From: Acidobacteriota bacterium | GTDB lineage: Bacteria > Acidobacteriota > Thermoanaerobaculia > Multivoradales > J023 | Reading direction: 5' to 3' | Length of the DNA: 32,988 nt | NCBI GenBank assembly: GCA_003697015.1 | Contig: RFGL01000437.1 | Span: 1-32,988, forward strand | Shown: piece by piece, positions 1 through 32,988 of the stretch | Layout: each line of letters begins with the position of its first letter | How positions within the stretch are numbered: position 1 is the stretch's first letter | Notes under the pieces: generated by a model | What the model was told of the DNA's origin: nothing | Database searches by the model: none | The model's input: the letters and a program-made list of their open reading frames with translations, nothing else | Made by a program: the position numbers and the translations under genes

Positions 1-96
1 CTGCACGTGGTCATCGACCTGGGCGACCCCCGCGCCAAGATCCTCCAGATCCGCCACCGCGGCCGCCAGCTCGAAGTCGAAGTCGGCATCCCGTAG
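1..96 (+). CDS. C-terminal fragment of unidentified protein
   Basis: An open frame enters from the left edge and ends at TAG (94-96), giving 31 residues. It reads as alternating hydrophobic and charged residues (LHVVIDLGD at the start, VEVGIP at the end), which suggests the last beta-strands of a domain. The VVIDLG stretch is reminiscent of AMIN-type domains of cell-envelope proteins, but this is too short to assign. It converges with the aminotransferase gene on the other strand. I do not recognise the protein with any certainty; the call rests only on the open frame at the edge and plausible codon use. Confidence 0.5.
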   Translation: MHVVIDLGDPRAKILQIRHRGRQLEVEVGIP

Positions 97-133
97 GGCC
101 ACCCCCGCGCCCGAGCGGCCGGCCCGGTGGCCC
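96..133. terminator. inverted repeat between convergent genes
   Basis: GGGCCACC (96-103) is the reverse complement of GGTGGCCC (126-133), leaving a 22-base GC-rich interior that can pair further. It lies exactly between the stop of the left-edge gene and the stop of rocD, where a bidirectional terminator would be expected. No T-run follows on either strand, so intrinsic termination is unproven. Confidence 0.3.
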
Positions 134-1381
134 CTACCCGCGGCCGGTGGCGTCGGCGAGGGCGGGCTCGGGGTGGGGCTCGAGGGCGGCGAGGACGGCC
201 TCGACCTGGTCGAGGGCCCAGTCGAGCTCCTGGCGGGTGATGACCAGGGGTGGTGCGAGGCGGATGGTGTGCTCGTGGGTTTCTTTGCACAGCAGGCCGC
301 GCTGCTCGAGGGCCTCGCAGACCCGGCGGGCGCCGCCGGCTTCGGGGTGGAGCTCGATGCCGATCCACAGGCCGCGGCCGCGGACTTCCTTGACCGCCGG
401 CGCGCGCAGGGCGCGCAGGCGGTCGAGGGCGTAGGCCCCGAGCTCGGCGGAGCGCTCGCTCAGGCGCTCGTCGACCAGCACCTCGAGGGCGGCGCAGGCC
501 ACCGCCGCGGCGACCGGATTGCCGCCGTAGGTCGAGCCGTGGTCGCCGGGCTTGAACACCCCCATCACCGGATCGTCGGCGAGCACCGCCGACACCGGGT
601 AGAGGCCGCCGGAGAGGGCCTTGCCGAGGATCAGGACGTCGGGGCGCACGTCCTCGTGCTGGCAGGCCAGGAGCTTGCCCGTCCGCCCCAGGCCGCTCTG
701 GATCTCGTCGAGCATCAAGAGGGCGTTGTGGCGCTGGCAGATCTCGCGCAGCCGGCGCAGGAAGCCGTTCGGCGGCACGATGATGCCGCCTTCCCCCTGG
801 ATCGGCTCGGCCAGCACCGCCGCCACCCGCTCGTGCATCGCCGCCTCGACCGCGTCGGCGTCGCCGAAGGGCAGGAGGCGGAAGCCGGGGGCGAAGGGAC
901 CGAAGCCGCCGCGGGTCTGGGGGTCGGAGGAGAAACCGACGATGGTGGTGGTGCGGCCGTGGAAGTTGTGCTCGAAGACCAGGATCTCGGCCTCGCCGTC
1001 GGGTATCCCTTTGACCGTATAGGCCCACTTGCGGGCCATCTTGATCGCCGTCTCCACCGCCTCGGCACCGGTGTTCATCGGCAGCGCCTTGTCGTAGCCC
1101 ATCAGCCGGCAGAGGCGGTCGTAGAATTCGGCCAGACGGTCGTTGCGGAAGGCGCGCGAGGTGAGGGCCAGGCGCTCCGACTGCTCCTTCAAGGCGGCGA
1201 CGATGCGCGGGTGGCAATGGCCCTGGTTGACCGCCGAGTAGGCCGCCAACATGTCGAGGTACTTGCGTCCTTCGACGTCCCACACCCAAACCCCTTCGCC
1301 GCGGGTGAGCACCACGTCGAGGGGGTGGTAGTTGTGCGCTCCGCGGCGTTCTTCGAGGGCGATCAGCTCCTGGCTCGTCAT
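134..1381 (-). CDS. rocD: ornithine aminotransferase
   Basis: A PLP-dependent class-III aminotransferase of 415 residues, the usual length for ornithine-oxo-acid transaminase, which converts ornithine and 2-oxoglutarate to glutamate semialdehyde and glutamate in arginine/proline metabolism. Visible landmarks are [13 protein letters not shown] near residues 48-60, [13 protein letters not shown] near 102-114, FHGRT at 140-144, the PLP-ring aspartate in DEIQSG (D225), and the Schiff-base lysine in ILGKALSGG (K254). The frame is open for 75 codons upstream through a GC minisatellite. I chose the ATG at 1379-1381 because it begins the conserved domain and has a GGGAG Shine-Dalgarno 8 bases upstream. 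Other class-III transaminases, such as acetylornithine transaminase, are possible, but the YSAVNQGH and [13 protein letters not shown] signatures favour RocD. Confidence 0.93.
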
Positions 1382-1470
1382 CGTCAAGGCTCCCGGCGTT
1401 CGGTTGGCGATGGGCTGGTGGACGGCCTGAACGGCCGATGGTCTTCTTCTACCACAGCCGCCGCGACCGG

Positions 1471-1545
1471 CGGAAGGCCGCCCCGCGGAAGGCCGCCCCG
1501 CGGAAGGCCGCCCCGCGGCAGGCCGCCCCGCGGCAGGCCGCCCCG
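1471..1545. repeat. 15-bp GC-rich tandem repeat, five copies
   Basis: Five head-to-tail copies of a 15-bp unit. Three read CGGAAGGCCGCCCCG (1471-1515) and two read CGGCAGGCCGCCCCG (1516-1545). The array lies in the divergent gap between rocD and the DUF1295 gene. It keeps reading frames open because 15 is a multiple of 3, giving an artificial [10 protein letters not shown] repeat in front of rocD. It sits just upstream of a TAGAGT -10-like hexamer (1561-1566), so copy number could affect the neighbouring promoter. Confidence 0.9.
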
Positions 1546-1580
1546 CGCCTCCGGGCGCGGTAGAGTGGAGGGCCTGGAGC

Positions 1581-1643
1581 ATGGCCATGCCGTATCCGAC
1601 GATCATCGCCGCCGGCGGCGGCTTGCAGGCGGTGGACGGGTGA
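1581..1643 (+). CDS. possible 20-residue leader or coupling peptide
   Basis: A short open frame, ATG at 1581 to TGA at 1641-1643, encodes 20 residues starting MAMPYPTII and containing a GGG run. It has a good GGAGG Shine-Dalgarno (1568-1572) spaced about 9 bases. Its stop overlaps the GTG start of the following DUF1295 gene in the GTGA arrangement typical of translational coupling. No run of regulatory codons (such as repeated His, Trp or Leu) is present, so this is not an obvious attenuator peptide. It may be a genuine small protein, a coupling device, or chance; the start signal and the exact 4-base overlap are the evidence. Confidence 0.4.
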
Positions 1644-2446
1644 GCGGCCTGGCGGCAACCCTGAGCGTCCTCTGCGCCGCGGTGCTGGGGGTGATGGTGG
1701 CGACGTGGTTGCTCAGCCTGCGGCTGCGCGACGCCAGCATCGTCGACGTGGCGTGGGGGCTGGGGTTTGTGCTGGTGGCGTGGATCGGCTTCTGGCTCGG
1801 CCCGCCGCCGTCGCCGCCGCGGCTTCTGCTCCTCGTCCTGGTGAGCGTCTGGGGCGGCCGTTTGGCGCTCTATATCGCGCGGCGCAACGCCGGCGCCGGG
1901 GAGGATTATCGCTACGCCGCCATGCGCCGCCGCCGCGGCGCCGCCTTCGGCTGGTGGAGCCTGGTCTTCGTCTTTCTGCTCCAGGGCCTCCTGATCCTGA
2001 TCATCTCCCTGCCGCTGGCGGTCGCCCTGAGCAGCGCGGCGACGTCATGGCGGCCGGCCCACCTCGTCGGCTCGATCTTGTGGGGGGTGGGTTTCGTCTT
2101 CGAGGCCGCCGGCGACTACCAGCTGGCGCGGTTCAAGGCCGATCCGGCCAACCGCGGCCGGGTGATGCGCCGCGGCCTGTGGCGCTACACCCGCCACCCC
2201 AACTACTTCGGCGACGCCCTGGTGTGGTGGGGGTACTACGCCTTCGCCTGGGCCGTGCCGGGGGGCGCCTGGACGGTGATCTCGCCGCTCTTGATGACCT
2301 TCCTGCTGCTCAAGGTGTCCGGCGTCGCCCTGACCGAGCGCTCGATCGCCGAACGCCGCCCGGCCTACCGCGACTACGTCGCCACCACCAGCGCTTTCAT
2401 CCCCTGGCCGCCGCGCCGCCGGTCGGACGGAGCGGATTCGACCTGA
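1640..2446 (+). CDS. DUF1295 / steroid 5-alpha-reductase-like membrane protein
   Basis: A 268-residue multi-pass inner-membrane protein of the DUF1295 family, related to the C-terminal catalytic part of steroid 5-alpha reductases and isoprenylcysteine methyltransferases. The early segment [12 protein letters not shown] and the late signature [17 protein letters not shown], followed by [16 protein letters not shown] near the C-terminus, are diagnostic of the family. About six to seven hydrophobic segments are visible. The exact substrate in bacteria is not established; NAD(P)H-dependent reduction of a lipid-like substrate is the family inference. The GTG start at 1640 gives an N-terminus that begins at the first membrane segment and overlaps the TGA of the small upstream frame. 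The stop is only 2 bases from the convergent stop of the FG-GAP gene, inside the palindrome TGAGCTCA. Confidence 0.85.
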
Positions 2447-2448
2447 GC

Positions 2449-4344
2449 TCAGCGGCGCAGGCGGGCGACGGCGGCGGCGGCGAGGAGCACCGCCAGGGCG
2501 ACGATCGCCGGGCCGCCGAGGGTGGGGATGGGCACCGCCGGCGCCATCAATCGGTCGCCGGCGTTGCCTCCGGCGCCGGCGCCGGAGGCACCGCCGGCAC
2601 CGTCGCGCCGTCCCTGCGGCGTCCCGCCGACGGCGCCGTCCTTCCACATCCCGGCGATGCGCGAGATGACGTCGGTGGTGAGGGTGGCGACGTCGTTGGC
2701 CGGCTCGGGATCGTGCTCGACGAGAGCGCGCAGGGCGGCGGCGAGGACGATGCCGCCGCGGGTGGGCTGGGCGTCGAGCCGCGGCGTGAGGTCGGCGGTC
2801 AGACTGGCGCTGTGGCCGGGGGGCAGGGCGTCGAGGCGCCAGATGCCGCCGGCGTAGGTGCCGGCGGCGGGGGTGATGGCGTCGACGCCGACTTCCGCGA
2901 TCACGCCGAGGTCGATCGCCAGGGCGATCTGCGACGCATCGCCGGGGCCGAGGTTCTCCACCGTCACGGTGTAGCGCAGGGGCGCGCCGACCACCGCCGC
3001 GGCGCTCGAGGCGTCGGCGCTCACCGCCAGGTCGGCGGCGACGCCGAGATCGTAGACGTAGGCCGCGCCGCCGTCGGCGGCGGCATCGTCGTCGAGCTGG
3101 GAGCCGATCACCGCCTTGCCGCCGCCGAGGGCGACCGCCTTGGCGAAGTGGTCGCCGGCCTCGACGTCGGCGGGGCTCAAGCGGGCGATCTCCTGCCAGC
3201 CGCCGTCTTCCGCGCGGCGGCCGAAGAGGTAGGCGATGCCGGCGCTCAGCTCGCCCTTGGTGCCGACCAGCAGGCGGCTGCCGGCGATGGCGACGCCGAT
3301 GCCGAAGCCCGGCGACGGATTGTCGCCGGCCACCAGTTTCTGGCTCTGCGCCCACAGGCCGCTCATCGGGTCGCGCTCGAAGACGTAGGCCGCGCCGCTG
3401 GCGAAGCCGTTGCCCTCGTCCGACGGGGCGCCGATCAGGATGACGCCGCCGGAGATCGCCACCGCGGTGCCGAAGGCGTCGGCGGAATCGGTGTCGTCGC
3501 CGGCCAGGGTGGCGACCTGGCCCCAGGCGCCGGGGCCGCCGTGGTCGCGCTCGAAGACGTGGGCGACGCCGGCGTTGCCCGCCACCTTCGGCGCCCCCAC
3601 CACCACCGTGCCGCCGGAGATCGCCACCGACCAACCGGCGGCGGCCTCGAGGGAGGCGTCCTCGGCCACCAGCTCGGCCACCTGGCGCCAGGGCTCCGCA
3701 GCATCCGGGTCGCGCCGGTAGACGTGGGCCGAGCCGGCGAAGGTGCCGCCGTCGTCGTCGTAGAAGGCCCCGAGGACCAGGGTGTCGCCGTCGATCGCCG
3801 CCGACCAGCCGACCCGGTCGTTGTCGTCCGAGCTCTCCGGCACCAGCTTCTGCACCTCCCGCCAGCGGCCGTCGTCGCCGCGCTCGAAGACGTAGGCCGA
3901 GCCGGTGGCCACCGGCTCGTCGATCGGCGCGCCGAGGACGATGACGTCGCCGGAGACGCCGAGGGCTTCGCCGAAGACGTCGCTGGCGTCGCCGTCCGAC
4001 GCCACCAGCTTCTGCACCTGCTGATAGGCGTCGCCGGCGCGCTCGAAGACGTAGGCGGCGCCGGCGTTGGGCCCCGCCACCGCGGCGCCGGGGGCCCCGG
4101 CCACCAGCACCTCGCCGTCGATCGCCACCGCCCAGCCGAGCTGGTCGCCGCTGCCGGCGCCGGCGGCGAGCAGCTTGAGCGGCTCGGCGAGGGAGAGGGG
4201 CGGCGGCGCCGGCTTGGGCAGCCGGCCCGCTGCGGCGCCGGCGAGGAGGCCGCCTGCGGCCAGCAGCAGGGTCGCTCGCCACCGCGCTCGCGCGCTGGCC
4301 GAGCGCCGGACGGACTGGGGGTTGGTCGGCATGTCGGCTGGCAT
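2449..4344 (-). CDS. secreted FG-GAP repeat protein with DUF11 domain and IPTL-CTERM-like tail
   Basis: A 631-residue exported protein. Residues 1-40 form a signal peptide (Arg-rich start, then TLLLAAGGLLAGAAAG). Residues about 66-430 hold seven beta-propeller-like repeats with the pattern GDQxGWAVAIDGxxxVxGAP...AYVFER, typical of FG-GAP/integrin-like proteins. Residues about 436-560 are a DUF11-type domain (RYTVTVENLGPGDAS). The last 31 residues carry VPIPTLGG, a hydrophobic helix and a terminal RLRR, matching the IPTL-CTERM sorting tail. It is probably a surface-anchored or sorted protein. It is the last gene of a minus-strand run with the hybrid kinase (29-base gap). A second ATG at 4330-4332 is possible; neither start has a strong Shine-Dalgarno. 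Confidence 0.85.
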   Translation of the reverse strand: MPADMPTNPQSVRRSASARARWRATLLLAAGGLLAGAAAGRLPKPAPPPLSLAEPLKLLAAGAGSGDQLGWAVAIDGEVLVAGAPGAAVAGPNAGAAYVFERAGDAYQQVQKLVASDGDASDVFGEALGVSGDVIVLGAPIDEPVATGSAYVFERGDDGRWREVQKLVPESSDDNDRVGWSAAIDGDTLVLGAFYDDDGGTFAGSAHVYRRDPDAAEPWRQVAELVAEDASLEAAAGWSVAISGGTVVVGAPKVAGNAGVAHVFERDHGGPGAWGQVATLAGDDTDSADAFGTAVAISGGVILIGAPSDEGNGFASGAAYVFERDPMSGLWAQSQKLVAGDNPSPGFGIGVAIAGSRLLVGTKGELSAGIAYLFGRRAEDGGWQEIARLSPADVEAGDHFAKAVALGGGKAVIGSQLDDDAAADGGAAYVYDLGVAADLAVSADASSAAAVVGAPLRYTVTVENLGPGDASQIALAIDLGVIAEVGVDAITPAAGTYAGGIWRLDALPPGHSASLTADLTPRLDAQPTRGGIVLAAALRALVEHDPEPANDVATLTTDVISRIAGMWKDGAVGGTPQGRRDGAGGASGAGAGGNAGDRLMAPAVPIPTLGGPAIVALAVLLAAAAVARLRR

Positions 4345-4373
4345 CTTACCCGATCCGCGCCGCCGGCTCCGAC

Positions 4374-6383
4374 TCAGTCGGCCGGCGCCCTCGTCTCCGC
4401 GGCCAGGGCGAGGACCCGGCGTACTTTGCGGATCAACTTGCGCGGCGTGAAGGGCTTGCGCAGCAGCTGCTCGGGCGCCGGCGGCCGGTGGTTGTCGAAG
4501 AGCGCCCCCTCAGTGTAGCCCGACATGTAGAGCACCTTGAGCCCGGGTTGCCGGCGGCGCATCTCCTCGGCCAGCTCGAAGCCGCTCATCCCCGGCATCA
4601 CCAGGTCGGTGAGCAGCAGATCGACGGCGGTCGGCTGCCGGCGCAGCAGCTGCAAGGCGCGCTGGGGATCCTCGGCCCGCAGCACCCGGTAGCCGCTGCT
4701 CTCGAGGCACTCGGCGACCAGGGAGCTGACCATCGCTTCGTCGTCGACCACCAGCACGGTGGCGCCACCGGCGTCGACGTCGACCTCGGGTCGCGGCGGC
4801 GGCGGCGGCGCGGCGCGACGGGCTGCGGCACGGGGAAAATCGAGATGGAAGGTGGTACCGCGACCGGGGGAGCTGGTGACCGCGATGCCGCCACCGCTCT
4901 GCTTGACGATGCCGTAGACCATGGCCAGCCCCAGGCCGGTGCCCTCGCCGCGCTTCTTGGTGGTGAAGAAGGGTTCGAAGATCCGTCCCCGGGTCTCGGC
5001 GTCCATGCCGACGCCGGTGTCGCGGACGGTCAGCCGGACGTAGGGTCCCGGCACCAGGTCGGGATCGTAGGCGAGGTCGGCGGGGCCGAGCTCGCGGCCT
5101 TCGGTCTTGAGGGTCAGGGTGCCGCCCCGGGGCATGGCGTCGCGGGCGTTGATCGCCAGATTGAGGACCACCTGCTCGAGCTGGCCGAGGTCGGCCTCGA
5201 TGGTGGTGCTCCCCGGCTCGAGCTCGATCACCAGCTCGACGTCCTCGCGGATCAGGCGCCGCAGCATCCGCTCCATGTTGGTGACCACCTGGTTGAGCTC
5301 GACCGGCTCGGTCCTGAGGGGCTGGCGGCGGCCGAAGGCGAGGAGCTGCCGGGTGAGCTCGCCGGCGCGGCCGGAGGCGCGGACGATCTCCTCGGCGTAG
5401 CGGGCGAGGGGATCGCCCGGCGGCAGGCGGTCGCGCAGCAGCTCGCCGTAGGAGAGGATGGCGGTCAGGAGGTTGTTGAAGTCGTGGGCGATGCCCGCCG
5501 TCACCCGGCCGATGGCCTCCATCTTCTGGGCCTGGCGCAGCTGCGCCTCGAGATGGCGGCGCTCGCTGGTGTCGCGCATCACCACCACCCGGGCGGTGCC
5601 GCCTTTGTAGGGGATCGACCGGCCGCGCAATTCGACGGTGAAGGGGGTGCGGTCCTTCTTGTAGCAGGTGATCTCGTAGGGCTCGTCGTAGCCGGCCTGG
5701 TGGCGGTCGATCACCATCTGCTTCTGCGCCTTCGCCACCCGGCTGCCGATCGGCGCGCCGATGACCTCGTCGACGGTGAAGCCGAAGAGGCGGGCGAACT
5801 GCTCGTTGGCGTCGACGATCTTGCCGTCCTCGAAGACGCAGATGCCCTCGAAGGTGGCCTGCGCCAGCCGCCGGAAGCGCTCCTCGCTGTCGCGCAGGGT
5901 ACGCTCCGCTTCCACCCGTTCGCGGATGTCGTGGTAGAGGGCGAAGACGCCGATCAGCTCCTGTTCCAGCATCAGCGGAATGCCGTAGATCTCGACGTCG
6001 ACCAGCTCGCCGCCGGCGCGCTGGCGGCGGGTGGTGACGTAGACCGTCTCGCCGCCGCGAACCCGAGCGGTGATGCGGCGTGCATCCTCGTCGAACCGCG
6101 GTCCGCCGATCAGATCGTCGAGGTCGCGCCCGAGGATCGCCTCGCGGGAATAGCCGAAGAGGGATTCGAAGGCCGGATTGCAGGTCCTCACCCGGTGCTC
6201 CGGGTCGAGCAGCACCACCGCCAGGGGGGTGTGCTGGAGCAGGCCGTCGAGGAGGGTGGTGAGCTCGCGGATCTGGCGGGTGGCGTCGTCGCTGCCGGTT
6301 GCCGCCTGCCGCAGGCGGCGCAGGGCGGCCGGCAGGATGGCGACGAGGGGAAGGGCGAGGAGGGTGGCCGACGGTCCCGGCAT
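4374..6383 (-). CDS. PAS-PAS hybrid histidine kinase with C-terminal receiver domain
   Basis: A 669-residue sensor kinase. Residues 5-22 are one hydrophobic segment. Two PAS domains follow (about 40-155 with [17 protein letters not shown], and 160-275 with [17 protein letters not shown]). The HisKA phosphoacceptor is H300 in [10 protein letters not shown]. The HATPase_c domain shows the N-box [10 protein letters not shown] (N412), DTGVGM (D455) and [14 protein letters not shown] receiver domain (541-660) has acidic residues VVDDE, phosphoacceptor D593 in LLTDLVMPG and K643 in LRKPF. The HDFNNLL motif and the attached receiver place it with PAS/hybrid kinases that often act without a dedicated output partner nearby. 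It follows the YyaL fusion gene by 37 bases, so the two are probably co-transcribed. No DNA-binding response regulator lies in this window, and the signal is unknown. The ATG has no clear Shine-Dalgarno. Confidence 0.95.
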
Positions 6384-6420
6384 GGCGGAGAACGATAAGG
6401 TTATTCGTCGAAATGCATTT

Positions 6421-8832
6421 TCATTCGGCGGGAGACGTTCCGATCGTCAGCTCGCGTTGGATCGGCGGCAGGCAACGCTGATCGTCGCAGGCCTGGTAGG
6501 TGAGGAGCAGCCGGGCGCTCTCCGCCGGCCGCATCTCGCCGGCGATCTCCACCGTGCCGTCCCAGACCGCCACCGGCCGTTCGGCAAAGGCCAGCTCGAG
6601 TCGCTTGGCGGGGGGGTAGCGGAGCGCTCGCAGCTCGCCCGCCGTCGCCTCGACGGTGGTGGGGATCAGGAAGTCGTCCGACGCCGGGTTGGCGTTGACG
6701 TGCCAGCCCGGCGCGACGCTCAGCCGTACCTTCAGCGGCCGCCAGCCGCCGTCGCCGGGATCGCCGAGCTGCGCCGTGGCGGTGACCAGGCCGGCGGCTT
6801 CGGCCTCGGGGCTGCCCGGGGCGGGGTGGGGCAACGCCGCCCGGCGTTGCGCCGCCGCCGCCGGACCGTGGTAGCGCGCCACGGCGAGGGCCAGGGTCTG
6901 GTAGGCGGCGGGAGCCTGCTCGACCTGGGGGGCGAAGGCCTTGAGAGCGGCTTCGGCCTGATCCCGCCAGCGCGCTTCGCCGGTGCGCTCGGCCAGGGCC
7001 AGGAGGTTCAAGGTCGCCACCGCGTTGGCCGACGGCACGGCGCCGTCGTGGAGCGGGCGCAGTTGGAAGAGGACGTCCGGGCGGGCGGCGGCGGTGACGA
7101 AGCCGCCGTCCGGGTGGCGCAGGCGCGCGATCTGCTCCTCGGTCAGGCTCACCGCCCGCTCCAGCCACGCCTTGTCGCCGGTCGCCCGGTGGAGGGCGAG
7201 GAGGCCGCGGACCAGGAAGGCGTAATCGTCGAGGTAGGCGTCGATCTTGGCCTTGCCGCCGCGCCAAGCGTGCTGCAACGGTCGGCCTTGAGGCCGCAGG
7301 TTGGCGAGCACGAAGCGCGCGGCCCGGGCCGCGTCGTCGACCATCGAACGGTCCTCCAGCAGGCGGCCGGCAGCGGCCATGCCGGCGATCGCCATGCCGT
7401 TCCAATCCGCCAGCACCTTGTCGTCGGTCAGCGGCCGCGGGCGCTGGTCGCGACGGGCGAGGAGGCGCCGGCGCAGGGGCTCGAGGCGCTCGACCAGCGC
7501 CGCCTCGTCGAGGCCCTGCTGCGCCGCCACCCGGGCCAGGGGCTGGGGCAGATGGAGGACGTACTCGTGCTGCTCGAAGGTCGGTTCTCCGTCGAAGCCG
7601 TAGATCGGCGCCAGGAAGGCGAAGTCGCGTTCCCCCAGGACCGCGCGCAGCTCCATTTCGGTCCACACGTAGAAGGCGCCCTCGCGGGCGTTGGTCTCGG
7701 CGTCGATGGCGCTCAAGAAGGCGCCTTCCGGGGAGCTCATCTCGCGGCGCAGGAAGGCCGCGGTCCGCCGCACCACCCGCGCGGCCTGGGGATCGTCCGC
7801 CAGGGCGTACCAGCGGGCGTAGACCTCGAGCAGGTGGCCGTTGTCGTAGAGCATCTTCTCGAAGTGGGGCACCAGCCAGCGCCGGTCGGTGGAGTAGCGG
7901 TGGAAGCCCCCTCCCAGCTGGTCGAAGATGCCGCCGCGGGCCATGCGATCGAGGGTCGTGGCCAGCATGGTGCGGGCCCCCTCGTCGCCGTCTTCGGCCA
8001 ACGCCAGCAGCAAGAGGAGATTGGACGGGGTGGGGAATTTCGGCGCCGTGCCGAAGCCGCCCCAGGTGGCGTCGAAACGCCGTTCGAGGTCGTCGCGGGC
8101 GGCCTTGACCACCGCGGCGGGCGGCGGCGCGGCGGCCGGCCGGTCGCGTTCTTCGAGCACCTGGCGCAGGGCGTCGGTCAGGGCGTCGGCCTGCTTGTCG
8201 ACGTCGGCGCGGCGCTCGACCCAGGCGTCGTGCAGGGCCCGGAGCAGGGTCTTGAATCCCGGCCGGCCGTCCCGATCCTCGGGCGGGAAGTAGGTGCCGG
8301 CGAAGAAGGGTTTGAGCTGCGGGGTGAGGAAGACCGAGTTGGGCCAGCCGCCGTGGCGGGTCAGCAGCTGGGTGGCGGTCATGTAGATCTCGTCGAGGTC
8401 GGGACGCTCCTCGCGGTCGACCTTGATCGGCACGAAGTAGCGGTTGATCAGCGCCGCCACCTCGGGGTTGGAGAAGGACTCGCGCTCCATCACGTGGCAC
8501 CAGTAGCAGGTCGAGTAGCCGACCGAGAGGAAGATCGGCTTGTCCTCGGCCCGGGCCTTGGCCAGGGCTTCCTCACCCCAGGGATACCAGTCGACCGGGT
8601 TGTACTGGTGAAGCAGCAGGTAGGGGCTCGATTCCCCCGCCAGGCGGTTGGGCCTGGCACGGTGAGGCGCCGGCTCGGTGGTGCCCGCCTCCGCCGCCGG
8701 CGGCTCCTGCGGCGAGCCCGCCTCGCCGCCGGCCTGCGCCGCCCCCAGATGGCGGCCGGCGGTCCACGACAGGGCGGCGAGGATCGCCAGGGAGGCGAGA
8801 GCGAGGACGATCGTGCGACGCGGCATGGGCAT
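6421..8832 (-). CDS. exported YyaL/DUF255 thioredoxin-glucanase-like protein fused to a DsbD-alpha domain
   Basis: An 803-residue protein of the YyaL/SSP411 (DUF255) family. Residues 5-35 are a signal peptide or membrane anchor. The thioredoxin-like domain (about 60-220) begins [14 protein letters not shown] and has the redox motif C109-Y-W-C112. The middle part (about 240-660) is the six-hairpin glycosidase-like domain with [19 protein letters not shown] and [19 protein letters not shown]. The last 123 residues (681-803) resemble the N-terminal periplasmic DsbD-alpha domain: [18 protein letters not shown], then YQACDDQRC with C782 and C787, then LPP. Most YyaL proteins are cytosolic and lack both the signal peptide and the DsbD-alpha part, so this is an unusual periplasmic redox fusion. 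It leads the run with the hybrid kinase and FG-GAP genes. An alternative ATG lies two codons downstream (8826). Confidence 0.9.
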
Positions 8833-8868
8833 GGTGGTCGCAGTCTACCAGCGCGCCGGCGGGCGCGG

Positions 8869-8898
8869 TTGACAGGCGGCCGCCCGGCCCGCTACGGT
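8869..8898 (+). promoter_or_regulatory. candidate promoter, probably leaderless, for the LOG-family gene
   Basis: A consensus -35 TTGACA (8869-8874) is followed after 18 bases by TACGGT (8893-8898). Transcription would start about 7 bases downstream, at or just before the ATG at 8907. No Shine-Dalgarno precedes that ATG, which fits a leaderless message. Confidence 0.5.
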
Positions 8899-8906
8899 GC
8901 CCTTCG

Positions 8907-9512
8907 ATGCGCGACGTCAACGCCCCCAGGCTGCGCCGGGTGGCCGTCTTCTGCGGCTCCAGCCCGGGCCGGGACGGCGCCTACCGCGCCGCCGCGGAGG
9001 CGCTCGGCAAGACCCTCGCCGAGCGCCGGCTGGGGCTGGTCTACGGCGGCGGCGACGTCGGCCTCATGGGCATCCTCGCCGACGCCGTGATGGCCGCCGG
9101 CGGCGAGGTGATCGGCGTCATTCCCCAGGCGCTCAAAGCGCGCGAGCTGGCCCATCTCGGCCTCACCCGGCTGGAGGTGGTCGACAGCATGCACAGCCGC
9201 AAGGAGCGCATGTACCAGCTGGCCGACGCCCTCATCGCCCTGCCCGGCGGCATCGGCACCTTCGAGGAGCTGCTCGAGAGCCTGACCTGGATCCAGCTGG
9301 GCCTCCACGCCAAGCCCTGCGGCGTGCTCAACGTCGGCGGCTACTACGACCCCCTCCTCGCCCAGCTCGAACGCGCCGTCGCCCACGGCTTCCTGCGCCC
9401 CGAGCACCGCGGCCTGCTGATCGCCGAACGCGACCCGGTCGTCCTCCTCGAGCGCTTCGCCGACTACCGCCCGCCGCAGATCCGCAAGTGGATCGACGAA
9501 GGGGAGACCTGA
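8907..9512 (+). CDS. LOG-family (TIGR00730) nucleoside 5'-monophosphate phosphoribohydrolase-like protein
   Basis: A 201-residue cytosolic Rossmann-fold protein of the LOG/lysine-decarboxylase-like family, which releases the base from (cytokinin-type) nucleoside monophosphates. It has the N-terminal strand [10 protein letters not shown] (13-21), [12 protein letters not shown] (44-55), the arginine-lysine pair in SRKERM (R98, K99) and the active-site signature PGGIGTFEE (113-121). Its length is typical. It lies divergent from the YyaL fusion gene across a 74-base gap that holds a TTGACA promoter, and it converges on the selenoprotein gene with a 9-base gap. The physiological substrate in non-plant-associated bacteria is uncertain; nucleotide salvage or housecleaning is the family-level inference. 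Confidence 0.92.
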
Positions 9513-9521
9513 ACCGCGCCC

Positions 9522-9779
9522 TCAGGCCCCCTCGGCGGCGGTGCGGACGGCGGCCAGGACGTCGTCCTCGCTCGGCCAGGGACGGCCGGTGAGCTTGGCG
9601 ATCAAGCCGCCCCGGCGGGAGATCACGGTACGGCCGTCGACGCGGATCTCGAACTGACCGCGGCGGCCCTTCTCCAGCTCGACGGACCGGCCGAGGGCAT
9701 CGCCGATGAGGGCAGCGAACCTCGCTGCCTTGGTCGCGGTGGTGGCTCAGGTCTGGCAGTGGACGATGCGGATGTCCAT
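9522..9779 (-). CDS. SelW/Rdx-type (SelT/SelW/SelH family) selenoprotein, UGA at 9747-9749 read as Sec
   Basis: An 85-residue protein when the UGA at codon 11 is read as selenocysteine. It starts MDIRIVHCQT, then Sec11, giving C8-x-x-U11, the redox motif of SelW-type thioredoxin-like proteins. The frame after the UGA continues without a stop for 74 codons with family features: a helix rich in Ala, FEIRVDGRTVISR (strand and turn), GGLIAK, and GRPWPSEDDVLAAV at the end. The ATG (9777-9779) has a GGAGG Shine-Dalgarno (9787-9791) with 7-base spacing, so translation is meant to begin before the UGA. A SECIS-like hairpin sits just downstream. The function is probably thiol redox chemistry on an unknown partner. 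With UGA as stop, only a 10-residue peptide results, so the gene is lost in ordinary annotation. A Cys-to-UGA pseudogene is the alternative, but the intact frame and the hairpin argue against it. Confidence 0.88.
9711..9729 (-). promoter_or_regulatory. bacterial SECIS-like hairpin after the Sec UGA
   Basis: On the minus strand, 17 bases after the UGA (9749-9747), GGCAGCG pairs perfectly with CGCTGCC around the 5-base loop AGGTT. This 7-bp stem and GGU-containing apical loop match the form of SelB-binding bSECIS elements, and the loop G lies about 26 bases from the UGA, within the range used by bacterial elements. The hairpin is inside the coding frame (residues about 18-23), as required in bacteria. 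Confidence 0.85.
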
Positions 9780-9861
9780 CGGGCGTCCTCCGGGGGTGGA
9801 TGAGCGTGATCGGCTGAGACGGCGCTGCCGAGGCGTTCCGCCGTCCGCGCAATGCGGGAGA

Positions 9862-9891
9862 AGACTACAGCGCGCGGCACCCTCCTGCCAA
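9862..9891 (-). promoter_or_regulatory. candidate promoter of the selenoprotein gene
   Basis: Read on the minus strand, TTGGCA (9891-9886) and TAGTCT (9867-9862) are separated by 18 bases, close to the sigma-70 consensus. The predicted start would leave an untranslated leader of about 75 bases before the ATG at 9779. Confidence 0.45.
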
Positions 9892-9918
9892 GGCCGGCTA
9901 CGGCCGCAGGCGTCGTCC

Positions 9919-9927
9919 TGTTATCGT
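9919..9927 (+). promoter_or_regulatory. extended -10 element before the dehalogenase-like gene
   Basis: TG-T-TATCGT at 9919-9927 looks like an extended -10 promoter, 23 bases upstream of the ATG at 9951. No good -35 is visible at the right distance. The selenoprotein promoter lies just to the left on the other strand, so the two genes are divergent. Confidence 0.4.
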
Positions 9928-9950
9928 GGCGCGGCAGAAAGGAGCGCGTC

Positions 9951-10835
9951 ATGGAGCGACCGTTCGAGGTGCCGGCGGAGCTTTATCCCTTCCGCTCGCG
10001 CTGGCAGGTGGTCGGCGGCCTGCCGGTGCATTACGTCGACGAGGGGGAGGGGCCGCCGGTGCTCTTTCTGCACGGCAATCCGACCTGGAGTTTTCTCTAC
10101 CGCGACGTGATCCGCGAGCTGCGGGGCAGCTGCCGCTCGATCGCCCTCGACTACCCGGGGATGGGGATGAGCGGCAAGCCGCGCCTTCACGGCCGGCCGG
10201 ACTACGGGTTTACGCCGGAGGAGCACAGCCGGGTGGTGGAGGGCTTCGTCGAGGCCCTCGACCTGCACGATCTGACCTTGATGGTGCAGGACTGGGGCGG
10301 GCCGATCGGCCTGGCGGTGGCGGCGCGCCAGCGGCGGCGCGTCGCCCGCCTGGTGATCGCCAACACCTGGGGATGGCCGGCGGAGGAGCTCGACATGAAG
10401 ATCTTCTCCTTTCTCCTCGGCCGATTCCCCGGCCCCCTGTTGATCCGCTACCGCAACTTCTTCGTCGAGACCGTCCTACCCCTCGGCGTCGAGAAAAAGG
10501 AGCGCCTCACCCCGGCGGTGATGGCCGCCTACCGCGCCCCCTACGCCGCGCCGGTCGATCGCCGGCCGACGGCGGTCTTCCCCCGCGCCATCGTCGCTTC
10601 ACGGGCCTTTCTCGCCGACGTCGAGGCCGGCCTCGAGTCCCTGCGTCAGCTGCCGGCGGCGATCATCTGGGCGAAGAAGGACAAGGCTTTCCGCAAGCGC
10701 GAGCTCGAGCGCTGGCGCGCCCTCTTCCCCGCCGCCCCCCTGACCCTGATTCCCGATGCCGGCCATTACCTGCAGGAGGACGCCCCGCAGGCGATCGCCG
10801 CCGCCGTCCGGTCGTTCTTGGGCCTCCCCGGCTGA
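9951..10835 (+). CDS. haloalkane dehalogenase-like alpha/beta hydrolase
   Basis: A 294-residue alpha/beta-hydrolase with haloalkane-dehalogenase features. The oxyanion/halide motif is HGNPTWSF (41-48, N43), the nucleophile is an aspartate rather than serine in VQDWGGPIGL (D114 with W115 next to it), the likely acid is D244 in WAKKDKAF, and the base is H272 in DAGHYLQED. Asp nucleophile followed by Trp is the signature of dehalogenases cleaving carbon-halogen bonds in small haloalkanes. Related epoxide hydrolases also use Asp but normally carry different cap tyrosines. The ATG at 9951 is supported by AAAGGAG (9938-9944) with 6-base spacing; the frame is open upstream but without family similarity. 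Whether it truly dehalogenates is not shown by sequence alone. Confidence 0.88.
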   Translation: MERPFEVPAELYPFRSRWQVVGGLPVHYVDEGEGPPVLFLHGNPTWSFLYRDVIRELRGSCRSIALDYPGMGMSGKPRLHGRPDYGFTPEEHSRVVEGFVEALDLHDLTLMVQDWGGPIGLAVAARQRRRVARLVIANTWGWPAEELDMKIFSFLLGRFPGPLLIRYRNFFVETVLPLGVEKKERLTPAVMAAYRAPYAAPVDRRPTAVFPRAIVASRAFLADVEAGLESLRQLPAAIIWAKKDKAFRKRELERWRALFPAAPLTLIPDAGHYLQEDAPQAIAAAVRSFLGLPG

Positions 10836-10887
10836 GCGCGCGGACAGAAGGACGGCATCCCGAAAAAGAGTGGCACCAGACGGGCGG

Positions 10888-10956
10888 GCCGATGACATCG
10901 TCGCTTGCTTGCGCTTCGCCCGACAGCGCATCGACCATCCCGTGTTGGCGGCATGA
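10888..10956 (+). pseudogene. DUF433 antitoxin remnant (C-terminus only)
   Basis: Only the last 22 codons of a DUF433 antitoxin remain (ADDIVACLRFARQRIDHPVL), nearly identical to the end of the intact copy at 11151-11375. Upstream the frame holds unrelated sequence that follows the dehalogenase gene, so the first two-thirds of the antitoxin is gone. Its TGA overlaps the ATG of the toxin remnant (ATGA), as in the intact arrangement. Confidence 0.75.
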
Positions 10957-11040
10957 TCCTCTGGATCGACGCCCAGCTCTCTCCTCATCTCGCGCCCTGG
11001 TTCAGCGACCGCTTCGGCCTCGAGGCCTTCTCGGCCCGGT
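10888..11040 (+). repeat. 153-bp direct duplication, copy 1 (toxin-antitoxin junction)
   Basis: This segment matches 11307-11459 base for base in length, with no gap and only scattered substitutions. It covers the last 22 codons of a DUF433 antitoxin and the first 29 codons of its DUF5615 toxin. Confidence 0.9.
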
Positions 11041-11085
11041 GGCTCGGCCTGCGGGAGCCAAGGATCGCGAAATCACGGACCTTGA
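10953..11085 (+). pseudogene. DUF5615 (PIN-like) toxin remnant with frameshift
   Basis: It starts MILWIDAQLSPHLAPW and continues LEAFSARWLGLRE, the N-terminal part of DUF5615 PIN-like toxins, including the early aspartate in WIDAQLS. After LGLRE the frame is lost. Reading one base earlier restores AKDREI, the expected next motif, so a single base appears to be missing near 11060. Beyond AKDREI the family similarity ends, and the sequence becomes the 5' region of the next DUF433 gene. The catalytic C-terminal half is absent, so no active toxin is expected. Confidence 0.7.
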
Positions 11086-11150
11086 GTTGGCTGTCCCCGA
11101 AGGCGCAACCCGGGAGTTGCGCTATGATCTCCGCTCGAAGAGGAGCTCAG

Positions 11151-11375
11151 ATGACCACTATCGCAGATAGAATCACCGTCGATCCCGAACAGTGCGGCGG
11201 ACGCCCCTGTATTCGGGGCATGCGCATCCGCGTCGTCGACGTTCTCGACCTTCTGGCCAATGGTCTCGGCCATCAGCAGATCCTCGAGGAGCTGCCCGAC
11301 CTGACTGCCGATGACATCGTCGCGTGCTTGCGCTTCGCCCGACAGCGCGTCGACCATCCCGTGCTGGCGGCATGA
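11151..11375 (+). CDS. DUF433 family antitoxin
   Basis: A complete 74-residue DUF433 protein. It begins MTTIADRITVDPEQCGG and continues RPCIRGMRIRVVDVLDLL, the core GxPCIxGTRI-type signature of the family, with a helix-turn-helix-like second half ending VDHPVLAA. DUF433 proteins are usually the antitoxin partner of a DUF5615 PIN-like toxin. Here the toxin frame starts in the ATGA overlap but is cut after 29 codons, making this an orphan antitoxin. The start is supported by AGAGGAG just upstream (spacing 5) and a TATGAT -10-like hexamer at 11123-11128. It may still act as a DNA-binding autoregulator, or protect against related toxins elsewhere. Confidence 0.85.
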   Translation: MTTIADRITVDPEQCGGRPCIRGMRIRVVDVLDLLANGLGHQQILEELPDLTADDIVACLRFARQRVDHPVLAA

Positions 11376-11459
11376 TCCTCTGGATCGACGCCCAGCTCTC
11401 TCCCCATCTCGCGCCCTGGCTCAAAGAGCGCTTCCGCCTCGAGGCCTTCTCGGCCCGGT
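11307..11459 (+). repeat. 153-bp direct duplication, copy 2
   Basis: This is the second copy of the segment at 10888-11040. The match stops exactly where the second toxin frame is broken: copy 1 continues GGTGG (Arg-Trp), while copy 2 continues GGTGA, creating a stop. The duplication therefore marks a recombination junction in the toxin gene. Confidence 0.9.
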
Positions 11460-11461
11460 GA
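11372..11461 (+). pseudogene. truncated DUF5615 toxin, 29 codons
   Basis: The frame begins in an ATGA overlap with the DUF433 stop and reads MILWIDAQLSPHLAPW, then LEAFSAR and TGA. Normal DUF5615 toxins are about 110-120 residues, so roughly three-quarters of the protein, including later acidic residues of the PIN-like site, is missing. The break coincides with the end of the 153-bp duplication. Confidence 0.8.
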
Positions 11462-11482
11462 GCGCGCCGACTACGTACCCTG

Positions 11483-11511
11483 GGTCGAGGTCGAATGGAT
11501 CGACCTCGACC
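11483..11511. repeat. perfect 12-bp inverted repeat (hairpin)
   Basis: GGTCGAGGTCGA (11483-11494) and TCGACCTCGACC (11500-11511) are perfect complements around the 5-base loop ATGGA. No T-run follows, so it is not a standard intrinsic terminator. The right arm overlaps the first unit of the 20-bp tandem repeat. Confidence 0.8.
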
Positions 11512-11540
11512 GTCCGCCGTCGACCTCGACCGTCCGCCGT
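11501..11540. repeat. 20-bp tandem repeat, two perfect copies
   Basis: CGACCTCGACCGTCCGCCGT occurs at 11501-11520 and again at 11521-11540 with no differences, followed by a further CGAC. Confidence 0.9.
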
Positions 11541-11640
11541 CGACGTACCCGCCTCTCGGATCCTGTACCGAAGAGCTTGCGTCCGATCGGCCGACTGGCT
11601 GCTAAACGACTGATTCGATTCGACTTGTGAAGAGGGTGGT

Positions 11641-11670
11641 ACTTTTCCTGGTAGTACTTCTCCTGGTAGT
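11641..11670. repeat. 15-bp tandem repeat, two copies
   Basis: ACTTTTCCTGGTAGT (11641-11655) is followed directly by ACTTCTCCTGGTAGT (11656-11670), with one mismatch. Confidence 0.85.
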
Positions 11671-11720
11671 GCAGGATTGGGGCGGGCCGATCCGCGCGCG
11701 CGGACAGAAGGGCGGCACCC
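11669..11720 (+). repeat. two short duplicated pieces of the dehalogenase locus joined together
   Basis: Bases 11669-11691 match 10284-10306 (the nucleophile-elbow codons of the dehalogenase-like gene) with one difference. Bases 11696-11720 match 10836-10860 (immediately after that gene) with two differences. In the donor locus these pieces are about 530 bases apart; here they are nearly adjacent, as if copied from an internally deleted version. Confidence 0.75.
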
Positions 11721-11812
11721 GCCGGATCGCCCCCGACAGATCGGTCGCCGCCGCCATCCGACGGCCGAGAGAACGCGGCATCCACGGCCGCTAGAATCGC
11801 CGCCAGGAGACG

Positions 11813-14548
11813 ATGGTGGCGACGCTCGTACAGGGTCGAACGCGGGGTGCTGCCGCCGCGGGGTGGTGGCTGGGCGGCTATGCCCTGGCGTTGGCGCTCC
11901 TGCCGCTGGCGCTGGGGCTGGCGGTGACCATGGACGACGGCTATTACTACCTGGAGATCGCCCGCAACGTCGCCGGGGGTAAGGGCTCGACCTTCGACGG
12001 CCTGCACCCGACCAACGGCTATCACCCCCTGTGGCTGCTCGCCCTGGTGCCGGCCGCCGCGGTCGCCGGCACCGCCGGCGGGACGCTCCTCGCCGCCGGA
12101 CTGATGCAGGCGGCCTGTGCCGTCGCCGCGGCGCTTCTGGTCTACCGCCTGGCGCGGCGCTTCGTCGGCTGGCCCCTGGCCGCCCTGGCGGCGCTGTTGT
12201 GGATCGACCTCAGCCGCCCCCTGTGGCTGTCGGGGCTCGAGTTCTCCCTCGCCAGTCTCGCTGTGCTGGCGGCGGCCGACCTTCATCTGCGCCTGGCCGA
12301 AGAGCCGGGCGCCGGCCGGCGCTCCTACGCGGCGCTCGGGCTGCTCGCCGCGCTGGCCGCGCTCGCCCGTCTCGACCTGGCGCTGCTGGCGCCTCTGCTC
12401 GCCGTCGATCTGTGGCGCCGCCGTCGCGCCGCCGGCCGGCCGGCGACGGCGGCGTTCCTCGCCTTCGCCCTGCCGGTGACCCTGGCGGTGGGCGGCTACG
12501 CCGGGGTGAGCTATGCCCTCTTCGGCCATCCGACGCCGGTCAGCGCCGCGGTCAAGCGCGCCTGGTCCGCCGAGCTGCTGGCGGCCGATGCGGTGGCGCG
12601 CGAGCACGGCGTCGTCGCCGCCAAGGCGCGCCATCTGCTGCGACCCCTGGACGCCGGCCCCGGCCGCTGGCCGACCCGGGGCCTGGCTCTCGGCCTGCTG
12701 GCGACGAGCGGCTACCTGGCCGCCGGCCTGGCCCGCCGGCGTCGAGGGCTCGGTGACCTCGGCGGGCCGCTCCTGCCCTGGGCCCTCTTCGGCCTGCTCC
12801 ACTACCTGATCTGCGGCCTGGTCTTCCACGGCCGGCTGTCGTTCGCCCCCTGGTACTTCATCGTCCAGCCCTGGCTCGGCGCGCTGCTCACCGCCCGCTT
12901 TCTGGGCTGGGCCGGAAGGCGTCTGCCGCCCTTCGCCCGCCGGCGCTCGGCGGCCTGGGGCCTGGGGCTGGTGCTGGGGCTGCTCGCCGTCCACGGCGCC
13001 CGCGGCGTGGTCGCGAGCTGGCGCAACGAACGCCGCGACGGGCCGCCGCCGCAGATCCTGGCGGCCCGCTGGCTGGCGCGGAACCTGCCGCCGGCGACGC
13101 GCCTGGGAGCGTGGAATGCCGGCGCCCTGGGCTTCTTCGCTCCGCAGCCGGTGGTCAACCTCGACGGCCTGGTCAACTCCTGGCGATTCTTCGACCACGA
13201 CCGCCACCACCTGCCGGCCTACCTGCGGCGGGAGAAGGTCGCCTACCTGGTCGACGCCTTCGACGGCCGGCGGCTTCTCACCCACCTGCCCCGGGAGCTC
13301 GACTTCGTCGCCTGCCGGGATCTGCCGATCGCCGGCCGGCGTACCGCCGGCGACTGGCAGATCCGGCTCTGCGAGGTGCTGCCGCCGGCGCTTTCAGACG
13401 ACGTCGAAGTCCCCCCCCTGCAGGGCCCAGCGGCGGGGGTCGGCGAGGCGCGCGAGGGGCAGGCCGGGAGCGAGGGGCACCAGGTGGACGGTGAAGGCGC
13501 GGCGCCGGCGCAGGAAACGGTGGCGGCGCAGGTGACGATCGAGGGGCGAGCCCACCGCCGCCAGGGCGCCGGCGGCGACGGCGCCGGCGGCGCGAGCGCG
13601 CCCGAGGAAGGCGGCGAGGAGGGCGTCGTGGACCCCAGCGTCACCGGCCGCGGCCCGCAGCTCGGCGATCAGGGCGTGGACCGTCGCGGCCTCGGACCGC
13701 GCCGGCTCGCCGCCGGTCAGGCGATAGGCCAGCAGGCCGGCGGGCTCGCCGTCGCGCCGCGCCAGGAGCATGCGGTAGGGATGGGTGGGGCACGCGGCGT
13801 AGCGCCAGACGAAGCGCTCGCCGCCGCCGGCGAGGGCGAAGAGGGGCTGTCGCCGGCAGCGCGCCTCGACGGCGTCGGCGGCCGGGGCGAGGGCGGGCTC
13901 GCCGGCGGCGACGTCGTCGACGGTGACGTCGGGGGCGGGCCGGCGGCCGGCGAGACGATCCCAGCCGCGGCCGAGGAATCGCAGGCGGCCGAGGGCCGGC
14001 CAGCCCAGGCGGCGGGCGAGGAGGAGCTCCGGCCGCAGGGGACGCCAGCGCCAGGCGAGGGGGAAGAGGGGCCGCCAGTCGAGAGCGGCGGTGCGCGAGC
14101 CCCACTGCTCGTTGGGCAGACCGAGGACGGCGGCGATGCCGGCCTCGCGGTAGGCCCGGTGGGCGGCGGTGACCACCGCCGTCAGCAGCCCTCGCCGGCG
14201 GTGGGCGGGGTCGGTCATGCCGTCGACCGCCACCATCACCTCGAGCTCGCGGCCGGGCAGGATCAGCCGGCCGGGGATGCCGGCGTACTGGCAGAGGGGG
14301 CGGTCCTCTTCGTCCACCGCCAGCCACACGTTGGCCACCGGCGACGGCAGGGAGTCGAGCTTCCAGCGCTGGTGTTCGGAGCTCGTCGGACGGCGGAAGG
14401 CGCGGGCGAAGAGCTCGGCCCGCGCCGCTCGGTCCGCCGGCCGCGCCGGCCGCACCCGAACGCCGTTCACGAGCGGGCCTCCAGCGCCAACCGGCGCCGC
14501 GCCCGCCGGCCGGCGAGGAAGGCCAGGGGATCGCTCAGGGCGAGGTAG
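11813..14548 (+). CDS. multi-pass membrane protein (glycosyltransferase-like), frame runs on into the opposing gene
   Basis: The recognisable protein covers about residues 1-525 (to about 13390). A first membrane segment is followed by a periplasmic-type loop with MDDGYYYLEIARN and a GLHPTNGYHPLW motif, then about ten hydrophobic helices and a soluble C-terminal part with LGAWNAGALGFF and VNLDGLVNS. The acidic pair in an early loop plus many helices fits GT-C-type polyprenyl-sugar glycosyltransferases, or hypothetical proteins related to them; the sugar is unknown. No in-frame stop occurs until 14546-14548, so the formal frame is 911 codons and its last 385 are antisense to the GNAT gene. That extension looks like artefact or a lost stop: single-base shifts would end it at 13494 or 13535. 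A GTG at 11816 is better spaced (6 bases) from AGGAG than the ATG at 11813. Confidence 0.6.
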   Translation: MVATLVQGRTRGAAAAGWWLGGYALALALLPLALGLAVTMDDGYYYLEIARNVAGGKGSTFDGLHPTNGYHPLWLLALVPAAAVAGTAGGTLLAAGLMQAACAVAAALLVYRLARRFVGWPLAALAALLWIDLSRPLWLSGLEFSLASLAVLAAADLHLRLAEEPGAGRRSYAALGLLAALAALARLDLALLAPLLAVDLWRRRRAAGRPATAAFLAFALPVTLAVGGYAGVSYALFGHPTPVSAAVKRAWSAELLAADAVAREHGVVAAKARHLLRPLDAGPGRWPTRGLALGLLATSGYLAAGLARRRRGLGDLGGPLLPWALFGLLHYLICGLVFHGRLSFAPWYFIVQPWLGALLTARFLGWAGRRLPPFARRRSAAWGLGLVLGLLAVHGARGVVASWRNERRDGPPPQILAARWLARNLPPATRLGAWNAGALGFFAPQPVVNLDGLVNSWRFFDHDRHHLPAYLRREKVAYLVDAFDGRRLLTHLPRELDFVACRDLPIAGRRTAGDWQIRLCEVLPPALSDDVEVPPLQGPAAGVGEAREGQAGSEGHQVDGEGAAPAQETVAAQVTIEGRAHRRQGAGGDGAGGASAPEEGGEEGVVDPSVTGRGPQLGDQGVDRRGLGPRRLAAGQAIGQQAGGLAVAPRQEHAVGMGGARGVAPDEALAAAGEGEEGLSPAARLDGVGGRGEGGLAGGDVVDGDVGGGPAAGETIPAAAEESQAAEGRPAQAAGEEELRPQGTPAPGEGEEGPPVESGGARAPLLVGQTEDGGDAGLAVGPVGGGDHRRQQPSPAVGGVGHAVDRHHHLELAAGQDQPAGDAGVLAEGAVLFVHRQPHVGHRRRQGVELPALVFGARRTAEGAGEELGPRRSVRRPRRPHPNAVHERASSANRRRARRPARKARGSLRAR
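13394..14470 (-). CDS. GNAT family N-acyltransferase
   Basis: A 358-residue acetyltransferase-fold protein. The N-terminal half has a clear GNAT core: MVAVDGMTDPAHRRRGLLT with the acyl-CoA pyrophosphate loop RRRGLL (91-96), then AYREAGIAAVLGLPNEQWG. The C-terminal half looks like a second, degenerate GNAT lobe ending WALQGGDFDVV, a terminal pattern seen in this group. It starts at GTG 14468-14470 in a GTGA overlap with the PIG-L stop, so the two genes are translationally coupled. Coupling of a deacetylase to an acyltransferase suggests removal and replacement of an N-acyl group on an amino sugar (inference). Its 3' end faces the membrane protein gene, whose frame reads through it in antisense. 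Confidence 0.85.
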   Translation of the reverse strand: MNGVRVRPARPADRAARAELFARAFRRPTSSEHQRWKLDSLPSPVANVWLAVDEEDRPLCQYAGIPGRLILPGRELEVMVAVDGMTDPAHRRRGLLTAVVTAAHRAYREAGIAAVLGLPNEQWGSRTAALDWRPLFPLAWRWRPLRPELLLARRLGWPALGRLRFLGRGWDRLAGRRPAPDVTVDDVAAGEPALAPAADAVEARCRRQPLFALAGGGERFVWRYAACPTHPYRMLLARRDGEPAGLLAYRLTGGEPARSEAATVHALIAELRAAAGDAGVHDALLAAFLGRARAAGAVAAGALAAVGSPLDRHLRRHRFLRRRRAFTVHLVPLAPGLPLARLADPRRWALQGGDFDVV

Positions 14549-15342
14549 CGCAAGCCGCGGAAGGGTGGGTCGGCCGGCGCGTCTCCCGGCGGGTGGAGCC
14601 GGCGGTAGGTCGCAGCCGGCAGCTGCCAAAAGACCTCCAACAAGCGGTCCCGGCGGTAGAGCCGCGCCATGTAGCGCCGCGTGCGCAGGCACCGCTCGAG
14701 GCTGCCGAGCTGGGAGCGGTAGGCGGCGAGGGCGGCGGCGAGCCCGCCGGCGCGCTCGCCGGCGGGGCACGCGAGGTTGATCACCGGCGGCGTCAGCGGC
14801 ACCTGCACCGGATAGACCCTCAGGGCCGCTCGGTCGTCGTCGAGGGCGGCGGCGAGGGCCTGGGCCGCCCGCCGGTGCTCGGGGTGGAAGTCGATCGCCG
14901 ACGGGGCATAGATCACCGCCGGTCGGAGCCGGCGGAGGAGCTCGGCGACCATCGCCGTCGCCTCCTCGCGCCGCCACTCGCCCTCCCGCAGGCCGCACCA
15001 GACGAGCCGTGCACCGAGGACGGCGGCCGCCGCCTCCGCCTCCTTGCGGCGGGTCTCGGCCATGGCTTCCGGCCCCAGCCCCAGGGCGCGCGAGCGCCGG
15101 CCGTCGCTCAGGCAGGCCACCACCACGCCGTCGCCGGCGGCGCGGTGGGCCAGGAGGGTTGCGCCGCAGCCGGCGACTTCGTCGTCGGGATGGGGCGCCA
15201 CCACCAGCACCGTCCCCGCCGCCGGCGACCAGGGGGTGGCGCGCGGCCGCAGCAGACGACCGGCGGCGGCGAAGCCCAGCCCCCAGAGCTCGCGGCAGGT
15301 GGCTTGCAGGACGGCCCGCGCCCGCCGCCCGTGGCCCGTCAT
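14467..15342 (-). CDS. PIG-L family (LmbE-like) N-deacetylase
   Basis: A 291-residue zinc-dependent deacetylase of the PIG-L/LmbE family, which removes N-acetyl groups from GlcNAc-containing lipids, glycosides or thiol precursors. The zinc motif is PHPDDE (50-55) within VLVVAPHPDDEVAGCGA; the second metal/active-site element is D151-x-H153-x-x-H156 (DFHPEH). The C-terminal extension (about 215-291) is Arg-rich and not typical of the shortest family members. It overlaps the GNAT start by 4 bases and begins 6 bases after the S9 peptidase stop, so the S9, PIG-L and GNAT genes may share a transcript. The substrate cannot be read from the sequence. Confidence 0.92.
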   Translation of the reverse strand: MTGHGRRARAVLQATCRELWGLGFAAAGRLLRPRATPWSPAAGTVLVVAPHPDDEVAGCGATLLAHRAAGDGVVVACLSDGRRSRALGLGPEAMAETRRKEAEAAAAVLGARLVWCGLREGEWRREEATAMVAELLRRLRPAVIYAPSAIDFHPEHRRAAQALAAALDDDRAALRVYPVQVPLTPPVINLACPAGERAGGLAAALAAYRSQLGSLERCLRTRRYMARLYRRDRLLEVFWQLPAATYRRLHPPGDAPADPPFRGLRYLALSDPLAFLAGRRARRRLALEARS

Positions 15343-15348
15343 CTGCTC

Positions 15349-17394
15349 CTAGTCGCCGTCTCCGCCCTTCTTGTGGCGTTCGAACCACTCGAGGACGTGG
15401 GCGACCTTGGCGATCAGTTGGCTGGGGCGGTTGGCGATGCCGTGGGAGGCGCCGGGGACGCGCACCAGCACGGCGTCGACCCGGCGCAGCTTGAGCGCTT
15501 GATAGAACTGTTCCGATTCGGAGATCGGGGTGCGGTAGTCGACCTCGCCGGTCAGGATCATGGTCGGGGTCTTGACGTTGCCGGCCAGCGACAGGGGGGA
15601 GCGTTTCAGATAGTGCTCCGGATGGTCCCAGGGAAAGCCGGGGAACCAGTACTTGTAGAAAAAATTATACCCGTCGGCGGTGAGGACGAAGCTGTACCAG
15701 TTGATCACCGGCTTGGCTACCACCGCGGCGCGGAAGCGGTCGGTCTTGCCGACGATCCAGGCCGACAATACGCCGCCGCCGCTGCCGCCGGTAACGAAAA
15801 GGTTTTCGGCATCGACGTAGCCGCGGGCGATCACCGCATCGACGCCGGACATCAGATCGTCGTAGTCCTGCCCCGGGTAGTTGTGATGGATCAGGTTGCC
15901 GAATTCCTCGCCGTAGCCGGTGCTGCCGCGGGGGTTGGCGTAGAAGACGACGTAGCCGGCGGCGGCGTAGAGCTGGATCTCGGCGGCGAAGCGATCGCCG
16001 TAGTCGGCGAAGGGGCCGCCGTGGATCTCGAGGATGAGGGGGTAGGTCCGCGTCGGGTCGAAGTCCGGCGGCTTGACGATCCAGCCCTGGATGCGGCGGC
16101 CGTCGAAGGACGACCCGTAGACGATCTCCTCCACCTCCCCCAGCTGCTGGTGGGCGAAGAGATCGTCGTTCAAGCGGGTCAGACGCCTTACCGCCTCGCC
16201 CCGGCGGCCGATGGCGACGTCCGCCGGATGGTCGGGGCGGGTGTGGGTGAAGGCGAAGCGGCCGTCGCCGGCGACGGAGAAGGAGCCGCTGGCGTAGGGC
16301 CGGCCGATCGAGGTGCCGCCGACGTCGCCGGCGAGGACGCTGACCTCGCCGGCGAGGGAGACGAAGGCGACCTTGGTGTTGCCGCGGTCGCTGAAGCGGA
16401 AGAAGAGCCCGTCGCCGGCGGCGCTCCACACGGGCTGCTCGACGTCGCGGTCGAGCCCGGCGGTCAACGCCCGGCGCTCGCTGCCGTCGCGCCGCATCAG
16501 CCACAGCCGCGTCACCTGGTAGCCCTGGTAGCGGTCGTCGAAGCCAGTGTAGGCGATGGTGCCGCCGTCGGGGGAGACCGCCGGGTCGGCGTCCGGGCCG
16601 CGGCGATCGGTCAACGGGGTCAAGGTGCCGTCGCCGATGGCGAGGGCGTAGATCTCCGTGTCGAGGGGCTCGTAGTCGGCGTCCGACCTGCGGTTGGCGG
16701 AGAGGATCAGGGTCGCGGCGTCGGCCCAGGCGAGGGGGCCGCGGTGGTCGTAGGGGCCGGAGGTCAGCTGCCGCGGGGTGCCGCCGTCGGCGGGCAGGAC
16801 GAAGACCTGGCGGTGGCCGGGCTCGAGGTAGCCGGCGCCGTCGGCGCGGTAGATCAGCCCCTCGACGACGCGCGGCGGATCGGCCCAGCTGGCGCCCTCG
16901 GGCTTCTCCGGCAGCTCGACGAAGGGCTCGCTCTTCTCCGGCACCCGCATGGTGAAGGCCAGCCAGCGGCCGTCCGGCGACCAGCTGAGGTCGGCCGGCT
17001 CGCGGCGCAGTTGGGCGAGCTGGGCGTCGGCGCCGGAGTCGAGCCAGCGGACGTGGATCTGGCTCGGCCCATCGCCGTCGTCGCTCGCCACGTAGGCCAG
17101 GCGCGTGCCGTCGGGGGAGAAGCGCGGCGAGCCGTAACTGCCCTCCCCGGCGACCAGCGGCCGGTGGTCCGAGCCGTCGCTGCGCACGCTCCACAGGTGG
17201 GAGCGCCGGCGATCGCGCATCACGTCCATGAACACCCGCCGGTAGACCACCCGCTCCCCGTCCGGTGCGATCTGCGGATCGGCGGCGTACTCCAGATCGA
17301 ATACCTCGCGCAGCTCAAAACGCTCGCCGCCGCGAGCCGGCAACGCCAGCAAGGCGAGGAAGACGACGAGGACCGGGGTTCGGAGGCGGATCAT
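15349..17394 (-). CDS. exported S9 family (prolyl oligopeptidase-type) serine peptidase
   Basis: A 681-residue secreted or periplasmic peptidase. Residues 1-22 are a signal peptide (MIRLRTPVLVVFLALLALPA). Residues about 30-420 form a WD40-like/DPP-IV-type beta-propeller with repeated FSPDGTRLAYV-like motifs. The catalytic alpha/beta-hydrolase domain (430-681) carries EIHGGPFADYG, the nucleophile S538 in GGSGGG, D619 in LTGEVDYRTP and H651 in GASHG, the full Ser-Asp-His triad of family S9 (dipeptidyl- or acylaminoacyl-peptidase type). The ATG at 17394 starts the signal peptide and has GGAG 9 bases upstream. A GTG at 17442, in a 4-base overlap with the XRE gene stop, would add 16 residues and is less likely. 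Confidence 0.93.
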   Translation of the reverse strand: MIRLRTPVLVVFLALLALPARGGERFELREVFDLEYAADPQIAPDGERVVYRRVFMDVMRDRRRSHLWSVRSDGSDHRPLVAGEGSYGSPRFSPDGTRLAYVASDDGDGPSQIHVRWLDSGADAQLAQLRREPADLSWSPDGRWLAFTMRVPEKSEPFVELPEKPEGASWADPPRVVEGLIYRADGAGYLEPGHRQVFVLPADGGTPRQLTSGPYDHRGPLAWADAATLILSANRRSDADYEPLDTEIYALAIGDGTLTPLTDRRGPDADPAVSPDGGTIAYTGFDDRYQGYQVTRLWLMRRDGSERRALTAGLDRDVEQPVWSAAGDGLFFRFSDRGNTKVAFVSLAGEVSVLAGDVGGTSIGRPYASGSFSVAGDGRFAFTHTRPDHPADVAIGRRGEAVRRLTRLNDDLFAHQQLGEVEEIVYGSSFDGRRIQGWIVKPPDFDPTRTYPLILEIHGGPFADYGDRFAAEIQLYAAAGYVVFYANPRGSTGYGEEFGNLIHHNYPGQDYDDLMSGVDAVIARGYVDAENLFVTGGSGGGVLSAWIVGKTDRFRAAVVAKPVINWYSFVLTADGYNFFYKYWFPGFPWDHPEHYLKRSPLSLAGNVKTPTMILTGEVDYRTPISESEQFYQALKLRRVDAVLVRVPGASHGIANRPSQLIAKVAHVLEWFERHKKGGDGD

Positions 17395-17438
17395 GTCGGC
17401 ATTCTCCAGCGCCGGGGACGGGGTCCGGGGCGCACGGT

Positions 17439-17864
17439 TCACGGTTCGCCGTCGCGGGGGCTGCCGTCGTCGATGACGCCGCTCTCGTGCAGGGTGACGA
17501 GGGCGTCTTCGCAGCGCTCGAGACGCTGGCGCAGCTCCTGCACGGCCTCGATGCCGAAGCCGTAGACGTTGGCGGCTTGGTGATCGGGCGGCAGCTCGAG
17601 GGGGCGGCCGCGGGGCGGGCGGGATTCCGGCGGCGGGAAGACGCGGGCGAAGAAGGTCGCCGGCGCGATGCCCACCGCCTCCAGCACCGCCAGCACGTGA
17701 CGGTATTTGAGGTCGATGTTCTGCGCCAGAAGCTGGGAGAGATAGCCGCGGCTGAATCCCGCCCGACTCTCGATCTGCCGCTGGGTCATGTCGGCGTCCT
17801 CGATCACGTCGCGCAGATGGCGCAGCACCCGGCGGGTTTCGGCATGGGGCTCGAGGGTCGGCAT
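17439..17864 (-). CDS. XRE-family helix-turn-helix regulator
   Basis: A 141-residue cytoplasmic DNA-binding protein. The helix-turn-helix (about residues 11-66) reads MTQRQIESRAGFSRGYLSQLL, a clear Cro/CI-type HTH. A linker rich in Pro/Arg (76-93) leads to a C-terminal helix (about 100-130, VQELRQRLERCEDALVTL) likely to form a coiled coil for dimerisation. It lies upstream of the S9 peptidase on the same strand and may be co-transcribed with it. The regulated genes are not evident. A hairpin-rich 309-base gap lies upstream. Confidence 0.88.
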   Translation of the reverse strand: MPTLEPHAETRRVLRHLRDVIEDADMTQRQIESRAGFSRGYLSQLLAQNIDLKYRHVLAVLEAVGIAPATFFARVFPPPESRPPRGRPLELPPDHQAANVYGFGIEAVQELRQRLERCEDALVTLHESGVIDDGSPRDGEP

Positions 17865-18173
17865 GGCGGCGGCTCCCGCGCCGCTCCCGGCGGCGCGCAG
17901 GGTCGGGCTCCGGTGCGGCCCAGCATAGCAGGGCGACGGAGGAGCCGGCCGGGGCGGCAGAGCGGGTCAGCAGCTTTCCCGTCCGCCGGCGAGGGTTTTC
18001 CCTGGCAGAGATCGACCGCAGATTGCGAAGTTTTTCCGCTTGTGCGCGTAATCCGCCGGCCGGTAGTCTTCCTTCGCAGACTGGGCATCCCCTCCTAGTC
18101 TCCTCTTACCCCCACTGGACCCTGCGTCCAGCTCGCGGCATCGGGCCCCCCCAACCCGATGCCGCATTCATTT
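17865..18173. other. intergenic region between XRE gene and ABC operon end
   Basis: There is no gene I can support. The left part should hold the XRE promoter; on the minus strand a TATGCT -10-like hexamer lies near 17923-17928. On the plus strand TTGCGA followed 18 bases later by CGTAAT (about 18024-18053) is a weak promoter candidate. Two adjacent hairpins end the region (18115-18165). Confidence 0.6.
18115..18165 (+). terminator. two adjacent hairpins followed by ATTCATTTT
   Basis: CTGGAC (18115-18120) pairs with GTCCAG (18126-18131). Then GCGGCATCGGG (18135-18145) pairs perfectly with CCCGATGCCGC (18155-18165) around a C-rich 9-base loop. T-rich sequence follows on the plus strand (18166-18174). 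The orientation suits termination of a plus-strand transcript, yet no plus-strand gene precedes it; it may also act on the minus strand behind the ABC operon, whose stop lies 9 bases away. Confidence 0.5.
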
Positions 18174-18929
18174 TCACGAGCCCCCGTCCTCGCCGTCCTC
18201 TCCCAGTGCCAGGTGCAGGAAGACGTCCTCGAACGGCGTCGCCGCAGCCAGGCCGCTCTGCCGCCGCAGGGCGGCGGGGGAGCCCCGGGCGACGATCCTG
18301 CCCCGGCGCAGGATGACGAGGCCGTCGCAGACCCGCTCGACGAAGGCCATGACGTGGGAGGCGAGGACGATGGTGGTACCGGCCGCCGCCAGCGCCTTCA
18401 GACGCAGGCGCAGGCGCCGCATGTTGTCGGCGTCGAGGCCGTTCAGCGGCTCGTCGAGGAGCAGCAGGGGCGGCCGGCCGGCGAGGGCGGCGGCGAGAGC
18501 GAGCTTTTTGCGCATGCCGAGGGAGTAGCCCTGGATCAGCTGATCGGCCTGCGAGGCGAGGCCGAATTCGGCCAGCAGCTCTTGGCCTTCGCCGTCGCCG
18601 GCGCCCTTGATGGCGCAGACGAAGCGCATCAGCTCGGCGCCGGTCAGGCGTTCGTCGAGCAGCGGCTCCTCGGGCAGATAGCCGATCCGCCGCCGTGCCT
18701 CGAGGGCCTGGCGGCGGGCGTCGAAGCCGGCGACGCGGATGCTGCCGCCGTCGATCTCCACCAGGTGAAGAACGGCCTGGAAGAGGGTCGACTTGCCGGC
18801 GCCGTTGGCCCCCAGCACGCCGTGGATGCCGCCGTCGGCGGTGAGGCTGACGCGGTCGAGAGCGCGCACCTCGCCGTAGGCCTTCGACGCCTCCTCGACC
18901 TCCAGGGCCGGCGGCCGGCGGCGGCTCAT
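18174..18929 (-). CDS. ABC transporter ATP-binding protein
   Basis: A 251-residue nucleotide-binding subunit. Walker A is GANGAGKST (40-48). The signature motif is YSLGMRKK (135-142), the divergent form common in ABC-2-type exporters rather than LSGGQ. Walker B is LLLLDEP with E160, followed by the D-loop NGLDAD, and the switch histidine is H192 in ASHVM. It begins in an ATGA overlap with the permease stop, so the two are translationally coupled and form one transporter. The ABC-2-type pairing suggests export of a hydrophobic or peptide substrate, but the substrate is unknown. It is last in a co-directional series that starts at thiO. Confidence 0.93.
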   Translation of the reverse strand: MSRRRPPALEVEEASKAYGEVRALDRVSLTADGGIHGVLGANGAGKSTLFQAVLHLVEIDGGSIRVAGFDARRQALEARRRIGYLPEEPLLDERLTGAELMRFVCAIKGAGDGEGQELLAEFGLASQADQLIQGYSLGMRKKLALAAALAGRPPLLLLDEPLNGLDADNMRRLRLRLKALAAAGTTIVLASHVMAFVERVCDGLVILRRGRIVARGSPAALRRQSGLAAATPFEDVFLHLALGEDGEDGGS

Positions 18930-20422
18930 CGGGCCGCCACCTCGGTGAAACGCAGCCGCCGGCTGGCGCGTCCGGCCATCGAGCCGGCGACGACGACGTA
19001 GCCGATCAACCAGAAGGGGAGGAGCTGGCGGTAGAGGATCATCAGGGCCGCGAAGGCGGCGGCGACGGCGGCGCCGAAGAGCAGGCCGAGGAGCGGTCGC
19101 TCGGCGACTTCGAAGGCGGCGAGGCCGACGACGGTGGCGATCACCCACGCCGCCAGCGCCAGCTCGAGGGCGAGGACGGCGAGCTCCGCAGCGCTCTCGG
19201 CCCGGACGCTCAAGGCGGCGGCGCCGCCGGCGGATGCGGGCAGGGCGAGCAGGCGGGCGAGCCACAGCTTGGCCTGCCAGCGGTCCTCCGGCGTCAGGCC
19301 GCTGGCGCGCTCGAGCCAGGCGAAGGGCAGCTGGTGGCGCAGCAGGAAGGGCACCAGGGCGACCGCGGCCAAGACGCCGGCCGCGGCGGCGAGGAGCGCC
19401 AGGCGGCTGCGCCAGTAGGGGGTGGCGGCGAGCTCCGGCAGGGCCGACGCCGCCGCCAGGTCGGCGGCCAATACGGCGCCGGCGGCGAGGTAGACGGCGG
19501 GGGAGAAGCGGCGCGTGACCAGGATCAGATCGCGTTCGACCTGCGCGCCGACCGGGCGCCCGAAGAGCCGGCTGACCCGGGCGAGGAGCCGGCGTAGCAG
19601 GCTCCCGCGCGGCCGGGGCGGGAGGTGGGCGGCGGCGCGGTCGCCGGGCTGCCAGCGGCGGTAGAGGGCGAGCGCCGTCAGGTAGGCGGCGGCGGTGGTG
19701 GCGAAGAGAGCGGCGGCGCCGCCGGCGCCCGGATGCCCGGCGTCGAGGCCGGCGGCCTGGCGCAGCAGCGCGTCGAGCTGGGCCGCCGGCGCCAACCAGG
19801 GGAGGAGAGGGAGCGCCGCCGCCGGCTGGCTGCGGCCGGCCGCCACCGCCAGAGCGAGGGCGGCGGCGAGGAGGAGGAGCGGCGCGGCGCGCAGCAGGCG
19901 CAGGTGAATCAGCATCAGGGTCGCGGCGAGAGCGACGGCGGTAAGGGCCAGGGCCACCGCCGCCAGGGTGAGCCCCCAGGCGGCGACGGCGGCGGCAGGC
20001 GGCAGGCCGCCGGGGCCCCGGCGGGCGATGAGGAGGAGCACCAGCAGGACAGCCGCGGCGGTGCGCCCGGCGTCGCTCCAGGCGGCGAGCGCGAGGGCGC
20101 GGAAGCGGGTACCGGCGGCGACCGGCAAGCCGTCGAGGAGAGCGCCGGCGCCGCGCCTCGGGTAGAGGCGCCCGACGCTCGCCGGCAGGGCGAGGGCGGT
20201 GAGAGCGAGGGCGAGGATCAGGGCCGCGGCAGAGGGCAGCGCGGACGGGGTCGAGAGGGCGCCGTCCGGCAGCAGGCGCAGGAGGGGCAGGTAGCGGTCG
20301 GCGATCCACAGCAGGCTGCCGCCGATCAGCGGCCCCAGCACCAGCAGGACGAAGGCGTTGTGGCGCAGGAAGCGCCGCCACGACAGCAGCCGGAAGCGCA
20401 GGACGAGGGCCAGGGCACGCAT
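18926..20422 (-). CDS. ABC transporter permease, multi-pass membrane protein
   Basis: A 498-residue very hydrophobic protein (Ala/Leu-rich) with about twelve membrane segments, starting MRALALVLRFRLLSWRRFLR, a basic amphipathic N-terminus typical of ABC-2-type permeases. No catalytic motif is visible. It begins 1 base after the AzgA stop (TGAGATG) and overlaps the ATPase start by 4 bases, which ties the three genes into one operon. The frame is open 25 codons upstream, but that part overlaps the permease gene before it and has no hydrophobic character. The function is inferred from its pairing with the ATPase. Confidence 0.85.
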   Translation of the reverse strand: MRALALVLRFRLLSWRRFLRHNAFVLLVLGPLIGGSLLWIADRYLPLLRLLPDGALSTPSALPSAAALILALALTALALPASVGRLYPRRGAGALLDGLPVAAGTRFRALALAAWSDAGRTAAAVLLVLLLIARRGPGGLPPAAAVAAWGLTLAAVALALTAVALAATLMLIHLRLLRAAPLLLLAAALALAVAAGRSQPAAALPLLPWLAPAAQLDALLRQAAGLDAGHPGAGGAAALFATTAAAYLTALALYRRWQPGDRAAAHLPPRPRGSLLRRLLARVSRLFGRPVGAQVERDLILVTRRFSPAVYLAAGAVLAADLAAASALPELAATPYWRSRLALLAAAAGVLAAVALVPFLLRHQLPFAWLERASGLTPEDRWQAKLWLARLLALPASAGGAAALSVRAESAAELAVLALELALAAWVIATVVGLAAFEVAERPLLGLLFGAAVAAAFAALMILYRQLLPFWLIGYVVVAGSMAGRASRRLRFTEVAAR

Positions 20423-20423
20423 C

Positions 20424-21725
20424 TCAGCCGGCGCGCAGCAAGCCGTAGTAGAGGGCGAGGAGGACCGCCAGCAACCCGAGGAGAGGCGGTATCTCACGCC
20501 AGCGACCGGCGAGCAGGCGGATCGCCACCCAGGCGACGACGCCGCCGGCGATGCCGTTGGCGATGGAGTAGGTGAAGGGCATGAGGGCGATGGTCAGGAA
20601 GGCGGGCAGGGCCTCCTCGATCCGCGCCCAGGCGACCTCGGAGGTGGCTCGCATCATCACCGCCCCGACCACCACCAGGGCGGGGGCGGTGGCCACCGCC
20701 GGCACGGCGACGAAGAGCGGCGTCAGCACCAGGGAGAGGAGGAAGAGAACCGCCACGGTGATCGCGGTCAGGCCGCTGCGGCCCCCCTCCTCGATGCCGG
20801 TCGCCGACTCGACGTAGCTGGTGACGGTGCTGGTGCCGACCAGGGCGCCGACGGTGGTGCCCACGGCGTCGGCGGCGAAGGCGCGGTCGGCCTCGGGGAG
20901 CTCGCCGTCGCGGTCGAGGAAGCCCCCCAGACGGCCGACGCCGTAGAGGGTGCCGGCGGTGTCGAGGAGATCGACGAAGAGGAAGGCGAGGACGACGCCG
21001 AGCAGGGTGCCGGAGGCGAGCTGGCGCAGGTCGAGGGCGAAGAGGGTGGCGTCGGGCAGGGCGGGGCGGGCGAAGAGGGTCTCGGGCCAGGGGGCGACGC
21101 CGCCGGCCCAGGCCGCCAGGCTGACGGCGACGATGGCGATCAGGAGAGCCCCCTTGATCCGCCGCACCAGCAGGGTGGCGGCGAGCAGCAGGCCGGCGAG
21201 GGCGAGGAGGGTGCCCGGCGCGCGCAGGTCGCCGAGGCCGACCAGGGTGGCCGGGGCGTCGGCGATCAGACCGGCGTTCTGCAGGCCGATCATGGTCAGA
21301 AACAGGCCGATGCCGGCGGTGGTCGCCAGCTTGATGGCCGGCGGCAGGGCGCTGAGCAGTGCGCGGCGGGCGCCGGAGAGCGCCAGGCCGAGGAAGAGCA
21401 GGCCCTCGACGAAGACCGCGCCGAGAGCGGTCTGCCAGCTCACCCCCAGGCCGGCGACGACGCCGAAGGCGAAGTAGGCGTTGAGCCCCATGCCCGGGGC
21501 GAGGGCGAAGGGCAGGTTGGCCAGCAGCCCCATCGCCAGGCAGGCGATCGCCGAGGCGATGGCGGTGGCGCGGGCGACGTCGGCGGCGGGCATGCCGGCC
21601 TGGGCGAGGATCTGGGGGTTGACGAAGAGGATGTAGGCGAGGGTGAGAAAGGTCACCACCCCCGCCCGCACCTCGGTGGCGGCATCGGTGCCGCGGGCCC
21701 GCAGATCGAAGAGGCGGTCGAGCAT
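20424..21725 (-). CDS. NCS2/AzgA-type nucleobase permease
   Basis: A 433-residue inner-membrane proton symporter-type transporter of the AzgA subfamily (adenine, guanine, hypoxanthine uptake). The start MLDRLFDLRARGTDAATEVRAG followed by the first helix TFLTLAYILFVNP is typical. Conserved elements are APGMGLNAYFAF (76-87) and GTSTVTSYVESATGIEEGGRSG (297-318) with E306 and E312. I chose ATG 21725 because it matches the family N-terminus; an upstream ATG (21794) would add 23 low-complexity residues. The gene lies between thiG (88-base gap) and the ABC permease (1-base gap). Its position behind thiO-thiS-thiG raises the possibility that it imports a pyrimidine or purine precursor related to thiamine, which is inference only. 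Confidence 0.92.
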   Translation of the reverse strand: MLDRLFDLRARGTDAATEVRAGVVTFLTLAYILFVNPQILAQAGMPAADVARATAIASAIACLAMGLLANLPFALAPGMGLNAYFAFGVVAGLGVSWQTALGAVFVEGLLFLGLALSGARRALLSALPPAIKLATTAGIGLFLTMIGLQNAGLIADAPATLVGLGDLRAPGTLLALAGLLLAATLLVRRIKGALLIAIVAVSLAAWAGGVAPWPETLFARPALPDATLFALDLRQLASGTLLGVVLAFLFVDLLDTAGTLYGVGRLGGFLDRDGELPEADRAFAADAVGTTVGALVGTSTVTSYVESATGIEEGGRSGLTAITVAVLFLLSLVLTPLFVAVPAVATAPALVVVGAVMMRATSEVAWARIEEALPAFLTIALMPFTYSIANGIAGGVVAWVAIRLLAGRWREIPPLLGLLAVLLALYYGLLRAG

Positions 21726-21813
21726 CTCAGCCGCCCCCTCGCGCCGCCGGCGGACGCCTTCCCTCCTGACGGCAGGCGGGGTCGAGGTCGGCAACGTCGG
21801 GCATCGGCATGGG

Positions 21814-22602
21814 CTAGTGCTGGTGCCAGAAGGGGGTGTCGATCAGCGGCGTGGAGGCCTGGGCGAGGTCGCGCTCCGGGATCGGGCGCGCCTCGTAGGC
21901 CAGGCGTCCGGCCTCGACGGCGCGGGCGAAGGCCGCGGCCATGCGCTCCGGGTCGCCGGCTTCGGCGACGGCGGTGTTGAGCAGCACGGCGTCGAAGCCG
22001 AGCTCCATCGCCTCGGCGGCGTGGGATGGGCGACCGATGCCGGCGTCGACGATCAGGGTGACGTCGGGCAGGCGGTGGCGCAGGGCGGCGAGGGCGCGGG
22101 GGTTGAGCAGGCCCTGGCCGGAGCCGATCGGCGCCCCCCATGGCATCAGGACGCGGCAACCGCAGTCCACCAGGCGCTGGGCCAGCACCAGGTCCTCGGT
22201 GGTGTAGGGCAGCACCTCGAAGCCGTCGTCGACCAGCGCGCGGGCCGCCTCCACCAGGCCGAAGGGATCGGGCTGCAGGGTGTAGTCGTCGCCGATCACC
22301 TCGAGCTTGATCCAACGGGTGTCGAAGATCTCGCGCGCCATGTGGGCGGTGGTGATCGCCTCGCGGGCGGTGCGGCAGCCGGCGGTGTTGGGCAGCAGGC
22401 GGACGCCGAGGGAGCGGATCAAGCGCCAGAAATCTTCGCCGGCCCGTTCCCCCGGCGCCTGGCGGCGCAGGCCGACGGTGACCACCGAGGCGCCGGCGGC
22501 GCGTATCGCCCGCCGCATCACCTCCGGCGACGGATAGCGGGCGGTGCCGACCAGCAGCCGGCTGGCCAGCTCCTCACCGCCGATGGAAAACGCGCTCGAC
22601 AC
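21814..22602 (-). CDS. thiG: thiazole synthase ThiG
   Basis: A 262-residue TIM-barrel enzyme that forms the thiazole phosphate of thiamine from deoxyxylulose phosphate, dehydroglycine and ThiS-thiocarboxylate. Landmarks are [12 protein letters not shown] (14-25), the imine-forming lysine K99 in [19 protein letters not shown] (71-79), the [13 protein letters not shown] loop and the phosphate-binding [18 protein letters not shown]. Its length is normal. It follows thiS by 67 bases that contain a strong hairpin. Together with thiO and thiS it gives the aerobic route; ThiF, ThiE, ThiC and ThiD are not in the window. Confidence 0.97.
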
Positions 22603-22617
22603 GGCTGCCTCTTGCGG

Positions 22618-22662
22618 CCTCCCGCCCCGCCCCGGACGGGCCCCGCCGGCGGGGCGGGGAGG
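22618..22662 (-). other. strong GC hairpin between thiS and thiG
   Basis: The left arm CTCCCGCCCCGCC (about 22619-22631) and the right arm GGCGGGGCGGGGAG (about 22648-22661) are complementary over about 13 bp with one bulged G. In the thiS-thiG message it would form a very stable stem about 16-60 bases upstream of the thiG start. There is no U-tract, so it is more likely to affect mRNA stability or relative expression of thiG than to terminate. Confidence 0.6.
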
Positions 22663-22669
22663 CGCCCCC

Positions 22670-22885
22670 TCAACCGCCCTGCATCGGTGCCACGACGTCG
22701 ATCTCGTCGCCGTCGCGTAGCGGGTGGTGCTGGTGCTGGGCGCGGGGCACGAAGGTCTTGTTGACCGCGACCGCCAGGTGGCCGGCGGGATCGTAGGCCA
22801 GGCGACGCAGCAGGGAGGCGACCGACGCCGGGCCGGGCACCCTGGTCGGCTCGCCGTTGACCGTCAGATGGAGGACCTCGTTCAT
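22670..22885 (-). CDS. thiS: sulfur carrier protein ThiS
   Basis: A 71-residue ubiquitin-fold carrier. It begins [18 protein letters not shown] and ends VVAPMQGG with the essential C-terminal Gly-Gly that is adenylated and thiocarboxylated. The [10 protein letters not shown] segment in the middle matches the family core. It starts 5 bases after the thiO stop, so both are on one message, and it donates sulfur to ThiG downstream. It is too short for some gene callers and lies in a region dominated by longer shadow frames. Confidence 0.95.
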
Positions 22886-22890
22886 CGGCG

Positions 22891-24009
22891 CTATTGTGCC
22901 CCATCTTCGCGCTCGCCGTCGACCGCCTGGTAGATCGCCTCGAAGCCGGGCTCGGGAGCGCCGCCGGCGAGCAGGGAGGCCGCCAGGTGGACGAGCTGCG
23001 GGGCGATCAGGAAGCCGTGCCGGTAGAGGCCGTTGATGCTCAGGTAGCCGGGGCGGTAGCGCAGGCGCGGCAGGTTGTCGGGGTAGGCCGGCCGCAGGTC
23101 GGCGCGGCTCTCGACCACCGCCGCTTCGGCGAAGCCCGGATGGACGCTGTAGGCGGCGCTCAGCAGCTCGAGGGTCGAGCGCACGGTGATCGGCCGCCGG
23201 TCGTCGCTCTCGATCGCCGTCGCGCCGACGATCATCCGGCCGCCGGCGCGGGGGCAGAGGTAGATCGGAAAGCGCGGGTGCATCAAGCGCAGGGGGCGCC
23301 GCAGCTCGACGTCGGGGGCGTCGAGCACCAGCAGCTCGCCGCGGACCCCGCGCAGGCCGCGCTGCTGATGCCGGGCGCCGAAGCCGCGGCAGTCGACGGC
23401 GTGGTCGAAGCGCCGCTCCCCGCCGTCCGCCAGCCGCAGGCGGCCGGGTTCGACCCGCGCCACCGGCGTGCCTTCGTGCCAGGCGACGCCGGCGTCGCCG
23501 AGAGCGGCGGCGAGGGCGGCGAGCAGGAGGCGGTTGTCGACCTGGCCCTCCAGGGGGAAGTAGAGGCCGTGGCGGAAGCGCCCCGCGAGGGCCGGCTCGA
23601 GCTCGGCGATGCGTTCGGCTCCGGCGGTCACCACGGCGCCGTCGTCCGGCAGCGGTGCGCTGGCGAGCTTGGCCTGGAGACGGCGCTCGAGCAGCTCGAG
23701 GGCCCCGCGGTCGCGGGGGTGGGCGACCACCAGGGTGCCCGCCAGCTGCAGGTCGATGGCGGCGGGGAGGCGCTCGGCGAGCCGGCGCCAGCGGCGGCGG
23801 GAGGCGAGGCCGAGGCGGGTGATGAGGGGCTCGCTCTCCGCCAGCTCGAGGTAGGGCGCCAGCATGCCGGCGCCGGTGTAGGCGCAGGCGCGGGTGGCGG
23901 CGCGATCGTCGCGGTCGAAGAGGGTGACGGCGTGGCCCCGCGCGGCCAGCTCCAGGGCGAGGAGACGGCCGCACAGGCCGGCGCCGGCGATGCCCACCGT
24001 ATCGCTCAT
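22891..24009 (-). CDS. thiO: glycine oxidase ThiO
   Basis: A 372-residue FAD-dependent amine oxidase that makes dehydroglycine from glycine with oxygen for thiazole synthesis. It has the dinucleotide fold GIAGAGLCGRLLALELAARG (G9-x-G11-x-x-G14) and ends with the FAD-contact region INGLYRHGFLIAPQL. GAGMLAPYLE (about 47-56) is the family signature near the flavin. Length is typical. It is the first gene of thiO-thiS-thiG. I looked for a TPP riboswitch in the 75 bases upstream and saw none of its conserved segments. Use of ThiO rather than ThiH implies oxygen-dependent synthesis. Confidence 0.94.
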   Translation of the reverse strand: MSDTVGIAGAGLCGRLLALELAARGHAVTLFDRDDRAATRACAYTGAGMLAPYLELAESEPLITRLGLASRRRWRRLAERLPAAIDLQLAGTLVVAHPRDRGALELLERRLQAKLASAPLPDDGAVVTAGAERIAELEPALAGRFRHGLYFPLEGQVDNRLLLAALAAALGDAGVAWHEGTPVARVEPGRLRLADGGERRFDHAVDCRGFGARHQQRGLRGVRGELLVLDAPDVELRRPLRLMHPRFPIYLCPRAGGRMIVGATAIESDDRRPITVRSTLELLSAAYSVHPGFAEAAVVESRADLRPAYPDNLPRLRYRPGYLSINGLYRHGFLIAPQLVHLAASLLAGGAPEPGFEAIYQAVDGEREDGAQ

Positions 24010-24084
24010 CGGCGTGCTCAGGGGGGGCGTCCGCCTGCGGCGGGCGCTCCTGAAGGCGTCACGAGCCTACCACGCAGGGGCGGA

Positions 24085-27000
24085 TCAGAAGGGCCGCAGG
24101 GCCGCCAGGGCCGCCGGCAGGCGGGGATCGGGTCGCCCGCTCCCCATCGAGCCGCGGCGGCTCTCCTCCGCCTCCCAGGCCTCGCGGCTGAGGGCGGCGA
24201 GCGGCTCGAGGCCCCGCTTGTCGAGCGCCCGGTTGAGCTCGCTCACCGGCCCTTCGAGCAGCGCGTCGAACCGCGCTTCCGCCGCCGCCAGCTGGTCCTC
24301 GAGGGCGGCCTTGTGCTGGAGTTGGGAGGCGGTCGGCCGGCCGTCGTAGCCGGTGATCGCGGCGTAGAGGTTGGCCAGCCGCTCGCGCAGCTCCTGGCGC
24401 CCGGCCAGGCGCCCGCCCTCGGTCACCGCCAGGGTGCCGGCGAAGGCCTCGAGGTCGGCGCCGAGGGAGGCCAGCCGCGGCCGCAGACGGCGGTCGTTGG
24501 CCGGCAGCTGCTGTGCCCGTTCACCGGTCTGCCGCCGCAGGTCGGCGACGCGGGCGGCGAGGAAGGTGAGGTCGGCCAGCCGGTGGTAGAGCGCGAGGGC
24601 GGTCTGCTGCTGCAGCCGGCGGTCCTCCGGCGGGTGTGGGTTGCGCGGGTCGGCGACGACCGAGATCTGCCCCTCGATCGTCGTCTTGCCCTTGATCAGG
24701 CGCACCGCATAGGTCCCCTCCGGCACCCGCGGGCCGACGAAGGCCGGCACCAGGGTGGTCGACGGCGGCAGCCTGGGGGGCTTCAGGCTCATCGGCCAGT
24801 CCACCCGGTTGAGCCCCTTGCGCTTGGTCCCCGGCACGGTGGCGACCTTCTCCCCCGCCGGGTCGTAGATCTCCACCTTGAGGTCGCCGAAGACGTGACG
24901 CCGCTTGAGGTGGTAGACGATGGTCGCCACCGCGCCGGGGTTGGCGCCGACGTATTCGTCGTCGCCGCTGAAGCTCTGCAGGCTGCTGGTCAGCATCTGC
25001 ACCGCCGGCCGGGTGGGCAGCAGGGCGACGTCGGCCTCGAGGGTGGCGGCGCTCAGGTGGCGCAGCGGGGTGAGGTCGTCGATGACGTAGATGCCGCGGC
25101 CGTGGGTGGCGATGATCAGGTCGTGCTCGGTGGGGTGGATGGCGAGGTCGTGCACCGCCACCCGGGGAAGGTTGTGCTCGAAGCGGGCCCAGTTGCGGCC
25201 GCCGTCGAGGCTGACGAAGAGGCCGAATTCGGTGCCGAGGAAGAGCAGCTCGGGGTTGACCGGATCCTGGCGGATCACCCAGGCGTAGCCGTCGATCGCG
25301 TCGTTGGCCAGGGCGTGCCAGGTGCGGCCGAAGTCGTCGGTCCTGAAGACGTAGGTCGCCATGTCGCCGCTGCGGTGGCCGTCGAAGGTGACGAAGGCGG
25401 TGGCTTCGTCGTGGGGGCTGGCGTGGACCGACGACACCCAGGTGCCGGCGGGCACCCCGGGGACGCCGGCCACCCGATTGCTCCAGCTGGCGCCGCCGTC
25501 GCGGGTCAGCTGCAGGTTGCCGTCGTCGGTGCCGACCCAGATCACCTGCGGGTTCTTCGGCGACTCGCTGATCGAGTAGATGGTGGTGTTGTTTTCGGCG
25601 GTGGTGTTGTCGATCGTCAGGCCGCCGGAGAGGGCCTGGCGCTGGCGCTGGGGATCGTCGGTGGTGAGGTCGGGGGAGATGATCTCCCACGACTCGCCGC
25701 GGTCGCGCGAGCGGTGCAGGTACTGGGAGCCGAAGTAGATCGTCCCCGGCTGGGTGGGGGAGAGGTGGATCGGTGCGTTCCAGTTGAAGCGCAGCTCCTC
25801 CCGGCCGGCGGCGGGGTAGGGCTTGATGCTCTTGGTGGTCTTCAAACGGTTGTCGAATCGCTGCAGCTCGCCGCCCTGGTACTCGACGTAGAAGACGTCG
25901 GGGTCATGGGGGTCGGCGAAGGCCCAGAAGCCGTCGCCGAAGCCGATGTTCTCCCAATCCCGGTTCTCGATGCCGCCGGGGGAGCGCGACGGCCCTTTCC
26001 AGGTGCCGTTGTCCTGCAGGCCGCCGAAGACGTTGTAGGGCCAGCGCCGGTCGACGGCGACGCGGTAGAACTGGGAGATCGGCAGGGTCTTGACGTGGCG
26101 CCAGGTGGCGCTCCGATTCTCCGACACGTAGAGCCCGCCGTCGGTGCCGAGGAGCAGCTGGTGGGGGTTCTTCGGATTGATCCACAGGGCGTGGTGGTCG
26201 GGGTGGACGGAGAACGAGAAGCCGCCGCCGAGCAGGTTGCTCATGCTCTCGCCGCCGTCGGTCGAGACGGTGAGGAAGAGACCCGGCTTGTAGACCCGGT
26301 CGTGGTCGGTGGGGTCGACCACCAGCTCGCTGAAGTAGAAGGGCCGGGCGGTGACGTTGGGCGAGGCGTCGAGGGCGGTCCAGCTCTCCCCCAGGTCGTC
26401 GGAGCGGTAGAGGGCGGTCTTCGCCGCCTCCACCGTGGCGTAGACCACGCTCGGCCGCGACGGTGCCACCGCCACGGCGATGCGCCCCAGGTCGCCGGCG
26501 GGCAGGCCGCGCTCGAGGCGCTGCCAGTGCTCGCCGCCGTCGGTCGACCGGTAGAGGCCGCTGCCCGGGCCGCCGGAGGTGAAGAAGTCGGGATAGCGGC
26601 GGAACTGCCACATCGCGGCGTAGACCACGTCCGGTTCCTGCGGGTCGACGTCGAGGTCGGCGCAACCGGTGTCGGCGTCGACGTAGAGCACGTTGGTCCA
26701 GCTGCTGCCGCCGTCGGTGGTCTTGAAGACCCCGCGCTCGCCGCCGGCCGACCAGGCCGGGCCGGTAGCGCACACCCAGACCACGTCGCCGTCGGTCGGA
26801 TGGACGCGGATCGCCGCCACGTGCTCGCTGCGCTCGAGACCGAGGTGCTGCCACGTGTCGCCGCCGTCGGTGCTCTTGTACACCCCGTCGCCCACCGACA
26901 CGCTGTTTCGCACCCACGATTCGCCGGTTCCCACCCACACGACGTCGGGATTGGACGGGTCGACCTTGATGGCGCCGATCGATTGGGTGTGGTCGTCGAA

Positions 27001-27252
27001 GATCGGCTCGAAGGTGATCCCGGCGTCGCGCGACTTCCACACCCCGCCGGAGGCGGCGCCGACGTAGATCACCAGGGGATCGGTGGCCACCGCGTCGACG
27101 GCGGCGACGCGGCCGCTCATCACCGCCGGGCCGAGGGCGCGGGCGGCGAGGCCGCCGAAGGTGTTGGCGTCGATCGGGATCTCGGCGCTGGCGGCGACGG
27201 CGACGGCGGCGGCCAGGGCGAGGACGGAAGCGGTTCGGGTCACGGGGTGCAT
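24085..27252 (-). CDS. exported Asp-box (BNR/VPS10-sortilin-like) repeat protein
   Basis: A 1055-residue exported protein. Residues 1-23 are a signal peptide ending ASA. From about 45 to 690 it carries roughly ten Asp-box motifs of the form S-x-D-x-G-x-(T/S)-W, for example KSTDGGDTWQ, KTTDGGSSW, RSTDGGEHW, RSDDLGESW, SRDRGESWE, TRDGGASWS and SLDGGRNW, as in sialidase/VPS10/YCF48-type beta-propellers. The C-terminal third contains a beta-sandwich-like part (IYDPAGEKVATV) and then a helical segment (about 860-1030). Similar long proteins are common in Acidobacteriota and Bacteroidota and are often annotated as glycosyl hydrolases, but no catalytic residues are evident. The start is supported by GAGGAG 6 bases upstream. 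It probably acts at the cell surface or in the periplasm. Confidence 0.88.
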   Translation of the reverse strand: MHPVTRTASVLALAAAVAVAASAEIPIDANTFGGLAARALGPAVMSGRVAAVDAVATDPLVIYVGAASGGVWKSRDAGITFEPIFDDHTQSIGAIKVDPSNPDVVWVGTGESWVRNSVSVGDGVYKSTDGGDTWQHLGLERSEHVAAIRVHPTDGDVVWVCATGPAWSAGGERGVFKTTDGGSSWTNVLYVDADTGCADLDVDPQEPDVVYAAMWQFRRYPDFFTSGGPGSGLYRSTDGGEHWQRLERGLPAGDLGRIAVAVAPSRPSVVYATVEAAKTALYRSDDLGESWTALDASPNVTARPFYFSELVVDPTDHDRVYKPGLFLTVSTDGGESMSNLLGGGFSFSVHPDHHALWINPKNPHQLLLGTDGGLYVSENRSATWRHVKTLPISQFYRVAVDRRWPYNVFGGLQDNGTWKGPSRSPGGIENRDWENIGFGDGFWAFADPHDPDVFYVEYQGGELQRFDNRLKTTKSIKPYPAAGREELRFNWNAPIHLSPTQPGTIYFGSQYLHRSRDRGESWEIISPDLTTDDPQRQRQALSGGLTIDNTTAENNTTIYSISESPKNPQVIWVGTDDGNLQLTRDGGASWSNRVAGVPGVPAGTWVSSVHASPHDEATAFVTFDGHRSGDMATYVFRTDDFGRTWHALANDAIDGYAWVIRQDPVNPELLFLGTEFGLFVSLDGGRNWARFEHNLPRVAVHDLAIHPTEHDLIIATHGRGIYVIDDLTPLRHLSAATLEADVALLPTRPAVQMLTSSLQSFSGDDEYVGANPGAVATIVYHLKRRHVFGDLKVEIYDPAGEKVATVPGTKRKGLNRVDWPMSLKPPRLPPSTTLVPAFVGPRVPEGTYAVRLIKGKTTIEGQISVVADPRNPHPPEDRRLQQQTALALYHRLADLTFLAARVADLRRQTGERAQQLPANDRRLRPRLASLGADLEAFAGTLAVTEGGRLAGRQELRERLANLYAAITGYDGRPTASQLQHKAALEDQLAAAEARFDALLEGPVSELNRALDKRGLEPLAALSREAWEAEESRRGSMGSGRPDPRLPAALAALRPF

Positions 27253-27356
27253 CGGATCTCCTCGCGGGTCGGGGTCGGCCGTCCGGAGACGCAGCTCTCC
27301 GGGCGGCCGCTCGGGTCAGGAAAGAGGCGCGGCTCGAGCCGCTCGTCGCCGCCGGC

Positions 27357-28193
27357 TCAGCCCTGCGGCTCGGGCGTCGGGTCCGGGTCCTCGACCGGCT
27401 TCTCCTCGACCGCCGGCATGGCGAAGTGCTCGTCGGGGATCTCCGGATTGAGCTCGATGTGCTCGAAGGTTACGGTGCTGACGTGATTGCCGTTGAAATG
27501 CTGCTCGATGGAGTGGGCCATCATCAGGTCGCCGACCTCTTTGTAGTCGCCGAGGACGGTGGTGACGTTGATCTCGTTGCCCTGGGCGGTCAGGACGCTG
27601 TCCTCGCGCAGCTCGAGGAAGTACTCGGCGTCGAGGTAGAGGGTCCTGGAGTCGCCCGCCGCATCGGTCACCCGGATCTTGTAGACCGGCGTGCCCTCCA
27701 GCTCGTCCTTGCCCAGCAGCTCGACCTCGAGGCCCTTCTCCCGCCAGTCGACCAGCGGTCCGTCGAAGTCGGCCTGGTCGATCGCCTGCTTGAGCTGATC
27801 CTCGGCCATCTTCTGCGGCGCGTCGCTGCCGGTCATCATCGGCATGACGTACCAGCCGGTTTCGCCGTCGTAGGCGTTGATCACCTTCGTGCCCTGGATG
27901 TCGAGCTCGAAGTGCATCTTCTTCGGGCGCTTGAGCTCCACCGTCAGCGGTCCCTCGAAGCCGCCTACGGGCGAGCGCAGGGTGCCGGTCATGCGCACGC
28001 TCTGGACCGCCTTGAGCGCCTCGCGCCCGCCGCGGGCCTCGAGGTTCTTGGCGATGACCTGCTCCAGGGTGAGCTCGTTTTCGGCCGCCGGCGGGCTCTG
28101 GGCGGTGGTGGTCTCGTCCGCCCCGGCGGTGGCGGCGAACGCCAGAGAGCTCGCCAACGGCAGGAGGAGAAGCGGAAGGAATCTGGCTTTCAT
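27357..28193 (-). CDS. LolA-like periplasmic protein
   Basis: A 278-residue exported protein with a signal peptide (residues 1-24, ending ATAGA). The mature part starts LTLEQVIAKNLEARGGREALKAVQSVRMTGTL, the usual opening of periplasmic proteins with the LolA/LolB-like half-barrel fold. It continues with alternating beta-strands such as MHFELDIQGTKVINAYDGETGWYVMP. The C-terminal end (PVEDPDPTPEPQG) is an acidic, proline-rich tail. This group is usually annotated as outer-membrane lipoprotein-sorting-like, though the lipid or protein cargo is not known. ATG 28193 was chosen at the signal peptide start; an ATG five codons upstream (28208) is possible. It lies 104 bases upstream of the Asp-box protein gene on the same strand. 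Confidence 0.82.
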   Translation of the reverse strand: MKARFLPLLLLPLASSLAFAATAGADETTTAQSPPAAENELTLEQVIAKNLEARGGREALKAVQSVRMTGTLRSPVGGFEGPLTVELKRPKKMHFELDIQGTKVINAYDGETGWYVMPMMTGSDAPQKMAEDQLKQAIDQADFDGPLVDWREKGLEVELLGKDELEGTPVYKIRVTDAAGDSRTLYLDAEYFLELREDSVLTAQGNEINVTTVLGDYKEVGDLMMAHSIEQHFNGNHVSTVTFEHIELNPEIPDEHFAMPAVEEKPVEDPDPTPEPQG

Positions 28194-28353
28194 GGTCGTC
28201 TCGCTCATGGGCTGTTTGGGTGTACGGGCGCGGCGGCGCCAGGCCGGCGGCGCCCGGCGCGAGTCTACCGCATGGGCGGCAGCGGGTGGCAACCTTCGGC
28301 CGCGCTCTCGGCGCGCCTCTCCGGCCGGATCGTGGCGGGACTTCGCCGGCGTT

Positions 28354-29376
28354 TCAATCGTCGGCCGGACCGCGGACGACGATCTTGCCGAAGTGCTCGC
28401 CGCCGGCCAGGTAGCGGAGTGCGTCGGGGGCCTCGTCGAAGGGGAAGACGCGGTCGATGACCGGCTCGAGCCGGTGGGCGTCGAAGGCGCGGCACATCGC
28501 CTCGCAACCTTCGCGGTGGCCGACCAGGATGCCCTGCAGGCGCACGTGCTGCATCAGGATCGGGATGATCGACAGCTCGCCGGCGACGCCGGCGAGCACG
28601 CCGATGACGCTGATGGTGCCGCCGAAGCGGATCGCCTGCAGGCTCTGCTCGAGGGTGCCGGCGCCGCCCACTTCGACCACGTGGTCGACGCCCCGACCGC
28701 CGGTCAGCCGGCGCGTCTCGACGCCCCACTGCGGCGTCCTGCGGTAGTTGATCGTGCGCCAGGCGCCGAGCTCCTTGGCGCGCTCCAGCTTGGCGTCGCT
28801 CTTGGAGGTGACGATCACCCGCGCGCCCAGCAGCAGGCCGATCTGCAGGGCGAAGATCGATACCCCGCCGGTGCCCTGTACGAGCACCGTATCGCCGGCG
28901 GTGACGCCGCCGTGGGTGACCAGGGCGCTCCAGGCGGTGAGGGCGGCGCAGGGCAGGGTGGCGGCGGCCTCGTAGGAGAGGTGCGGCGGCAAGGGAACGA
29001 CGCCCTCCGCCGGCAGCAGGATGCGCTCGGCGAGGGTGCCGTCGAGGGGCCCGCCCAGGGTGTTGCGCAGGCGCTGGCGCGTCGGCGCGCCGGCCTGCCA
29101 GTAGGGGGCGAAGAGGGTCATCACCCGATCGCCGACCGCCACCGAGCTCACCCCGCCTCCCACCGCCACCACCTCGCCGGCGGCGTCCGAGCAGGGCACC
29201 AGCGGCAGCTTCTGCTTGGGGTTGTAGTGGCCGGTGACGGTCAGCAGGTCGCGGTAGTTGAGCGACGTCGCCCGCACCCGCACCACCACCTCGCCCGGCC
29301 CCGGGGTGGGGGCGGGGCGCTCGCTCAGCAGCAGATGGTCGAGGCCGAAGCCGTCGCGGATCTCGTAGGCCTTCAT
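28354..29376 (-). CDS. MDR-family NAD(P)-dependent alcohol dehydrogenase/quinone reductase
   Basis: A 340-residue medium-chain dehydrogenase/reductase. The GroES-like N-terminal domain includes SLNYRDLLTVTGHY (42-55) and PLVPCSDAAGEVVAVG. The Rossmann domain (about 140-290) has the nucleotide-binding stretch VLVQGTGGVSIFALQI with G-x-G-x-x-x-G-like spacing. The catalytic-zinc His/Glu and the structural four-Cys zinc lobe are missing, so it belongs to zinc-independent members such as quinone oxidoreductases and enoyl reductases. The start is supported by AAGGAG with 7-base spacing. It is divergent from the sigma-factor module across a 343-base gap. The substrate is not assignable. Confidence 0.9.
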   Translation of the reverse strand: MKAYEIRDGFGLDHLLLSERPAPTPGPGEVVVRVRATSLNYRDLLTVTGHYNPKQKLPLVPCSDAAGEVVAVGGGVSSVAVGDRVMTLFAPYWQAGAPTRQRLRNTLGGPLDGTLAERILLPAEGVVPLPPHLSYEAAATLPCAALTAWSALVTHGGVTAGDTVLVQGTGGVSIFALQIGLLLGARVIVTSKSDAKLERAKELGAWRTINYRRTPQWGVETRRLTGGRGVDHVVEVGGAGTLEQSLQAIRFGGTISVIGVLAGVAGELSIIPILMQHVRLQGILVGHREGCEAMCRAFDAHRLEPVIDRVFPFDEAPDALRYLAGGEHFGKIVVRGPADD

Positions 29377-29719
29377 CGCGCGCTCCTTCCCGTGCGCGGC
29401 GATGCTAACCGGATCCGTCCTCCGCGTCCACCCCGGGCGGCCGGCCCGCGCGGGCCGGTCGCAACGGGGGCGCCGGGTGCCGTCCGAGCGGTTTTCGGGA
29501 ACGGCCGCACAAACCCTTGCTTTCTCAAGCTGCCGCAGCGGGCCGAAAGCGGACAACTTTTTTTGTGCGTTCGGTACGACGTTGAATTCGCCGGTCTGGG
29601 TCCGTCCCCCCAAACGACCACGACGAAACGCCGGCGAGCGATGAGCCTGCGGGTCGTCGTGCGGGGGCAGGGACGCGGCCATGGGGGTCGCAGACCCGGG
29701 CCTCCGAGGGAGATGGATC
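29377..29719. other. divergent intergenic region upstream of the sigma module
   Basis: This is a 343-base gap between the minus-strand MDR gene and the plus-strand small frame. I see no gene I can support. The centre (about 29500-29600) is less GC-rich and contains a T7 run at 29560-29566 and a GGACAA/TACGAC pair 18 bases apart, a weak plus-strand promoter candidate. An ATG frame at 29641 exists but has no good initiation signal and reads through the next genes. Confidence 0.55.
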
Positions 29720-29809
29720 ATGTTCACGGACTTTCTGCAAGCGGTATTCACCTGGTGGGACGAGACGGCGCCGGCGAAGGCGCGGGCCGAGCTCGATCCC
29801 AACGGTTGA
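29720..29809 (+). CDS. possible 29-residue small protein upstream of the sigma factor
   Basis: ATG at 29720 to TGA at 29807-29809 encodes 29 residues: MFTDFLQAVFTWWDETAPAK, then an acidic end ELDPNG. The start has a GGGAG Shine-Dalgarno with 7-base spacing. The peptide looks like a short amphipathic helix with a Trp-Trp pair and is not obviously chance GC-coding. It ends 145 bases before the favoured sigma-factor ATG and 11 bases before an alternative GTG, so it would be the first gene of the sigma-TPR unit. I do not recognise it; a role as a small regulator or anti-sigma peptide is speculation. Confidence 0.5.
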   Translation: MFTDFLQAVFTWWDETAPAKARAELDPNG

Positions 29810-29954
29810 GGGGGGCGACGTGTCCGTGCCGGAAACGGCTCGGCGGAGGGCGCGCGGTGCCGGCGCGCCCTCTGCCGCGTCCATGGCGTCCGCCCTCGGC
29901 CCGAAGCTGATAGGCTCCATCGCCGGTCATTCCAAGCCAAGCGGGGACGCGAGG

Positions 29955-30509
29955 ATGCCGAGGAAAACTGCAGATTACGGCACAACAGATTACGGCACGA
30001 CGGGATCCATCGACAAGCTGCTGGTCCGCACCCGTACGGACCTGGGGCGGATCCTGGCGCGCTTTCGGGTACCGCCGGAAGACGCCGACGACCTGGTCCA
30101 GGACGTTCTGGTCCATTACCTGCACAAGCGGCGTCAGGTGCGCGATCCCGAACGCTGGCTCAAGGGGGCGCTGCGCAAGCAGTGCCAGATGTACTGGCGC
30201 AGCCGCCGCCGGCGCATCACCGTCGCCGTCGACGAGACCCTCCTCGAGCTGGTCGCCGAGCGCCGCGGACCCCGGCAAGAGCAACGTTTGTTGCGCCGGA
30301 ACCTGTCGCGGCTGATCGACAGCCTGCAATGGCGCTGTCGCGAGATGTTGCGCCTGCGGTATCATCTGGGTTACGATCGAAAAGAGATCGCGGTGGCGAT
30401 GGGTTATAAGCGATCGAGCATTGACAAAATCGCCCGCCGTTGCCTCGACGCCCTGGCCAGCCGCCTGATCGCCGCCAGCCACGGCCTGCCGACGCGCAAG
30501 GAAAGCTGA
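29955..30509 (+). CDS. ECF-type RNA polymerase sigma factor
   Basis: A 184-residue sigma-70 family member. Region 2 (about 20-86) reads ILARFRVPPEDADDLVQDVLVHYL and LKGALRKQCQMYWRSRRRR, the core-binding and -10 recognition part. Region 4 (about 115-170) reads MLRLRYHLGYDRKEIAVAMGYKRSSIDKIARRCL, a typical helix-turn-helix for -35 recognition. Size and layout fit ECF sigma factors. ATG 29955 has GGGGA 7 bases upstream; a GTG at 29820 would add 45 low-complexity residues. The next gene, a TPR protein, begins 1 base after the stop, so the pair is probably an operon in which the TPR protein modulates the sigma factor. The start region contains a tandem DYGTT repeat. Confidence 0.9.
   Translation: MPRKTADYGTTDYGTTGSIDKLLVRTRTDLGRILARFRVPPEDADDLVQDVLVHYLHKRRQVRDPERWLKGALRKQCQMYWRSRRRRITVAVDETLLELVAERRGPRQEQRLLRRNLSRLIDSLQWRCREMLRLRYHLGYDRKEIAVAMGYKRSSIDKIARRCLDALASRLIAASHGLPTRKES
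29971..30000 (+). repeat. 15-bp tandem repeat inside the sigma-factor gene
   Basis: CAGATTACGGCACAA (29971-29985) is followed by CAGATTACGGCACGA (29986-30000), differing in one base. It encodes a duplicated DYGTT in the N-terminus, is markedly less GC-rich than its surroundings, and could vary in copy number without breaking the frame. Confidence 0.85.
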
Positions 30510-30510
30510 C

Positions 30511-31842
30511 GTGACGAACCCCACCGAGCTCGTCGAGCGTCTCCTCGCCGGCAACGCTTCGCCGGCCGAGAGCCGCGGCGCGGTGCGCGCCCTGCTCCGC
30601 CACCTGCCGCCGGCGGCCGCGGCCGCCGACGCCCCCCCGCTGCCTGACGCCGCGCTCTACGATGCCGCGGTGGAACGGGCGGCGGCGGCCGCCCGCCGGG
30701 TCGAGCAGCAGCTCGCCGGCGAGGAGGCCCGGCTGCCGTCGCGCCTCGCCGAATTGGAGCGGCTGGTGCCGGCCCAGGGCTCGGACGACGGCGACCTGGT
30801 GCGCGTCGAGCAGCGGCTGGCACAGGATGCGCGCTACCACAGCTGGGCCCTGTGCCGGGAGCTGAGCCGCCTGTCGCTCGAAGCGACCTTCGACGACCCG
30901 TGGCGCGCCGTCGTCCTGGCGCGGATGGCGGTGGCGATCGCCGGCGCCCTGACGGCCGGGCCGGAGAGCGACGCCCTGCGCAACGACCTGCGAGCCCTGT
31001 GCTGGGGCCACCTGGGCAACGCCCAGCGGGTGGCCTCCGACCTGCGCGCCGCCGAGCGCGCCCTGGCGACGGCGCAGGAGCTGCTGGCGCGGGGTACCGG
31101 CGATCCTCTCGTCCGCTGCCAGCTGCTCGGTTTCGAGATCTCCCTCAGGAGCGATCAGTCACGATTCGACGAGGCCCTGGCCCTGTGCCGGCGCGCCGTC
31201 CACCTGGCGAGGCGGCTGGGGGACGCCCACCTGGAGGGCCGGCTGCTGAGCCAGCAGGCCACCCTCTACGCCTACCGCGGCGACGCCCACAGGTCGATCG
31301 CCAGCCTCGAACGCGGGGTGGCGCTGATCGACGTCGAGGCCGAGCCGCGCCTGGCGCTGGTGGCGCGGCACAACCTGATCTCCTACCTGAGCGAAGGCGG
31401 CCGCCACCGCGAGGCCTGGGAGCGCCTGCCCGAGACCCGGGCCCTGGCCGAGCAGCTCGGCCATCCTCTCGACCGGGTGCGCCTGCGTTGGCTCGAAGGT
31501 CGCATCGCCCTGCGCCTGGGGCGGGTGGAGGAGGGGCTCGCCGCCCTGCACGAGGCGCGCGACGCCTTCCTCGCCAAGGAGATCGGCTACGCCGCCGCGC
31601 TGATCTCCCTCGAGCTGGCCGTCTTTCACGCCGAGCGCGGCGAACGCGCCCAGGTGCGCCGCCTGGCGGAAGAGATGCTGCCCCTCTTCGCCGCCCGCGA
31701 CGTCCATCGCGAAGCCCAGGCCGCCCTCAAGCTCTTCTGCGACGCCGCCCGGGCCGAGAGAGCCGAGCTCGACCTCGCCCGCGCCGTCCTCGACTATCTC
31801 GAGCGCGCCCGCCGGCACCCCGACCTGCGCTTTCGACCGTAA
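30511..31842 (+). CDS. tetratricopeptide-repeat protein paired with the sigma factor
   Basis: A 443-residue cytoplasmic protein that starts at GTG 30511, 1 base after the sigma stop, with AGGAA 7 bases upstream. Residues about 90-430 form helical repeats with TPR-like pairs, for example LRALCWGHLGNAQRVASDLRAAERALATAQELL, then FDEALALCRRAVHLARRLGD and RLLSQQATLYAYRGDAHRSIASLERG. The N-terminal 60 residues (ELVERLLAG, VRALLRHLPP) resemble the position of the zinc-binding anti-sigma motif in related sigma-TPR pairs, but have no Cys or His pair here, so this may be a zinc-less version. No membrane segment is present. It probably senses or relays a state to the sigma factor; direct evidence is only adjacency and domain type. 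Confidence 0.85.
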   Translation: MTNPTELVERLLAGNASPAESRGAVRALLRHLPPAAAAADAPPLPDAALYDAAVERAAAAARRVEQQLAGEEARLPSRLAELERLVPAQGSDDGDLVRVEQRLAQDARYHSWALCRELSRLSLEATFDDPWRAVVLARMAVAIAGALTAGPESDALRNDLRALCWGHLGNAQRVASDLRAAERALATAQELLARGTGDPLVRCQLLGFEISLRSDQSRFDEALALCRRAVHLARRLGDAHLEGRLLSQQATLYAYRGDAHRSIASLERGVALIDVEAEPRLALVARHNLISYLSEGGRHREAWERLPETRALAEQLGHPLDRVRLRWLEGRIALRLGRVEEGLAALHEARDAFLAKEIGYAAALISLELAVFHAERGERAQVRRLAEEMLPLFAARDVHREAQAALKLFCDAARAERAELDLARAVLDYLERARRHPDLRFRP

Positions 31843-31896
31843 GCTGCGAGCCGCCGAACGCCGACCGCGCGGCGGGGAACCGCCGGGTGGGGGCGA

Positions 31897-31925
31897 TTGA
31901 GCGCGGGCTCCTCGTCTGGTAGGAT
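31897..31925 (+). promoter_or_regulatory. strong candidate promoter of the V4R-like gene
   Basis: TTGAGC (31897-31902), a 17-base spacer and TAGGAT (31920-31925) match a sigma-70-type promoter closely. The predicted transcription start (about 31932) leaves a leader of about 84 bases before the ATG at 32016. It shows that this gene need not depend on the sigma-TPR operon. Confidence 0.55.
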
Positions 31926-32015
31926 GAGAACGGTCTTCCACCAGCGGTCCTGCCGCGCGCTCCGCCGCGCCGTGGGGCGCGCCGTCGCCGAACGGGAGGA
32001 CGGGAGAGAGGCGAA

Positions 32016-32585
32016 ATGAACGACGCGGGCTCCGCCGCCGCGCCCTCGATCAAGGGCATGGGGATCATCATGCTGGTGAAAGCCCTGCGCCACCGCCGGC
32101 AGGAGGCGCGGGAGCTCCTGCCGGCGCGCCTGCACGACTACCTCGATCGTCGCGTCCTGCCGTCTTCCTGGTATCCCGAGGCCGATTACGCCGGTCTGCT
32201 GCGCGCCACCGGCCGGCTCTACGGCTACTCGCGGCCGGAGCACTTTCAGGACCTTGGCGCCGCCCAGGCGCGGCACGACCTCGAGCAGGTCTACCGGGTG
32301 ATGGTTCGGCTCGGCGATCCGGTCGCCACCCTCGAACGGCTGGAGGGCCTGTGGCGGCTGTACCACGACAGCGGACGCCTTCGCGTCGCCCTCGAGGGCG
32401 ACGCGCAGGCGGCGGTGATCATCGAGGACTATCCCCTCGCCCGCCCGGACGTCTGCGGCGTCACCGGCGGCTTCGTCGCCGAGGCCTTGAGCCTGGCCGG
32501 CGCGGTCGACGTCAAGCTCGCCAAGCTGCGCTGCCGGCTGACCGGCCACGACCACTGCCGCTGGCAACTGCGCTGGAGCGACTGA
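32016..32585 (+). CDS. V4R/TIGR02265-like sensory domain protein
   Basis: A 189-residue soluble protein, ATG at 32016 with GAGAGG 4-5 bases upstream. It starts GMGIIMLVKALRHRRQEARELLP and continues LPSSWYPEADYAGLLRATGRLYG, a pattern seen in single-domain proteins of the TIGR02265/DUF2378 group and in heme-NO/V4R-like domains. The end reads KLRCRLTGHDHCRWQLRWSD, with C-x8-C-x-W spacing like the C-terminal V4R motif (Cys...Gly-x-x-x-Cys-x-W). Such domains bind small hydrophobic ligands or metal ions and often regulate neighbouring biosynthesis. It has its own promoter and precedes the fatty acyl-AMP ligase-like gene by 282 bases. Family assignment is moderate. Confidence 0.6.
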   Translation: MNDAGSAAAPSIKGMGIIMLVKALRHRRQEARELLPARLHDYLDRRVLPSSWYPEADYAGLLRATGRLYGYSRPEHFQDLGAAQARHDLEQVYRVMVRLGDPVATLERLEGLWRLYHDSGRLRVALEGDAQAAVIIEDYPLARPDVCGVTGGFVAEALSLAGAVDVKLAKLRCRLTGHDHCRWQLRWSD

Positions 32586-32622
32586 GCCGCCCGCCGGGGG
32601 TAGGAGAACGCGCCCGGCGGCC

Positions 32623-32651
32623 TCGACGCGCGGCGGCCGAAACGGTAGAAT
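32623..32651 (+). promoter_or_regulatory. candidate promoter of the acyl-AMP ligase gene
   Basis: TCGACG (32623-32628; 4 of 6 bases agree with TTGACA), a 17-base spacer, and TAGAAT (32646-32651). The TAGAAT hexamer is nearly identical to the TAGGAT before the V4R-like gene. A leader of about 210 bases would precede the ATG at 32868; I see no known riboswitch in it. Confidence 0.4.
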
Positions 32652-32867
32652 GGGGGCGGTCGACGGGCCTCAGGGGATCCACGGGGGCCTGGGGGGCATC
32701 TCCACCTGCGCTCGAACATCATCGTGCCACACGGATGCTGCTGCGCGGCCGCGTGAGCGTGTCACGCGAGCCTGCCCGGCTGGGCGTCGCGCCGAGACCG
32801 AGACGCTCGCCGTCGGCCTCACGCCGGTACGCGGCGGCTCCTCCGGCCGCCGCCGGGGGAACGCACG

Positions 32868-32988
32868 ATGGCGGAAGACAAGGCAAAGGCGGAGAGCAGC
32901 CTGATCGACGTGCTGTGGCGGCGGGCGTCGTCGCAGGGCGAGGAGGAGGCGTACGTCTTCCTGGCGGATGGGGAGGAGGTTGGGGAGC
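32868..32988 (+). CDS. N-terminus of fatty acyl-AMP ligase-like adenylating enzyme (cut by window end)
   Basis: The frame begins at ATG 32868 with GGGGGA 7 bases upstream and continues past the right edge, giving 40 codons. The text SSLIDVLWRRASSQGEEEAY, then VFLADGEE, matches the very start of fatty acyl-AMP ligases (usual pattern: L-V-D-x-L-x-x-R-A-x-x-x-P-x-x-x-A-Y-x-F-L-x-D-G-E), which activate fatty acids for loading onto polyketide or peptide assembly lines. The family is well known for leading multi-domain PKS/NRPS proteins, so a biosynthetic cluster probably continues to the right. The assignment rests on 40 residues only. Confidence 0.75.
   Translation, partial: MAEDKAKAESSLIDVLWRRASSQGEEEAYVFLADGEEVGE

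Follow-up and report, generated by a model that had tools for sequence, protein, structure and literature searches.

The window, a stretch of 32,988 nucleotides of Acidobacteriota DNA, carries on its minus strand a short reading frame with one internal TGA, and the question raised by this locus is whether the codon terminates translation or specifies selenocysteine (Sec). The frame opens with an ATG at 9779 and extends to 9525, its single in-frame TGA being codon 11 (9747-9749); 74 sense codons separate this TGA from the stop codon TGA at 9522-9524, which completes a gene of 9522-9779 with a predicted product of 85 residues (MDIRIVHCQTUATTATKAARFAALIGDALGRSVELEKGRRGQFEIRVDGRTVISRRGGLIAKLTGRPWPSEDDVLAAVRTAAEGA). 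When re-read from the sequence, the coordinates and the 85-codon minus-strand frame given in a preliminary description were exact. The start signal of that description, a GGAGG ribosome-binding site, lies at 9787-9791 on the same strand with 7 nt spacing to the ATG, and its Cys-x-x-UGA position corresponds to Cys8 and UGA11, which translation and homologue alignment place in a putative Cys-Gln-Thr-Sec (CQTU) redox motif (9747-9758, minus strand).

Family-like sequence had also been noted over the 74 codons after the UGA. With the UGA entered as Cys, the protein matches the Pfam family Rdx (PF10262) above its gathering cut-off (25.5 bits against 22.6, E 1.6e-5), residues 3-78 aligning with positions 2-72 of the 74 in the profile; this score is modest and counts against an explanation of the gene as a SelW/Rdx selenoprotein. 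A profile of 11 homologues matches solved Rdx proteins, MIEN1 and bacterial SelW-related proteins. An AlphaFold model made from four sequences (pLDDT 85, pTM 0.76) predicts the thioredoxin-like fold of SelW: SelW/Rdx proteins fill its first 23 PDB matches, with no other fold among those 23, and TM-scores with bacterial SelW/Rdx structures are about 0.68-0.76 (query-normalised). In the model, CxxU sits at the end of the first strand (strand 3-8, helix 12-29; Cys8, UGA11). The NCBIfam model of the SelT/SelW/SelH subfamily, TIGR02174, scores 21.2 bits, below its curated cut-off of 34.2, and does not file the protein as a member; NF041051, the model of epsilonproteobacterial SelW, scores 32 bits against a cut-off of 88. 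Because both NCBIfam SelW models match below cut-off, which likewise counts against that explanation, automatic annotation would probably skip this gene.

According to the preliminary description, close relatives with randomly placed stops and eroded downstream frames would refute its reading; the opposite was found. When the protein was searched against 197 related genomes, 46 of the 48 listed matches contained exactly one TGA, at the redox position of the family (column 11), and the remaining two begin past that column. Homologues that are 61-66% identical in protein sequence share the TGA at the same column, which is occupied by TGA in independent genomes from several orders and classes. 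The Rdx profile matches 147 of the 197 genomes, and among the roughly 150 Rdx matches listed, nearly all have the UGA; three lack a TGA, of which two begin past the motif and one is full-length (CTQC). This last gene (C75:35424-35645, plus strand, in genome G166) is the sole full-length Cys-type Rdx found among the related genomes, and G166 keeps SelA and SelB. After the UGA, dN is 0.22-0.36 and dS 0.60-1.45 between the window gene and six members of its clade, dN being lower in every comparison; because of this, the protein after the UGA can be said to be maintained by purifying selection. Although one base divides TGA from TGC or TGT and Rdx also occurs with Cys, the gene is hardly a pseudogene or the product of a sequencing error that turned a Cys codon into TGA, given the same-column TGA across orders and classes, the selection on the downstream frame, and a SECIS-type hairpin preserved through compensatory changes (below). 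The same observations bear on the idea that the frame is fortuitous, an accident of GC-rich DNA in which an overlapping frame such as 9328-9852 (minus strand) or 9706-10110 (plus strand) is the real gene. Long spurious frames are common across the window, but the UGA-containing frame matches the family, is conserved among homologues and is under purifying selection, and the chance of a fortuitous frame appears negligible. Searches of viral contigs and of plasmids gave no matches; the profile scan of contigs used five close homologues, the 11-sequence alignment being too diverse.

Behind the UGA, positions 9711-9729 of the minus strand fold as a hairpin of the bSECIS type, with an 8-bp stem, a GGU loop (9719-9721), a spacing of 25 nt from UGA to loop, and an energy of -14.2 kcal/mol. 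The published bSECIS model calls for a loop of 3-9 nt with G within its first two bases, a stem of 4-16 bp, a distance of 16-37 nt from the UGA and an energy of -7.5 kcal/mol or lower (PMC13188914), and the window hairpin falls within all of these constraints. No equally good fold arose when the 26-nt stretch was put through 200 dinucleotide shuffles, and no known RNA family of Rfam was found across the window. The hairpin overlies an Ala-Ala-x-x-Ala-Ala motif in such a way that three of its stem pairs link third codon positions to each other. Two of these pairs are complementary in all 54 distinct homologues: pair 6-18 (shuffled mean 29, maximum 41), which occurs as C-G, G-C, G-U, A-U, U-G and U-A, and pair 9-15 (shuffled mean 30, maximum 44), which occurs as C-G or G-C. 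The basal pair, 3-21, is kept in 30 of the 54, not much above chance (shuffled mean 26), and all 54 homologues begin the loop with G. The 54 homologues are far from independent in this test, because the fewest orientation swaps that a poorly resolved tree requires are only five for pair 6-18 and two for pair 9-15; yet each swap on one side was matched on the other. Folding energy of the whole 57-nt window stretch was no better than that of synonymous-codon controls (z 0.09), a point against the selenoprotein explanation, and the mean z against such controls was -0.9 for 33 related, non-independent sequences; folding energy is a weak test for single genes, and the case for the hairpin therefore rests on the pairing test. 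The covariation between third positions shows cleanly how synonymous changes can preserve an RNA signal within a protein motif.

The preliminary description supposed that the genome encodes the Sec machinery, and all four components that it named were found in the window genome (5.34 Mb in 500 contigs, 96% complete): tRNA-Sec with anticodon UCA (73.9 bits), SelA (392 bits), SelB (343 bits) and SelD (371 bits). The selenophosphate synthetase (SelD, C412:10608-11531, minus strand) appears to be a selenoprotein itself, because its gene has an in-frame TGA in the motif KTCGUAAK. Since the inserted residue is not visible from sequence alone, the UGA might be imagined to be decoded as Trp or Cys through codon reassignment, or by leaky readthrough. 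Against such decoding, the window gene and SelD both terminate at TGA, a dedicated tRNA-Sec(UCA) with SelA, SelB and SelD is present, and the UGA occupies the CxxU position and is followed by a bSECIS hairpin; insertion of a residue other than Sec is accordingly given almost no weight. Twelve related genomes with Rdx lack a strong SelA match, which counts against the selenoprotein explanation; SelB is above its cut-off in nine of them and not in three fragmented drafts, a pattern that mostly fits assembly gaps. In one genome of the same phylum (G191, 130 contigs, 100% complete), two UGA-containing Rdx matches and a SelB above cut-off are accompanied by no SelA match at E 0.001, which could reflect an assembly gap or a diverged Sec synthase.

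The reading of the UGA as selenocysteine, proposed in the preliminary description, gains support from the machinery, the conserved UGA at the redox position, the maintained frame and the covarying hairpin; judged from sequence, the stop-like UGA almost certainly encodes Sec. The frame, the family, the conservation of the UGA, the covariation of the hairpin and the presence of the machinery were computed directly. By analogy with established bacterial Sec biology, translation would start at the ATG at 9779, SelB with Sec-tRNA-Sec, bound to the hairpin at 9711-9729, would insert Sec at 9747-9749 instead of allowing termination, and reading would continue to 9522. We have very little doubt that the gene encodes a SelW/Rdx selenoprotein of thioredoxin-like fold, its UGA decoded as Sec with the help of SelB and the hairpin, in which Cys8 and Sec11 would work as a thiol/selenol redox centre. 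Redox activity is most likely, to judge from the family, and glutathione or thioredoxin is perhaps the partner; the function of SelW-like proteins has been called unclear, with an interaction with glutathione noted (PMC1088965). The genomic context names no partner: the gene lies between a LOG-type protein (8907-9512) and an alpha/beta hydrolase (9852-10835), and the neighbours are not conserved among relatives, where they include CreD, a GDSL lipase, a PRA isomerase, a GFO/IDH oxidoreductase and a methyltransferase. Two genes off, another thiol-redox protein of 803 residues (6421-8832, minus strand) combines a thioredoxin domain resembling that of DsbH (DUF255, motif CYWC) with a DsbD_N domain at its C terminus.

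Seven members of the window clade were found, all with the UGA: the window gene, L062 (genome G001), L030 (G082), L031 (G098), L063 (G002, Acidobacteriota bacterium OFTM328, of the same family as the window genome), L064 and L065. The tree, built without L031, groups six of them at 98% SH-aLRT, and the clade is marked by a CxTU motif and a SRxGGLxAKLxxRPWP segment. L065 (391-558) is on a contig of a Pirellulaceae MAG (CAMYKF010000079.1) in the Planctomycetota, and its similarity ends after about 47 residues; horizontal transfer, a chimeric contig or wrong binning may explain it. The window genome has at least three Rdx paralogues, all with UGA; the other two, at C208:26964-27194 (plus strand) and C75:21866-22072 (minus strand), each have one UGA in CxxU (CVSU and CVVU, respectively) and a hairpin like that of the window gene. 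The clade could possibly be a SelW-like subfamily that differs in function and uses a redox partner of its own, a tentative suggestion that we consider rather doubtful; it would sit in a phylum whose Rdx proteins are almost always Sec forms and where one genome has three different Sec paralogues.

The window gene belongs to a kind already known, as a new SelW/Rdx member that is divergent and probably unannotated, and opens no new kind of biology. It adds a well-supported selenoprotein to the under-studied phylum Acidobacteriota, in which Rdx proteins are almost never found as the Cys form, which fits the suggestion made in 2006 that the SelW-like family originally had Sec (PMC1794560).

The solved Rdx structures 2p0g, 2oka, 3dex, 2obk, 2fa8 and 2ojl, which we take to carry Cys and not Sec, share the fold and profile matches with the window protein at about 21-25% identity. 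Epsilonproteobacterial SelW genes (NF041051) are likewise selenoprotein genes with a bSECIS that annotation has overlooked (PMC4607533), but they belong to a different phylum, and their model scores the window protein far below its cut-off. SelW-like CxxU selenoproteins, mostly with Sec and rarely with Cys, have been described since 2005-2006: they were the most abundant family in Sargasso Sea data (PMC1088965), were reported to have Cys homologues seldom or never in organisms that contain Sec (PMC1794560), and are listed as PF10262 with CxxU in an inventory of 2026 (PMC13188914). The window protein has in common with these bacterial proteins the Rdx fold, CxxU, a bSECIS directly after the UGA, and nearly constant use of Sec, rarely Cys, in Sec-using organisms, whereas in its clade a longer SRxGGLxAKLxxRPWP segment takes the place of the FSK...GRFP of the canonical short SelW-like form, and CxTU that of CVVU; identity to the other aligned Rdx groups is 30-39%.

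Follow-up and report, generated by a model that had tools for sequence, protein, structure and literature searches.

A probable bacterial SECIS hairpin within a SelW-like selenoprotein gene of an Acidobacteriota genome

Known SelW-like selenoproteins and their recoding signals

Bacterial selenoproteins of the SelW-like type had already been described by 2005 (PMC1088965), and the SelB-dependent pathway of selenocysteine (Sec) insertion in bacteria has been well studied (PMC1794560). These proteins of the Rdx family (PF10262) carry a CxxU motif near the N-terminus of a thioredoxin-like fold, and the Sec form is prevalent among them, with few Cys homologues (PMC1088965, PMC1794560). Sec has earlier been proposed as ancestral in this family (PMC1794560), for which a redox role of the thiol/selenol type is assumed (PMC1088965). 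The recoding signal, the bacterial SECIS (bSECIS), has a consensus which, as restated in PMC13188914, consists of a stem of 4–16 bp closing on a loop of 3–9 nt, a G within the first two loop positions that is mostly followed by G or U, a distance of 16–37 nt from the UGA to the apical loop, and a minimum free energy (MFE) of −7.5 kcal/mol or lower. In the Epsilonproteobacteria, where SelW genes are frequently overlooked in annotation, covariance analysis of selenoprotein genes, SelW among them, has placed a SECIS with an apical hairpin of 5–6 bp a few nucleotides past the TGA (PMC4607533).

The gene considered here lies within contig RFGL01000437.1 of an Acidobacteriota bacterium (assembly GCA_003697015.1), of which the whole 32,988-nucleotide stretch analysed is referred to as the window. 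It shares with the described bacterial SelW-like selenoproteins the position of its CxxU motif, its thioredoxin-like fold and the prevalence of Sec over Cys among its relatives. Unlike the others, however, the subgroup to which it belongs has one additional codon between UGA and stem, such that the loop begins after 24 nt rather than 21, and a longer loop ahead of the last helix (GGLIAKLTxRPWP), while the window protein itself falls under the NCBIfam SelTWH cut-offs. With regard to the RNA, the hairpin does not differ in kind from the consensus model. It resembles the Epsilonproteobacterial SECIS in being a covariance-supported apical hairpin shortly 3' of the TGA of a SelW gene, but comes from another phylum, in which the stems are GC-rich and mostly of 5–8 bp. 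In other words, it is a further well-supported example of a known device and no new mechanism.

The gene, its product and the hairpin

The SelW-like gene occupies positions 9522–9779 of the minus strand, its 85 codons running from an ATG at 9779 to a terminal TGA stop at 9522–9524, with a Shine-Dalgarno-like GGAGG (9787–9791) 7 nt 5' of the ATG. A further UGA stands in frame at 9747–9749 and, when read as Sec, becomes residue 11 within the motif CQTU of the product MDIRIVHCQTUATTATKAARFAALIGDALGRSVELEKGRRGQFEIRVDGRTVISRRGGLIAKLTGRPWPSEDDVLAAVRTAAEGA. This read-through protein scores 25.5 bits with the Pfam family Rdx (PF10262), above the cut-off of 22.6, and the domain is single and complete when the frame is read across the UGA. 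Scores against the narrower NCBIfam models are sub-threshold, at 32.1 of 88 bits for the equivalog NF041051 and 21.2 of 34.2 bits for the subfamily TIGR02174, and the protein is therefore not placed under either; the wider Rdx/SelW-like assignment follows from the Pfam match together with the predicted fold and the homologues. In this regard, the AlphaFold model (mean pLDDT 90.4) has a beta-alpha-beta-beta-beta-alpha arrangement in which C8-x-x-U11 sits between the strand of residues 3–7 and the helix of residues 12–29, as expected of a thioredoxin-like fold. The closest PDB neighbours of this model in a Foldseek search are bacterial SelW-family structures (E 5e-5), mouse SelW appearing lower down, and a profile search with the sequence returns the same set (3dex, 2fa8 and 2oka). 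By analogy with the family, a redox function of the thiol/selenol type is most likely. A gene for a DUF255/thioredoxin-like (Thioredox_DsbH) protein lies nearby (6421–8832, minus strand); neither this nor the neighbouring LOG, alpha/beta hydrolase and DUF433 genes, four in all, adjoin the SelW-like homologues that were looked at.

The hairpin lies at 9711–9729 of the minus strand, where the sequence-only reading had placed a perfect 7-bp stem 17 nt past the UGA, and each element of that description is borne out: a 5' arm GGCAGCG (9723–9729) and a 3' arm CGCTGCC (9711–9717) enclose the loop AGGTT (9718–9722), with a spacer of 17 nt (9730–9746) separating the stem from the UGA. RNAfold gives the 19-mer an energy of −13.2 kcal/mol with 8 bp and a loop of GGU, the additional pair being that between the loop A and U at 9722 and 9718. 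Set beside the published constraints, the structure thus has either 7 bp with a 5-nt loop or 8 bp with a 3-nt loop; AGGTT has a G at its second position followed by another G; the loop is reached 24 nt after the UGA (21 or 24 nt in homologues); and the folding energy lies within the bound, as it does in 94% of 127 homologues. A scan of the window against Rfam at gathering thresholds gave no match.

How far such a hairpin could be expected by chance depends on what is considered. When the same peptide is recoded synonymously with local codon usage, 4.5% of draws have an in-register stem of 7 bp, the encoded Ala-Ala-x-x-Ala-Ala in GC-rich codons being prone to pair. The window has 519 TGA trinucleotides, of which 16 carry a comparable hairpin, and 19 C-x-x-TGA sites, of which 2 do. 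Another C-x-x-TGA site than that of the SelW-like gene, at window position 5254 (minus strand), has a 7-bp hairpin on its 3' side, which is probably a chance occurrence. The earlier contention that the combination of hairpin and CxxU gene was unlikely by chance accordingly holds to a moderate degree for the window sequence taken alone, and becomes overwhelming once homologues are brought in.

Covariation of the stem among homologues

Searches with PF10262 and with protein queries over genomes of the phylum gathered well over a hundred homologues, nearly all of which have exactly one in-frame TGA, at the same place. The comparison was made with 127 distinct UGA homologues, drawn from many families of the phylum and all with a frame that is uninterrupted to either side of the UGA, together with 7 Cys homologues; where the UGA is absent the residue is Cys, and not Trp or Gly. 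A narrow-alignment scan of genome contigs matched four named records: one from Acidobacteriota, two titled 'uncultured bacterium' and one labelled as a Pirellulaceae metagenome-assembled genome. The last of these encodes a protein closely related to that of the window, the match ending at residue 56; either a transfer across phyla or wrong binning of the contig may account for it.

In three of the seven stem pairs both bases are third codon positions, which are barely constrained by the protein, and it is here that compensatory change, proposed at the outset as the check on the hairpin, is seen. The three pairs form in 126, 125 and 84 of the 127 UGA homologues, whereas permuting codons among sequences that share the residue leads to an expectation of 79.0, 82.7 and 56.6; for each pair none of 2000 permutations reaches the observed count, although the resulting p-value overstates independence since the permuted sequences are related. 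Pair 1 is C-G in 94 sequences and G-C in 32, and pair 4 occurs as C-G, G-C, U-A, A-U, G-U and U-G. Mapped onto a protein tree from which the stem codons were left out, these states have changed at least 9 times for pair 1 and at least 25 times for pair 4. Independent-pair tests on starred branches, with only 2–6 pairs available, fall short of significance, the differing partner base being concordant in nearly all pairings. Across the UGA homologues, pairing in register amounts to 90% of cells, against 27–62% when the register is shifted by 1–3 nt.

The hairpin is found in the same register in 126 of the 127, some with internal mismatches and some with only 4–5 contiguous pairs. In the remaining sequence the register is shifted and the stem is of 6 bp, TCAGAC-CGTGA-GTCTGA; its loop CGUGA, 17 nt from the UGA, again has a G followed by U, as would be expected of a re-registered SECIS. 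Neither of the outcomes that would have told against the sequence-only reading is thus encountered: an intact UGA is not found without a conserved hairpin, and changes at synonymous positions of the stem are compensated, notwithstanding the internal mismatches. In the Cys homologues the stem is shorter and broken, with 4–5 of the 7 pairs kept and at most 4 contiguous, a comparison that is a weak control as these seven sequences from the phylum form a small single group.

The imprint of the RNA extends to the choice of codons and residues. Loop position 2 is a G in all 127 UGA homologues, and where the loop codon encodes Ser it is AGT in 58 of 58 cases, as against 13 of 195 Ser codons elsewhere in the first part of the genes (Fisher p 7e-45). 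The residues at this codon are limited to Ser, Gly, Arg or Trp, the codons used for these being ones that supply the necessary second-position G. Within the stem, several amino-acid substitutions are accommodated through U-A or G-U pairs: of 14 cases in which Val replaces the second Ala of the helix, 6 have Thr in place of the partner Ala, which converts C-G into U-A; at pair 3, two sequences combine Ser with Glu and form U-A, and twelve combine Ser with Ala and retain a T-C mismatch. These patterns tip the balance slightly towards the view that certain first-helix residues of the phylum's SelW-like proteins, namely that of the loop codon and the Val/Thr that replace Ala/Ala, are set by the SECIS RNA and not by the protein.

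Selenocysteine decoding and its implications

The genome from which the window comes is 96% complete and contains selA, selB, selC and selD, the gene set that marks the Sec-decoding trait, with scores of 481.4 bits for SelA, 342.9 bits for SelB and 370.9 bits for SelD, and of 73.9 bits for a tRNA-Sec (selC) with anticodon UCA. The selD gene, on contig C412, has an in-frame TGA of its own and is probably itself a selenoprotein gene, as in many Sec-decoding organisms. Two further UGA-containing SelW-like genes with hairpins (L001 and L002, on contigs C75 and C208) bring the SelW-like selenoprotein genes of the genome to three, and belong to other subfamilies, CVVU-NY and CVSU-GY. Among relatives bearing a UGA SelW gene, selB scores above its cut-off in all nine checked; one near-complete genome with a Cys homologue only has no selB above that cut-off, while other Cys-type genomes do.

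Three other accounts of the locus need to be weighed, the strongest being that the hairpin is a by-product of coding with no role as RNA. In its favour are the yield of same-register stems from synonymous recoding, the fact that several of the G-C pairs come from first and second codon positions alone, and the pairs that remain in the Cys homologues. Against this, third-position pairs, which are not dictated by the protein, far exceed what codon permutation delivers, the loop Ser is exclusively AGT, and U-A or G-U pairs maintain the stem through several amino-acid substitutions, all of which make a by-product very improbable. A still smaller probability attaches to the UGA being an ordinary stop, with the frame no more than a short peptide or pseudogene. 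This is how translation table 11 would treat it; yet the 127 distinct homologues keep the UGA between intact stretches of frame, the Sec machinery of the genome is complete, and the Rdx domain is whole only with read-through. Genome-wide reassignment of UGA, for example to Trp or Gly, is equally slight in prospect: several genes of the genome do have an in-frame UGA, but those found belong to known selenoprotein families, the SelW-like gene itself terminates at UGA, the tRNA with anticodon UCA is tRNA-Sec, and it is Cys that occupies the site in non-UGA homologues.

The earlier proposal of a bSECIS in a CxxU gene is upheld by agreement with the four published constraints, by homologue covariation and by the presence of the Sec machinery genes; from the sequence evidence, the probability that the hairpin is a bacterial SECIS within the SelW-like coding region, its UGA being read as Sec via SelB, is put at about 0.96. 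From established knowledge of the pathway, SelB carrying Sec-tRNA-Sec and GTP would bind the G-containing apical loop and deliver selenocysteine while the UGA occupies the ribosomal A site; the outcome would be a CxxU redox motif in an 85-residue thioredoxin-fold protein, with the terminal UGA codon of the same gene ending translation.

The locus is well supported as a gene for a selenoprotein, one whose product would be truncated under standard translation, and the Sec form is seen to predominate among the SelW-like proteins of this phylum. A mildly new aspect is that the RNA pairing visibly limits the choice of codon and residue in the first helix. Synonymous third-position covariation, together with the AGT loop codon, offers a codon-level test by which a real SECIS can be told from a by-product of coding, which is useful in GC-rich genomes, where hairpin prediction from one sequence is weak. 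Moreover, if the RNA does set residues of the first helix, a recoding signal would appear as amino-acid covariation, and may be confused with a contact within the protein.

Follow-up and report, generated by a model that had tools for sequence, protein, structure and literature searches.

The short open reading frame, the ECF-type sigma factor gene and the TPR protein gene that follow one another on the plus strand near the right end of the window (i.e. the whole analysed stretch of 32,988 nucleotides) probably form an RRNPP-like peptide-receptor module, situated in a diderm phylum and equipped with an (anti-)sigma factor output. The small gene is a member of a large and apparently undescribed peptide family in the Acidobacteriota, whose products are short, for the most part of the export type, and encoded beside candidate TPR receptors; this arrangement resembles that of peptide-based signalling between cells in Gram-positive bacteria. 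The preliminary description of this DNA had left the frame uninterpreted, though it is the most informative part.

Upon re-reading of the window, every gene of the preliminary description was found at the position it had been given. The small frame (MFTDFLQAVFTWWDETAPAKARAELDPNG, 29 aa; 29720-29809, with its ATG at 29720 and its stop codon at 29807-29809) carries the C-terminal motif of the family and is preceded, seven bases ahead of the ATG, by a likely ribosome-binding site GAGGGAG (29706-29712, by direct reading). It is followed by the gene for an ECF-type sigma factor of 184 aa (29955-30509, the ATG at 29955 being the most likely start), which scores above the cut-offs of TIGR02937 (52.8 against 42.9 bits) and of Pfam Sigma70_r2 and r4_2 and has homologues in 29 of 59 genomes, its own included. 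The TPR protein (443 aa; 30511-31842), a candidate peptide receptor and anti-sigma-like regulator, is recognisable as such from its relatives and its predicted structure, and its GTG start codon at 30511 lies one base past the end of the sigma stop codon at 30509. The sigma gene thereby sits between the peptide ORF and the TPR gene; in many sigma-less loci the peptide and receptor genes are directly adjacent. These three genes are taken to be one unit, from which the V4R/DUF2378-like gene and the ligase gene start further downstream look separate, and the sigma-TPR pair that had been proposed earlier is a real one.

Single TPR models from Pfam match the window protein only weakly on its own, and TPR_12 is recovered in 47 of 49 aligned relatives (the scan for TPR_12 and zf-HC2 took in 49 of the 102 TPR proteins). 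Structure prediction gives an all-helical repeat forming a TPR superhelix (mean pLDDT 86.3). A structure search with this model retrieved RapI (Z 20.6), Rap with CSF (Z 20.2) and NprR (Z 19.7); the top matches, with Z up to 24.0, are the eukaryotic LGN/Pins proteins, so that the fold alone is not specific to pheromone receptors, and no RRNPP chain occurs among the best 60 of 81 PDB sequence matches. Two asparagines are highly conserved, namely N170 (92%) and N288 (86%), and presumably would suit a peptide-backbone ladder as in the structures of kinesin light chain and RRNPP proteins. The N-terminal region (30511-30618) aligns with the zf-HC2-like domain of the relatives (H..HL..CxxC), the zinc-ligand columns of which are occupied in the 49-row alignment by H (84%), H (92%), C (90%) and C (90%); an H..CxxC pattern is found in 68 of 102 TPR relatives and a Pfam zf-HC2 match in 8 of 49. 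The window protein has T2, A27, L32 and A35 at these columns and has lost all four ligands, which bears out the preliminary observation that its N-terminus lacks the zinc-binding Cys and His; control is probably not that of a simple zinc anti-sigma factor.

The peptide family is defined by G-x-x-[MIL]-D-P-[ND]-G, a motif that mostly lies close to the C-terminus of a short same-strand ORF located 5' of a related TPR gene. Counts of the motif, of export-like N-termini with a ribosome site and of the promoter (the latter two below) comprise the loci with a TPR score of E 1e-95 or stronger and at least 500 bases of upstream sequence. Within this set a motif ORF is present upstream in 50 of 98 loci (window included), against 0/98 in antisense, 1/89 downstream and 10/1960 in shuffled sequences, and it is absent in its strict form from the other 48; among sigma-containing loci the proportion is 13/32, the window being one of them. 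Held-out loci, all of them sigma-less and searched with the same pattern fixed beforehand, gave 23/43 upstream versus 1/43 in antisense, 0/37 downstream and 14/860 in shuffles, and near-variants, for example GSGIDPHG and GPGLDPMG, are seen in half of the 20 misses (10). A recount over all loci (48/105 upstream), with its convergent counts, does not serve as a statistic, its minimum ORF length having missed many sigma genes and its later loci having been selected by motif. The glycine three residues ahead of the hydrophobic position was not part of the search pattern and is nonetheless present in 86 of the 102 copies of the motif. As a marker, the looser pattern [DSNE]PxG was rejected, being too common in the controls (68/98 upstream, 16/98 antisense, 14/89 downstream, 356/1960 shuffles). 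A ribosome site combined with a basic, hydrophobic and thus export-like N-terminus, as scored by a hydrophobicity rule, is found in 68/98 loci, versus 0/98 in antisense and 4/89 downstream. ORFs with both motif and start site measure 37-117 aa (47 loci), about half of them at most 100 aa; coding constraint is indicated by a pN lower than pS, as found for 5 of 6 pairs of peptide genes, and two to four motif copies occur in 19 of 70 ORFs, with nine in a single ORF at one locus (L257).

The association with TPR genes is also seen at the level of complete genomes. In four TPR-rich genomes (25.6 Mb) codons for [IM]DP[ND]G turn up 125 times, as compared with 39 times in five genomes without the TPR family (26.1 Mb), and a motif of scrambled order occurs 9 times in the same four; of 13 short ORFs from this search (30 loci), nine adjoin a TPR gene. 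Similarity between peptides correlates only weakly with that between their TPR proteins (Spearman 0.20; 7 of 500 permutations), a point against the receptor reading. Among ten loci of distant TPR homologues, of the AraC-type or other kinds and including those of the own genome, two short ORFs fit the pattern. One (L223) runs antisense to the TPR gene and the other (L225) is a 25-aa ORF (CSPDG) ahead of a sigma gene, and neither has other family features; the peptide thus accompanies the closer TPR clade.

Counts of k-mers around all peptide-gene starts yielded only ribosome-site words and no shared promoter; a two-box element emerged after the loci had been split by the presence of a sigma gene. 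The form TGTC-N19-GCA[AC][CT], with a sharp peak at a spacing of 19, lies upstream in 12/32 sigma loci, against 1/32 in antisense and 0/27 downstream. With a score matrix, the 99% line is exceeded in 13/32 sigma loci (antisense 3/32, downstream 0/27) and in 19/66 sigma-less loci (antisense 0/66, downstream 1/62). Candidate promoter forms are TTGTCC-N18/19-GCAACT and TTGTCCCG-N-GCAACT. The window unit lacks the element, its highest score being -1.6 where the 99% line stands at 9.5. Genome-wide, TTGTCMC-N16/17-GCAMY has 50 matches in six genomes versus 16 for the reversed control; only 3 of 30 inspected matches were at TPR units.

TPR genes are numerous in some genomes, about 30 copies being reached, and genome G011 has at least 26 TPR places among the matches listed, with further ones found besides. 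In the genome of the window itself the search returns, outside the window, more distant or partial matches. Outside the order, the family is found in 6 of 247 genomes of the phylum, all within the class (only six candidates scored per genome); nine of ten named loci of relatives are labelled Acidobacteriota and one Deltaproteobacteria, and no relative was found in the viral contigs searched. On the TPR tree the sigma neighbourhood switches 11 times, at least four of these switches being forced by starred branches, and the XRE and AraC types each fall on one side of a branch. The same peptide-TPR pairing is joined to various outputs, i.e. a sigma factor with a zf-HC2-like domain, a zf-HC2-like domain alone, or an XRE HTH.

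As we picture the mechanism, the small gene would yield a short peptide. Most members of the family would be Sec-type precursors containing a single G-x-x-[MIL]-D-P-[ND]-G core or several of them, and the TPR protein would be the cytoplasmic receptor of the peptide. The N-terminal domain of this receptor, derived from a zinc anti-sigma domain, would hold or free the ECF sigma factor, and a peptide in the TPR groove would switch between the two. In many units the freed sigma factor may transcribe its own unit and so provide positive feedback, a trait not visible in the window. The peptide ORF with its constraint and repeats, the alternative outputs and the two-box element are seen in the sequences, whereas we infer that the peptide is exported, processed and taken up again, that it binds the TPR protein, that the TPR protein binds the sigma factor, and in which direction the switch works. 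A wider proposal, which we put forward tentatively and at somewhat less than even chances, is that Acidobacteriota of the Thermoanaerobaculia type operate as many as about 30 peptide-pheromone channels side by side in one genome. GxxhDP[ND]G octapeptides would be cut out of secreted precursors and sensed in the cytoplasm by TPR receptors with exchangeable anti-sigma and XRE HTH outputs; these would converge on a shared TTGTCC-N18/19-GCAACT promoter by way of a few ECF sigma factors, which would work in trans as well.

Alternatively, the small secreted protein might itself be the output, that is a surface or envelope peptide regulated by a neighbouring TPR/sigma protein that senses something else. 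Several of the genome-wide two-box sites indeed precede exported-looking genes (L275, L285, L290 and L294, by eye), and re-import proteins do not follow the family: of the oligopeptide-binding SBP_bac_5, expected for re-import, eight of the nine f6-f8 genomes have 0-2, none was detected in genome G032, and genus g7, which is without the TPR family, has 5-9, so that there is no enrichment with TPR copy number. Nevertheless, the peptide keeps with the TPR domain across the sigma, zf-HC2-like and XRE HTH outputs, and C-terminal repeats of a core are typical of pheromone precursors (tandem propeptides, PMC11343458), and we regard this alternative as unlikely. The peptides could also be precursors of RiPPs or bacteriocins with the TPR protein as regulator or immunity partner, in keeping with the repeated cores, the leader-like N-terminus and the cores flanked by Cys (GC-x-[MI]DP[ND]G-x-C) that occur next to XRE-TPR genes; this is quite improbable, given that no recurring modification enzyme, protease or exporter appears in 74 downstream neighbours (best 25 of 89 families).

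Even less probable is that the family is real elsewhere and the 29-aa frame of the window a chance ORF. The frame is short, ends in [hydrophobic]-D-P-N-G like the family but without the usual glycine three residues ahead of the hydrophobic one, and shows no classical signal peptide by the hydrophobicity rule; other export routes are known for short hydrophobic peptides. Against chance stand the low rate of random motif ORFs at this place (about 0.5% in the above shuffles), the ribosome site, and a same-genus counterpart (L006) in the same place, 41% identical and ending in AELSPNG where the window has AELDPNG.

The preliminary description had interpreted the region as a pathway-specific sigma-TPR-V4R regulatory unit serving a lipopeptide or polyketide cluster further right. 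The V4R/DUF2378-like protein (189 aa; 32016-32585) has matches below the Pfam cut-offs (DUF2378, E 0.0011; V4R, E 0.0027). Its homologues in 13 of 59 genomes, own genome included, lie elsewhere: outside the window none is beside a sigma or TPR place among the matches listed, where the nearest is 19 kb from an AraC-type TPR gene (G005), and the gene was rejected as a member of the unit. The AMP-binding/fatty acyl-AMP ligase gene (32868-32988, ATG at 32868) is cut by the contig end at base 32988, which is also the window end, and the right flank is therefore unreadable; its 40 residues have no Pfam or PDB match and are about 48% identical to annotated AMP-binding/fatty acyl-AMP ligase starts (best E 0.04). 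Ahead of the V4R-like gene, TAGGAT follows TTGAGC by 17 bases (31897-31925, outside the module), and TAGAAT likewise follows TCGACG (32623); we take both, by consensus, to be housekeeping sigma-70 promoters, and they differ from the two-box element of the sigma-TPR units. Downstream of the TPR gene in relatives (93 neighbours called, 74 scanned against Pfam, 19 left out) many unrelated families are found, the commonest, 2-oxoacid dehydrogenase, in 4 of 74, and constant PKS/NRPS linkage is not seen; such unrelated neighbours are what the preliminary description had itself named as refuting its interpretation. A cluster regulator, suggested by the acyl-AMP ligase start at the contig end, is thus scarcely credible in view of the unrelated neighbours, the dispersed V4R homologues and the separate sigma-70-like promoters of ligase and V4R gene.

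The proposed peptide-receptor module combines traits of several known systems. Like ECF42-type systems, which we take to be the group of TPR-extended ECF sigma factors, it has an ECF sigma factor and TPRs acting together, the TPR part being a separate protein here. Such TPR-extended sigma factors have been described, as has group ECF270, i.e. Acidobacteria ECF sigma factors with a soluble zinc anti-sigma factor (ZAS), in PMC8999054. ECF-ZAS systems share the sigma gene directly followed by that of a soluble protein with a zf-HC2-like N-terminus, an adjacency found in the window, but our regulator has a long TPR array, a peptide gene ahead of the unit and, in the window copy, none of the H-H-C-C ligands. 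The signature outlined in PMC10075063 for RRNPP systems, reported there from Gram-positive bacteria of the phylum Bacillota and from the mobile elements of these, consists of a propeptide of 10-100 aa and a receptor of 250-500 aa with TPRs, and the window proteins (29 and 443 aa) fall within both ranges. RRNPP propeptides leave the cell by Sec or PptAB, and their genes directly neighbour those of the receptors. Resemblance to RRNPP/RRNPPA systems (Rap, NprR, PlcR, PrgX, Rgg/ComR, AimR) further extends to a small precursor gene, in most loci presumably of the Sec type and in many sigma-less ones directly adjoining the TPR gene, to the tandem cores in some precursors, to a modelled TPR fold near Rap/NprR though nearer to LGN, and to the XRE-HTH-TPR versions, where family peptides are also convergent to the TPR gene as in the textbook RRNPP architecture. 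Differences are the mainly acidobacterial distribution, the main output through an anti-sigma-like domain of the zf-HC2 type, which may or may not be accompanied by an adjacent ECF sigma gene, the conserved GxxhDP[ND]G core and the lack of a sequence-level match among the PDB chains mentioned above. For multiplicity, the AloR-AloP system of Paenibacillus, where a single genome carries over 25 peptide-receptor pairs (PMC7425212), is comparable to G011, whereas AloR are Gram-positive HTH-TPR proteins and most TPR proteins here have a zinc-finger-like N-terminus.

Our literature search found no description of such a peptide-TPR-sigma system in Acidobacteriota. If true, the above implies RRNPP-like quorum sensing outside the Bacillota that is wired via sigma factors, in which a TPR regulator would pass a peptide signal on to an ECF sigma factor. 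Acidobacteriota are abundant in soil. With a peptide code built on a recognisable core, numerous receptors in each genome and output domains that can be exchanged, they would have a communication system open to direct tests with synthetic octapeptides.

On the plus strand, the final 3.3 kb of the window, whose contig ends at position 32988, begins with a small frame of 29 residues (29720-29809). Genes for an ECF sigma factor (29955-30509) and, one base further on, a TPR protein (30511-31842) follow, then a gene resembling V4R/DUF2378 (32016-32585); an AMP-binding/fatty acyl-AMP ligase gene starts at 32868. The preliminary description had read those ahead of the ligase as the regulator of a lipopeptide or polyketide cluster, a proposal that comparison does not support, as the downstream neighbours of the TPR genes in relatives are unrelated to one another; the V4R-like gene likewise looks separate from the unit, its homologues sitting elsewhere in relatives. 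The TAGGAT/TAGAAT boxes, raised there as possibly dependent on this sigma factor, have the spacing of sigma-70 promoters. Exact copies of GGTAGRATG occur only twice in the window (31918-31926 and 32644-32652), preceding the V4R-like and ligase genes.

What recurs is a short same-strand ORF located 5' of the TPR genes and carrying a C-terminal [hydrophobic]-[DS]-P-[DN]-G motif. In the discovery set it was present at 28/65 loci, namely 13/32 with a sigma gene (window included) and 15/33 without, versus 0/65 antisense, 1/55 downstream and 8/1300 shuffles. With the pattern fixed before scoring, it was recovered at 23 of 43 held-out loci from 40 newly fetched regions (1/43 antisense, 0/37 downstream, 14/860 shuffles); since every held-out locus is sigma-less, this supports the peptide-TPR pairing and does not bear on the sigma loci. 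Pooled, and excluding loci with weak TPR scores, the counts are 50/98 versus 0/98, 1/89 and 10/1960, respectively. A glycine three residues ahead of the hydrophobic position, not demanded by the search, is found in 86/102 copies. Among 70 ORFs collected with a looser pattern, a few of them probably chance ORFs, the final motif lies at most four residues from the C-terminus in 48, two to four copies occur in 19 and Trp is present in 63. One secreted precursor, convergent to a TPR gene, has nine HGPR[IV]DPNG copies (L257:2968-3556).

The small ORF of the family is coding. The ribosome-site word AAGGAG occurs in 33/70 stretches around the ORF starts (7.2 expected), and at 68/98 loci (0/98 antisense, 4/89 downstream) a start combines a ribosome site with basic residues and a hydrophobic N-terminal stretch; 47 of these 68 loci carry the strict motif. 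In five of six peptide-gene pairs pN is clearly below pS (e.g. 0.24 vs 0.62; 0.23 vs 0.55); in the sixth, of 27 codons, the two are about equal.

The association was also approached from the motif. Four TPR-rich genomes contain 125 instances of the [IM]DP[ND]G codon pattern and 9 of its scrambled order; five genomes that do not have the TPR family, together roughly as large, contain 39 of the pattern. In 30 fetched loci, 11 sites lay inside long ORFs and the remainder on 13 short ORFs, nine of which adjoin a TPR gene (six same-strand, three convergent); near the other four no TPR gene was found. Repeats of another style, LNGGxxDPNG, occur at L258:2494-2953 and L260:2783-3044, where no adjoining TPR gene was found. 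An XRE-type HTH above the Pfam cut-off is present in several of the convergent TPR partners (L259; both TPR genes of L262), whose peptides have Cys-flanked cores, e.g. GCGMDPNGRC. Cores of the form GCxIDPNGxC, which might close a disulfide ring, occur in L259, L262, L263 and L264, with adjoining XRE-HTH TPR genes in L259 and L262. Because motif peptides also adjoin XRE-HTH proteins, the pairing of peptide and TPR domain persists across different output domains. On a phylogeny of 120 TPR domains, sigma neighbourhood shows 11 changes (at least 4 forced) and the XRE type one.

The TPR protein was matched in 35/59 near genomes (own included), many with multiple matches, up to at least 29, the number of candidates scored. 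A 25-row profile found the family in 39/72 genomes of the order, with at least 26 places in one (G011); in a thin phylum-wide sample, six candidates scored per genome, it appeared in 6/247 genomes, all from the window's class. Of ten named loci, nine have Acidobacteriota titles (Thermoanaerobaculia, Thermoanaerobaculum, Holophagales, Acidobacteria) and one Deltaproteobacteria. Sigma homologues number 1-7 per genome in 29/59 near genomes, hence the many TPR genes without a family sigma gene beside them (66/98 counted loci). Tandem arrays of three family sigma genes and two or three TPR genes occur in L041 and L043 (G011:C4, G032:C937). Some more remote zf-HC2-like TPR proteins from this class adjoin family sigma genes too (L214, L218, L221, L223, L225), mostly without a motif peptide, and in L035, L217 (own genome, C242), L031 and L034 the TPR is fused to an AraC-type HTH (HTH_18 tested in L031, the others judged by eye), without motif peptides.

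An N-terminal H..CxxC pattern is present in 68/102 TPR proteins and zf-HC2 was matched in 8/49; the window's copy is missing all four zinc ligands. Its predicted model (pLDDT 86.3) best matches eukaryotic LGN, a peptide-binding TPR protein (Z 24.0), and the bacterial matches among those listed are RapI (Z 20.6), Rap-CSF (Z 20.2) and NprR (Z 19.7). By sequence, the profile finds Pins/LGN and kinesin light chain, both peptide-binding TPRs, and no RRNPP chain among the best 60 of 81 matches. N170 and N288 are conserved at 92% and 86%.

The peptide-TPR layout fits much of the RRNPP signature set out in a study of Firmicutes and viruses (a small propeptide, Sec, a TPR receptor of 250-500 aa, adjacency; PMC10075063). 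Tandem pheromone copies are known in RRNPP systems (PMC11343458), and Paenibacillus has more than 25 peptide-receptor pairs per genome (PMC7425212). The candidate system here differs in phylum (Acidobacteriota), core motif and sigma/anti-sigma output, and no published description of it was found among the listings of a paper collection with few subscription journals.

A two-box element, TGTC-N19-GCA[AC][CT], lies 5' of 12/32 sigma loci (1/32 antisense, 0/27 downstream), versus 0-2 loci for each of the remaining spacings between 8 and 31. A leave-one-out matrix exceeded the 99% shuffle line at 13/32 sigma loci (3/32 antisense, 0/27 downstream) and at 19/66 sigma-less loci (0/66, 1/62), there often between peptide and TPR genes, which suggests that the family sigma acts in trans on sigma-less units; neither the window nor its same-genus relative passes the line. 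Sites of the form TTGTCMC-N-GCAMY precede genes that by eye resemble exported ones (L269, L270, L275, L285, L290, L294), and a wider regulon is possible on these sequence matches.

The correlation between peptide similarity and receptor similarity is weak (Spearman 0.20; 7/500 permutations). SBP_bac_5 proteins occur in 70/71 genomes and are numerous in genus g7, which does not have the TPR family, and few in TPR-rich genomes (two in G011, one each in G012, G020 and G027, none found in G032; G013, with six, is the exception), which disfavours easy re-import. Most likely, the peptide of the unit would be exported and cut, return to the cytoplasm and bind the TPR protein, thereby altering its grip on the sigma factor; the window's own peptide may take another export route or act inside the cell.
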